Positions 1 to 64,000 of a stretch of 64,000 bases of DNA are shown piece after piece. The notes under the pieces were generated by a model. It was not told where the DNA came from, did no database searches, and saw only the letters and a list, made by a program, of their open reading frames with translations. The stretch is from assembly GCF_000711695.1 (NCBI RefSeq), contig NW_013546937.1, positions 17,352-81,351 of the forward strand. Reading direction: 5' to 3'. Made by a program: the position numbers and the translations under genes. Source of the DNA: Tilletiaria anomala UBC 951 (lineage: Eukaryota; Basidiomycota; Exobasidiomycetes; Georgefischeriales; Tilletiariaceae). The number at the start of each line of letters is the position of its first letter. Position 1 is the first letter of the stretch.

Positions 1-2
1 GC

Positions 3-1913
3 GGACGTCAACGTCGTTGTCAAAGCTGAGGCTGTGTTTGATGCGCTAATGGCAACGCTGCTCTCGAGCATCGCGGGGTCCACGCCCCCCATTTTGGGAT
101 CAAGGTGTCCCAAGTCGTCTGAACCACCTGAATCTGATCGAGAAGGGATAATGACACTGCCCGCATCCATGTACACATCCTCGAATGGTATTGCCTGCGC
201 GAGCGGCGAGGCAGCTTTCAATGGGACATGGTGCGCGGCAGTGCTCGAGGGGGGATCGACGACCGAGGTTGAGGCATCAGCAGTACGAGTAGCAGCAGGA
301 GGCACGCCTCCCTGAAAGGAGCTGCTGACCCTATGGGGAATGTGCGGCGCCTCTTGCGATGCGGAAAAGGCGTCGCTAGCTCCATCTGTCTCCTTGTCTG
401 TGCCTTCGGCTGCAGAATCGCTAGTGCTAGCAGGGGGTGCCGGAGCATTGATGTCAGTGATGGCTTTGGCCTGGTAAACAGCTGGGATCTCGTAGTAAGA
501 AGGCGAACCCGCAGGAGCCACTGGCGCTGTGGTCCCCGGTGCCGTTGTCGTAGAGAAGGGGTCATACACCTCGGCAAGCATGCACGAACGCTGAGATATC
601 TTGTGCTGCTCCGACGAATCAGCAGCGGCAGACCCTAATGTCAATGATCGTATTGTCGAAGGCTTCGCTGCGGCTCGCTTCGGATCATCGATGTCATTGT
701 TTCCATCAGTCAGCTCAAACTGATCTTGGTACTGGGACCACATGGCATGTGCACTATCCTCCGAGACGGGATAGATGTCCGATCCGGACGCCGGGCGCTT
801 CTGCGGATGAGCAATGCCTAGCTCGGGCAGCTGCTGCACGGCAGCAATGGAGAGACTTGCAGGATCGACGATGCCGTCATCTCTTTTGGAGGGTGACGAT
901 GTGGTCTTTGAAGTCGTCGCGACATTCTTAATATCTGAGGCCACATTGACTGTAGAGGAGGAAGATCCTGCTTCAGTGAGGGATGTTGCGCCTGCCCTCG
1001 CAGCGAACGACGCACTTGCGTCCTCTGACTGAGCCGATGTCGCGGAGTCCTGCTCGTTTAGCGAATGCGAGACTGGTGCAGCAACGCCAGAGCCAAAATT
1101 GTTGGTGCTCGAGCGCGAGCGCGGTGAAGGAAGAGGGGGCTGAGTGAAGCCGAACGGGGCCTGTGGACTCCCACAGCTACCGCCTCCTCCCGTCGCATGG
1201 GTATTGCTGTTGTTCGTATTCATCATCGGATGGGCCCGAATAGACGGAGAGCCTTGGACGTAATTTGGCCGTCGCGACGACGATTTTCCTGCTCCTGCAT
1301 TCACTGCCCCAGCCAACGGCCATGATCCCGTCCCAGTCATTAGACCTGCCCCCCCTGCAGCCGCGCTCGAGTCACTCGTCTTGCACGCTCGTACCCCATT
1401 GTCCGCATACGAAGGCCAGATATCACTGCGCGTTGGTCCAGATGCGGGAGCTAAGGCCGGCACAGTAGCCTGGTTGCCATCTGCGCAGGCATCTACAACA
1501 ACCTGCCCGATCGGCACGGACATTTTTTGGTCTCTTTGCGCAGACTCCGACGCATCGGCCGGTGGCGGCATCGGCGTAGACTCGCTGCTTTGGTGCCCTT
1601 GGCGCAGCGACTCTCCCGACGAGCTTGTCACAGTCGGTTGACCGGGCGAGGCGCTGAGCGAAGCGCTGCACCTGGCATCGGACGTCGGCGAGCGAGTGTA
1701 TAGGTCGAGAATCGACCCTGGCGAGATGGGCGCTGAGGTGCGATAGTCGGTTGAAGTGATTGGCGAAACGCTGATCCGCAAGGATCGACTCATGCCAGCA
1801 GCTTTTCTGTTGGGCGCTCCGTCTGTTGTGCCGCTATTGTTGATGCTGTTAGCAAATTCCTGACCTGTGCTCGATGCCGAGGAAGGAAAAGAGTCATCGA
1901 AGGAGCCTGCCAT
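3..1913 (-). CDS. Ser/Ala/Pro-rich disordered protein, C-terminus cut by window edge
   Basis: One reading frame stays open from an ATG at 1913 down to the left edge of the window (637 codons, no stop), so the gene is partial at its 3' end. An in-frame stop lies just upstream (1935-1937), which supports this ATG. The product begins MAGSFDDSFPSS and is almost entirely low complexity, rich in Ser, Ala, Thr and Pro, with many SP/TP sites. No transmembrane segment or recognisable domain is visible in this part; any folded domain must lie beyond the edge. Such length without a stop in a Ser-rich composition is strong evidence of coding. The many short plus-strand frames across it look like shadows. 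Function is unknown. Confidence 0.75.
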   Translation of the reverse strand, partial: MAGSFDDSFPSSASSTGQEFANSINNSGTTDGAPNRKAAGMSRSLRISVSPITSTDYRTSAPISPGSILDLYTRSPTSDARCSASLSASPGQPTVTSSSGESLRQGHQSSESTPMPPPADASESAQRDQKMSVPIGQVVVDACADGNQATVPALAPASGPTRSDIWPSYADNGVRACKTSDSSAAAGGAGLMTGTGSWPLAGAVNAGAGKSSSRRPNYVQGSPSIRAHPMMNTNNSNTHATGGGGSCGSPQAPFGFTQPPLPSPRSRSSTNNFGSGVAAPVSHSLNEQDSATSAQSEDASASFAARAGATSLTEAGSSSSTVNVASDIKNVATTSKTTSSPSKRDDGIVDPASLSIAAVQQLPELGIAHPQKRPASGSDIYPVSEDSAHAMWSQYQDQFELTDGNNDIDDPKRAAAKPSTIRSLTLGSAAADSSEQHKISQRSCMLAEVYDPFSTTTAPGTTAPVAPAGSPSYYEIPAVYQAKAITDINAPAPPASTSDSAAEGTDKETDGASDAFSASQEAPHIPHRVSSSFQGGVPPAATRTADASTSVVDPPSSTAAHHVPLKAASPLAQAIPFEDVYMDAGSVIIPSRSDSGGSDDLGHLDPKMGGVDPAMLESSVAISASNTASALTTTLTS

Positions 1914-2768
1914 GCCAAGTCCAAAAGCAACTTGTCAGGACGGGTAGGTGGGATGTCTTTTCTTTCGCTGAGGCGCCTGTCATTAGGTCGAATCTGACAC
2001 TCGCTCACCTGGGATGAGTGGGGTTGGTGATTCTTGCACAAATTCTTGCGCGTCCGGAGGCTGAACTTGCAGGGCCAGCTTGCCAGTAGCGGCGCCGGAA
2101 GCGACGGCCGAGGAAGTAGTCGTCATTAGGAGTGTATCGTCTACCAATCTCCAGCTTGAATGGGCGTTTCACGGGAGCCTACAAGGGCATCGTAAGCCGA
2201 CAGCCCAGTCTATGCGGGTGCGGTGCGGTGCGGGGAAGGCGTCTGGCCGTCAAATGCTCAATTTGACTGATCAATCAAAGCAGGCATGTACGAGTGGCAT
2301 GTCCGGGCCATGGCGTGACCAGCGAGAGCGAACGTCCTCACGCACAACCGATGATGCCGGCGTATACCTGACCTCTGCGCCGCCTCAGTGCGCATACAGC
2401 GTCGTCCTCCGTCCTGGTTGAACCAAGCCGAGTGGATGACATGTATGTGATTGGAATGCTAAATGGATTGATGGTTGATAGATTGTTGCAATCAAGCCAG
2501 GGCCCGCCGCTGGAGCCCTTGCCTCTCACACAACAGCAGGTGAGCGCGGCGCCACAGCAGTGCGCTCGGTTTGAGTTGTGGGCGCACGGGGCGCACACCT
2601 TAACACCAAAGCGCGACTTTAGCTAGGAGAAAAGCCAAACCTGCTTGTGATGCGTACAAGAGGAGACAACAGCAGGCGCAGGCGCTACTTACACGCGCAG
2701 TCGGTAGCCCACAGAAGAGGCATGCAAGCTGGTCTTGCTCTCATCCAAAACGGCGACAGAAAGGAGAA
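1914..2768. other. Divergent intergenic region
   Basis: This is the shared upstream region between the disordered minus-strand gene and the ARMH3-like plus-strand gene. A short run of GGTGC-type repeats sits near 2214-2236. I see no supportable gene or RNA. Confidence 0.5.
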
Positions 2769-5625
2769 ATGGCGGTGCACAGCTCGATCGCGTCTAAGTT
2801 CTCCCTCTCCTGCGCCGCGCTGCTGACAGGCAAGCAGCCATGGCTAGAGGGGGCGAACAAGTACTACTACAGCAGCGATGACGGCACCGCCGCTGATCCA
2901 CATGGTCCGGCGCAGGAAAAGCATGAGCCAGCAGGCGCTATGTCATCGTCTTCCTCTTTTACGCCAGGGAGCAGCGCAAATGCACTGCTCGCCAAGCGCC
3001 GAGAAAGGTGGTTCGCCGATTTGCTTTGCCTCCCCGTCGAACCGTCGGCTTTAAGGGAGCCGCTGACCGCCACGGTTCCCATCCGAGTGCTTCTCGATGA
3101 AGAGCCTGGCAGCAAAGGCGAACAGATCAGAACAAACATCCGGCATCTCTGGCAGTACTCGCTGAAGGCGTGGAACGATCGAGATGAGGCTCGTCATCAC
3201 AATGCGCTGCAGGTGAGTGATGTGGATGCATGTGTCATCCCTAGTTGCCAGCTTACGAGTCACTTTTGTGCACCGAAGATCCTTGTCTATCTCTCGGACA
3301 TAGTCTTGTCCAAATCGCTGTCGGCACTCTCCATCATCTCGATCCTCTGCTCCAGCGTGACGAATGCCGATGCTGACCTCCTCGCTTTGGTCGAGACCAT
3401 TCGGCTGTCCCTGCAGCGATGCTGCCCTCGTTCATCCCCAAAATTCATCTCGGACGGAAGCGACACGGACGAACGACGTGCCGAATTGTTACTTACGCTC
3501 AAACTGATCATTGTCTGGACCGCCAGAGCGGGTCAAACGAGCCTGTCCAGTGCCTTTTTCCGCAGAGACCTCTTTCCCTCTCTGTCCGCTGTTCTCTCCG
3601 CCGTCAGTACCTCTACCTTCGAGCCTAACACACTGAAGCCAGGTAGAGAGAATGGAGCCGAGTACATTACTCCATCGCCGCCGTGGCTGCGCGAAGTCAA
3701 AATTAAAACGTCGCTCTGTCTCACGCTGCTATGCACCAGCTCCCTGCCGCTCACAAGGCGATTGGGTGAGATCGAATACGACGCCGTCTTTTCCGGGAAT
3801 CCTTACGCGCGTCGCCTAGCCGACTGGGTCGACGTGGCAAGCATGTCGGCTGGTATCTGTGAGGCATCTGCCGAAGTGTGGGAACAGGGTGTCATTGCTG
3901 CATATGAGCAGCGCGGCGAGCAGGAAACGCAGCATGCAAGCGGCCTGAGCAGCTTGTGGGGTCTTGGGGCGATTTTTAGCAGGCAGAGCAACGTTCCGGC
4001 TGTCGACGGAGTTCCAGCAGGGAAAAGTAACGGGAGAGCTTGTGAGACGAAAACTTTGTAGGTGTTGTAAACAAGGCATCTTCCTTAGGCGGGCGAGGCG
4101 AACTGACTGACTGGCATACCTATTTGCGTACAGACCGGCTCCCAGTGTCTGCACGCTGTTGCCCATTCTTCTTCTGAGCCACCTGAACGGCGCTTTTGTC
4201 GGCGCCCTCACAAACGGCAAAGCAGACGGCGGTTTAGCCTCTGCATCCACCGGAGGCGTGCCCACTCTGCCGTCTATCGCTCCGCATCTCTCGCTGCTCA
4301 GCATGTCGACCTTTCTGCATGCGAACGCAGCGGCCGATGCGCGCTCCGCAGCATGCGCACGCCTCTCACTTGCCACGCTGCTTTCCCTCGTTCAGTGCGC
4401 GCGAGCCGAGTCGCTCCTGCGGCCGCTAGAGACCCACGAGCTGCAGCGCATGCGCATCTGCCTGCACCGACACACGGGCGGTATCGTGCCTGCCAGCTCA
4501 ATGGCCCTGGCCACTAGCATATTCAAGCGTGCGGTCGCCGCGCCGCCGCAGACGAGCATGCACTACATCCTGCTGAACGCCAGCATCTTTCTGCGCAACA
4601 ATCTCAGCAGGCGGCTCAACGGGGAGGGGTATCTCCTGGCTCTGCGCCTCGTCTCGCACGCGCTCGCGCTGTTGGCCACCACGCGCACGATGCTCGATCT
4701 AGACTGGTCCGCGCACTGGCATGCGCTGCTGTCCTTCGCATCCTTCCTCGCATCTAGAATTGGCGAGCTCGAGGCGCAGTACCAAGATGCGGCGCGGCGG
4801 GCAGGAAAGCAGCTGCTGTGCACTCTCAGCGCCGCACTACTCGAATCCGATCGGTTCCTCCCTTCGCCCAAGGAGGTGCATCAGTTGATCTACGAGGTGG
4901 TTCGCTCGGGCGCCATGCTGCGGAGGCTCGCTGCAGCGCTGGTACCCCATTTGGTCGCCGGCTCCTCGCCTACTGATGCACGCGCGCCTCCATCTTCTGC
5001 TGGGGAGACGAATTCCGACAGCGGTCCATTGACGCCGATGCCGGTGACCCCGACTCCGCATAGCGCCGCGTCCTTTCTCTCCTTCACCGATTTCTTAGCG
5101 TCGAGCCCGCCTTTGCCGCAAAAAGCATACGTCGAGCTGCCCGGTTGGAAGGTGCTAGAGTTGGTTATTAAGACCGTAGAGGCCAAATTGCAGCAGCAAG
5201 GAGATGCGAACAGCAGCGCCGTAGGACCTGCGGACCCTCCTGTCGCGTCCGGGTTGAGCGTCAAGACTGTGCTCTCGGCGATTGCTAAGCTCAATCTGGA
5301 TGTCTTGCTTGCTGGTGCCAGCGTCGAGGAACTCCGGGTGGAGGATGGCAGCGGGCGCCGACTGGCCGGTATGGATGCGGACAAATCGGGCAGGCGGACA
5401 GGCCGTTATTATGGCGGCGGAAGCAATGGAGACGTTAGCACAGGCAGTCAGCACAATGAATACCTGTCGGCCAATAGTAGCGCTGCGCCGAGTCGCACTG
5501 CTTCACCAGCTCCAAGCTTTGGTGATGGGTATGCCAGCGCCGGCTCGGGCGGCAACAGCAGCGGGGCGCATACTGGCTTACTCGCTGTGGTCAAGCTTTG
5601 CGCTGCTGATGCACTAACACTGTAA
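2769..5625 (+). CDS. ARMH3/DUF1741-type armadillo-like protein
   Basis: Three exons: 2769-3212, 3279-4057, 4134-5625, giving about 904 residues. The 66-base first intron is in frame but breaks the alignment; splicing joins NALQ to ILVYLSD as the family pattern expects. The second intron (GTAGGT..TACAG) joins phases exactly. Segments resemble human ARMH3 (C10orf76) in order: RRERWFADLLCL near the start, the IRTNIRHLWQYSLKAW helix, SGLSSLWGLGAIF, the HWHALLSFASFL helix and EVHQLIYEVVRSG. ARMH3 is an all-helical protein that binds PI4KB at the Golgi and supports PI4P supply; the fungal role is inferred. There is a Ser/Pro-rich insert near residues 660-690 and a Gly/Ser-rich C-terminal tail. Family call is from remembered similarity, moderately sure. 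Confidence 0.75.
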
Positions 5626-5757
5626 TAGGGGTATATGCTTGCAATCTATGTACATGATTGGAGTGTATAGGCTCGGTCTGTATGTGCGTGCGCACCGTCT
5701 GTCATTTCCACATTATCTGATATGGTATATTGGCAGCTTATTGATCTCGCAGCTGCA

Positions 5758-6571
5758 TCAACACGGGCGCACGCCCACCTTGCCACCGTGCACTAGGATG
5801 TCAACGCACTGGCGCCATTGGACAAACCAACTGTAGCCTTTATAATGCTGTATGCCGAGCTCGTGGGATGGCAGCGTAACGTGGTACTTGAGCGCTTTAA
5901 GAGGGGAGACGAAAGGGAGGAGCAGACAATGGAGGTGCAGGTGATCGACAGATCGAAAAGGTGGAATCTGTGAGCAGGTGAGGCGTGGTTGGTGGTCAGC
6001 CAAGGCCAATAAAGAGGAAATGGGGGTTCCCAGGAGGGTGATGAGCACGCACATGGAAGCCGAAGCGTCTAGCCCCTGGTATTCCGACTTCATCCGCATA
6101 TCGTTCCTGTCCAGGCCTCATCTTCGCACGTGTCTCTATCGAGGCACATCCTGCTCCCTTGTCCGTATCATGTTGCAATTCTCTCGCGGCAATATCGATT
6201 GCCAGTTGCCCAAAGGCATGCATCTGCTTGATCAGCTTGGCATCATCGTCGTTGCCGTCTCCTTTTCCTTCCCCTTGTCTCCTGCTGCGGAGGGTCTTGA
6301 CGTTGGCAATGTGCACTCGAGGGACGACAAGCAGGTGTACCCGTGCGGCGGGCGAGCGATCGTAAAAGGCGATGAACGAGTTGTCTTCGTGGACGATGCG
6401 GAAGCCGCCGGCGCGTGTGGGGTTGCAGAAGATGCAGTTGGCTGATGCTGGTAGTGGGATTGGGGGGTCGGCTACCTTTGCAAGAGGGCTGTATAAACCA
6501 TGAGGGCGGGAGCGCGAGTGCTCAGGAGAGAGGCCGAGGCATGAGAGGAGCAGGTCAGGCGGGGAGACCAT
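5758..6571 (-). CDS. HIT-family (HINT3-like) nucleotide hydrolase
   Basis: Two exons: 6571-6053 and 5967-5758, joined over an 85-base intron, giving about 242 residues. Splicing yields FGFHIPPFRSVDHLHLHC, the full histidine triad (HLHLHC) preceded by the GFH..PPF..V lead-in typical of HINT proteins. The unspliced first exon alone lacks the triad. A CIFC zinc-type pair lies near residue 47, as in HINT/aprataxin relatives. HIT enzymes hydrolyse nucleoside phosphoramidates or adenylated intermediates in cytosol or nucleus. The protein is longer than most HINT3 members because of a Lys/Asp/Gly-rich insert after PRVHIANVKTL. It is convergent with the ARMH3-like gene, 132 bases away. Confidence 0.85.
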
Positions 6572-7335
6572 TCTCTCGTCCGTGACGGGCGTTTAAGAGC
6601 ATCGATCGATGGGTTCCCAGCTCAGGAGATCGGAGGGCTGGAAGAGCAGGCCGGGTAAATGCGAAAACACGTCGCAAGTTGCAGCATGGAGGACACTGTC
6701 CCTGGGGTAACAACGAACAACCCTACCACCTACAGGTTGACAAGCATCCATCTAATCAACATAAAGCACGTAACTATCAAAAGCTCGCTCCAACACCAGT
6801 CTATCAGTCTATAGTCGGTGGATGGTGTACTCTTGTCAATTGTTTATAGCGTGTTCAAAGATGCTCGTTCGGTGCAAATGAACGATGTTCATAGTGCGCT
6901 GGGCGGGCATCGGGGAATCACTCCGCCAAACGAGTTATTACGAGGTTTGGTGACCCTGCAAGGAGTGCACTGTTTGGTTCTATGGACCTGACACCGAGAT
7001 GCAGCCTGCATCGTTTGACAATGGCTCATACAAGTTGAACTTCATGGCATTGACAAAGCAGGAAGCTCACAGCCTTCTTGCCATTGCACCCACTTGGCGC
7101 GCAACTGTACGTGTCGTGCCTGTGGCGCTTGACTCCTACCTTTGCCTCCTTTCTCGCCGGCTGGCGTAGGATCGAGCACCGTGACTCGACCAAACGGTAA
7201 ACGTCCGTGGCCTTGATATCGTAGAGTTCTTTTACTCAATTCTCAAACTGTGAAGCGCGAAAAGCTGCCGTGGATTCAAGCCTCACAGATCAGTCCGCGG
7301 TCTTTCCTCCCGGCAGGTAGCTACAAGCTAGAATC
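6572..7335. other. Divergent intergenic region
   Basis: Upstream region shared by the HIT-family gene (-) and the HUA1-like gene (+). It is more AT-rich than its neighbours. No gene, tRNA or clear repeat is visible. Confidence 0.5.
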
Positions 7336-9162
7336 ATGGGCGACGCAAATGGGCTTGCAGGCGCAAACAGCGCAGCCGGTGCTTTGCCATCCTCGTCCTC
7401 TGTCGCGTCGAGCTCGACGGCAACATCAGCATACAAATCGACTAATCCGTTTGCAGCGCTTATAGAACAAGAGTCAGGTGGTCTGCAAGTTGCAGCTCCG
7501 CAGTCATCGTCGAGCGCTAGTACAGACGCAGCGGTCGCCAGCGAGGCCGCAAACTCGCACATGCACAGCTCATCTCGACATCAAGCAGCACACGACCCAT
7601 TCGAGCTGGCTGAGCTGGAAGCAAGCCTTCCGGCTTACAATACAGGAAATAAAGGCACGAATGGTCAACATGCGAATACAGAAGAGTATGGAAGGCCCGC
7701 CGAAGAGATCGCTCAGCCAGAATCTGATTCCGATTCTGGCTCGAACCATGGTGATGATCCCGGTCCGGATGTTCATGTTGTGACAGAGCCGCTGCCTACC
7801 AATGCTCAGCCCATAGCAAACATCGAACACCCTTCCCTTAATCCAGCTAGGTCACCTCCGGCGGCTCCTTCATCATCTCAATTCAACAAGGAGCCTTCAT
7901 TGACTGCTTCCACATCTCTTGCTGCAATTCCAGTAACGACATCATATTCAACGGCCTCTAGTTCTTCAGAACAGCCAAGAGTACCAGCGACCAGATACGC
8001 ACCGCCATCAGGTCCACCGCCAGATAGAGGACCGGAGCGAAGCTTCGCGCCACCGTCAGGTTCGCCGCCAAACTTAGCACCGCCTCAGCATCCAGCCATT
8101 GCTGTGGGAAGCTCTAGCAGCACCAGTAGCGGCAATAGCAGCCATGACCGCAGTGGTAATAGCGCCAGCTCGGCGGTCCCCTTACTGCCCAACTATCATC
8201 CTAGCGCAATTCCGACACCAGGACAGCCGCTGCTTCTTCAAGGGCGTCTTCTGCTCTACCCGCCGCGCCTGTCCCCGTGCTCGAAATGCCGCGGGACGGG
8301 CTACAAGCGCGCAGACGTCTTGAATCCGTGCGTGAGGTGCTGGGATAGGTACGGTCGATCCTTCCAGAGCATTTTGGACGGTAGGATCGACATAAGACAG
8401 TATTCGCTGCAGGCGCCATTGCCAGTCTTAGCCCATCATAACAGCCACCATCACCATCCCCACCACAATCACCATGGCGGAGGCGACTATCCGGGAGCGA
8501 TGTCCAATGCAAGCAGCCTTCCCCAATTTCAACCCCTGCCTCATCATGGGCAGCAACAATTCTCGCCACCGTCGCACCCACCGCCACATCCCCGTCTTGA
8601 CCCTCCGCAAGTGACACGCACGTCAGAAGCAGAGGCAGACGAACCGGACGGCGAGGCGCCGCCTTCGTACGAGGCAGTCGTTACGACCCATCCGAACCAA
8701 ACGTTACCACCACAGAGAGTGGGAGAGGCCAACCGACCTCAGCAGGGCCAACAAATGGGGCAAGGGCATTTCAGACCCTCAGATGGAGGGGCAGCGCATC
8801 TGGTACCGCCGGGTCAGTCCCTCTATCATTACCCTTATTCACAGCAGCACGCGTACGCACAACAATCATTCCCGCTTCACACAGGCCCTCCCGGTTCCCT
8901 GCCATACGCACCATACCCGCACCAAGGCTTCCCGCCGCAGCAGTCACACCCGCACTTGCACCACGGCAGCTTTGCCAATGTCCATGTCACAGGCCCTGGC
9001 CGGTATCCACCGCCTGGTGCACTGGTACTACAACCAGGCGATCCGCGAATCGGTGGGCGGCTATGTTTTCACTGCGATGGCACAGGGACAATTGAGGGGC
9101 TATTCTTCGGCGATGACATTTGCGAGCGGTGTCAAGGCGTTGGTAGATTGTTTGCGCCTTGA
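7336..9162 (+). CDS. HUA1: HUA1-like proline-rich protein with two zinc-knuckle motifs
   Basis: A single exon of 608 codons. Most of the chain is Ser/Pro/His-rich and disordered, including a His-rich run near residues 370-382. Two DnaJ-like cysteine motifs stand out: SPCSKCRGTGYK followed by NPCVRCW near residues 314-336, and CFHCDGTGT followed by CERCQGVGRLF at the very C-terminus, preceded by GDPRIGGR. This arrangement matches yeast Hua1 and its fungal relatives, cytoplasmic proteins linked to actin patches and to Rsp5 ubiquitin ligase. A PPSY motif near residue 440 is a candidate WW-domain ligand, which fits an Rsp5-adaptor role. Zinc binding and Rsp5 binding are inferred. The gene is convergent with the Ser-rich gene downstream. 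Confidence 0.8.
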   Translation: MGDANGLAGANSAAGALPSSSSVASSSTATSAYKSTNPFAALIEQESGGLQVAAPQSSSSASTDAAVASEAANSHMHSSSRHQAAHDPFELAELEASLPAYNTGNKGTNGQHANTEEYGRPAEEIAQPESDSDSGSNHGDDPGPDVHVVTEPLPTNAQPIANIEHPSLNPARSPPAAPSSSQFNKEPSLTASTSLAAIPVTTSYSTASSSSEQPRVPATRYAPPSGPPPDRGPERSFAPPSGSPPNLAPPQHPAIAVGSSSSTSSGNSSHDRSGNSASSAVPLLPNYHPSAIPTPGQPLLLQGRLLLYPPRLSPCSKCRGTGYKRADVLNPCVRCWDRYGRSFQSILDGRIDIRQYSLQAPLPVLAHHNSHHHHPHHNHHGGGDYPGAMSNASSLPQFQPLPHHGQQQFSPPSHPPPHPRLDPPQVTRTSEAEADEPDGEAPPSYEAVVTTHPNQTLPPQRVGEANRPQQGQQMGQGHFRPSDGGAAHLVPPGQSLYHYPYSQQHAYAQQSFPLHTGPPGSLPYAPYPHQGFPPQQSHPHLHHGSFANVHVTGPGRYPPPGALVLQPGDPRIGGRLCFHCDGTGTIEGLFFGDDICERCQGVGRLFAP

Positions 9163-9644
9163 TGTTGCTCGGCAGCAGGGTCAGTGCATAGAACGAGGGT
9201 TTCTTTTCAGCGACAGAATCCTGCTCCTCAATGCTACCATCTCTTGCTTCTGCTTAAAAATACATGCAAATGCGAGTGTGTGGGTTTGGAATGAGCCGTC
9301 TGCTTTCGAGTGCTACCTGGCACTGTGGGATGAGTTCGGGCGCGCGCCCAGGATGGAAGAGAAGCGAACTATACGCGTGGACAGGGAAAAGGGTGGGGAA
9401 CGAGCAGGATAAATGCTAAACATGGAAGTAGGTTTCCACAATTGAAGCGGTAGAAATTTCCTGTTGTTGAAAGTGGTATTTGTTGGAGTTATGCTGACTA
9501 TCGCCCTTGTGGCACTCCTCTAGAAGGGTATATTTTTGCGGCGTTGAGCTCGGATAGATTCCCTGCAATGCAACGCACAGCATACATTCTGTGAGTGTGC
9601 CTTTGATGATTTCGGAGAGCCATGCTTTTTGAGGTAGTCGTCGA
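9163..9644. other. Convergent intergenic region
   Basis: It separates the 3' ends of the HUA1-like gene and the Ser-rich minus-strand gene. Presumably it holds both 3' UTRs. No other feature is seen. Confidence 0.5.
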
Positions 9645-11952
9645 TCACCGCGGCGGAGGCAAGGCCACTCCATGCATCCGTATGTAATCGTCGCTGCGCT
9701 TCGTTAGGTCCTTGATGAGCTCCGACACGTCATGCAGCACGCGCATTCGCTCTTCATGCGCGACCCCGTCTTTGCTGGCAGTCGCTCGAGTGGACGAAGA
9801 TCTCGTCGCTACTGATGAGGACGCCTGCCCGCGCTGGCCCCGTGGGGGCAGTGGCACGCGCGGAGGAGGACGCTGCACGCGGTTGCTGGGGTTCATCGAG
9901 GAATGAGCTTGTAAAGATGCGCTTGGAGGGCATGCATTCTCTGATAAGGAATGTGTGACTGATGCTGAGCGGCTGTGGTCGCCTGCCAACGCTGAGGTGT
10001 CTGCGCTAGGCGATTGAGACTGCGCGACAAAGCGGCGTAGTGTTTCCAGCGCAGCCCGCACTTCATCGTAGCGATCAGCCGGGTTTTCAACATAGGACCC
10101 CCGATATGGCAGGTTGCCGGAGACTGTGTCGATCCTGGCCCGCAGGCTGGTGTCATGCCCGCTTCGCCGACCTGCCTCGCGGTATTGGCTGAGCGTCGAT
10201 ACAGGTCGTGCAGCTGACGCCTGATGTAAGCCCAAATTGCGGATGTCAAGCTGCGAGAGACCATAGCTGGCGCCAGACCCGCCAGTAGGCATTGATACCA
10301 TGGACAAGGGTCTTGAGCGAGGCCATGTGGTGGCACGGGCCCCTAATGATGATGATGACTGCGGACAATCACTAACACGCTGCGACACACTCCGCCTTGG
10401 CTGTGACGACTGTTGCTCTGGCAGAATGTCGTACGCACTGGCGGAAGGAGATGACAAGGGTGTTTTGACGCCAGAGTTACATCGCTGGTTGAGCGTAATG
10501 GATTCGTCAAAAAGCCACGAGTCATAAGCCGTCGATGCAGACCTGCAATCAAAACTGCTGCCTAGACGTGATGTGTCGGTAGGGTAGGATGAAGTGCCGC
10601 CAGATAATGAACCTCTCTGCATCCCCGAATCGTCAAGGGCATCCTCGCTGGCTTGCATGCGCTGTGAACCACCTCTGGGGGACTTGCCCCGTCGCCATCC
10701 ACCTGCATTTAATTCGTAAGAAGTCTCGACTTGGCCAGGAGGATCTATGCCTGGAAAAGAGGAAGAAGAGGGGAGGCCGTGAAGGGATTGAACCGGGCTC
10801 CGTCGCCTTGTGAGGGCGAGATGCGAAAATAGAGAATGCTGTGAAGAGGTAGCGTTCTGACTTCTCATTCCCATTGCAGCACGAGCAGACAAGGAAGCCG
10901 TCGGAGCTATGCTACCCCCAGTATGGTCTCGGCGCAAGGGTCGTCGGCGCGGTCCCACTGCTGCATCTGACGGAGAGAATGATTGCCCCGGTGTTGTACT
11001 GGGGTGCAGAATGGCATTGCAATTATCTGGTTGCGAAATGCACAATTCTGAAAGCATCAAAGTTGGATTCGTTGTCGACTCGGAGGCGGCCTCTTCTGTA
11101 CACCCCTGGAAGCGTGGACCGACCGCTTGCTGTTGAAGTTGCAAACGCAAGATTTCACTATCTGGAGTCAATTGCTGAGAGATAACCGATGGCGAAAGGG
11201 AAGCCTCGGATGAATGGGTACCAGGACTTCCGACGTCTTTTTCCAAGTCCATGTCGGTATCACTCGAAACCGAGAGGCTGCTTTGAGTGCGCGGCCTAAA
11301 GGATGACCACCGATCCTGAGCATGTGTGAGGTCTGGCTGACCGGTTTCCAGAACTTCACCGCTAGAAGTACCTGCGAATGTCATCGGGCGGCGTCGATGG
11401 GATGCTCTGTGAACATTACGCTGCAAGTTCCCCGGCGGACTCTGCAATTGCGACCCTGACTGAAATTGCCTGCGGTCGAAGGGGAAGCTGAAGTTGGGTA
11501 ATGCAAGATTGGCGCTCTGAAGGATTCCAGATCACCTGTTAGTATTCCATTAGCTTTTATGAAGCTTTGCGTTAGGATCTATGTTTGGCCGTGCTCACCC
11601 TCTGTGACGTATCAAGATCTCCTATGGACTCGAGCAGCGCAGTCATACCTTCTTGTGATATGCTGGCGAGCCACGCGGCTTCGCTCACGATTGTAGGACT
11701 TGAATCTTGCAAGGGAAATGTGGGTACAGCCTGGCTTTGCTTGAGGGGTGCGAAAGTGGCGAAAGAATTGCTGGAGCTTGCTTGACCTAGCCAAGAAGAG
11801 TACGGGTGGTCATTTTCAAGCAGTTGAACTAGCGGCGACAGATCTTCCTGTGGTGCATCGTGTTGGAACAAAGCTGGCGTCAAAAGCAAATGCGGTAGCT
11901 CGCCATCCTGAGATACCCGGTCGGACAACCCCTGACCCGGGCTCGGAAACAT
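9645..11952 (-). CDS. Ser-rich protein of unknown function
   Basis: Two exons: 11952-11599 and 11516-9645, giving about 741 residues. The 81-base intron has GTGAGC, a perfect ACTAAC branch site and CTTCAG, and joins in phase (..DTSQR to SANLALPNF..). An in-frame stop precedes the ATG. The chain is dominated by Ser, Arg, Gln and Pro and looks disordered. Two parts look more ordered: an acidic/hydrophobic N-terminus (LSPLVQLLENDHPYSSWLG, MTALLESIGDLDTS) and a C-terminal helix (VLHDVSELIKDLTKRSDDY), preceded by proline-rich RVPLPPRG-type sequence that could bind SH3 domains. I do not recognise the family. Regulatory or cytoskeletal roles are guesses only. Confidence 0.7.
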
Positions 11953-14760
11953 GGCTCGCTGTGCCTTCGCTGAGTATCAGCGTTGTTCCGCGTCAAGAAG
12001 CACACGCATCTTTCGATATCAAACAGCTTGCCCAACTTGCCGCCTTCGCGAGACTATATGCCGCTCTTTCGAAAGGTTGGCTATGATGCACTCCTAACTT
12101 TTTGACTGATTGACCCCGGCCCTAACTTCTCAGACGCGGCGATGAGCTGATCGAGCTACTCTGGTGGTGAGAGTGTAATAGCTGATGGAAGTCTATAGCA
12201 GAGAACGCAGCCGGTACTGTAACGGCATGTGCAATCATGTGTCACCTCGTAATGCCTCGGCTGCACGAGTCATAATCATTACGAGGACAACATGGTAGTC
12301 AATTTACACATGCAGACCCCTTTGTTGATGGTGATTGCTCACATATGCTCGCAAAGGCAAACGTGAGCTTTCAACTTAGTAGGTGGAAGTACCGCATGCA
12401 GCGATGCAAATGCGGATATGTACTCACATCACGCACAACCTTATTCGTTATTGCGTTGTGAAAGGACGGACAGGAGCACGTGCCCTCACATTCAGATTTG
12501 CTGTGGCATGGGCTCCACTTTCAGCATACACAGGAGGGTCTCCTTCTCACCCCATCACTCATGCTCAACTGTGGTATATGCACTTACATGTTCCTCAGAC
12601 ATCTATGAATCTAGCTATTATCCCCTGTCTTCATAAAGTGCATCTGCGCCTCTAGGGATGGGTCTACTGTGAAAGCCGACGGTCGCAACAATCGCACTTC
12701 ATAGGCGCAGTCGCAATTCGCAATCGTGAAATGAATATGTTGGTCATCTAGGTGTGTACGAGTATGTTTAGACGGTGTGTACACTGTACACGGTCAGCGA
12801 CAGAAGATGTCATTCGCTCCAATCTTTGCAGATGAAGCGATGGGACGAGTGTTAGAGAGTGGTACGCCATACGCCTTCGTTTTCTGGCCTGCCCGCTGCC
12901 TGCAATTGCGCGCCAACACCACAAATCGCCATTGTCCCGATCTAGTGTCAGAGGTCACTGGTGCGTCTTTTCTCCTGGATCCAAAAAGATCTGAAAAGAT
13001 CTGTGCCAGGCCCGCAAAAATCCAGCAATGCGCACTGGACCCTGGTGACGAAAGTTCCCTCTTGGCCCTTGTGGCTGGGCTGGCTTAGGCAACAGACTGG
13101 CGAAACAGACCATAGTGGTCTTGGGCAGCCCTAGACACGTCCTGGGCGTTGTTTTCCTTAGACCGCGGCTATCAGCATTCTCGCTCTTTAGGGCCCGCCA
13201 CCCCGCCAGTGAGTCCGCCAAGTCCCCCTCCCCCACGCCGGATCCTCACTTCTTCCATCTAGCAAGCAGCGCTTGCGGCTAGAGGGAAGGCTGGGAAGGG
13301 CTGCGCCTGAAGTATTTCAGTCTCTTATGCGTACAAGCTGCTGTCTATTTCAGAGCAAGTGCATCTCGGCATGATCACTTTACTCACCGACTAGCGAATG
13401 AAGACACCTCTGGGCAGGGGCGAGTTACTTGCGATTGTCTGCGGCTAAGATGCCTGTATTGCACATCGTCTCAAGAAGACTAAGCCCGGTTCTTCGTGCT
13501 CACAGCGGCATAGAGCTACGAATGCTAAGTGGGATTTGCTGACGAGAAAAGAGAATTATGTATGCAAGTGCGATACGAGTGCGGTGGGGTGGCCCATCTG
13601 GAGCGCACGGGCCGCCGCTCTGCCTGTTCTGAACTTTGCGAGCATTCGGCCAAGTCGCGACGAGAGGTCATGGCGCATGCTGAGGAGAGCCTGGATGAGC
13701 GGGCTACTGGAGGCACGCTCGCTTGGGCATCTGGAATCTGGAACATCTTGTCGGCGCCTTGGTTGTTGTCTGCTGATGGGTGCTGCCGTTCGCTGAAGGG
13801 AGGGCTAGTGAGTGTCAGTTGTCAGCTGCCCATGTAAGCTTGATTGATGCATATCAGCTGCCAGATGTCAGATATTCTCATAACATATTTACTACTTGAT
13901 GCTCGCATTAAACAGTTTCCCCGCAAGCATCCGCCAACACACCTACCAGGCTCTAGCACCCCCTTGCTCTCCTCGCACCTACGTCCAATTTGAATGGTAT
14001 GGGAGTTGCGACGAATGTGCAGAATACGATACAGGCGAGCAAAGACTTATGTACAGACTGATGATGCGACATTGGGATATTGCTTATTTTCCGAATACAT
14101 ATATTCTCTTTCGAGACTCCCAGCGATCTGGTCCTTTTGTTCGTTTATTTTGTTTGTCGTTGACTTATGAACAAAAAAGCCCCACGGACGGGAGCTCGGC
14201 TCTCGGCGACGCCCGGCTGCCCGCGGTACCCTTGCAGTAACGTGTGTAGTTTGTACATGATGCGCCTGATTCTGAAACCAGAATGACCCACCACAGCGGA
14301 AAGAGGCGAAAAGTGTGGAGTGCGGGGAACATATTGAAGCAAGAGTGACAATGGGCCAGCATCTAGATTCATTCGACTTTCTACAAATAGGAAACCACTT
14401 TGAAAAAAGAACTACTTTATGGGAACTTTTTGGTCATTGGTTCAAAACGTTGACATTCCTCAATTTGGGCTGGGGGATACTTCGGCGGTGGCAGCGAACT
14501 TCCCCTCTCGTTCATGCCGGCCCTCGACCCGTTCATCACAGATGTCTCTAATCGGGCTTCTTGAAGCGGCACTAGAAAGTATCGAAAACTGAAGACTCAG
14601 TCATAGGAAGGCAAGGGCGCACCCTAACGTGGGCGGAGACGCGGTCACGAAGCCATGTCATTGCGAGCGCCTCTCCTACGTGTGACAGCGGTAAACAGTC
14701 TGTGGCACGTATTTGCGTGTCGTACAAGGGCTGGCAACATAAGATGCTGATGATTCGTCG
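11953..14760. other. 2.8-kb gene-poor region
   Basis: Only short overlapping frames occur on both strands, none with family features, splice continuity or sustained codon bias. A short inverted repeat (CTCGTAATG..CATTACGAG) lies near 12247-12285. The region is less GC-rich than the flanking genes. It may hold a long upstream region for the Ser-rich gene, a non-coding RNA or decayed sequence; none can be supported from sequence alone. Confidence 0.45.
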
Positions 14761-15913
14761 TTAACCTTCCCTTGACGATTGCGACCTACGGAAGAGGTAG
14801 ATGAAGATTGCAACGACATTACCTCCCAGAGTACCAGCTAAAGCTCCTAGGACGCAAGGTGTCGGCCAGGCCTGAGGAGCATTGCATGAAATGGTGGAGG
14901 AAATATGGTCATGTGTCAGTGCTTCGCATGCAGTGTAGAGCTCGCATGGCTTGTTCACCTGCCAGGGACGGTTCCAGTCGAGTGCGAGTGCTGCAGACGA
15001 AAGCCAGGCTCCGAACAATGGCCCCACCGTAATGACGAGCAGCACTTTTTCCCTTGCGTTTGCCGGCCTGTAATATGAAAGAACGAAAGGCGTGAGCGAT
15101 GGGTGACGTTGCATTTTGGGAGAGCGACATGCGCACCAGGACGAGAAAATGCGCAGCCAGCTTTTGAAGTCCTCTCCGAGAATGTGCAGCGGTGCATACA
15201 AACCCAGAAGCGTTAGATGTGCAGCCAGCGTCAGTGTTGGTGTATATTGACTGTGATAAAAAAAGAGGCGATTAGTAGTGCAATCCACTGCTTCGGACAA
15301 ACCCTGCATGTAACTTACCCATTGACCGGTGCGCCGAAGAGCATGAGCAGCAGGAAACACAGCACAAGAGGTATGGGCAACGCGGTCGTCGTCAACACGA
15401 GACTCTGCAGTAGCAAAATGAGGAGTTTGAATGTCTCGCTACATCGGTCGCGACTTTCAGGAGACGCACCTCGGCTTGCTTCATAAGTCCCTGCTTCTTC
15501 TTGAGCTCCGTGATGCTCTCTCGCTTTTCAATTTTCTGGCCCACCTCCCACCACCATCGGAGTCTGCTAACGACCCAGCTCTGAATGACGAACACGCCTT
15601 TGAGTGCCTGGGTCATTTTTTGCGTCACCGCGGTGGGATCATGCTGATCTGGGGGGTTGAGCATGTCGTAAATACCCGAGTACAACGTCGGCCTGGGTCG
15701 GTCCAGAGAGCGCGAAAAGATGCCTTGCGGGATGTAGAGGACTGCAAGGACGAGGAGAGATGCCTGCAACAGGAGCAGCACCACGAGCTGGAAGGTATGG
15801 GCCGGCGCGCTCGGCACCTCTGTCACTTGCGCTGCGGCACCTGCCCTGCCAGCAGCAGTGGTGCCACCTCGAGCGCCTTTTCGAGGCATGTCTGGCAACC
15901 ACTGAAAGTGCAC
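14761..15913 (-). CDS. GPI11: GPI-anchor ethanolamine-phosphate transfer subunit PIG-F/Gpi11
   Basis: Five exons: 15913-15470, 15404-15319, 15250-15137, 15067-14959, 14871-14761, giving about 287 residues. All four introns are 65-87 bases and phases join exactly. The spliced C-terminal half carries the PIG-F pattern: LFGAPVNGQYTPTLTLAAHL, then PLFGAWLSSAALALDWNRPWQ joined to AWPTPCVLGALAGTLGGN, with several hydrophobic membrane segments. PIG-F is an ER membrane partner that stabilises the PIG-O and GPI7 enzymes adding phosphoethanolamine to the GPI core. A hydrophobic segment near residues 41-60 and a charged Lys/Glu stretch near 125-148 precede the core. A second ATG at 15889 (MPRKGARGG) is an alternative start. 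Confidence 0.88.
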
Positions 15914-16624
15914 GAAATACAGCCGACTTGGGAATGTGGCACCCTCTGTGTCATGAGCTGGAATATCAAAGGGAGTGCAGTTGGAGTCAACACCACAACC
16001 ATGCTTGTGCTCAGAGCGAAATCAGCCGTTGATCATCTTTCGAGTAGAAATCTGTGATCTCGCGTAGCCTAGTCAGGCGCCAGCCCGCCGAGTGCCGCAC
16101 CAACTGCCTGTAGTGGTTCGCAGCGCACGGTCGCCGCACCCGGGTCCCGAGAGTCAAGAACTTTCCGTCTGAAATCTGAATTGGCTCGAGTTGGACTGGG
16201 GTTCCACCGTTCCCCAGGGTTCAAAGCCTCGACCGCTACACAACCTTCAACCCTACATGTGAGGGGCAACAACATGCCTATGGGACGAAGGCGCAGAGCT
16301 GCGCAAATTGTGGCTTGCTTCGCTATCAAAATCTCTAGCATGTGATATTTCTGACTGCCTTACCTCTCCAAACGCCATCACAGGCGACAGTTCGTCATCG
16401 CACAGCTGACAGCACTCGAGCACTGCACGCCCGTCCATGCCCGTCCCGATGACATGTGGCCAGGCATTTTCACCAGGAAGAACAGGATGGCGAATGAGTT
16501 TTACATCATCCGCTGTGCATTCCACAACATCCGGGGTCAGAATCAGACCGTCATTCTGCTAGACCGCGAGCGGCGAGCTTACGTCGGTCGCACCTTCTGC
16601 ACTGGTCGTGAGCGGACATACATG

Positions 16625-16770
16625 ATTGAAAGTGCGGACTGCCTTATCGAAACAGCACACACACTGTACAAGTGACCGCTTTAATAGTGTGTCGCGCAGG
16701 GCCACGCACGCCGCCACGTGCTCGAAAGCACGGTCCTCGCGTTAGTCTAGGACACGAATCCAGCGTCTGC
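16625..16770 (+). repeat. Left arm of inverted repeat
   Basis: It begins near ATTGAAAGTGCGG and runs to near CAGCGTCTGC. It pairs with 17423-17570 in inverted orientation with few mismatches and one or two small gaps. Confidence 0.8.
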
Positions 16771-17422
16771 TCTAGGGCAGGGGAAGAGAGACTTGAGTTG
16801 GCCCGGAAACCAGGCAAATGCTGGGCCCCGGAAACAAAAACTTCCCGGAGCCCCCCCGTGAAGGCATTCCAGGAAGCGACTGCTCGAACTCGAGCTCCGG
16901 TAGCCCCGGAAAACTTCAATGTGATCACTTCCATATTTTGGTAGTATAGGTAGATAATCGGTTGGATCAGCTTCCACTATGCCTCCAAAGCATGGATCTT
17001 TGGGTTTTCGGCTCCCGGGAACCCCCGGAGGGGCTGGGAGAGCGGTCGGCCATACACGGTGATTTCCCGGGCCCCCTTCCGGTTCCCCGGTAACATCCCG
17101 AGGGCAAGGGGCTCAGAAGTTGCAGGGAATCTGAGGTTTCTGACAGGGGCGCAGACAGTGTCGGGGCTGGCCAACTCAAGAAGGGACAGTGGCAGAGTTG
17201 CACGATGATCGTCAGTAGCCATGGCACCCAGGTGTTCGACTTGAGTTTCTGCGCCACTTGCTTCCCACGAAACATGGAATGTTTACAGCGTACTTTGTTC
17301 AGGTCGATACCTGGCTGGAAGAGGGCAAATGCGATTCGAGTTATACGCCTGCAAGCCATGGCGACGCTAGGGATTCATGTAATTCTGCGACTGTCGCTTC
17401 TCACGCTTCGAGTGTCCTGCAT

Positions 17423-17570
17423 GCAGATGCCGGATTCCGGTCCCAGACTAACGCGAGGACTTTGCTTTCGAGCACGTGGCGGCGTGCGCGGCCCTGCGCG
17501 ACACACTATTAAAGCGGTCACTTGTACAGTGCGTATTCTGTTCCGAAAGAGAGCAGTCCGCACTCTCAAT
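17423..17570 (-). repeat. Right arm of inverted repeat
   Basis: Read as reverse complement it begins near ATTGAGAGTGCGG and ends near CGGCATCTGC. It mirrors the left arm. Confidence 0.8.
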
Positions 17571-18208
17571 GTATTTCCGATTGAGACTGGTGGAGATCTG
17601 TGGTTTCTACGCACGCTATGGCCTCCTGGAATGGGGCGTTGCGCTAGTGTATTGTTTGGCCAGTTGGCCATTGCCCACTAGACAGTGCATGGGCTTTGGA
17701 GCCTGAGGCTGAAGAAGTGGCGAGCCGCGAGATTCTTGGAAATACCAGCATTGGGAATCATGGAATCTGGCGCCGGGTACCTGACTATTGGCGTATCCTG
17801 CCTGATTCAGTGGATTTACCACTCACATCCATGTTTTTTTTTGATCTGGATGGCCAAACCCCTGCCGCATCTCTTGCCGCACTACCGGCGGCTCGAGGCA
17901 GACAATCTCGACTCACCGAGTCCCGCTTGGCCGCTTTGGTACGCGGCACGCGTCGGCACTTTTTGTTGAGTTGTCAGAGGTCGGAGAGTCGATGGGCAAA
18001 GACCGCAGGGGCAATCCTTTCGCGGCTGTTCGACAAACTCTCCATAGTCTCCGTCCATAAAGCAACCCGGCAACTTCCACCGTTCACCTTGCATCCGCTA
18101 CACTCAGGTCTCAATTCAACACGCGGCGCTTCCTTTCGCTAGCAGCGGGCCTCACCGCCTCATAGTCACACGCACTCTCATCGTCGCACACTCACCCGTC
18201 GCTTCAAC

Positions 18209-19004
18209 ATGTCTAATCAAGGATACTACGGAGGTCCGCCTCAGCAAGGTAGTGGGTACGTGAGTTTGCCTCCGTAGTTTCTTGCGCGCGGGCTGTTTGT
18301 TTTACCTAGAGCGCAACACTTACTTTTCTTGGCCTTGCTTGGGATCGCAAAGTATCCCCCTCAGCAAGATGGCTACCCTCAGCAGGGAGGCTACCCGCAG
18401 CAAGGCTATGGTGGCCCACAGGGTGGGTGCCAGTACCCATTCATGGGGGCGGAAAGCATGTGGACTGAGACTCATGGTCATTGCTGTCCTCGTACGTGCA
18501 GGATACCCGCAAGGCCAGCAAATGGGTATGACCCCGCTCCAGCAAAAGCAAGCCTCGGCCAAGGACAAGCACGGATGCTGCGGTCCTTGTGCTGCTTGCT
18601 GTGTACGTCCGTGCGAGAGTCCTCCAAATGTCTAGGGCCCCACACCAGATCTGTGCTGACTTCTGACCATCACCTCAAACACCTCAGCTTGGAGCATGTG
18701 CATGCTGCTGCTTGTGAGTTGCAAAAGGCGCTTTGCGCTCAACCTTGAAACTGACATTCTGCGCTCTTTCTGTGACTGCTTGTGACTGACCTGCTTTTAG
18801 GGAAGACATTGTGCGTCCCTTTGCTTTTGAGCACACCACTTCGAATGCAGAGCTGATGATGTGCCCCTATCTTGTCTTGTCAGTGCTGCGCCGAGGTTGG
18901 TCACCGTGACGTATTTGGAAGGCGTCTAGTGACTTTCAGGTGATTGATGAAGACATGATTTTCTTTTATTTTCCCCTCCACAGATGCTCGACTGTCTCTT
19001 CTAA
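18209..19004 (+). CDS. CYSTM-type cysteine-rich tail protein, seven predicted exons
   Basis: Proposed exons: 18209-18259, 18353-18422, 18502-18602, 18688-18713, 18801-18810, 18884-18895, 18984-19004, giving 96 residues with every phase closing. The product starts MSNQGYYGGPPQQ, continues with GYPQQ repeats and ends in a Cys cluster (GCCGPCAACC, LGACACCCLEDICCAE, MLDCLF). This is the layout of small eukaryotic CYSTM proteins: a Gly/Tyr/Gln/Pro-rich cytosolic part plus a Cys-rich membrane-inserted C-terminus, associated with the plasma membrane and stress tolerance. The model needs a 10-base and a 12-base micro-exon. If the last intron (GTTGGT donor) is not used, the reading frame ends near 18943 instead. 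Family call is firm, exact 3' structure less so. Confidence 0.72.
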
Positions 19005-19901
19005 ATCATATCAAAAACCGCATCATTTCATGCGATTCTCGACCTGGACTACTGCTCATGTACATTCAATCTTCTGTGATACATCGACATACATTCAACT
19101 GGAGTAGCCGCGCGTTAGCGAGCGCGCACGAAATACCAGTATGTTCAACAATATGATTGCTATCTTAAAAGTGCGTGAATTCGAGCTACTGCTCTCTTTG
19201 ATATACTCATATCGCCGTTCCTTAGGTAAGCCCTGACGTACATGAGAAGGTAAGGCAAAAGCTTTGGAACCGGTCTATTGCTGCTTTGTCCTCTGTATGT
19301 CACCCGGATGAGCCATTGGATAAGCATACAAGCCTGTACTTTGAACACCTCGTATGGAGTTGGAGGCTAGAGCTAGTGCTGCGCTCTCCCCCTGCACCGT
19401 CGTTGGATGAGATACACCTTGCATTTGGCGCATCATTCGGGGCAAACCTGGAGGATGGTCCTCAAAACTGCCCCCTTGCACGGCGACAACTGGCATACAT
19501 AGGAAGGATGCGTGAAGAATGCTGACAAGAGCAGCATTACAAATTCAAACCCGATAGCTGTTAATTGTGGCACCGTCGTAGCAAGATGTCGTCTCGTCAA
19601 AAACTACTTCACCCTCGTCGGTTCCCCGTCCGTGATGAGCGCGCATAAACTGGGGTTCGCCCCTAGTACTTTAATTTTTGAATATGAGTCACCCGCACAT
19701 AGGGTGGGCAGAGGTTAGCTTGGCATTGTCGACCAGACTGATGCTCTTGGCGACTCTTGCTGCGCTGATCTCTACCCTCTAAATACACAGATTGGTTGGT
19801 GAACTACGATGAATGTGAAAGCGGAGCGATACAGATCATCAAATGAAAAAACGAGGGATTGATTCCATGAGCTATAAGGGCATCTTGAATCTGTATTTCA
19901 A
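19005..19901. other. Intergenic region before tRNA-Trp
   Basis: It holds the 3' UTR of the CYSTM gene and sequence upstream of the tRNA. No supportable gene is visible. Confidence 0.5.
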
Positions 19902-20006
19902 GGTCGCCTGGCGCAGTTGGTAGCGCGTGAGATTCCAGCGATTCTTGTGATCAAACACGTAGAATTTGGTTCCTCAAGGTCATCCGTTCAAGTCGGGTGG
20001 CGATCA
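19902..20006 (+). tRNA. tRNA-Trp (anticodon CCA) with intron
   Basis: A full cloverleaf is visible. The acceptor stem GGTCGCC pairs with GGCGATC (one G-T), followed by discriminator A at 20006. The D stem is GCGC/GCGC and the A-box TGGCGCAGTTGG. The T arm is ATCCG-TTCAAGT-CGGGT. The anticodon CCA lies at 19935-19937 after T-T. A 32-base intron (about 19939-19970) follows base 37 and contains a TGG able to pair with the anticodon, as usual in pre-tRNA introns. The anticodon stem TGAGA/CCTCA has one A-C mismatch at 31-39. A run of seven T (20007-20013) gives the Pol III terminator. Confidence 0.9.
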
Positions 20007-20013
20007 TTTTTTT
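20007..20013 (+). terminator. Pol III terminator (T7)
   Basis: Seven consecutive T directly follow the tRNA-Trp discriminator base, the normal RNA polymerase III stop signal. Confidence 0.85.
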
Positions 20014-20576
20014 GGTGATCCTTTGGGCTTTTTTTTACATGAACACCACAAACTACATGCCGATCAAAACTTGCAGAGGCTCTTCGCAGGACGACACGTG
20101 CTAGTCGACTTGAAGAACTCGTCAACGCAAACGGATACGAGTCTAATTGCCTGCGTTGAGCAAGATGAGTTGTAATGTTGTAGACGCCGCCCGAAATATT
20201 TCTGAATGCAGGGTCTGCACGCCTGATCCCATGAGCCATGCGCCTCTCATACATTCGTGGCGTAAGTGGGCTCGTCCTTTCGAGGTACGAGGCTTAAGGC
20301 CGTGCCTGCAAGATGAACTTGTACTCTCGAGGACAAAAGGGCTGTTCGCCTCTATCGCAAAAACACTAGAGGGCGCAGTTCCCAATTCGCCTCATATTGT
20401 CAGGCCTGGTAGCACAAATGCCATGCAAACCAAGCGATTCTCAGAGCTGCGACTGTTGTCTTTCTAAATGCTCCGCCACGCTTGCTGATCATAGCATGAG
20501 ATCAGACACAAGCCAAATTCAACATTTCGCTAGTTGGACGCAAGTTGCAAGTTCATGGGAGCCGATATGTACGAGA
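20014..20576. other. Intergenic region between tRNA-Trp and RPN3
   Basis: It contains the 3' flank of RPN3. No coding or RNA feature is supported. Confidence 0.5.
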
Positions 20577-22492
20577 CTAGATCCAATCATCGTCTGAGTC
20601 ATCCATGTCAGCATCCGCAATCTCTTTTGCTAGCTCCCTCTCCCGTTCCCGCGCAGACGCAGCTTTGGCAAGTTCGGCCTTGTGGTAGTTGAGGGGATAG
20701 CGCATTGCCTACAGTAGTTATATAGGGGATGTTAGAATGAGCCTGCAAGCGCAACGTCTACCCAAATGGCTGCACGCACCTTAAGCGAGTCGTTATGCAG
20801 TTGCAAGCAGAAATTGATGCGCTGTTGAAACTGCACCTGTGGCTCGTTTGTCGCGTACACGTCCATCTTTTCCCTGCTCTCCATCCAGCCCTTTTCATGC
20901 TCAACTTTCGCCTCGATCACACCATCCCTAATCGCCTTGGCAACAATGTACTCTGCATCCTCCTCGCTCTCGAGGTGTAGCTTCTTTGTGATATCCTGGA
21001 GCGAGATGCGCGAGTAGGCCAGTGAGATCATGCGAATGCCAGTCTTAATGACATTGTGGCGCAGACGAAGGATGAGAGAGTAGGTCTTATCTTGGTGGAA
21101 AAGGCTCTCGTGACGCGACAGTGCCGACTGGAACAGATTCAGATCACCCACGCGGACAGCTGCGAAATAAACAAGCTCAGTGTTGGTGCTGTCACAGACG
21201 ATGTCACAGGCTATTCAAGACGATACTCACCCTGAACAATCTCAAGGTAGGGCGCAAGTGGTTTCTTGAGCGCGTCGATGCGGAAAATGCTGCGGTCTGG
21301 AATATCGCCCATGAGAAGCTCGACGACGACAAAGAACTTGTGCGCAGACTGCAAAAACCCGGCGGCGCTTTGGTATGGCATGGACACGGCGCCAGCCGCC
21401 GCGCTCGCAGTGGTCGTCGTCGGTTGTGGGGCACGGCGGATAGCTTGTTGCAGATGCGAGTGCGCCTCGGTGTAGTTGAGCTGCACGGCACGGATGCGAC
21501 CGACATAGTAGTCAAAGCGAGCGATCTGGCCATTGGAGGCCTGTGAACGCGGGAAGGGCGCGCGAGCAACCAGCTTGTCGGCTTGGTCGTAGAGGTTCGA
21601 CTCTACGAGATAGCATCGTAGCAGCAGGTTGATGATCGTCGCGGTCGTCTCTGCCTCATGACGCAGGGACGCAGTCCGGTGTTGAGCGAGCAAAAAGCCG
21701 CGCTCGCCAGCCAGAGCTTCGCCTTTACCGTCCTTGAGCTTGAGAAGCTCGACGCCACGCCCGATATAGTAGATGACCTTGGCGCCGAGAAGGTCCAAGC
21801 TGCGGCGGTTTGCGGCGACGATGTTCGCGAACGTGGAGCGTGCCAACGCAAGGGAGTCAGGAAGTTTGCTCGAGTCGAGCAAATAGATGGTGACAAGCAA
21901 GCTCAGATAGGCTTCCAGCTCCTGCGTTGCTTCAGGGATCGGCTGATGGGGCTGCTCGAATGGCTTCTTTTCCTTTTCCGCTTTCTTCTTGGGTTCGGCC
22001 TTGTCCTTGCTATCTGACTTGCCGTCTTTATCCTTCTTGTCCGCCTTGATGTCAGGGTCTACCGCCATGGCATCTGCATCTGCTGCCTTGCTAGCAGGAG
22101 TAGTTGGGGGAGGCGGTACATATGGCTCGGGAAGGACGGACAGGAGTTGAGTAGCAAGAGGCGAGCCTGAGGAAAGTGCACGCCATGCTCGTGTCAATCG
22201 CGAGCGGGCTCATAAGATGCTCCAAGTACTCACCTGGCTGGAGACCCTCCTTGACTGCCGTGGCGAGAACATTCGAGTAGAGCGTGAGACGCTTGCGGGT
22301 GTAAGGCAGTGTGCGCAATATCCTTGCCGTGAAGCGAGGCTCCATGTGTGTGACGCTGCGCTCAATCAATGCGAGGTTCTGGCGGAGCAGGACGAGCAGC
22401 TGAACCTGAGGGGGCGTCGTCGGCGCGGCCTCGCTGGCCGCCTTTTCCGGCGCTTTCGCGTCCGCTGCCTTCATTTCGGTGTCTGCGGACAT
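20577..22492 (-). CDS. RPN3: 26S proteasome regulatory subunit Rpn3 (PSMD3)
   Basis: Four exons: 22492-22234, 22166-21231, 21159-20780, 20708-20577, about 568 residues. The chain runs from [12 protein letters not shown] through a TPR/PCI-type helical region ([58 protein letters not shown]) to the PCI winged helix ([18 protein letters not shown]) and the C-terminal [25 protein letters not shown] and an acidic DDSDDDWI end. These are signature Rpn3 segments. Rpn3 is a lid subunit that positions Rpn11 and helps assemble the 19S particle in nucleus and cytosol. A Lys/Asp-rich charged insert occupies roughly residues 110-165. It is divergent from GPN3 with 423 bases between the starts. Confidence 0.95.
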
Positions 22493-22915
22493 GCTTGATT
22501 CTTATGATGCTTCCCGCGTGGACCTCACAGGCTCGAATGAACCGAGAGGCGGACATCAACAAGGTGACGTTATTGGGCCCGAGCTCGTCGCTTGCGCGGG
22601 AATGGGAAGTATGGGGAGAGAGGCAGACACAAGAGACGCGTCACTCGATAACTCTCCAGACTCAGAGGATTCCGCGTTCCGCCCCACCTCGAAAGGCCCC
22701 TTCGCAAGCTTTCGCAGGCAGAACAAGAGCTTGCCTTACAGGGAGGATCGAGTACACATGCAGGCTGTACATCTGACAAACCATAGCACGACGGCACAAG
22801 ACAAGATACAGTCTCAGTACAGCGGGAGCAGCTTAGGACTGGTCGAAGCGGACGAATTCATCTTTGGGCTTGGTGATTACATTGGAATTTTGGTTCGGAT
22901 CATCAAGGTGTCAGA
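22493..22915. promoter_or_regulatory. Shared divergent upstream region of RPN3 and GPN3
   Basis: The two start codons face away from each other over 423 bases, so promoters of both genes must lie here or overlap. I did not find a convincing proteasome-type control element (such as a GGTGGCAAA-like site). Confidence 0.45.
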
Positions 22916-24047
22916 ATGGGTCGCTATGCGGCAATGGTCAGCGGTGAGCAAGCTGACGGTGTCCCAAATTTCGCGAAAGCAGCCTTGCTGAAAGAATATA
23001 TGAGATCCTGCGCACTTCTCAGGACCAGCCGGCTCTGGCAAATCGACGTTCTGCACAGCATTGATCACACATGCCCAGAGCATCGGCCGAAATGTCCATC
23101 TGTTCAACCTTGATCCGGCGGCGGAACGGTTCGAGTACGAGCCCAGCATCGATATCAAGGAGCTCATCACGCTGGAAGACGTCATGGAGGAGATGCGCTT
23201 GGGACCAAATGGAGGATTGATATATTGTTTCGAGTGCGTCCGCTACGGGCAGTGATACACGCTTCTCTCCGCCAAGCTGATCCCATTCCTTGCCAGATAT
23301 CTGCTCGATAACCTCGACTGGCTCGAAGACCAACTAGGGCAATTCGACGACGACTACATCATCATCGACTGCCCGGGACAAATTGAACTCTACACGCACT
23401 TCCCCATCATGTCCCGGTTGATCAGCGTGTTGCAACAGCAATTCAACTTCCGAATATGCGCATGCTACCTGCTTGAGTCGCAGTTTATGGACGACAAGAC
23501 AAAATATTTTGCTGGCGTGCTCAGCGCAATGAGCGCAATGATCAATCTCGAGGTTCCGCATCTCAACTTGATGAGCAAGATGGACCTCGTTGCCAAAGGC
23601 GAGACGGGTGATGCGATACAGACTGGGCGACGAAGAGAGATGGAGAGGTGCGCTGCTGCTGTCGGCTGCCGATGTCATCCCCTGGCGCTGACTACGGCTG
23701 AATTTCTGCTATTCAGATACTTCGACCCCGACCCGCTGCTGCTTGTTGACGAGGTGAATAGCAAGACAAACCCACGTTTCCATGCGCTGAATCAAGCAGT
23801 GGTGCAACTGATAGAGGATTTCAGCATGGTGTCTTTCATGCCGCTGGACGTGACGGACGAGGACAGCGTCGGCTCGGTCCTATCGCACATCGACAATGCG
23901 TTACAATACGGCGAGGATGAGGTAAGCATGTACTGTCCTGGGCTGTCGAATTGCGGCCTTGCTGACTATGCTGGACGCTCGCTCTGCTCCACTTTGCAGG
24001 AGCCGAAAGAACCAAAAGACATGGATATGGGAGACTTTGAAGAATAA
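22916..24047 (+). CDS. GPN3: GPN-loop GTPase 3
   Basis: Five exons: 22916-22943, 23023-23233, 23297-23647, 23717-23921, 24000-24047, giving 280 residues, the normal family length. Splicing builds the Walker [18 protein letters not shown], the NLDPAAE motif, the [16 protein letters not shown] loop, the [16 protein letters not shown]3 region and the SKMDLVAK G4 region. The C-terminus is acidic (DMDMGDFEE). GPN3 forms a dimer with GPN1 and supports cytoplasmic assembly and nuclear import of RNA polymerase II. The first coding exon is only 28 bases. All introns are 63-79 bases with standard borders. Confidence 0.95.
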
Positions 24048-24164
24048 GGATATTGATCGGTTCTATCAATTTTGCATTGCGATTGGGTAATGATACTTGT
24101 AGCATACAACGAATCCCCTGCGCGCTCGCGCTCATGGCACGACTCCGTACAACGCACCCTTGCA

Positions 24165-25531
24165 TTACTCTCCATAGATTTCGCGGCGTATCGCGTCGAT
24201 CGTCTGCTCGTCGAGGTCGGACCCAGACTGAACAGCCTGCACCGCCTCGCGCACGTGCGACTCGGAAGTGCTCCCACAGAGGACGGTCGCCTGTACACCT
24301 GCAATCCCCAACCCTTGAGAGACGTAGCGATAGACCACCTGCTCGGGAGTCAAGCCGAACTCGGCCGCCGCAGCCAGCACCGCTGTCGATTCGAGGAGAA
24401 ACGGATTTCTGCAGTAAGGAGCAGAACCGCGGGAATTTACCCTTATAAGCCCTGGCGGCGCTTTGCAGGGAGCTAAGTTCGGTCGACTCACCCGGTCAAT
24501 GTCCAGAAAGGCTGGTAGCGAATACCTTCGCCCGCAAATCCATCTTCGTCCAGCGGAAAGTCGTTGGGCGACAGCACGGGGCTAAGCGTCGGCAGGACAG
24601 ATAGGTCATGACCCGTGCTGGCGTGCCATCGATTCTGCAGCACTGTTGGTTTGACGCGGGTCATCATACCTCGCAGGGCCGCCCAGATCCGGGGATCGTA
24701 GACGTTGCTGATGCCAATCTGACGTACTTGCCCGCTGAGCACCAGTTCCTCTAGGACGGCCCATGCTGCAGCCGTTTCTTCTAGCGAACGCAACGGGCTG
24801 TGCAGTAGGTATGAATCGATATATGGCTGCGGCTCGACATCGGTGGAGCTTGCGTTGAGCCCTTCTTTGGAACCTGACGCGGTCTCCCGTTTTTTGCCTT
24901 TCGCGTCGATTGTTACAGAGGGAGACAGGTTGAGGCTGTACAGGCTGTGTCGGAATGAGGCCCACACCTGCTCCGCGACCGGCGCTTGGGGATCATAAGG
25001 AATGAATCCAGTTGAGTCCTGCCCGTCGACAGAGGTGAACCTGTGCAACAAAAATGTTCAGGCTTGATACGAGCGACGCTGCTTCGCACACCCTAGATCT
25101 ACGAACTTGGTCTGAATCCAAATATCCTCGCGCTTGAGGCCCAATTCGCGTCTAGCAAGCGCGATCCCCTCGCCTACTAGGTCCTCGCGATAATGCTTTC
25201 TCTGGCCAGCCGTGTCAACGCCACGGAATCCGGCGCGAAAAGCTTGCCGCACGAGCGACGCCGTGGCGTCTCCTTTCCATGCTGTACCGTAGAGAATCTT
25301 CGGCATGGACATGCTCGCGCGTGGGACTAGCGGCATGGTGGCCACTGGTGCTGGTGCTGCTACTGCTGTTGCAAGCGTGCTTGCGCCTGCGCCTGCGTCT
25401 GCATTCCCTGCGGTCAGCTCCCTAGCTGACGAGACAACTGCACTATTGTGCGCAGCGGCATCCGAGATGATGATCTGGCCACCCTCGCCCCCACCGCCGC
25501 TGCTTGTTGTCGAAACAAGAGGGCCGGACAT
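24165..25531 (-). CDS. Aldo/keto reductase
   Basis: Three exons: 25531-25107, 25040-24492, 24408-24165, giving 405 residues. Choosing donor GTTCGT at 25106 yields IQTKFTSVDGQD, the expected family sequence; a later donor (GTGTGC) would add VDLG instead. The catalytic Asp-Tyr-Lys-His set is visible: GVDTAGQ, KHYREDLVG, QTKF and YLLHSPL, followed by GISNVYD and LQNRWH. A C-terminal VLCGSTSESHVREAV segment fits the NADPH-binding end. The N-terminal ~70 residues are Ser/Ala/Gly-rich and not part of the barrel. It is an NADPH-dependent carbonyl reductase; the substrate is not predictable. Its 3' end is 117 bases from that of GPN3. Confidence 0.9.
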
Positions 25532-27301
25532 GGACGGGTCAAATGTGCAGCTATCACAGCCGGCTGCGTGCGACTGTTGGAGAGGGCCGTGGGCTGTGAG
25601 GCTCGATTAAGTGGCTGTAGTCATATCTTAAATATGAAAAAGGACCTGCTGCAGATCTTCGCTGGTCTGCGCCCCTCCCGGACCCGTCTCTATTGCACCT
25701 CAAGCGGAGCTATCACTTGGTTGGTTGGCTACAACTCGGTGGGTAGGTAATAGACACGACTGACTGAATACTGAGAATCCTGATGAGAGCAACTTGGCCA
25801 AAAGCACGTCATGACGGTTCATGGCGTTTCTTCACTGCTGGGCACGCATGGCTCGAGCGCGTAACCCTGCGTGAGGGGTTCATCCTTCCTTTTTTAATGC
25901 ATGTACACCCCGTGCACTTGCTGCGTCACATGCATCTCGCACGCCGTAAATCATCTGAATCTGACAACGTTTAGCACGCTCTTAGCTTCTATGCAAATCG
26001 AAAAACTCGTTTTAGCAGAAGTGGCGAGCTGCTCAACGTGCATGAGGTATTTTCCGAGCAGCTCCTGTACTCCAGTTGTTTGGGGGCGGCTGCCTGCTCG
26101 CCAGGCATATAACGAGTGGCAAGGATATCTCCAATATCCCGGCAGCATATGCGATGGTTTTGTTCCTTGCGTCACCTCTGAGAGTATATATATATGACGA
26201 GCGGCAGGGGCATGGCAGTATGGCTTCCTACAGATTCCACACTTGGCATGGCATCGCTTGCTAAACGTTCGGTGATCGCCTGCTAATGTGTCCCTCTTAT
26301 CTCTCCAACATGAGCATCGGCGCCTAGCCGCTAGCCATTCCGAATCGGATGCAATGTTCACCAAGTGTATGTCACTGTCTGAAATACCATTGAGATGCAT
26401 GACCATTCTTGTACGTCCCACATCGACAGCACCCCTTGAGCGTCGCGTGGCCCGAAGGCGGTCTCATCCACAGCGATGGGCTGACTGGATCCGGCGTCGC
26501 CGAGTCCGAGCGCAATTGCAGCAGCTACTGTTGAGCATACAGGCACCAGGCACCCACTCTCGCGCCATCCTATGCTTTGGAACATGGCCATCCAGCATTG
26601 GCATGGGACGAACTGGCCAACAGGATACCAGAGCGCACGCTTTCGAAGCAGCTCTGCAGCTTCAAGATCCAAAGAGGCGTGGACAGGGGCGAAACTTGCG
26701 CTTCATGAAGCACTCAACGCGTGTGTGTGGGGGGGGGTGGGGGGTGGCCACAGATTACACAGACTACTAGGGCGCCAGAGCAGTCTCACTCTAGTCCAGG
26801 ACCCTAAAGCAACAAGGGACGAAAGGGCGCGTGCGAGGGAGTGCTCTGGATCAGTCACCAGCACCTGGCGCGCAATTCACCTGACCACACAGAGCCGCTG
26901 GTTGCCACCGTGCGGCAGTGGGTGCGGGTCTGGATGGAAGCCGATCTCTCATCTCTTTTCTGCTCAACGGGCAACGTGTGGCGACTTGACGACTCCAGGC
27001 TGCAGCCGCCGGGTAGCCCACAGCACATACAGTATCATTGACTTCCTCGAGCATTGGCCAAGAATTCGGTTCATGATGACCTAGCTTGTTAATCAGCAGT
27101 CCAAGTGAGAGCGCGTTCTGCGGCGTGCAGCTTCTGCAACAGGAGGCAACGGCACTGTCGAGCCTTGTCGTGAGAATTGTTGCCCGAGGGACACGAATAA
27201 GATCAGCGCACCTTCGCGCGTGTGCGAGTTCTCCCATGGAGCACCGCCGACGGAACCTCGCCACAGCCTGATCGCCTTGGGGATCCAAGTCTGCGGATGG
27301 C
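25532..27301. other. 1.8-kb divergent gene-poor region
   Basis: Upstream region shared by the aldo/keto reductase (-) and the next plus-strand gene. It contains a G-rich run near 26728-26746. Frames here are short and overlapping with no recognised domain. Confidence 0.45.
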
Positions 27302-29175
27302 ATGTCGGCCGCTGTTGCGAACCGCCCATACATCTACGTGCATTGTGGGCACGCCGATCTTGACAGCGCCAGCCACGTCAGTCGATTTCCTCCTGCTGGC
27401 ACCAAGTCTGCCTTGTCTTCGGTGAACATGTCGGAGGGGATAGCCATCCAGCATCCTCTTGGTTCACCTCCACATACAGAAGAAAGCTCGCCCACCGTCC
27501 AGGCAAGCTACTCTGCTTCAGACTCTTACACGGGCCTTCGAGATGACCTTGAAACCGAGGCGGTCGACCTCGGTCTCAAGCCCTCCCTATCGACGAATAC
27601 CTCGGGGTTCTATGCAAGCAATGCCACAGTCGATCGCGATCTCGGCTTGCTGCATTCGCCAGGGGTTAATTCAGACATTAACTTCTCGGATATACAGTCC
27701 CCGCTCGATGCTTTGGCGGGACAAGGATTCGGGCGGCGAGCCGGAATGTACTCTGCCGTTTCTGACTGTTCAGAAGGCACGTATGGCGGGGACGCCAATC
27801 AGGGCCCAGCAGCAAGCACAGATCATCTGACACCTGCGGCGAGCATTCATGGCGGTGGAAAACCGGATGTCAAGGCCGAAGGGTCCGGGACAGCTCTTTA
27901 TGCTGCTGAGGAAGGCTCTGCGCGCCGATTTTCAAGCTTCAGAAAGAAACTAAATTTGCCGCGCGAGTCGTATAATGCGGAAGAAGAGGACACACAGAAT
28001 ATTCAACTGGTGAGCAGATCTTATGTGCTCTGATGGTGACAATTCTTAGTAGCTGCCCTCTATTCTGCAGAATCTGGAGCGGTGGGCTGCGGAGGAACGC
28101 CAGAGACGGAAGGCTCTACGGTCATCCAGGTCCAACTCCATTTTGGGCAGTCAACGCGCTTCGCTCGGACGACGGATCAGCACACTCGGCCGTGCGAAAG
28201 AGGCGAGCAATACGAACAGCCTGCTGAGGATGTCGCATGGAGGCGAATCGGTTTCGAGTCTAGACTCGACGAACGACAAGGCCAATGGCCACATTTCCAG
28301 TGGCAGTCAATTCGGCGTGGAAAAAGGAGAGCACATTGCACGGCGCCAACTTGGGAGCGAAGCCCACCATGCAGGCACGGACATCAAAGGAAAAGGTCGC
28401 GCGACTGACAACCCATTCAGCGATCCCTCGGACCCAGAATACGAAAGCACGCTATCTCGCTCTGCCTCCTCCAACAAGCCGCGTCCGACGGCGCACCACC
28501 CGATCGTCACTATTGGTGGGACCCCCGTGGTGCGGCGGCATTTGGGGCATAGGATCGGTCCGGATGGACAAGAGCTCCCGTCGATCGTCTCAACGGACGC
28601 CGATGCAACTGGCAAATACGACATGAAGCGCGGCGGTGCGTCGTACGGAAAGTTGGCGCGCAAACCTGGGACCATCACGGAAGATGTGGAGGAGGACAGG
28701 CATGCTGCCATAGACGGAGATGCGGGTGCTGGGGCTGCGATAGCCAGGCAGATCGGCGAGCGCGCGCCGCCGTCCCGCAAGAGCACTGCGGACTCGCGTT
28801 TCAACGAGATCGACTTGGAGGATAACACGGAGGAGGAGGAGGATTCGCACCCACATGGGCACAGTGAGGAGCAAGGTGCCGTCACTCCGCGTCAAGTGCA
28901 GCTTGGTACGGGTCAGGGACGCGGTCGACACGGGCAACTGCACTCTAGACCCGCGGGGGCTCATGAGGAAGGTAGGCGAGTCGCCTGGTGGACGGAGTGG
29001 CTCTTCTGCTGCGGTGGTCCACCACCTGATGATGAGCAGGTGCGTTGCTGACTGATCGGCTTGCATACACTTCGCGACTGCGCTGACTGTCCCTCCCGCT
29101 TCCTGCCTGCTCGCCCGTTTGCTGGTGACTGCGAATTGGCATTGCCAGACCGGTCGGACGAATCCTCTGGAATGA
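27302..29175 (+). CDS. Disordered protein with distinctive WWTEWL...RTNPLE C-terminus
   Basis: Three exons: 27302-28009, 28071-29039, 29149-29175, giving about 567 residues (525 if the ATG at 27428, with better context, is used). The long N-terminal part is Ser/Asp/Gly-rich. A helical charged segment NLERWAAEERQRRKALRSS begins exon 2. The C-terminus is the only compact part: RVAWWTEWLFCCGG, an acidic DDEQ, then TGRTNPLE encoded by a separate 27-base last exon after a 109-base intron. I recall similar WLCxC..RTNP(F/L)E ends in fungal hypothetical proteins; the Trp-rich segment with CC could be lipid-modified or membrane-associated. Function unknown. Start codon uncertain. Confidence 0.68.
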
Positions 29176-29912
29176 TCTTGGTCTCCCCGACTTTTCGACA
29201 TCTCATTGCCTCATCTTGCGAGCTCCTGAAGACGACGCCGAAAAAGCGTCTGCGCCACCGTACTCATCAGGCGTGTATAGACATTCCGTATTGTCCTACT
29301 ATTTCCACCTTTTTGGACAGCTTATGTATGTTGTGATGATCCAAGGCTGGTTTATCTCATGGTCGCAAGCTGTCGACCCGTATGCGCTTGCAATTTTCCC
29401 CAATTTCGGTCACATTTCGTATCGTGGTACAAAACGAGCTTGACTGGGGTTAGATATGTATAGGTTGTGCTGGGGTCTCAATGTCTCATCGTGTGGAGCT
29501 GTGCTGCTGTGAAGTCAGATTTGTGAAACAGCGAGGAGCGCGTTGAGTTCCGCAGAGGCTGGACTTACACGCCGTCCGCGACCAGGGATGTTGCGTCTCA
29601 CCTAACCTCGAGTCCTCGCTTCAAAAGTCTCGCTGTCAATCCTGGAGTGACTTGTTGGTAATTCAGACGCTTGCGGTAGGGGAGAGATTACAAAAGGCAA
29701 GGCTATGTTAGCTTGTGTTTCGCCTTGGACTCTCCAGCCTCGCTCACTCTTTGCGTCATACCCTTTTAGGACGGATTGCTGGCGAATAAGCAAAGGTGCA
29801 GGACTAGGCGCAACAGCTGACAGCACGTCGCCTTGTCAATCATCGACATGATCGATGCGTCCAAGTGAGCGCCTTATAATCATCTCGACGTCAGGGAAGG
29901 GCCCCCGCAAAT
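29176..29912. other. Intergenic region
   Basis: It lies between two plus-strand genes and holds the 3' flank of the upstream gene and the upstream region of STRIP/Far11. No further feature is supported. Confidence 0.5.
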
Positions 29913-32900
29913 ATGGCGAACTCTATGCATGTGGTCAGCATGGAGCAGGCCCAAGGCCCGGGCATGGGCATGGGTATGGGTATGGGCATGGGTATGGGCA
30001 TGGGCATGGGCATGCGCGGGGATAATGTGGCAGTGGCCCAGCTGAGGAATATCCTGCACCCATCAGTGCCCAAGGTGAACAAATGTCCAGAATCGAAAAG
30101 GCGCTTCGGTAATTCCATATTGACGCATCGAATTATTCCATCTTGCGCCTACGCAGACAAAGCAGTACAATTTTCCGGCAAACGCAGACACAGATACGCT
30201 GCGAAACGAGATCGACGAGTTTTTCTCGTACGTCGAAGCTCCGCAAGTTGGCGAGAACCGCGCTGCCTGGGAAGAATGGTGCGACCTGCAGAGTGCAAAG
30301 AAGCCCCCTGCAGATACGCCAGCAGCTGCAGAGGAGGATGCTCGGAGAGCACACGAAGAGTCGGCGCTTGAGTTGGACATGCTGGGTTTGAAGCTTGACC
30401 CGGACGCGTCTACATCAGCGGGCAAAAGCAGAAGCTCGTATGGTGAGCCTGTCTCTGCCCTCTTGGTATGCACGAACTATCTTATTGAACGCGTTGTGCG
30501 CTTACAGCATGGACATCGCTCCCTTCATCGGTACGCCGTCAATCCGTCGACGCCCTTTTGACGACGCTCGAAGTCAAGGACCCGACAGTCCGTGTGAGGG
30601 CGTCGCGCGCCTTGACCTACCTCCTGCAAGGCAGCTTCGCCGATACAACTGGACCTGAGCACCAGCTGCATTGGATCCAGGAGAACGCGCGTATGGTCCG
30701 TATGGCTGGCGGTCTCGCCGAGATATTTGGTGCATGCAAGATCGCTTGCTGGAAGCATGACTATCTCAGCTCTCTGCCTGATCATCTAGTGTCGACGGAT
30801 CCAGACGAGGCGGCAAAAGGGGACGCAGCGACACCTCTGCTCACGCCTCAGTCCAAAGCAGAGTACTTGGAGGAGATCAACCTCGAACTCACTCTCTATT
30901 TTGCCCAACTGTACATCCTCGTTGAGACGGGGCGAGAAGAGGAGGAGTGGTCTGACGAGCTGAGTGAGTGTGGTCCTAGTCATGAACCTCTCACTACAGC
31001 GCCATACTGACGAGACATGTAGTGAGCCTGGATCCGCCACTCCCGATATACCTGTTCAATCTGGTAGCTGTCTTGCGCGAGAAGCCAGCCAAAGGGTATC
31101 CAGTCAAAAAGGTGTGTCAAAAGCGTGCCAAAGCTCAGCAGGTGTGAAACCCCCATTGAAATCATCTACCCTGCACAGCTCCTCCTGCTCCTTTGGAAAT
31201 CTCTGCTTGCCTGCTTCGGAGGCCTGGAAGACGTAGAACGCTGCAAAAAGATCGCGCGTGAGCTCGAGGGTCTGGGCCCTATGGCGGACTCAAAGCGTGA
31301 GTAGCCAATGGTCAAGCAGCAGCAACCGAGAAGAGGCTGAGGAACTTCTTCAATACCGTAGGGACGGTCACCAAGGCAACACCTTTGGACTTTCAAAGCT
31401 TCCAACAGGACATGACGACCAAGTTCCCGACATATGTCCCACCAAACAGGGCGATGGGAAGCCTGCCAGTCGACAAGCTCGCTTCGGCCATCCTGCCGAT
31501 ACCGCCTCGCCGCGGTTTCAGTACTGGCCAAGGTGATGGGGACATCAGGGATCTCGGTGGCGGCTTTGAAGCAACGCCGGCTCCGTCTCCTCACAATGCT
31601 ACGCCCGCCCCAACGCCCCCGGCGTCGCCAAAGCCAAATAAGCAAAAGTACCAGACCGATCAGACTAAACCGTTCATCCTTCCGTACAGTGTGACTGTGC
31701 AGGGTGGGCGAATGGTCCCATTCAGTGTCGAAGAGGCTGCGCGGCTCTACAATAACCACATGCACATCAGCTTGGAGCTGTGGCAGATGTGGTTGCTACG
31801 GGAAGAGTGCATCCAGGATGAGAGAGGGGTCGCCGAAGGAGGAGCAACCTTCAAGGCGTTTGATCTCCCCGGTGGACCCACTTCCAGCCTCTTTAGGACT
31901 TTGCGGCAACGTAACGAGCCTTTGGCAAACAGCTTGCAGCTCAATGGCGCAGCCGAATTCGAACCATATGGCAGCGTTCCAAACGACGGCAGCTCGGACG
32001 GTTCTGATTCCTTCATCGATGTCTCGATGGGTAGCAAATCATTGAAGGGCAGAGGCGAGCCAACGCTTGCTTTGCTGCAAGTTATCGAAAGCGAACTTGA
32101 TGTTGAGATCAAGAAGATCGAGTCCGACCACAGTCTCGCGGTTCTTGACAGCACGCGATACGTCACTACCATCGCTAAACTATGTCAGGTTCGAGCCGAC
32201 GTACGCCGGTTGCAGCGGGTCGAACAGCTTTACTGGGCGGTGCTTCCAAACCTGCAAAGCTCGGTCATTGTCTTGCTCAAGCTCCTGCTTGCCACAGTGA
32301 CCGCGCAGACAAGCACAAACAGCCCGCACGCACGCGCCGTGGCGGAAGGCGTCTCGCCCGATGAAGCGCCACCGCCTACGCTTGAGGACATCGACGTCGC
32401 ACGCCATCGCGAGATTACGTCCAAGGCTGTCAGTGCAATCCTTGTGCTCTGCCTAAAATGGTTCAAAGCAAGTCACGCCATGAAGTTCCATTACCTCTCT
32501 CAACTCCTGGTCGATTCCAATTGTTTGCTGCTCATCCTCAAGATGTTCGGACTGCAGGAAGTCGCAAATTCGGTCAAATCTATCAATGAGGCGGAGCAGT
32601 TCAATTTCTTCAAATACTGCGAGACTTTCTGTGGAAGGAATCCACGGCTTCCCCAACCTGAAGACTCGGTCATCCTCCGCTCGAATCGTGGCGGTGCATC
32701 GGCCATCGCAGGCAGCCCCAACGAGCAGCTTAACATGACCAATAGCGGAGACGAGATCGAATACATCTCGGACTATTCGTGGCGCAACTTTTTCTCGAGC
32801 ATCAATTTCACGCGCATCTTACAGAAGCTCACGAAGCGACGCGTACACCGCATACTCTTGCTCGTACAGTATAAGAGCTCGGCCATCCTCAAGCGCACGC

Positions 32901-34219
32901 TGAAAGTAAATCATCCCCAGCTTCAGCTGTATGCTCTCAAGGTTATCAAAAGTCAGGTACCTTTCTGCGGGCGCAAATGGAGGCAGTCCAATATGAAAGT
33001 GATCACAGCCATCTATCTCAATTGTCGGCCCGATCTGCGCGACGAGTGGCTTGCGGGAGCGGACGTCGATGCCGATGTAGACGTGTCATTGCCGCAAGAG
33101 CAGGCCTTGCGCTCACTACTCAAGTTCTATAATGCATCCAGATCTGGCAGTGGCACAGGCGGCAAATCCGGACAGGGTCAAGGAGCAATTGCGGCGCAGA
33201 ACGCGGATGGAGGTCGAGGGGCACCCACAGGCGAAACGCATGATAGCGAAGCAGCACAGCCCATGTCGCCTGGGAGGTCTCCTAACGTCAGTTTCTTCGA
33301 CAGTGACGTTCTGCCGCCCGTGCGACGCAATGCGGAGAGCACTGCAGGTACACTCCGCTACATCCCAGACGACGTCGTCGAGGGGTACTTGGACTCGTAT
33401 GAGGACGTGCTGGGCGAGGTCTTCGGAGAAGGTGAACCAACGGATGGATGGAGCAGCGGCAAGTGGGGCTTGACGAAACACGGCTCCGAGACCGCCTGGG
33501 CTCGCCTGGGTGAAATTCTCGGCGACTCAGACTCGATCAGCGATAGCGAGTCGATCGCATCGATCGGTGACCTTGGTCTGCATGACGGTGCTGGTAGCGC
33601 GGGCGGCGAAGCGGGCGAAGGGGAACCGAGGCTGCGCGATGAGAACATGAACGAGTGGGAGCATCTCAGTCCGAAGGAGATGAAATTCCTCGCCAACAGC
33701 GCTCCTCCCCAACCTGGCTCTCCGCTCGCAGAGCGAGGCATGCGCCGCCGGCAGTCTAGCAATGGCTGTTCTGGCACCGGCAGCAGGTCCAATTCGCTTT
33801 CGTCGCCGTTGCGTCCTGTTCTGCCTTTTGGCCTGGACGACCTGTCGACCGACGATGCACTGGCGGTGGAAGATGAGCCGGAACCGTTTGCGCCGCAGCC
33901 ATTGCCCCAGCCGAAAGAAGGCGGCATTGACGAGGTGAGCAGTCCTGCAGCACTTCCCATGCTGCCGCTCGAGTTTCCATCTGACCACATGCCTCTTCTG
34001 CGCAGGTTGAACACATCTTTGGCACGTAAACTGGAATTTTCGCAGCGCGATACGCTGTTACGCCAGCGCAGCTGTATGCTAAGGGTACAAGTGTATGCGA
34101 CACTTATTGCAAGGGGTCTTGTCAGCAGCAGGAAAAGAAAGGGCGGGGGCCGCGTCTATGATACATGGAGGGTCGCCCACAGCAATGAAAGCGGCGGATC
34201 GCTTGCTTCCCATCACTGA
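29913..34219 (+). CDS. FAR11: STRIPAK subunit STRIP/Far11 (N1221 and DUF3402 domains)
   Basis: Six exons: 29913-30074, 30157-30442, 30508-30963, 31023-31111, 31179-31257, 31320-34219, about 1323 residues. After an N-terminal Gly-Met repeat comes the N1221 region (EIDEFFSYVEAP, WEEWCDLQSAKKP, RASRALTYLLQGSF, PIYLFNLVAVLREKPAKGY, LLLLLWKSLLACFGGLEDVE). Next is the DUF3402 region (PFILPYSVTVQGGRMVPFS, LYNNHMHISLELWQMWLLRE, KWFKASHAMKFHYLSQLLVD, LQLYALKVIKSQVPFCGRKW). Far11/STRIP is a scaffold of the PP2A STRIPAK complex controlling fusion, growth and cell-cycle exit in fungi. The fifth intron is taken as 31258-31319; using the later GTGAGT at 31297 would leave an implausible ~23-base intron. The C-terminal ~300 residues are a disordered extension. 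Confidence 0.9.
29961..30014 (+). repeat. Hexamer tandem repeat (GGYATG)9 encoding Gly-Met repeats
   Basis: Nine copies of GGCATG or GGTATG in frame near the start of the STRIP/Far11 coding region encode nine Gly-Met dipeptides. The T/C alternation in the third base shows the array is not a perfectly fresh expansion. Confidence 0.95.
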
Positions 34220-34270
34220 GCTCCCACAGGAAGAAAATTGGCGGAACGGCTGTGCTTGAAACCTTGATTG

Positions 34271-35210
34271 TCATCGCTGACTGAGCGGAGAGCGAGCGCA
34301 AAGCTAAAAAAAGAGGGCGGCATAAGGTGTCAACGCAACGGAAGGAAAGGATGGGGATTTTGGTACGCTCCACGCTTCCGTGCTCACCCAGCGGAGAGTC
34401 ACGTCAATGTTTACTTGGTTCTTGCTCGAGATACTGTAGCAGCTTACCTCGCGACCGGTGATCGTGTCGAGCCGCCTGGAGTGATCAGGGAATGCGGATA
34501 GCGTCAAAACACGATCAGCTTTGTGTTCATGCGCGTGATTCGACGAATGCCATACGAGCGAGCGCGAGCTGGGTACTCACATAACACGGATGACGTCATC
34601 CACGTGCGCTGCACTGGCAACATCATTCTTGGTCGCTAGCACGAGTAAAGGTATACCAGCCAGCTGCGGTCGCGAGATCAGTGCGTGGAGCTCATCCGTT
34701 GCGATGACCCATGGGTTGTGCAAGTGCATACTGGTGGGGCCAGAATCAGCGCCACCACTATCGCCCGCGCCAGTGGAAGCCTCTTTGCTGATCCCATCCG
34801 CACCATCGCCATTGTCAGATGGTAGCGGCAGTGCCGAGTCTACGACAAAGACAACCGCGGACACTCCGCGACAATATCGTTCCCACATGTTTCGGAATCT
34901 TGGCTGGCCTCTGTAGAAGATAAGGAAGGAGCGACCGGTGTCTCAGCTCGTTGTATCGCTTGTAACAAAGTGAAAGAGAAAGAACAACGTACCCGATATC
35001 CCAAACCTTGATGGTGGTATTCCCGCTCGATACTTTGCGCATGTTGAATCCAATCGTAGGCACCATCTCGGTGCTGAATTGTCCCAAGCTAAGCAGGTTC
35101 ACCAGCGACGTCTTGCCTGCGGATTGTAGGCCGACAACGCATATCTCGAGGTGTTTGGAGAAGAGCAGAGATCGAAAGAATTGGATGATGGAATTCAGGA
35201 TGGAGGTCAT
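34271..35210 (-). CDS. ARL8: ARL8-type ARF-like small GTPase
   Basis: Four exons: 35210-34993, 34910-34581, 34475-34388, 34303-34271, giving 222 residues. The N-terminus [18 protein letters not shown]-loop [21 protein letters not shown] switch [21 protein letters not shown] switch II and the late [21 protein letters not shown] block are characteristic of ARL8. The G4 motif reads TKND. ARL8 sits on lysosomes/vacuoles via its N-terminal helix and drives kinesin-dependent transport and tethering. Between VVDSA and DELHAL it carries about 45 extra residues rich in Gly, Asp and Ser, unlike animal ARL8. The last exon encodes only ten residues. The 3' end lies 51 bases from that of STRIP/Far11. Confidence 0.9.
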
Positions 35211-36256
35211 CTTGGACAGCGATCACACGCTATCGATGCCGCCTTTGCGAGTGTTATATGAGGCTTCGATCTGGCGTAATGCGGCTCTTTCTTTGATAGG
35301 ATATTTGCTGGATCGTTATACGGCCCTGCCTGCAGGCCTGTCCTCGTCGTATGCCTTGTTGCTGGCGATGACTACCGTCAGGATGACACGCCTCGCTCTG
35401 TGAACCTGGCGCGTCTCTTGGCGAGTGGAACGCATTCAAGTCATCGATCGTTCGCTCAGACGGCCTATCCCGGCGTCGAGCGGAAGAAGCGTTAGCATTC
35501 GGGTGTTTACCCGGTCGATATTGACGACAGATTGACACTCGAGGGTGCAGAGGATGCGATGCGGGTCGCAATCTTGCCCGATACCGTGAGGGCTAAAACG
35601 TTGGTTGGCGGTGGCTGTTCGTATCCGTTGTTGCTGCTAGATGGCCATCCTGACTCAGGTTCTTGCTGTGTTGCAAGATGTGTGTGTGCATGTAAGTAAC
35701 CCTATTAAGGTCCAATGCCAGCCTGTCAACAATAGAGATGAGAGCGACCTGCCACCTCATCTGTCACGGATTTAGATGGGCATTCGCCTCCAGCGTGACA
35801 GAGAGTGGCGCTGCGGTCTTGCGCTGTGCCTTTGCCAAACACGACCACTAGAGTGTACTTGCTGACGATTCAACCTTGACCGCTGTAGCATATGCAAACG
35901 GCCAGAATGCTTCGCCTCAATCCAGGGAGCTACGATCGACTCGCATTCGTACCAAGCAGCAGACATTGGATCCTCTTCATTTTGATATTCCAAGCCCATA
36001 GCACCCCGTCAACCAAGCGTGTTTGCTGAGGAGTTCCGTGCTGATCTGATCGCGTGACGCCATCATCGAATCGAAAGCCAACCGGAGCGCAACAACAGAC
36101 TCAGCTTTCGACCCGAATCATCTACGTACCCGCGCGAGACACTCCGGTCTCCAACTCGAGCCGTCCCTCTCTTCGTTTCGAGCACTCACATCAACCCGCT
36201 CGCATATTCGGGAGCTTGTTGCGCCTTCGGTGCGCAGCATATCTAGTCCCAGCAAG
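35211..36256. other. Divergent intergenic region
   Basis: Upstream region shared by ARL8 (-) and UBC8 (+). Nothing beyond short random frames is visible. Confidence 0.5.
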
Positions 36257-36899
36257 ATGAGCTCGCCCAAGAGACGGATCGAGACGGATGTCATGAAGCT
36301 GCTCATGAGTGACTACGAGATAACGCTCGTGAACGACAACATGCAGGAGTTTTACGTGCGGTTCCATGGGCCAGCAGAGAGTACGTGAGATGCACTGACA
36401 GCAAATTCATGGCTCGCGGGTTGACACAGCTCCCGATCTGCTAATCACAGCGCCATTTGAGGGAGGAGTGTGGAAAGTGCACGTCGAACTACCCGATCAA
36501 TATCCATACAAGTCTCCTTCGATCGGTTTCATGAACCGCATCTTCCACCCGAACATCGACGAGTTATCAGGCTCAGTCTGTCTGGACGTGATCAATCAGA
36601 CCTGGTCGCCAATGTTCGACATGATCAACATCTTCGAAGTCTTTCTGCCGCAGCTGCTGCGATATCCAAACCCAACGGATCCGCTCAACGGCGAGGCTGC
36701 TGCGCTGCTCATGCGCGAGCCAAAGAACTACGACGCAAAGGTCAAGGAGTACGTCAGGAAGTATGCGACAAAGGAGAGCGCAGACGCTGTTGGCGCGGAG
36801 GACGGCGAGGATGGGGAAGGCGAAGAGAGCGAGGAAGAAGAGATGAGCGACGTGGGCAGCTTCAGCGAGGAAGAAGCTGCAGGCGACATGGAGTTATGA
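36257..36899 (+). CDS. UBC8: Ubiquitin-conjugating enzyme E2, UBC8/UBE2H type
   Basis: Two exons: 36257-36380 and 36451-36899, giving 190 residues. The fold is complete: [20 protein letters not shown] helix, [14 protein letters not shown] strand, the HPN motif in RIFHPNIDE, catalytic Cys in [17 protein letters not shown], and the [18 protein letters not shown] segment typical of Ubc8. An acidic Glu/Asp-rich tail (about 45 residues) follows, as in this subfamily. UBC8 works with the GID/CTLH ubiquitin ligase in glucose-induced degradation of gluconeogenic enzymes. The tail is longer than the core needs and may bind basic proteins. Very sure of the assignment. Confidence 0.96.
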
Positions 36900-37416
36900 T
36901 GATCTTGCGCCTGCTTCGCCTCATCTCAGTCACCCAACCTATCTCCGCTGTGGCATGACTCGACAAACCCGCACACCACCCCCCGTCTCATCTCGGCATT
37001 ATCCCCACTCTTCGACACGACCAGCACATACAGCATGTTCCCGTACACCGCGCACACCACAAGGTGTAACTTGCTCCATAGCCCTCACACTACGTTCTCC
37101 ACCCAAGTTTGTCGGTCAGGCCGTGCTTCATCAACTCGCATGCGTTCGAGGTTCGCCCGACCCGCAGTCGCTGTCAACCTCTTCACGTTGCGTCCCGCTA
37201 CGATCCCCCGCCTTACAGAGGCCGTCTGACGCGTGACCTGCTTCACACCCCATCCACGACTTTCAATCCTGTTGTACTCTCTTCACAGCTTGGTAATGAG
37301 ACGATACTGATATACGAATGTTGCAGCGACCAGCTGTCCTTGACATTTTAACGCTACAACGTTGATACCTTGGCGCAGAGCAACTCGTCGGAGTCCATGA
37401 ATTCCCAGCGTGCCGA
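36900..37416. other. Convergent intergenic region
   Basis: It lies between the 3' ends of UBC8 and the METTL18-type gene. Presumably both 3' UTRs; no other feature is seen. Confidence 0.5.
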
Positions 37417-39056
37417 TCACGCCCAACCAACACTCAGAACGACACGGCCGACTCCCTGTTGTACCCGGTCGATCTCCTCCACCCACCCAGTTGCATCTAC
37501 CTCTCCGCTCTTATGGATCTCGCCAGGGTCGGAAGCCCGCTGATGTGAGATCACTGCTTGCTTGAGCGCCTGCACGCCACCTCCGACTCCAAAGTACAGG
37601 ACCTTGGCAGCTACGAGGCAAAGTGTGGATGAAGGGTGCCGTGGCTGCTGCTCGATCCTCGCGGCTCTCTCGCTCAGATATGTGCTCTCAAGATATCGCG
37701 AGACGCGCTGCGCGGAGGCAGAGGAGGCGAGCGGCGAGGAGCGTCGGCTGCACTCGGAGAGCAGTTGGACGAGCGACGGCAGTGAGTCGAGCGAGTAGAT
37801 TGTCTCAGATGTCAAGATCAAATCGTATGGTGCTAGAGAAGATGGAACTGCAGTCGCCATCATCGCTGTAGGCATGTTGGATGCGTCTGGCATTGTTGCC
37901 CAACGTGCGGCTTGCAACCCGGCCCAATCACCAGCAAAGAAACGCAGCGTGATTCCGCGTGAATTGAGTGCTTGAAGGAAAGCAGAGAGAAGGTCCGGGT
38001 GAATGGGAACCTCGGCGGCTTCCTCGCCGTTCGCTGTCCAGTTTGAGGCGGTAGAGCTGGTTGTAGATTCGTCGTCGTTGCTCTTCTTGGCTTTGCTCGG
38101 TGCTATCGGGTACTTCTCTCGGATCAAGGCAGCGGCGTCTGAGAAATACCAGGCTAGCACGAGATTGGGCACTGTCACCTGCAGGTGCCCCGATGATGTC
38201 GCGATCAGCGGCGCAGAGGGCTATATTCTGAGGGCGTGCACGACTCACCAGCTGCAGCACCTGCAAATTGTAGTCGAGAAGAAACAGCTCTGTCTTGCCC
38301 TTCTCAAGCTCCGACGACCGTGCAGACTTTTCGTTCAAAAGAAGGCTCAGCAGAAAGGCAGACGGCAAGGCCGTGCCACAGCCAATATCCAGGATAGATG
38401 CACCGTGCAGATGGTGTTTTGCACCTTCACCATTTCCAAAGCGGTCATGAAGCACGGAAATGAGATCCATCGAGCATTCCCACGTCTTGAGACCCCCCTC
38501 GTATACACCCGGTGTCAAGTCGGTGTTCGCATCAATGGCTTCTACATGTCGAGAGTCCGAACTGCCGAATCTTTCAGAACCGAAGGCTTCAGTTTCGTCT
38601 TCATCGTTGTCGGCATCAATGTGGGCGGTAAGGAGCTGGAACCGCGCATCGAACAGATCACGCCTGCGAAGTATCACCCAGTCTTCCTTGACGGCAGACG
38701 GATCCGAGGGTCCATTTTCAGGGGCCTGAGACGGACCATGGGCAAAGGCCGAAGACTTGCGCAGAGGCACCGATAGGGAAGAAAAGGAGAGACGAGGTGG
38801 AAAGTATTCAAGCTGGCATGGGAGAACGCCCGTGATGCAATGTTAGAATACAATAATCATCAACACTGCTAGCGGTCGATTCACTAACAAGCTCTTCTAA
38901 TGGAATCTCCAGACATTTTGCTTTCCCCTTTGCCTTGTCGGATTTTGCTGCTTGAGACACGGAGCCGAGCTGGGCGGATGTGGACGGCCCATGAGGGCCA
39001 AGAGCATCAGAGGACTCGTCCAGCTCCTCGTTGGCGAAATCGAATGCAAACGACAT
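37417..39056 (-). CDS. HPM1: Protein-histidine methyltransferase, METTL18/Hpm1 type
   Basis: Three exons: 39056-38889, 38812-38249, 38178-37417, giving 497 residues. The first exon encodes MSFAFDFANEELDE..CLEIPLEEL, which splices (GTTAGT donor, CTAAC branch) to LEYFPPRLSFSSLSVP. The Rossmann methyltransferase motifs follow: GVYEGGLKTWECSMDL, SILDIGCGTALPSAF (motif I), LFLLDYNLQVLQL, then YDLILTSETIYSLDSL and AAKVLYFGVGGGV. This set is diagnostic of the family that methylates a histidine of ribosomal protein uL3 (RPL3). A Ser/Asn-rich insert lies around residues 255-280. It is divergent from DOM34, another translation factor, with 459 bases between starts. Confidence 0.92.
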
Positions 39057-39515
39057 TTTGACCCGGGTAAAAGAGTGACTCGGTGCACTTTATACTTGCA
39101 AGGAAAGTCTCCAGCGGGTAGGTGCTCTGATAATGCACAGGTGGCTCGGGATAACATGAGAGAAGCCAGCCTGTAGTGAGCCCCTACTAGCATGGAGTTG
39201 ATGTTGATGTGGGGAGGTCACAAAGACGTGAAAAAGTTGAGCGCCGCAGCCCAAAAATCTCTTGGTCGTTGTGACGTGAGCCTCACCAACGAGTGATGCC
39301 TGAGTGCTGGTGACGTTTTGTTGGTCCATTGAGGACATAGCTCATCCACTTGTGAGGCTGCCGTGGTTCATGGTTTACCATGCTTCGTCAATGATGAAAA
39401 ATTGCCCCTTCTTGTCGCTCAGAGCTGGATAAATCCGACGCTTCCAGCGCTCGTCTCCGTGTACGCTTCAGGTTGGTCACCGAAACAACGCTGTTAGCAG
39501 CGCAAACTTACAAGC
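39057..39515. promoter_or_regulatory. Shared divergent upstream region of HPM1 and DOM34
   Basis: Both genes start at the edges of this 459-base segment and are transcribed outward. It must hold at least one, probably two, promoters. No specific motif is claimed. Confidence 0.45.
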
Positions 39516-41010
39516 ATGAAGGTCACATCACGGCATCTGGAGCGAGACGGGTCGGGCAAAGTGACCTTGATTCCTGAGGAAGAGTGAGTGTTTGAAGCCG
39601 CCAAGTGGCACTTCATGCTGAATATATCCTATGCACCGGAATTGTGAACGATAGTGAGGACATGTACCACTTGTACAATCTCATCGAGCAGGGCGATTCC
39701 ATCCGTGCTGCTGCTGTCCGACGGGTCCAATCTGAATCAAGCACCGGCTCGATAGAGTCACACAGAGTTAAATTGAATCTCACTATCCAAGTCACAAAAG
39801 TGTCCTTTGACGCTACTGGATCCTCCGCGCCGCCAGACCCGCTAACAGGGTCGACGTCAGCTGCTAATGGTACACAAGATGATGTGGCTGCAACCTCCTC
39901 AGCAGGCGCGCTGGGCGGCGGCTCGGGAGGAGATGGTGTCACATTGCAAGTCTCTGGAAGGGTCGTCGAAGAGAACCAGCACGTCAAGATGGGAGCATTC
40001 CATACTCTTGACCTTGAGTGCAACCGACCGCTCACAATCACAAAGGAGACATGGGATTCCGTGCATCTGGAGCGGTTGCAAGAAAGTTCTGACGTAGGGC
40101 AAAGGGCAGAAGTCGGAGCGGTGGTGTTGGGAGAGGGTAAGTCCATGATGACGGTTGAGTTCGTGCTTCGAAGAGGTATGCTGACTATCATGCTCTCCAA
40201 GGGACGGCAATTGTGTGCTTGCTAACGGAACACATGACCGTCGTGCGGCAACGGATAGACGTTCCTGTTCCTCGAAAGCGAAAAGGGTTGCCCACATCTT
40301 CAGCGGACAAAGCGACTGGGCGATTTTACGCGCAGGTCTACAACGCAGTGCTTAAGCTCTTGCAGCTTCCAGCCATTCGCTTGATTATCCTTGCAAGTCC
40401 AGGATTCACCAAGGACAGCGTATACGATTTTCTTCTGGCCGAGGCGACAAAGCGAGGCGACAAGGCGCTAATAGGCAGCGAATCGAAGCGTAAGCTGATC
40501 AAGATCCACTGCAACAGTCCACATCTCCACTCCCTCATGGAGGTAATACGCAGTCCGGAGGTCAGCGCACAACTGAAGGACACCAAATTTGCGCGCGAAG
40601 GTGCGCTGCTCGACAAATTCATGCGTATGCTCTCGTCCGATGAGCACCGCGCTTGGTACGGCGAGAAGCACGTGTTGCTCGCCGCATCGCGGGGAGCCAT
40701 CGGCACGCTACTCATCTCCGACGGCCTCTTCCGATCAGCTGACCCGGCGAGGCGGAAAATCTTCGTGCAGCTCGTAGAGGACGTGCGCGCGCTAGGTGGT
40801 GAGACAGCTATCTTCAGCTCACTGCATGAAAGCGGTCGTCAACTCAACGGCCTTACGGGCATCGCCGCCATCCTCACGTTCCCGCTCGACATCGAGATGG
40901 TAGAAGAGGAGGAGAGAGAAGCGGCCAAGGCGGAGGCTAGCAAGGCGAAAACCGATGCAACGGACGAGGATGGCCATCCGCCACTTAGACCGAACCCGAA
41001 CCTGTCTTAG
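39516..41010 (+). CDS. DOM34: Ribosome-rescue factor Dom34/pelota
   Basis: Three exons: 39516-39583, 39655-40136, 40202-41010, giving 452 residues. It starts [20 protein letters not shown] and splices to [17 protein letters not shown]; exon 3 restores [20 protein letters not shown]. Further blocks are [50 protein letters not shown] and the C-terminal [21 protein letters not shown]. Domain order matches Dom34: N-terminal Sm-like domain, then the two eRF1-like domains lacking a GGQ loop. With Hbs1 it splits stalled ribosomes in no-go and nonstop decay. About 45 residues of Ser/Ala/Gly-rich sequence are inserted in the N-terminal domain. A charged C-terminal tail follows. Confidence 0.95.
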
Positions 41011-41197
41011 CGTGTCATATATGTGCTTCGTGGTCTCTTCATATCGTAATGTTGCGGACCGGCCGCTCAACCCTCATTCGTTTACATGGATACTTGCAGA
41101 CAGCACTAGAGATACAGAACAGACGTCAATTGCTTAGCAAGAGCAAAGAAATGCAAAGGGAAGAAGGAAAATTGCAAAGGACCAAAAGAAAAGCCTT

Positions 41198-44100
41198 TTA
41201 GGGCCCAGCAGCGAGCCTCGCCCGTTTGGAGGGCGATTCTTGCTTGGAAGGGTCGTCCTTTGAAGCGTTGGAAGTCGAACGCGGTCTACCAGATGCCTTG
41301 TTAGCAGGCGAGGTCTGCACCTCGCTCTGCAGCTGAGTCTCTTCATCGCCGTATGTCAGAGGCCCACGTTGGAAGACGTACGCAGTAGCATCCGACTCAG
41401 CCACGTCGGTGAACCGTCCAGCCTTCTCGTTGTGCCGACTGGGCGTGCCCATCCCCATCCCTCCTCCATTGAGTTCCGATGGGAAGGGGTCAAAGACACC
41501 GGTGGCAGAAACTCCGCGCATGCGCGGCGTGCGCCGCGAACGCGGCTGCGGGCTGGGGCTGACGTTGAGGAAATCAGCGTAGCTGAAGTTGGTGCCGGGT
41601 GCTTTGGGCGTGCGAGGAGGGCCGCCTGGTGGCGTGGAAGGCAGAGGAAGGAGCGCGTTGGCGGAAGCGTCGAGCACATCGCTCGCCATCACGCAGTCCT
41701 CTGGTATGACATCAGAGGCGTGGGGAAGGCGCGCAGAGGGAGGGACCCGAGGAGGTGTCTGTATCTGCCCGCTGTTGCAGTTGTCTTTATTGTTGCTCTC
41801 ACCATCGCTGGCTGAGCCGTCCTGCGTATTGGACGCGGAAGATGAATTGACGGGTGTGGTGTCGGAGCCGATGGCCGCGGAAGGTGCCAAGCTGAGCATC
41901 GTCGTATCAGACTCCTGCGAGTTGATGAGGTCCTTATGTGCTCTATCATGTCGTATATTCTGCGCCCCCAAGCCGTCGAGCAGCGGGTCTACATCCTGGA
42001 ACAACGACCGCGCGACTCCACTACTATCGATGCGCTGTCTTCGCCCGTTTCCGAGCAGGCTGGGCGTGGCGCCTGCGAAGCGGCTGCGATTCTTCGTGTC
42101 AGTCGCTGGGGACGGCGACGTGGCGAGAAGAAGCATGAGTTCTGCCGCTTCGCCTTCGTCTGGCTCCGCCTGTGCGCGCTCTTCGTTCCGCGACTTTGAA
42201 CCCGAGCCCAGGCCAGCAGTCGAGGTAGGGCCAACAGGCTCGCTCCTCGCATCGCTGAGAGTCGCGCTTCCGTTGATGCGCGGCGACCCCGGGAAGGACT
42301 TGCGATGCGCGGCGGGCGACGCGGTCAGTCCCGAATGACTCCCTCCTGCTGTGAAGGCAGCGAATGCTGCGGACGAGGTGCTTGAAGCAGAGCGAGGCGT
42401 CATACCGTGTGGCGACGGTCGCGCAAAGCCCAATTCGATCGACGCTCCGAGGCGCCCGCTCAGCGGTCGCCGCGGAGACGTGCAAAGCGCCGAAGGGGAC
42501 TGTCCGCCGCCAGCGCCACTGCCATTGGCCATGCGAGCCGAGCTGCGCTCGTCGGAGATCGCAGCAAGAAAAGATGCGACGCGATCGCGCTCCGCTGCGT
42601 CTTCCGCTGCTGTGTCGCCGCTGTTGACAAGGCTGTTGATACTGCTGCTGCCGCCACTGGCGTCGTGGGGCCCTTGATGCTGGAATCGCACGCCGTTCAC
42701 CGACGTGTTGCGCGATCGGGACAGAGCGGCACCTGCACCCGTGGGATGGGCGATGCCGAGGTCCTTGGCGAGCGAAGAGGCGGGATGGCCATTGGGAAGA
42801 AAGGCGAGCGGATCTGGCGTGTTTCCTCCTGCACCGCCGCCGGCGCCTAAGAGCGCGACATCGCGGCTACTCGTGCGCATACGCCCACTTGCAGAGCGCA
42901 AAGGGCTGCCGGCGCTGGACGTGGCTGACGAGGGTGTGGATATGCCGAGGCCGGCGAGCCCGATGCGCTTGTGGCGCGGCGAGGGCGTCTTGGTCGGAGT
43001 CGTGCTGGCAACAGCAGCGGCGCTGGTCGTCGCATTGGACGAGGGAGCGCTGCTGATCGCACCGGCGATGGCGCGATGGTTGTGCCAGCTCGTCTGCCGG
43101 CGAATACCCTGGTTGCTGTTATGCGGTGGGCTGCCGTGCCAGAACGTCGGCCCATAGCCCTGCGCATACCCTTGCGCGTAGCCGTGCAGGTGCGGGTACG
43201 GTGCATGCTGTGAGCCGTCCGCGGCAGTGACAGCCGCGGTACCTGCAACGAGCGGGTGCTGTTGCCCTGGTAGAGGCTGCGCGTGCTGCGGCTGTGCGGC
43301 GTGGTACGCTGGGCGCTGACCAGCGATAAAGTTCGGGACCTGATCGTCCGCGTAGCTCTGTCTACGTTGCCTGAGCGCCAGCTCACCCTTCATACCCAAC
43401 TGCATACCCGCCCGCATCCCCAACGCCTCGCGCGGCACATGCTGCTGCTGCTGCTGACCATGATGGTGCTTCTGGTGAGGCGAGAGTTGCGGCAACGGTG
43501 CGAAAGCGAATGCGAGCTGCAGTTCCCGCTTGCGTTGCTCCTGCGTCGGGTGGTTGTGCGGATCGAAGCGCGGGCCGCCCGGGCGCGACGGCGAGCCGAG
43601 CTGGGGACTGGCTGCTGCGCGGCTAAGCAGCGACGCCGTGCCGGTCATGTCTGAGTTGCTCGGCGAGCTGGAGGCGGTGTTTCCAGCACTAACAGCAGTC
43701 GATGAAAAGGGCGAATTGCGCAGTTGTTGCGGAGCGCGCCGCGCTTGCGACTGTTTTTGGGGTTGTTGCTGTTGTTGTTGCGTTTGAGTAGCGGTCAGAG
43801 AACCGCTGATGGAACCGGGAGGCGTCGTGGGCTCGATGTGCAGCTGCTTGAACGCGGGGCCAAAGACCGTCTCGTAGATGCTGCGCTGCGGCTGGCGAGC
43901 GGGTCGCGCAGCGCCGGCTGCTGTCGTGCCGGACGGTTGGGACAAGCCGGCTGGCGAGCCCTCGTGCCGGCCTTCTCGGTCTGCGTTCGGTTGCGCGTGC
44001 CCGTTGGGCATCGTGCGCGACTGGCGCGGCGGCGTCCTCGGGACGCGCACGGGTGGCCTGCGGCTCGCGCTGCGATGCTGATCTTCCCCGCCGCCGCCGC

Positions 44101-45109
44101 TGCTCTTGCCGTCGCTTGCTGGCCCAGTCCCGGATGCGCTGCCGGAGAAGTCGGCGTCATCGACCGCCATTGCCCTCGCCGACGCAGATGCCATGGCCAT
44201 GGGCCCGACGTGCCCGACCCAGCCGGCGTGCTCGGCGGCGTGCAGGGAGGACATGGTGACAGCGGGCGAGAAGGCCGACGAAGCGGCGGGAGACGCGGCG
44301 GAAGCGGCTGACGAGGAGGTGGAGGAGAAGGATGACGACGAGGAGGAGGATGAGGAGGAGGGGGAGGATAGAGCACAGGTGTGTGCGCGCTCGGCGCGCG
44401 CGGACGCGTTCGCGAGCAGGTCGTCGATGCTCGCTGCTGCTGCTGCTATTGCTTGGATGGGCGCTGCTGCTCGTTCGGCCGAGGAGAAGGACGCAGAGGC
44501 TGGTGGCAGCTTCGCTGGTGTGCGACACGACGCCGGTAAAGAGTTTCCATTCGCTCCGTAGGAGGATTGGCAATGAGAGGCGGCGGAAACGGGGAGGATG
44601 GAGCGGGCGCTTTGCATGCGCCGACGCGGCGGATCATCGCTGCTCACGTCGCTCGTGAATGTCGGCGCACTGCTGCCGTGGAAATGGTTGACAGCTGCGC
44701 TCGACCGGAACAAAGGGGATACGGGCTGCTGCTGCTGCTGGTCTGTGGATTGGATAGAGCGGAAGAGCGAGGGGGCGGCTCGACACGTCGACTTGGCTGC
44801 GAGCTGCAAGCGCGAGCGCAGTGCTTGAGCAGCCTGGGTCAGGTCGCAATTATCAGGCAGGAGCAAGAGCAAGAGCAGGAAGAGGTTTGGAGCGTCAGTA
44901 CGGCACTGGACACTACGGAAAGCGGAAAGCGGTGGTGCACCTTCTCGACTTGCATGGAACTCAGCTTCTTCGGGCCGTTGCCATTCACTGATTCCCAGCC
45001 GTGCTCCATCTGGAGCGAGGGTTCGGTGGCGAGGGCGTCCATGACGACGCTGCGTGACGGGTGCGCCATCGCCGGCTCCAAGGAGAAAGGGGGACTTGAT
45101 TCTGTTCAC
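41198..45109 (-). CDS. 1303-residue low-complexity protein of unknown function
   Basis: One uninterrupted frame of 1303 codons from an ATG at 45109. An internal ATG at 44254 (MSSLHAAEHAGWVG) may be the true start, giving about 1018 residues; upstream of it the sequence is repeat-like (poly-Ser, poly-Leu, poly-Gln). The body is rich in Ser, Ala, Gly, Gln and Pro with many SP/TP sites and Gln/His runs, typical of fungal transcription-associated or RNA-binding regulators. Two short blocks look constrained: YETVFGPAFKQLHIEPTTPP and, near the C-terminus, NFSYADFLNVSPSP followed by SRRTPRMRG. It ends with a Lys/Arg/Ser-rich tail. I cannot name a family. The GC-rich composition makes many false frames on the other strand. 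Confidence 0.7.
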   Translation of the reverse strand: MNRIKSPFLLGAGDGAPVTQRRHGRPRHRTLAPDGARLGISEWQRPEEAEFHASREGAPPLSAFRSVQCRTDAPNLFLLLLLLLPDNCDLTQAAQALRSRLQLAAKSTCRAAPSLFRSIQSTDQQQQQPVSPLFRSSAAVNHFHGSSAPTFTSDVSSDDPPRRRMQSARSILPVSAASHCQSSYGANGNSLPASCRTPAKLPPASASFSSAERAAAPIQAIAAAAASIDDLLANASARAERAHTCALSSPSSSSSSSSSSFSSTSSSAASAASPAASSAFSPAVTMSSLHAAEHAGWVGHVGPMAMASASARAMAVDDADFSGSASGTGPASDGKSSGGGGEDQHRSASRRPPVRVPRTPPRQSRTMPNGHAQPNADREGRHEGSPAGLSQPSGTTAAGAARPARQPQRSIYETVFGPAFKQLHIEPTTPPGSISGSLTATQTQQQQQQPQKQSQARRAPQQLRNSPFSSTAVSAGNTASSSPSNSDMTGTASLLSRAAASPQLGSPSRPGGPRFDPHNHPTQEQRKRELQLAFAFAPLPQLSPHQKHHHGQQQQQHVPREALGMRAGMQLGMKGELALRQRRQSYADDQVPNFIAGQRPAYHAAQPQHAQPLPGQQHPLVAGTAAVTAADGSQHAPYPHLHGYAQGYAQGYGPTFWHGSPPHNSNQGIRRQTSWHNHRAIAGAISSAPSSNATTSAAAVASTTPTKTPSPRHKRIGLAGLGISTPSSATSSAGSPLRSASGRMRTSSRDVALLGAGGGAGGNTPDPLAFLPNGHPASSLAKDLGIAHPTGAGAALSRSRNTSVNGVRFQHQGPHDASGGSSSINSLVNSGDTAAEDAAERDRVASFLAAISDERSSARMANGSGAGGGQSPSALCTSPRRPLSGRLGASIELGFARPSPHGMTPRSASSTSSAAFAAFTAGGSHSGLTASPAAHRKSFPGSPRINGSATLSDARSEPVGPTSTAGLGSGSKSRNEERAQAEPDEGEAAELMLLLATSPSPATDTKNRSRFAGATPSLLGNGRRQRIDSSGVARSLFQDVDPLLDGLGAQNIRHDRAHKDLINSQESDTTMLSLAPSAAIGSDTTPVNSSSASNTQDGSASDGESNNKDNCNSGQIQTPPRVPPSARLPHASDVIPEDCVMASDVLDASANALLPLPSTPPGGPPRTPKAPGTNFSYADFLNVSPSPQPRSRRTPRMRGVSATGVFDPFPSELNGGGMGMGTPSRHNEKAGRFTDVAESDATAYVFQRGPLTYGDEETQLQSEVQTSPANKASGRPRSTSNASKDDPSKQESPSKRARLAAGP

Positions 45110-46517
45110 AGGCAGTTCTGACGCTCGGCTTCCTGCGCAGCTGAGGCCTGATGGATGGGTGGGCCGAGTGGTTCACGCTCGAAGCTGCTGCTGCTGGCGG
45201 TCGATGGATGGCCACATGTATGCCATGTGCTATATGCAATGTTATGCTATGCAGTGAAGACGGGCGGCACCTGGGCCTGAGCCGCTTGCTATGCGATATT
45301 TTCTAGCAGGCCCCGATCCACTGCCTGCTGTCTGTGCCAGCAGGTGGATCAGATGCTGCGACCTTTGCGCGATGGATCGCTCAAGCGCCGGCGAAGCGCG
45401 CGTGATCACGGACGGGATGCTACCCGCGCACCCAGGGGACGGCGTAGGCGTTCGACGGCAGCGACAGGTGCGTGCTGTTTCTGGATGATGATGGATACGG
45501 GTGGATATCCCAGCAGGCCTCACAGGAGGAGCGCAGGTCGAAGGGCGGGGGTGCCGAGTTCCGAGCTCCGATGCATGGTGGAAGGGGAATGAGGGATGGT
45601 CATGGTGGGGATGTACGATGATGCTGCATCGGGGGGGGGCAGTGTGACACGAAGGTGATATGGGGGAAGGAGGCAACTCTGTGACTGCTGCTCGCTATGG
45701 AATCAGCTGTTGGCGCGCGTGTGATCAGTTTGCAACCCTCCCTCGCAGAGCAGACAAGACACTCTCTGCCATCCGCAGCACACTGCTTCAGTGCCTAAAG
45801 CCTATAGCGACGCGTCATCGTGACGCGCCTGTCCTGCCTGTGCGCGACGCGACGCGAAGAAGAAAAGGGGAGAAAAAATTTGCACCACGCGGTGCGCCGC
45901 GTGGACGGTTGAGTGCTGTATTGTACAATACGTATGTACGCTGTGCTTCTGTTTGCTGGGGGAACTGCTCTCCTGCATCCTCAGCTCGGCTGCCCTGTTC
46001 ATCAGTTCGGCCATCAAGCATGTGGCTGGCGCCACAGGCCTGGCCCGTCACCGACATCATCGCAGAGTCAAGTGCAGGGGCTGTTGGCCTGGAGGAGACA
46101 AAGCCCTCCATCTCCCTACCCGCAGCAGGGAGCCAGGTATGGCATTCTGTAATCAAGTGCACGAGTGTAGATGGAACGGAACGGTTCAAGCCCCGCACCA
46201 CCAGTGCCGCCGATCATTACTCATTGACTGGTAGGGCAGGTTACGAGAGTCGGATTTGCACCCAGCTTCCTCAATCCTACACGTTTACTTCTCTAGTTTT
46301 GGACTCCGGCTGGTTCGAGTTGAGCTCGTTCCGTTTCTAGACACCATCGAAAGGCCGCGGAAAAAGGAGGGGCCAGCCCGGCCAAGGAACGAGGCGGAGT
46401 AGTAATGTCGACATGCACACGCGAGAGTGCACTGTTTAAAAACATTGGTCTATGTGGGCAAGCTCTGCACGAATCATGTATCGTGATGAGACATATGGAT
46501 GGAGTTGCGTTGTCTTT
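45110..46517. other. 1.4-kb intergenic region
   Basis: It lies upstream of the 1303-codon gene and downstream of SLD5. It holds a G9 run near 45630 and short frames without features. Probably a long 5' UTR/promoter; nothing else is supported. Confidence 0.45.
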
Positions 46518-48352
46518 TCACATCAGCTCGATCCTCCCACGATCCAGCAAATGCCGCACGGTGCTATAGCGCAGCAGATGCACAGACCCCTTTGTCAGCT
46601 CGGCGTGTGAACCGCTGTGAGAGAGTTTTGAGCGAACAGCACAAGTCAGCAAAGACGTTTTGCAGGGGCGGCTCACGTCCCACACCGCATCACACGAGGC
46701 AGCCTCACTCCAGCAAAAACAGATTACCGCACGCAGCCTTGCAGCGGATAAACACCGGCGCTTCCAGGTCAGGCTTGATGACTGTTCATGGAATGCAATA
46801 CAGCGGTGAGCCTTCCGCAACCTCCAAAAGCCAGGTAGACGGGAGAGAGATTGAGACGCACCCATGTCCCCAGAGCTGCACGCCTCGATCGCCACGTCCT
46901 CCAGACCGCGAAGCTTGGGCGGCAACGCGTTGAGCACAGAAACTTCAAGGTGGTCCACGCGCATTTCCTCGAATCTGTGTTGGCCATGGTCGCCACATAA
47001 GCTTCATTGCGATCCTCACACACAGGATGCGTAGAAAGAAAAAATCTTACCTAGTCACATATGCGCGCTCCAACTCGGATAGTTTCCGAAGCTCCGACGC
47101 AGTGTTGGCGATGTATTGCGAGTACTCTTCGATCTAAAGAAGCGGGCGCAAGTGTGAGCGCATCGAGACAAAGGTGCATTCATACCACTCAGCAGGACCG
47201 CCTTGCACGCACGCACCTTGCCTAACCGCATGCGCAGGTACGCTCGAAGCAGCCATTTCGCCCGCTCAATGTCCAGCGTGACCAGACTGAGTCGAAAGTG
47301 CTCTTCTTCCGACGTCGATTCGTCCGACGCCAGGCTCTCCAAGATGGACTGCAGCGCGGCGCGCAAGCAACGCCAAGGGGAAATTGAGAGTTGGGATGCG
47401 TGTCAGTCTGGCCCGGGCACATCACTTGGTGCCCCGTCTGGTGAAGCCCCTTTGCGTTGCCGCTTGTACACACCTCCTGCTGCCCAATCTGGTCAATCAC
47501 ACCGTCGTGCGCCTCCTCATCGAACGGCCGCAGCTCGGGACAGCATTTTTCCGTGACCCATGCATCGCGCAGCTTCTCGATGAGCGTTTTGCGTCTGTCT
47601 GCCTCGTCTGCGTCGGCGCCGCGTGTGCCTTCACCGTCCCCGCCGTTGCCCATCCCGGAGCCTCGGCCCGCGTGCGTGTCGAGACCGGCGTCGGAGCGGA
47701 AGCGATATGCACGATCGCCCCTACCGGCTGCAGAAAGGTCGTCGTCCTCGTCATCTTCATAGTCGCCATGGCTGTTCGGCTCAGCACGTCGCCCATAACC
47801 TGCTTCTGTCCCTGGGTCGCCCAGTCGCGACCCCAGCGCGTCCAGTTCACGATCTCCATCTCTGATGTCACTGAGGATTTCGTCTAGCAGCGGATCCGGA
47901 TCACCCATCGGTGCTACCCATCCTCGTCTCTGCCTTTCTATCGAAACAGTAGCGCCTCTTCGTGATGGCGACAACAAGCCGTCACCGCCGCCACCCTCAC
48001 CATCGAGGCGTTGTATTCGCCGCTGCTCGACGTTGCTTCGTCGCCGCGGCGACGGGCTGAGGATGTCGCTTACGTTGCTGCCTGTCGCTCTTGCTGCCAC
48101 ACGTCGGGGCGTTAGAACCACATCTTCCCTGTCGGCGCCAGACTCCGAGCTTTCGCCCCTCGAGCCCAGGCCGATACCGAACAGGTACGGATCGTCGATA
48201 TCTTCGTCCATTCGGCTGAGCGAGCGGGCCACTCTCGGATCAGCAGCCCCTTCCGCTGTGGCCATCGCGTTTCGCTGCGCGGCGCGGCCTGCAAAAGGGT
48301 GCTGCGAGTCGTCATCCTCGTCGTCTGAGTTGATCGCGTAGCGAGTCGCCAT
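46518..48352 (-). CDS. SLD5: GINS complex subunit Sld5
   Basis: Six exons: 48352-47474, 47348-47217, 47133-47051, 46974-46862, 46781-46709, 46614-46518, giving 458 residues; all phases close. The GINS core starts near residue 265: LIEKLRDAWVTEKCCPELRP, then SEEEHFRLSLVTLDIERAKW and LLRAYLRMRLGKIEEYSQYI, followed by the B domain (VSVLNALPPKLRG, VIKPDLEAPVFIRCK) and the typical Sld5 end HLLRYSTVRHLLDRGRIELM. GINS binds Cdc45 and Mcm2-7 to form the replicative helicase. The first ~260 residues are an acidic/Arg/Ser-rich disordered extension absent from human Sld5. The ATG at 48352 (MATRYAINSDDED) is used; the frame continues upstream only through a non-ATG codon. Confidence 0.92.
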
Positions 48353-49198
48353 ATCGTGTTCCTGTCCCAACCCGCGAGCGCGCTACGGTGCGTTGCTGTC
48401 GGAACTGGGACGGGGATCGACCTCCCTGGACGCTGGCTTTAGCAAGCGCTTGTCGAGAGGGCCGGTCTGTGTGTTGCTGCAGGTTACATATATCCAAGAT
48501 GGGGTCTGTGATGGATAGCCTGGTGCAGCAGGGCCCCTGCAGGAAGATGCCGCCTTCCTGGGTATTGAAGTTATCCACGAACATCGTCCATCATCGATTG
48601 AACCCGCCAGCTTCTCACAGCGTTGTCTCTGCTGCGGTCAGGTCGAGCGTGTCGCGTTTCTCATGGTGAGTCTCTCAGCGTGCTTCGAAGAGTGCAGCGG
48701 CTTTAGGGTTGCAGATACCCTATACTCTGCAGTTGCACAGCCATCTTACGGCCGAGACGGGTGTCTCGCTCCTGTGTACGCGCGGCTGGGCCACCTGGTT
48801 GACTAACCTTCTCTCTTAGCCTGTGCACGCGTTCCACTCCACAGGGACGGCCAGACAGACCCTAACTGGCTTGGATGCACACAGCTGTGATGCTTAGCGT
48901 TGTGTCCCATGCTGAAGCCCAGCCATTATCACGTTTCTGCCCCCCCAGAATGCACAGAATGCACTCCTTCGAAGGCCTCGTAGTAGCCATAGAGTAGGGA
49001 GAGAAGCTGCGACGACGCACAGAAACATCAAGAAGCATTATCATCGGCTTTTTGCTTGAAGTCAACCTACAGTGCTGCTCCGTGCGAAGAACGCCTCTCC
49101 CATCACACCTTGAAGGCCCTTCATCCGCGCGTTCGCCAGCGATAGATCCGAAAGTAACTCCCGCGTCCGCTTATCGAACCCATGGGTGATTAACAAAT
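48353..49198. other. Divergent intergenic region
   Basis: Upstream region between SLD5 (-) and the amidohydrolase-like gene (+), 846 bases. No extra exon, RNA gene or repeat could be supported. Confidence 0.5.
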
Positions 49199-50711
49199 AT
49201 GCCGCCCAGAAAAGTGCTTCCACTGTCGAGCCTGCAGCCTCGAAAGGAGGATGCAACCATTCCCATGACTCCTGGCTCCTCCGCCTTTCGACCGTCTTCC
49301 TTCCGCCCCAAGTCGGTCCTGCTCGTCCTCAGCGGCGGATCCAGCGTCAAGGCGACCGATCAGGCGCTCAACACTTGGGCCGCAGACGGCTTTGGCAGGA
49401 AGATCGATGGGGAAAAGGCGCCAATCGACCAGTCGGACGAACGCGAGCGGAAGAGCAAGGAGGGCGATGTCACTGCTAAGCTCAGCGCCGTCGTCTACGA
49501 ACTGCCAAAAGGCGAGCAGCCAAATGCCGTCAACCAACTCCGGGCGGCTAACAAGGCACTGCACAACCTTCCCATAACAACCATCGTGCAGCTCAGTGAG
49601 CCGAAACTTCCTGCGACCCAACCGACCCCCGAAACGCTTGCACTCGCCTACCGCGTCTCGCTCCCCGTTCTCGGCGCATCGCTCAAGGCGGACGAGAAGA
49701 CATGGCTGGATCTGATCGAGGCCGCCTCTCAGAAGGATTTGGTGCTCGAGCTCGAAATCGCAAAGGATGGAGAAGTCAAAACTGGGGAGGAGAAGGGTCT
49801 CGAGCGAAGGCAGGAGGAGCTGGAAGAGTTACTTGGGAAAAGCTACGAGGCAGAGATGGGTGAGCAAAAGGGTGACTTCCAGGACGAGAATGGACAGGTC
49901 GACTTGAGTAAAGCTACCAAGGGTGTTCGCATCGTGCTGGGTGAGTAAGAGTCTGTGAAACGTGCAGGGGTGTGTGCGTGCTGAAGAGCGTGATCGTATC
50001 GCATTTCCTTGTAGACAACTTGGCTGGTCCACCCAATCTTCCAAGCAGTCAGCTTCTCCGCAGCAAGTCGCTGGAAGAATGGACCGGCTTCATCTCGCGC
50101 ATAGCATTGCACCCGCGAGTTTACCTCAAGCTCTCACCTTTGCTCTTCCCGAGCGTTGTTCCTCTCCCGTCGCCATCCTCGTCGAATCCGATCGCGAAGG
50201 CTGCTTCCTCTGCGCTCCAGACCGCCTCGAACTTCGCATCGTCCGTCGATATTGGAAGCTCATACGTCGAACGGCGTGTCGAATTGCGCAGGCGCCTGTG
50301 CCTCCTCCTCAACATCGCCTACGAGGCGTTCGGAGAGGACAGGATTATCTTTGCTACCTCGCTCGACGGCTGCGGCGTCAAGCCGACAAAGGGGTCCGCG
50401 GAGGACGGCGCACCGCCTCCCCCTCGCGGAACAGACATCAGCGTTTCCGCTGATGACGAGCTGACGACCAGTCCCGCGGTGCAGACCGAGGGCGAGTCAG
50501 AGGCGAAGGAGGAGCTCTCGGCCGCAGAGGAGTGGTACGAACTCTGCAGGGAAACCTTCCAGCAGATTGGTCTCGGTGACGAGAGTCTTGACAAGATCTT
50601 CAACGAGTGAGTGTGCTCTCCATCATTGCGGTTATTGATAAGCAAGTAACGAATCATGAATATCTGTATCCTTCCCATTACAGAAATGCAGCCTACGTCT
50701 ACCGCATCTGA
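49199..50711 (+). CDS. Amidohydrolase-2-like TIM-barrel protein, possibly non-catalytic
   Basis: Three exons: 49199-49940, 50015-50606, 50684-50711, giving 453 residues. The last exon encodes only the end, spliced to read FNENAAYVYRI, a hallmark of the amidohydrolase-2 (COG3618) family. Other family-like parts are GDNLAGPP, ALHPRVYLKLSPLLFP, EAFGEDRIIFATSLDG and EWYELCRETFQQIGLGDESL. The N-terminal HxH metal-binding motif expected after the first barrel strand is not visible; SVLLVLSGGSSVKATDQALN stands there instead. The protein may be a diverged, metal-free member, or an upstream exon may be missing from this model. Substrate unknown. Assignment is moderate. Confidence 0.6.
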
Positions 50712-51570
50712 TGCTATCTATGAGAGAAGGCAATACAAGGCTACATCACATGTGCGCTAAACTTATACACTGTTGTTAAACGCCGTTAAGTGCGAATCTA
50801 TTCGTAGAAGTGGAACAATGTCATACATACCTTGCTGCACACGGGCGATTCATGATCACGTTTCAGACTTCCACTCGAGGGACGGAACGCAATGAAGGGC
50901 CCGAAGATCTGTTCCAATACATCACGCCAGACTTGCATCCTACAATACATTGATGGACCAGAAGCTTAGAAACGACATGCCACTATGAAAGTCGCGACAA
51001 GATAAATGGATTGTGCAACGAGGCATTGCGACCCTGATCAAAAACGATATAACGCGAAGGTTTATTCGTCTGTCACTGACCGCACCCAGCCCCATCGCTC
51101 GCCCAAAAAGACATCTTACTCTCCGATCAGTATGACGACCTGCTACAGTCCTGGATGAGCGCTGCTTTTGACGGCAGGCTTATCTGATGAAGAGGCGCTT
51201 TTTTGAAAGATCGGGGTTTTGCGTCTATCTTTGAGACGCTAAGCGTTAGGGAGAGGAAAAAAGAAGAGGAAGGAAGGAGAAGCAAATAATTAAATAATCG
51301 TGCAGAGAACGGGTGATGGTGACCTGGCGGGAGGTGGAGGCACAGAATATTCTTTTCATGAAGAGCCAAGGCCTCTCAGCAAATCTTAGGGTTGGCACCT
51401 TGGCCATTGCCATATCCATCTTCATTGTCATTACTTAATCGCGTGCATGACGTTGTCTCACCAACCTCTCACTCCACATGCCATTTGCCATTTGATCTCA
51501 TTCAAGACCTGCGCTTGGGCGACTTTCGCCCGTCAGCGCAACCGCCCCTTGCTCCGTTGCGTAGAGCAAG
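50712..51570. other. Intergenic region
   Basis: It lies between two plus-strand genes, with AT-richer sequence in the middle. No gene or RNA is supported. Confidence 0.5.
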
Positions 51571-53237
51571 ATGGGCTCGGGTTTCGGCTCGCTTTACGGC
51601 GCCGGCAAGCGCGCCCTCGCCAACTTCCCGTCCAGTACATCTTTGAAGGCACTTGGCGGCGACCCGCAGGCATCATCATCGTCCCCGGGAGCTGATGCGG
51701 AATTCGCAAGAGCAGGTGAAGGTGCACGGGTTGACAACATGCCTTATCCTTCATCGTCATCATCAGGTTCAGATGCTGGACCGTACGGAAAGCTCCTGTC
51801 GCCGCCGCGAATCGCAAGGCACAATGTTATCTTGGCGGGTCTACGACGGAGTGGCAAGTCCTCCATTCTTAAGGTAGTCTACGAGCAGCTCTCGCCATCC
51901 GACACACTCTTCCTCGAAAGCCATTCGACAGGCGTCAAGGGCCGCTGGACCACCTTCCATGTCGACTGCTTTTTGCCGCTCAGGATATGGGACGGGCCTG
52001 GACCGTTGATCGGTGAGGGTCCAGGCGCAAGAGGGCGCGGTGCGGTTTTGCGTGATATGCCCGCAGACCAGGACGAAGCAGCTTCCAGAAAAGACTTTGA
52101 GGCGGAGGCAGAGAGCACTGCGGCCGAAGTAAAGGAAGGTAAACTGAGGTGGAGGGATGTAAGCACTGTGATCTTCGTGATAGATGCTCAGGTGAGCTTT
52201 TGAGTGCACTGACGACCATTACGAACATATTTTCCTGACACTAGCCTATGACAGGACGACTACTTTGACTGCGTCGCGCGGCTGCATGAACTCATTTTGA
52301 AAAGCTTTGCGATCAACCCGTTTATCGAATACCATGTCTTCGTGCACAAGGTTGACGGTCTTAGTGACGACTATAAATTCGGTGGGTGGCCTATCGTGCT
52401 AGCATAGAGGCGAATGTCCATCTGACCGTCGAATTTGAGTGCAGATACGCAGCGCGATGTAGAGCAGCGCTTATTGGATGACCTGGCCGATGCATCTGGT
52501 AGCTTTGCCTTTGTCCCTGGCGCGGCGGAGGAAATGGCAAAGGCTGCGCAAAGAGGCCATCAAGTAGGCCCACAAAGCTTCGGACTAGAAGGCGTCTCGA
52601 ATTCGAGGGAGATATTCCCTCTGGAGAGCAGCGTAAAGTTACACTTTCATCTGACATCCATCTTTGACAACTCGGTGTTTGTTGCATTGTCCAAAGTGCA
52701 ACAAAGCCTGATGGAGGGCGCACTCGCTGCATCACTCGAGTCAGCATGTGACAGCATCTGCGGGGTGAGTGTAAATGTCGCACTTGCGACCATGGGGGCA
52801 GCTGATCTGAATCTTGTGCTCAACAGTCTTGTCGCTTCGACAAAGCATTTCTGATGGATGTACCATCACGCACATATATATCCTCGGACTCTACGCCATT
52901 TGAACCCACTTTGTTCGACATGGTATGCGAATATGTCAACTTCCTTTTACTTTTTTCCGACGTCTACAGTGACCTTCAACCGCCTGCATCATCCTCACCT
53001 GCCACAACGACAGCATCAAGCAACGAAGGCCAAGCCAAACAAGGCAAGTGGGCTAGTAGCGTGTGCAAACTCAACCCGGACATTAGCGTTTGTTTCTGGC
53101 AAGTCGACAACAGGCTCGCTTTGATTGCCATCATCAAGTCAGATCTGCAGGCGCGCAATGCTGGCTTGATCGACTACAACGTCTCATTCTTCCGTCGGGC
53201 AATTATCCAGATCGCGCAAGTAGCCCGCTCCGCCTAA
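51571..53237 (+). CDS. GTR2: Rag-type GTPase Gtr2 (RagC/D homologue)
   Basis: Four exons: 51571-52191, 52255-52381, 52445-52764, 52827-53237, giving 492 residues. The P-loop GLRRSGKSSILKVVYEQLSP, VIFVIDAQDDYFDC, VFVHKVDGLSDDYKF (G4 HKVD), FHLTSIFDNSVFVALSKVQQ and CRFDKAFLMDVPSRTYISSD are Gtr2/RagC signatures. The C-terminal roadblock part ends in YNVSFFRRAIIQIAQ. Gtr2 pairs with Gtr1 on the vacuole to activate TORC1 on amino-acid supply. It is longer than yeast Gtr2: a Ser/Ala-rich ~80-residue N-terminus and an acidic insert after WDGPG in the switch II area. A 54-base in-frame GTGAGG..CCCGCAG segment inside that insert could be an additional intron. Confidence 0.92.
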
Positions 53238-53423
53238 CCCATAAGCACGGCACTCTTCGAAGCGGGGCACATCGAACTGCGGACTTTCTTTCTCGGCTCA
53301 CTTTGTAAACTAGGCAACCCGGTGTATGCATCTTTCCACACGGACTGGTGCTCGAACGGCCAGCACAAATTCACCATGTGTATCGCAGATAGGTTGCCTC
53401 TGAGTGCCAGATACAATAGACAC

Positions 53424-54524
53424 TTACATGACGATGCACTGATCGGCATCCCCAGTAGCTTGCTTTGCAAGCTCCCGCGTGAAGCCTGCGTCTCGGTAAA
53501 TGCCGGCGCCGCCTCCTCCTCCGGAGATATGCACGACGACAACGCCAGCATTGTGTGGATCCATCTCCGCGCTGAGGTGCAGGCTGTGTGTAATAGCAGA
53601 GGGAGAGAGCGAGGCGTCGATCAGTTACACTATGAGATTCTTCGTCCAATCAAGACGTACTCTTGCATGAGCTTCTCAACAGCAGGCCTGATCTTGGCGA
53701 CGTGCTGAGCGCTATGATTGCCCTTGCCCGTAATCACACGTAGGTCGGGTATGCCTTGGCGTTGTGCTTCCTTGATGCGCACCTCCGTTCGCTCGATAGC
53801 TTCTTGGACGTACAGTCCGTGCAAGTCTGCAGGGTCACAGAAAACAGCGAAAGTGAACAAAGATTACTTGCGAAAGAAATCTTGGCCTCAACGTACCGAT
53901 CTCATTTGGTGCGCTGTCTTCATTGTTGGCCTTGAAAATCCAGTCTGCGGCCTCCCTGTTCAGGCTCTCCATGCGTTCTTTGTGTTGGTGGCCCTCATTA
54001 CTCAGCTCCTTCGCCCTGGCACGGTCACCAGCCGAATAAGCTCTATGCGACTCATCAAAGCATTTCGCCATCTGGTTCCCCTCGGATTGCGCGTTGGCGC
54101 GAAGCTGCCTATACCGCTCGTCCTTCTGGTTGACCTCATTATCGTGGTAGTTCGGGTGGTTGGGCTTGATGCCCGTTTGCGGGACCGGGAGGGAAGACGA
54201 GGGAGGCCGGTAATGCCCCTGAGGTGGTGGATGGTCGTATGAAGGTCCTCCATTACCCCATGCCTGAGGCTGCACTTGCTGAAATGGCGGTTGTTGCTGT
54301 GGGTATCCGTACGGTTGTTGTTGCTGCTGGGGGTATCCTCCGCCGCCCCCTGCGGCACCAGCGTAAGAGCTGTATCCCTGCTGCTGCTGCGGATGTTGTT
54401 GTTGCTGTTGTTGTTGCTGCTGCTGCTGCTGGCTCTGGTGCTTCTTGAACCATTTGAATGCCTTTTTGGCGAGCCGGATGATCTGGCCCTGATGCTGGTT
54501 CAGGAATCGGATGATATCCACCAT
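53424..54524 (-). CDS. DUF1771-Smr domain protein with poly-Gln tract
   Basis: Three exons: 54524-53897, 53826-53661, 53583-53424, giving 317 residues. The N-terminus MVDIIRFLNQHQGQIIRLAK is amphipathic; a Gln/Gly/Tyr/Pro-rich stretch follows. DUF1771 spans roughly residues 135-195 (RYRQLRANAQSEGNQMAKC, DRARAKELSNEGHQHKERME). The Smr domain is built across both introns: IDLHGLYVQEAIERTEVRI, LRVITGKGNHS, then DLHLSAEMDPHNAGVVVVHI. The LDLHG-like and TGKG motifs match Smr endonuclease domains, known in mRNA decay factors such as Cue2/N4BP2 relatives. Here no UBA/CUE domain is present, as in yeast YPL199C. A Gly-rich loop (SGGGGGAG) precedes the C-terminus. Confidence 0.88.
54396..54431 (-). repeat. 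CAA/CAG repeat encoding Gln12
   Basis: Twelve consecutive Gln codons, a mixture of CAA and CAG, lie near the N-terminus of the DUF1771-Smr protein, followed by more Gln-rich sequence. Confidence 0.95.
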
Positions 54525-55016
54525 GGCGACAGGAAGTCCAACCCAGAGGAGAGATACGGGCGAAGTGATCGAGCTTACGAAAGGACGTTTGGGCGGGCGG
54601 CTCTCGATGCTACCGAAGGCGCGCGTGGACTGACACCACGTAGTTTGCAGGGTCAGGGGGGTGAATGTGATTAGCCCTCCAGCTCTTCACGGTCCTGCGG
54701 ATGGAGTAGAATAACTTTATCACAGATCATGGTGCAAGAGTCTGAATATGCCTCTCAACCCTTTAAGCAAAGAAAAATGAAGCAATTCATCCATCCGCCT
54801 CTTCGGCCACTCCGGCACATCTCTTCTCAGCTCCCCCAATCTCCAAGTTCGCCCTGGCTCCTACTGGAGGCGCAGAAATCATGATCACAGCTGTGGTAGA
54901 GGCTCGAAAGCCCTGATCAGACCACATGTTGTTCTCCTTAGCACCCTACGCAACACCGAAGCGATGCCGTGGGCGGTTTGATCGTGGGCAGTACCTGACG
55001 ATATCAATCGGTTACA
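54525..55016. other. Intergenic region
   Basis: It lies between two minus-strand genes: promoter side of the Smr gene and 3' flank of the hydrolase. No other feature is supported. Confidence 0.5.
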
Positions 55017-56675
55017 TCAAATACGTGGTTTTGGTATCTGCTCATGTAGATGCTGCTGTTGATCATTTGGAGTAGGCCCGACATCTCCTCCACTGTTCTC
55101 CTCCCGGCTTTGGCCTTCGTCTTCTTTTTCGACCTCCTCCCCTTCATCGAAGCCAGTTAAGTAACCTCTTTGACCCTCATTGGCTTCCTGCTCCCTCGCA
55201 ACTTTCTCCTCTTCCCTCAACGCGTCTCTGTCCCTCTCATCACTCTTGCTCCACATTCGGTACTCCCCTACCTCTTTCTTCGTCTCTCCATGTACGATCC
55301 ACGCGAGGAAGATGGGCCAAATGCTCTTTTCCCGCGAGAGAGTCACCTCCGCGAGCTGTTGTGCGACTCCTCGGTCGCGCGCCTTACCTTCGGCAGCAGC
55401 ACCGTGGCTCGGCATATACGCCTCGCCTCCGCGCGTAGCCTTATCGCCGTCTTGCGAGTCTGTGAAGCCTGTGCCGTTGCCTGACTGGAAGGCATTTACG
55501 TGCGCGCACCTTGGCCAGTTTGGCTCCACACGCGGGTTAATTCGGAGCGATTGGACGCGAGAAGTGCTGCAATCGAGCGTGGTGAGGTATCGCTCCATCA
55601 TCTCACTGAGGACAGACAGGATCGAACGTGGCGTTAGTACCCATGGGGTGAGCTAACGATAACCACCCGCACAATACGTACGGCCCCATAGTCTCGTCAT
55701 CAACAAAGCCAAAGTACATGAACGGTGTTGTTCGTGTGTTCTCCCTGGCGCGGCACTCATTGTCCGGACGCGCAAGACTGAAGAGTGGGTGGAAATACCA
55801 TTCGAGCCACTCTGAGCCAGGTCCATATGGTAAGTCGAATCCGAGACCAATGTTGACGCAGCGGAAGATCTTCTCCTCGACCAGCGGCCGTGCAACAAGC
55901 TCCTCCATTGCGAAGCGTGCTGCTAGGCTGGTCGGGTGATTGCGCCAATGCGCATTGCCCGAACATACGGTCATGAAGCGGTTGACACGACGCGTGCTAC
56001 TGCTGCTGGCGCGGTTGGAAGACACCGCCGACGACGGATATGCTTCATTCGCCACAAATTCGGGCTCGAGGAGGACGTGCAGATGCCCACCAAGTGAATG
56101 TCCCATAATGGTCAATTCGATCTGGCGCGCTCTCGCGACCCCGCCAGGCATCAGTCTCGCGCACTCTTCGCGGGCGTGCAGCACGATAGCCTTGAGGTCT
56201 TTCCTCCCCCAGCTCTGTGTCAGATCTTCCGATTCGGGACATTCGCGCAGAGCCGCATCGTATGCCTGGTTGTACTCATCTTCACCTGCTTCCCCTCTCG
56301 CCTTGGCAGCTGTGAGGATGCGCTGCGTGTGCTCAGGGAATGAAGAGCCCGAGTAGCGGTAATCAAAGGTGAAAGCTAGGACGCAGTGCTGTGCGGCCCA
56401 TCTGCAAGCCGCAATACGACACAGCCAAAGCGGATGAAATAAGTTTCTCTTCTACATTGCGCTCATTGATGCACAAAACTTGCACTTGCTAGTTCGCACC
56501 TGCTAAAGTCATGGTAAAACCGTGCGTGAACACCGGTCGCATTCGCGGTTACAAGGATCGCTCGAATGGTGCTCGGGTCCTGGGGCCGGAAAATATGAGC
56601 GGCGAGCGGAAAGCCATCTTCAGCTTTGACTGTAAGCGCTTCGCCAATCGCACTGGTGGTAAATGTCGTGGACAT
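55017..56675 (-). CDS. Alpha/beta hydrolase (COG4757-like)
   Basis: Three exons: 56675-56500, 56401-55682, 55605-55017, giving 494 residues. The core shows a β-strand/oxyanion region (IRAILVTANATGVHARFYHD), FTFDYRYSGSS, a TQSWGRKDLKAIVLHAREE helix, the nucleophile elbow IMGHSLGGHLHVLL (Ser in GHSLGG), and FMYFGFVDDETMGP, where the DD is a candidate acid. The second intron uses GTACGT and an ACTAAC branch site and joins MGP to EMMERYLTTLDC. A His after this (CAHVNAF) could complete the triad. The C-terminal ~110 residues (after WPIFLAWIVH) are Glu/Gln-rich and likely disordered, unusual for the family. Substrate is unknown. Confidence 0.83.
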
Positions 56676-57379
56676 GATGAAGGCAAGGAAGACGTCCTAC
56701 AAGCTTGGGCTCTGTGTGTTTTGTATACTGTCACTCGTGAAAAAGATGCTTCAATACAGGTGAAAGAGTGAGCAAAGTGAAGGGAAGTCAGTGAATGGCG
56801 CTTGCTAGAGAGTCCCTTTCAAAGCGGCTGCTTTTCCTTCCGGTGACCGACTGGTAGCATGCCCCACAACGAGCTGAGGTGTTGAGCAACGAGCAGTTGA
56901 CACCGCAAGACCGGTTCTAAGATGTTGAAAGCCGTCAGCACGAAAGCTGAGCTTTCCCACGTGCCGTCCGTCAGCTTGGGTTGCCGGAGTCCGGGCTGAT
57001 CGTGCTCCGAATGGAAGAAGCAACCCTACTCGAAAGCGAGTGACAGGTTGCGCTCCGTCTCATTCTCCTCGTGCACGGCTCAACCATCCAAAGAGAGAAC
57101 TTCCTGCTAAGCTGTGCTATAGCGTATGGCCTGTCCATGACTGCTTCTCAATGAGATCATCGGACGCGTGCTTCTGCCAGCACTCTCTTCCCGGCGCGCG
57201 TGCAATCGGATGTGCGGTCTCGCCACTTCGATCTTCTGCCATGCGCGACTGTGTACGCTCACGCATGAGGAGGGACGAGCTGTTTGCCGCGAAGTGCTTT
57301 GTGTCCCTAGCTCTTTTGCGACGCAGCTGGATGACGAGGCCGTAGAATAGCATCGTCGAACGAGGGCCTGTCAGATGCG
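56676..57379. other. Divergent intergenic region
   Basis: Upstream region between the hydrolase (-) and TAF2 (+), 704 bases. No supportable gene is seen. Confidence 0.5.
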
Positions 57380-60300
57380 ATGGCGCGTACACCGGGAGCC
57401 AACAGTGGTGGCGGCGGCAATGCTCGAGGCTTCACCCTCTCGCACCAGCACGTCGCGCTCGAGTTGCGCTTCGACGGCATCGCGGAGGGCTACTCGGAAC
57501 TGACGATCGTCCCCACCGATCCCGACCTGAAAACTATGCACGTCAATTGCCGACAAGCAGGTGAGTGTCCTTCTTTATGGATATCTGTTGAGTGTAGTGA
57601 GAGATTAAAATACGCAGCCGAAGGCTCACAGTACCTTTTCGCGCTTCACTTCTGCAGACATCCGTTATGTCACTGTCAATTCGCAGCCAACATCCTACGC
57701 ATACAACGATCTCTTGTCGAACGTCACGCTCTCTAACGACAAGGACGTTCATCTCTATCCCGAGCTCAAGAGAAAGCTCTTTGCCGCTGCGAGTGATGGC
57801 AGCAATGGCGAGCTCAGCATCGCAATTTCTCCCGATGTTGGCATCCAAACTCTCAAAGAAAGGGTGGAGGCTGAGCAGGAATCGAAGGCTGACGCGCTGA
57901 AGGATACTTCCATGAATGGGTCCGCTCTGAGAGGCCAGTCAAATACGCAGGAACAAGGTCCCTCAGAGAATTCCGACAAGACCAAGACCGCGAATCGTGA
58001 GTCAAAGGTAGCGGAGGATGCTGGCAGGGAGGACGGCGCCCAAACAGAGGACGAATACGCGCCTCTGAAGGTCCGGATCTACTACTCGCTGCGCCATCCG
58101 TTGCACGGACTGCAGTTTGTCAAGGCGACGCCGGACGCGCCCTACCGTATTCCGCACATTTATAGTACACCAAGCTGCGCGGATTGGAGCCGCTGTTGGA
58201 CGCCTTGCCTTGACAGCCTCTGGGAGAGATGCACGTGGCAGCTGGACTTTGTCGTTCCGCGTTATCTCACCCCAGCAGCGTTGGGTGAAAGCACATCAGA
58301 TGACGAGGAGGATGTTGCCGACAACGACGCGGATGAAGTTGTTGTTGTCTGCTCAGGTGACCTCGTCGAAAAGACAGTGCATCCGCACTGCCCTTCCAAA
58401 ATCATTTTTTCGTATGAACAGGCAGCGCCTACGTCAGTCCAGCATATCGCTTTTGCAATCGGGCCTTTCAGCATGCACACTGTTGCTTCGCCCAGCAAGC
58501 AAACTCCGAAGAGCATTACTGGCTCGAACCCAAATTCCAACTCTAATTCCACAGATGCCGCCGCCGACGATTGCAGTCCACAGGTCATTGGATTCTGCTT
58601 CCCTGGGCGCGAGGAAGAGATGCAACACTCGATCGGATTTACGCGCCAAGCTTTCGACTTCGTATCGCGTGACTATGGGTCTTATCCATTTGGCTCGTTC
58701 AAGATGGTCTTTGTCGATGAGCCAATCAACGACTGCCACGCTGCGTCTACCATCGCTATCTGCTCGACCGATCTCCTTCACCCTCCGAGAATTGTTGATC
58801 AAGCGTACGAGACGCATCATGTCCTGTCGCACGCCATCGTCTTCCAGTGGATTGGCATCAATGTCACCCAACGCTCCTGGGCAGATATGTGGCTCATCCA
58901 CGGCATAAGCTTGCATATCACCAGTCTGTTCTTACGGAGAATATGGGGCAACAATGAGTACCGTCTCAGGCTGCGTAAGGACATGGAACGTCTCGTCGCC
59001 TGGGATATCGGCATGCCTCCCTTGTTCCAAGCGGGAATGACCGAGCCGCCGGATCCTGCTTTCCTGCCGTTTCTAAATCTCAAAGCGCCACTCGTGCTCT
59101 TCATCCTCGATCGGCGCTTGTCCAAGGTCAGCGCATCGTTGGGCCTCAGCAGAGCCATTAACAAGATATTTCTCGATGCTCTGACAGGAGAGCTGCAAGG
59201 CAGTGTGCTCAGCACAAGTCATTTCTTACGCCAGTGCCGCAAGCTAGGAGGTGTAGATTTGACCACCTTCACAGAGCAGTGGATCTACGGCTCGGGATGT
59301 CCACGCTTCTCCTTCACCGCTGCGTTCAATCGCAAGAAGCTCATCATCGAGATGACTATCAGACAGGACTGTCCGGCTGCCAACTTTGCTATGACGAACC
59401 CAAGCGACGCAATCTACTCGAACCCGATCGAGAAGTTCGAAGGGCAGATCACTGTCCGCATCCATGAGGCTGACGGTACGCCGTACGAGCACGTTATCGA
59501 TATCGATTCGCACGAGAAGCGCATCGATGTCCCTTTCAACACCAAGTACAAGCGTGTCAGGCGCAACACGAAGCGCTTCCAGGCGAGAAAGGAGGCCGCC
59601 GCTGCGGCTGCTGCCGGCGATGAAGAAGCCCGAGAAGCTATGGGCCTGATCGACCTTGGCTTCGTCTATGGCCAGTGGGAGGACGATTCGGAGCGCGAGG
59701 CTTGGCAGGTAGCTGATTGGACTGAGCAGGAAGAGCTCGATATGAGCTCCGCACCTTACGAGTGGATCCGCGTCGACCCAGACTGTGAATGGCTCGCTCT
59801 CATCCACTTCCAGCAAGAACCTTGGATGTGGATCTCCCAGCTGGAAAGAGATCGGGACGTCATTGCACAACTTTGCGCAGTCAATGCGCTTGCACAAATG
59901 CCATCCAAGGTCGTCAGCAGCATCCTCTGCCGCACCGTCCTTGTCGAAAAGTACTTCTTCCGAATACGAGTTGAAGCGGCACATGCCCTCGTCAATTGTG
60001 CTGTGCCGACTCTCGAGTATCTCGGCCTCTTCCACCTGCTCAAGCTCTTCCAGTCGCGCTACTGCCATCAACAGCCACCAGACTACGAAGCCGAAGGTCC
60101 TCTCGACATGCTCTTGATTCCGAAGGCCAACGACTTTTCTGACCTGCCGGAATACTTCTTGCGCAGGGCTATCCTTCACGCCATCAGCCGTGTGCGCAAT
60201 GAGCATGGTCGTCCCCTGAGCCAGGTCAAGCGCTTCCTCGTCAATGTCCTGCGATATAACGACAATTCTTCGAATCGCTTCGGTGATGACTTTTACATTG

Positions 60301-63159
60301 CCGGCCTCATAAACACCATCGCTGCTGCCTACATCCCTGCAGACTACAATCTCAACGCGCCACTCCCCCTACTCTCGGCTGAAGAACGCGAAGCAGATGC
60401 GTTGCTGCTGCAAGCAGCTGTAAACGAGATTGAGCGCTGCCGCGAACTGGATATGCTCGTACCCTCGTATCACAACATCATCTCCATCGCAGCGCTGGAC
60501 TTTCATCTGGCGACCATGATGGCCAATTTGCGGCCTGTCGACTTGCAGCTGTTCTTCGCCTACACGCGGCAGGGCAACTATGCTTCCCTGCGGGCCGTTG
60601 CATTCAACAGTCTTGTGCTGATGCGTGGCTTGCAGCACAAGGTCGTCGCGAGGTATCTCTTCGAGGTGCTTCGTTGTGACGAAAGTCGCGTGGTGCGGCG
60701 GACACTGGCCAGGGCGATGCTCGAGTCGCTTGCTGCGTCGGTTGCGACGAATGAGTATGGCGAACTCAAAGCCCGGACGATGTTTATCGAAGGGGATGCG
60801 GCAACAGCCGCCAGCGAGGCGGAGCGTGCGCGCGAGCAAGATCTCGACAATGTTCTGCGGACGCTCAGACGGGAAGTCGGGCGCTCAGCTGCCATCCGAG
60901 AGGGGTTCATGGCCGCACTGCTCTCTCCCACAGTCGACAGCGAAGCAAGATGGGCTCTGCTCAAGCTAGCAGAGCTGCTCTTCAAGCCGGCTGCAGAAAC
61001 GGACCTGCCCTTCCTACCGAAGGTCTCTGTGCATGTCCGCACGCTTTCCATGAGCGGAGCTGCAGAATTGGACACCCCAAGCACTGAAGGATTCCGTCTC
61101 AAGCTTGTTCGCAGTGCAGCCGAGCCGACGCCAGGTGAGTCCGAACCTAGCCTTACCCTTTGTGTGCTTGCTTTGTTAAACTGCAGTTCTGGCCATCATC
61201 AGCAACAGAGCCATCTGCGTCCACGCCGCGAGTAGCATTCGATGTTACACAAGAGAAAGTGCTGCCCAAGTTTACTCTTAAGCCAAAGAAGCCGAAGAAA
61301 GCAAAGCCGGCAGCACCCGAGCAGGCATCAGGCATGTCGACGATGGATGTGACAGCTTGCCGCAATTGCTTGAAGAAGCTCTTCGAGAGCCGGCATGCCC
61401 CGCTCTTTCTCAACCCCGTCGATCCTGTGCGAGATCAGGCGCCGAACTATTTTGAAGTCATATCGGAACCGATGGATCTCAATTCGATTATGAACAAGCT
61501 TAATGCGGGAATGTACAAGGATCGCTTTGACTTCAAGAGCGATTTTGAACTGCTCGTGCGCAATGCGAAGACGTACACACCGAACCCGGAAGCATATGTT
61601 CACCAAGAAGCAGCGGCGCTGGAGAAGGACTTCAACCGCCATTGGAACAGGATCACGCGAACACTGGAGCAAGCTGAGGCTAAACACCACAAACAGACTG
61701 AGGCCTCCGAGGGCATGGCCAACGGCGCCTCCATCGCCGCCGCCGCTCCTGCACAGGAGGAGCGTCAAGCACCTACAGCGGCAGCAGCCTCAGTTCCAGC
61801 ACCAGCACCACCATTAGCAACAGCAGCTCCGCCACCACCAGCGCAATCAACTCGCATCACCACCTCGATGCCCCCACCTATCCACATTCCCTCTGCATCA
61901 CCAGCACCATCGCTGCCGACAACAAAGGCGTCCGGGTCTGGTCTTGGGTTGAAGCTGAAGCTGAAGCCCAAGGTGAGCGTCTCTGGCGGCTCAGCACCTG
62001 CGCCAACATCTGTCGCTACTCCGCCAAAAGAGATCAAGCTGAAGCTCAAGTCAGCAACGCCTGTGTCTGAGCGGAAAGCGTCGCCGGCTCCCGCCGCTGC
62101 GGCTGTTGCTGCAAGGGTCCCTTCTACCAAAGGCACTTCATCTCCGGCACCAAGTCCGGCTCCGGCCAAGGCATTGTCCAAGGCGCCGAGCCCTGCGCCT
62201 CCCAAGGCCAATGCGATGCCCGCAGCATCCTCGGACCCGGTGGCTGCGGCGGGCAAGGAGCCGATGAATTCAAAGCGGTGCAAGTCGCTGTTGCAAACGA
62301 TGAAGAGGATGTCGGAGGCTGCGTTCTTTTTGCGCCCGGTGGACCCGGTCAAGGATGGCGTGCCGACGTGAGTGATGGCACGTGCGCTCTCAGGGAGAGC
62401 AAAAGGAGGCCTGCGAGCACTAACTTGATTCATTCTGACGGTCTCGGACTGAGCAGCTACTACGACGAAATCAAGCATCCAATGGATTTTGGCACGATGG
62501 AAAAGAAGCTGAACGACAATGCGTACTCGCGTATGTCCGAGTTTGCGGCGGACATGCAACTGGTGTTTGGGAACGCGCGCACGTTCAACCCGGTAGGGAC
62601 ACTACCACACAACTGGGCAAACGTGTGCGAGCAGGCGTTCCACAGGGAGTGGGCCAAGGCGCTGGTCCCGCGGCTGGAGTACGTCGAGAAGCGCGCTCTC
62701 CAGGGCCTGCTGACGCGGCTCAAGGCGAACGTCGGTGTCTCTGGGATATTCCTGCATGCGGTAGACCCGGTCGCGCTGGGGATACCGCACTACCACGATG
62801 TGATTCCCAAGGCGGACGCGCGCGACCTGGGCCTGATCGAGAACAAACTCAAGGGGGATAGGTACGGGAGCATGCGCGCGTTCACTGAGGACGTGCAGCT
62901 CATGGTGCAGAATGCTCGCACCTTCAACGCTGGAGATGACGGCGTGCTCACGCTGATCGATGCATTTGAGCGGCTGTACAAGAAGGAGCTCAGCGGCGTG
63001 CGCAGCGCGTTGTCGTCGGCAGGAGGAGGGGGAGGCGGCGCGTCATCGTCATCGACTATGGCGGGTATGAAGAGAAAGTCGGAGAGCAATGGTGGCGGTA
63101 GTGGTGCCTCTGCTTCTCATGGCGCTGGCGATTCGCACAAGAAGGCCAAGACTTCATGA
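57380..63159 (+). CDS. TAF2: TFIID subunit TAF2 with three C-terminal bromodomain-like modules
   Basis: Four exons: 57380-57560, 57658-61134, 61203-62367, 62457-63159, giving about 1841 residues. The N-terminus (GFTLSHQHVALELRFDGIAE, DIRYVTVNSQPTSYAYNDLL) and the M1-aminopeptidase-like body (FGSFKMVFVDEP, HVLSHAIVFQWIGINV, ADMWLIHGISLHITSLF) are TAF2. The catalytic HExxH is not present, as in other TAF2. HEAT-like repeats follow to about residue 1210. Exons 3-4 add module 1 (LFLNPVDPVRDQAPNYFEVI, EPMDLNSIMNKLN), Ala/Pro-rich linkers with KLKLKLK motifs, module 2 (FFLRPVDPVKDGVPTYYDEI, HPMDFGTMEKKLN) and module 3 (FLHAVDPVALGIPHYHDVIP). Phases close across all junctions, so this looks like one protein. 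The protein ends in a Ser/Gly/Lys-rich tail. Confidence 0.9.
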
Positions 63160-64000
63160 TGTCCCTGTCCCCACTGCATGTGTCGGTGGTCGCATGTCCG
63201 GCACCACGTTGCACCCCCGCTTGAAATGGAGCGGGCTCCATCCCCACTGTACCTCTCCCACACGTATATCTGCCCCACATGTACAGCTTGTTTGAGGAAT
63301 GCAGGGTGCGAGCACGGTGAAAAGTGTGTTATGTTGGAGCGGCAATCAAGTGTGTGTATGCCTGCATGGACTGCGCAGATGTGCGACGATAATGGGAACT
63401 GACTGGGGGAAGCACCCTTGCCGTGGTTGCCGCTCCAGTTTGATGTGACGCGAGTCTCTCTGAAAAGGATGAGATGAAATCACCCGGTGGGGGGCCCCCA
63501 TGGCGGAGTGTGGTGAGTGATGGCAGGCAGGCAGGCACTTTGACTGCGGAGCTGCCCACTGCCCGCTCTCCCTTCCCCGGCTCGGGAACGCCAATCGCCG
63601 GCCAGCATAGGCACGGTCACAGGCTCTTCGATTTCACATGTGGATGGCTAACCATGTCGTCCGTGACTCGCATGTGAAAGCCATGCGATTACCCTGCAGA
63701 ATTGAGATAGGAGCGTTCCATGGAGAGAGCTTGAGTTGGCGGCTCATTCTCTCATACAGGACTTCCTTGCTTCTCTCCCATGTGCGTGCCATCCATGCAT
63801 CCTACTTCCATAGCGCAGCAAAACCCAGGGGGAGATTGGAGAGCCCAGCGGCGGGCCAGCACCACCAAAAGGTCATCGACGAAAGGTGCGATTGCTTTCC
63901 TTTGCAAGTGCACATCGTCTATCACTCATCTTCAGTCCCAGCTGTGACCTCATACACGGACAGCCCAGAGAGGTACATAATAGGAGCTTGGACTGCAACC
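63160..64000. other. 3' flank of TAF2 to window end
   Basis: No coding frame with features is seen on either strand. It probably contains the TAF2 3' UTR and an upstream region of a gene beyond the window. Confidence 0.45.

Follow-up and report, generated by a model that had tools for sequence, protein, structure and literature searches.

Our analysis of a 64,000 nucleotide window (the whole stretch of DNA that was analysed, positions 17352-81351 of contig C85) from the 18.4 Mb genome of Tilletiaria anomala UBC 951 has identified a gene that probably encodes the TFIID subunit TAF2 with a C-terminal extension of three bromodomains. Bromodomains commonly recognise acetylated histones. Acetylated promoters are found by TFIID through the bromodomains of TAF1 in animals, and through Bdf1 and Taf14 in budding yeast. 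In the present fungus, the chromatin-reading part of TFIID appears to sit on TAF2 instead of TAF1. The features on which this reading is based are as follows.

57380-63159, plus strand: predicted TAF2 gene in four exons (57380-57560, 57658-61134, 61203-62367 and 62457-63159), encoding 1841 aa
57380-57560 and 57658-61134, plus strand: TAF2 body, exons 1-2 (residues 1-1220), with M1-aminopeptidase-like, Ig-like and TPR domains
57561-57657, plus strand: first intron, also with a GTGAGT donor
61135-61202, plus strand: predicted intron between the body and the tail with the bromodomains (GTGAGT..ATCAG, 68 nt), placed by consensus and frame only
61316-61678, plus strand: bromodomain 1, residues ~1258-1378 (PF00439, 65.2 bits, E 5.5e-18), with Thr1345 at the anchor
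61943-61966, plus strand: ET-binding-like motif LGLKLKLK, residues 1467-1474 (consensus from PMC7442819, PMC13373324)
62030-62050, plus strand: ET-binding-like motif EIKLKLK, residues 1496-1502, a consensus match
62261-62667, plus strand: bromodomain 2, residues 1573-1678, split by an intron (74.0 bits after splicing, E 9.8e-21), with anchor Asn1652
62368-62456, plus strand: intron within bromodomain 2 (GTGAGT..AGCAG, 89 nt), containing CTAAC
62668-63018, plus strand: bromodomain 3, residues 1679 to ~1795 (41.4 bits, E 1.4e-10), with anchor Asn1765
63019-63159, plus strand: low-complexity C-terminal tail with the basic patches KRK and HKKAK, including the stop codon

The four-exon joined frame, a splice prediction made from the sequence, yields 1841 residues without an internal stop. 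Its body is matched above the respective cut-offs by the Pfam models PF01433, PF25316 and PF25577, and the TAF2 models cover residues ~389-1086, with scores of 149.7 bits for TPR_TAF2_C, 112 bits for TAF2_3rd and 28.2 bits (cut-off 27.7) for Peptidase_M1. TPR_TAF2_C has a single match in the whole genome, which is located within this body. The top match in the PDB is the Taf2 chain 6hqa, which we take to be a Komagataella protein (424.4 bits; aligned residues 15-1087), and human TAF2 is second (261.6 bits). HExxH is the motif of active M1 aminopeptidases; at this position the M1 region of the predicted protein reads LSHAIVFQW, as is expected in TAF2. An NCBIfam search returned weak aminopeptidase matches only, all of them below the cut-off. 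Searches for relatives gave three and four pattern matches in viral_contigs (with the last exon and the TAF2 body as queries, respectively) and 21 in genome_contigs (with the TAF2 body), none of which was confirmed.

A preliminary description of this region had placed three bromodomain modules in frame behind the TAF2 body and had proposed a profile search of them. The PF00439 scores of the modules all lie above the curated threshold of 21.7 bits and exclude a chance motif as their source. Upstream of them, the TAF2-specific Pfam models and the 6hqa match identify the body as TAF2, and the modules, which had been described as part of the same protein, have the same reading direction and can be linked to this body in frame by consensus introns. 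No part of the bromodomain tail is matched by the TAF2 chains of solved structures (yeast 6hqa and human). Modules 1 and 2 are separated by a linker of ~200 residues, and modules 2 and 3 abut; the bounds used in comparisons were residues 1260-1375, 1573-1678 and 1679-1793.

Across the genome, PF00439 matches 16 stretches on 10 contigs, three of which are those of TAF2. The others are found in a BET protein on C76, beside PHD-like frames on C6 (as in Brpf/Nto1), beside a Snf2-type helicase frame on C9, in a BAH-bromodomain frame on C18, in a Gcn5-like acetyltransferase frame on C118, and in further frames on C8, C31, C95 and C3. TAF1 is located on contig C3 (318492-320907), where DUF3591 is matched in seven stretches, six of them above the cut-off, together with a weak, partial match to the zinc knuckle (318492-318548; 24.3 bits against 22). 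The preliminary description had raised the bromodomain status of TAF1 in the same genome, and none was detectable with PF00439 in this gene, the lone matching stretch of C3 lying at 21110, ~297 kb away. In the BET gene on C76, PF00439 matches twice, and an ET domain containing EIELDIDDL is the single match to PF17035 in the genome. The bromodomains of the window were also considered as part of a BET gene, a candidate rejected on the lack of an ET match in the TAF2 protein; a loss of Bdf1 was likewise rejected, the BET gene being present. Because the genome encodes this two-bromodomain BET protein with an ET domain, the TAF2 bromodomains represent an addition and not a replacement for Bdf1. The earlier suggestion of a different solution for linking TFIID to acetylated nucleosomes is thus retained in part, with bromodomains on TAF2 and none detected on TAF1, and has to be amended in that the reader is an added one. 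YEATS domains are matched in two stretches of one locus (C47), at which PF17035 has no match; close to this locus lies an open frame whose end appears, by eye, to be a coiled coil, as found in Yaf9/GAS41. The ET domain of Taf14 presumably matches PF17035, and since the sole YEATS locus lacks an ET match, a Taf14-like YEATS-ET protein was not detected in the genome by this model, which may miss some ET domains of the YEATS type. Because the profile searches proceed exon by exon, domains that are small, split by introns or very diverged could be missed.

The linker between modules 1 and 2 is disordered and of low complexity (Ala 49, Pro 36 and Ser 25 of 201 residues), and it contains both of the ET-binding-like motifs listed above. 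The ligand of the Taf14 ET domain is described as hydrophobic-x-hydrophobic-plus-hydrophobic-plus-hydrophobic (PMC7442819) and that of the BET ET domain as hydrophobic-plus-hydrophobic-plus (PMC13373324); EIKLKLK resembles EIKLKI, with which the NSD3 peptide ligand of the BRD4 ET domain starts (PMC5701133). When the linker was shuffled 20,000 times, a test that ignores its possible repetitiveness, no shuffle contained two six-residue alternating motifs (mean 0.00065), and a single Taf14-type motif was reached in 0.045%. Outside the TAF2 frame, the six-residue motif was absent from both 18,690 and 10,266 residues of long frames, non-coding frames included. In TAF1, the last frame that is visible has APPKLKLKLKR at its end (L016:4798-5055, contig C3, minus strand), and its true end could lie further on, because a possible GT donor overlaps the visible one. 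With two KLKLK motifs in the linker and KLKLKLKR at the visible end of TAF1, the sole detected BET protein may dock on the TAF2 tail by its ET domain, a step that we propose with less confidence than the reading of acetyl-lysine.

These observations also bear on an alternative in which the tail serves mainly for docking: KLKLK would recruit the BET protein to TFIID, with the bromodomains adding only avidity. We consider this unlikely, even though the linker motifs far exceed the shuffled expectation, TAF1 visibly ends in a similar run, the BET gene keeps its ET domain with EIELDIDDL, and the ET domain of yeast Bdf1 binds such motifs in Taf7, which supports the recruitment of TFIID (PMC13373324). 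Four-residue ET motifs, however, are frequent (2418 in 1253 yeast nuclear proteins; PMC13373324), and a motif of Sth1 that is bound by Taf14 is described as not bound by the ET domains of yeast Bdf1 and Bdf2 (PMC7442819). Similar six-residue runs are also found in other frames of this genome (viz. a forkhead protein with LKFKLK and a C6 frame with LKLKLK), and the DNA pattern for KLKLK occurs at 65 sites genome-wide against 36 for the reversed control. Two of the 65 sites are those of TAF2, frames were read around 30 and another 22 (in 20 further stretches), and 11 were left out; Pfam searches of seven of these frames returned forkhead, C1 (below the cut-off), quinolinate phosphoribosyltransferase and radical SAM, with three frames lacking a match. 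KLKLK is thus not confined to TFIID, and docking through it is proposed as a possibility only. The TAF7 open frame of the same genome (666 aa; L083, contig C28, minus strand) contains LKVR, FKFK and RLKLSLK, the first and last of which are located in its long N-terminal region; the Bdf1-binding part of yeast Taf7 is also its N-terminal region (PMC13373324). Since TAF7 keeps LKVR, a shift of docking away from it cannot be claimed. The forkhead protein mentioned above (L041:1-2712, contig C4, minus strand) carries KLKFKLKK and represents another possible ET ligand.

A more extensive account, which we regard as tentative and rather doubtful, is that of a rewired TFIID: TAF1 would have lost, or never had, its bromodomains and would end in an ET-binding motif, TAF2 would have gained three bromodomains and, in the linker among them, two more ET motifs, Taf14 would be absent, and the tails of TAF2 and TAF1 would jointly recruit the BET protein, resulting in five bromodomains per TFIID, three of them in cis and two in trans.

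The Asn that anchors acetyl-lysine in bromodomains closes the motif N-A-x-x-(Y/F)-N, and in BRD4 the binding pocket involves the WPF shelf, Tyr97, Asn140 and a gatekeeper residue. Visual inspection of alignments of the modules with BRD4, with polybromo and with one another shows Asn at the anchor position of modules 2 and 3 and Thr1345 at that of module 1 (NAKTYT). The ZA-loop Tyr is kept in all three modules (NYF, TYY and HYH), the Trp of the WPF shelf is absent from all three (PLF, AFF and GIF), and the gatekeeper position of module 3 holds an aliphatic residue (all by eye). In module 3, the PMD region is replaced by a stretch that is two residues longer (KADARD), PMD itself giving way to ADARD. 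Among 13 bromodomain stretches outside TAF2, three stop before the anchor, and Asn is present, by eye, in nine of the ten that show this site. Module 3 is further predicted to adopt a bromodomain fold. Its best AlphaFold2 model, from a three-row alignment, has a pLDDT of 82.5 and a pTM of 0.77, and the other four have pLDDT values of 81.8, 76.1, 51.1 and 48.9, two of the five models thus being poor. In a Foldseek search with module 3, all of the 50 PDB matches listed, out of 219 with E up to 0.001, are entries of CREBBP, EP300/p300, Candida Bdf1, BRD3, BRD4 or BRDT, with TM-scores of 0.70-0.81 for the first three matches listed. A single-sequence fold of the last exon gave a useless model (pLDDT 41.9).

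The preliminary description had reported the asparagine site as retained, which holds for modules 2 and 3 and fails for module 1, where NAKTYT has Thr at the functional position. It had also suggested that module 3 may be a diverged, non-binding copy, a view that the anchor Asn, the ZA-loop Tyr, the aliphatic gatekeeper and the predicted fold of this module do not support; because module 1, and not module 3, lacks the anchor Asn, the wrong module had, judged by this residue, been picked as the likely non-binder. An alternative that we judge improbable is that the bromodomains do not read histone acetylation at all and are structural or protein-protein modules, for example for acetylated transcription factors or other parts of TFIID. 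The Thr at the anchor of module 1, the missing PMD of module 3 and the missing shelf Trp of all three modules are in its favour. Against it, modules 2 and 3 have both Asn at the anchor and Tyr in the ZA loop, and Asn also prevails at this site in the other bromodomain stretches of the genome.

The intron at 62368-62456 is well supported, because splicing restores module 2 across the junction: the exon on its 3' side begins at position 29 of the PF00439 profile, the spliced module spans profile positions 1-78, and the score of the second part alone is 56.3 bits. The same GTGAGT donor is shared by all three introns of the predicted TAF2 gene. Near the junction between the body and the tail there are 64 in-frame GT-AG pairs, nine of which involve donor 61135, the sole GTGAGT donor there; its nearest acceptors, 61202 and 61208, are two residues apart. 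In the stretch 61187-61235 a shorter product could also end: splicing to acceptor 61186 (TGCAG), or leaving the intron in place, would produce a TAF2 of 1250 or 1252 residues that stops before the bromodomains, and this could be a natural, regulated short isoform. From 61203 to the first ATG, codon usage weakly favours the bromodomain frame (-0.007 against -0.168 and -0.294 log2 units per codon), and this frame is also favoured across modules 1 to 3; in the linker (61700-62250) it is not the best frame (-0.02 against 0.011 for another frame). A scan of 60900-61400 for bacterial promoters and terminators found none, the bacterial models being uninformative for a fungus. A reading as two genes, in which TAF2 ends at 61235 (unspliced) or by way of 61186 and a separate three-bromodomain protein starts from the ATG at 61334, is very unlikely: read-through of donor 61135 does give a TAF2 of 1252 residues, near the 1199 of human TAF2, and in-frame ATGs are present at 61334 and 61343, but only 98 nt would be left between both reading frames, a GTGAGT-AG intron links the TAF2 frame to the bromodomain frame, and the TAF2 orthologue of Cryptococcus neoformans seems to be bromodomain-bearing too (PMC12844337).

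The preferred reading, a TAF2 with a three-bromodomain extension, can be compared with several known systems. Like the double bromodomain of human TAF1, the extension is a predicted C-terminal acetyl-lysine reader of more than one module fused to a TFIID subunit; it differs in being located on TAF2, in having three modules with a linker after the first, and in that TAF1 of this genome has none detected. In yeast, Taf14 binds the C-terminal tail of Taf2 (PMC9177701, PMC6220335), for which both the ET and the YEATS domain of Taf14 are used (PMC9177701). The TAF2 C-terminus is thus, in yeast and apparently also here, the point at which an acyl-lysine reader meets TFIID (PMC9177701, PMC6220335). 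The putative reader described here, in contrast, is covalently part of TAF2 and of the bromodomain type, and a YEATS-ET protein was not detected in the genome. Bdf1 and other BET proteins are similar in having tandem bromodomains linked to TFIID and differ in their ET domain, which in this genome is encoded by the separate gene on C76. The TAF2 orthologue of Cryptococcus neoformans, CNAG_03273, is described as aligned to Spt7 by its bromodomain only (PMC12844337, 2026), a likeness compared here by description and not by sequence; from this alignment statement we infer that the Cryptococcus TAF2 carries a bromodomain. The fusion is therefore probably not unique, and the lineage restriction in the preliminary description, according to which this lineage places its readers on TAF2, probably has to be widened. 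In the literature searched, no published description of TAF2 bromodomains was found, the passage in PMC12844337 being the nearest. The parts are known, and their placement on TAF2 is implied for Cryptococcus and is likely to be visible in protein databases.

In mechanistic terms, TAF2 would enter TFIID by way of its conserved body. The anchor Asn of modules 2 and 3 is normal, and these two would bind acetyl-lysine on the tails of promoter nucleosomes; module 1, with Thr at this position, may bind weakly or have another ligand. The TAF2 lobe would then be the side on which TFIID reads acetylation. In budding yeast the acyl-lysine reader Taf14 is attached there, to the TAF2 tail, and because the yeast tail binds Taf14 this is a plausible site for a reader (PMC9177701). 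If correct, the arrangement represents a third layout, in which the reader function is conserved while the TFIID subunit that carries it moves, and it would allow one to ask, in a natural setting, whether it makes a difference where in TFIID the reader is placed.

The three modules share ~34% pairwise identity, and the best match of each among the bromodomain stretches of the genome is another TAF2 module (70.9 bits for modules 1 and 2, 57.4 bits for modules 2 and 3, and 45.1 bits for modules 1 and 3). The best score between a TAF2 module and a stretch outside TAF2 is 57.0 bits (module 2 with C31 and C95), a small margin below that of modules 2 and 3, and module 1 is closer to C31 (50.1 bits) and C95 (49.3 bits) than to module 3; the compared stretches outside TAF2 are partial (unspliced), which lowers their scores. 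Since each module has its best match within TAF2, the three modules likely arose by internal duplication of one ancestral module. On the minus strand, at 55603-56451, an open frame contains a motif resembling a nucleophile elbow (GHSLGG, by eye), and it possibly encodes an alpha/beta hydrolase.
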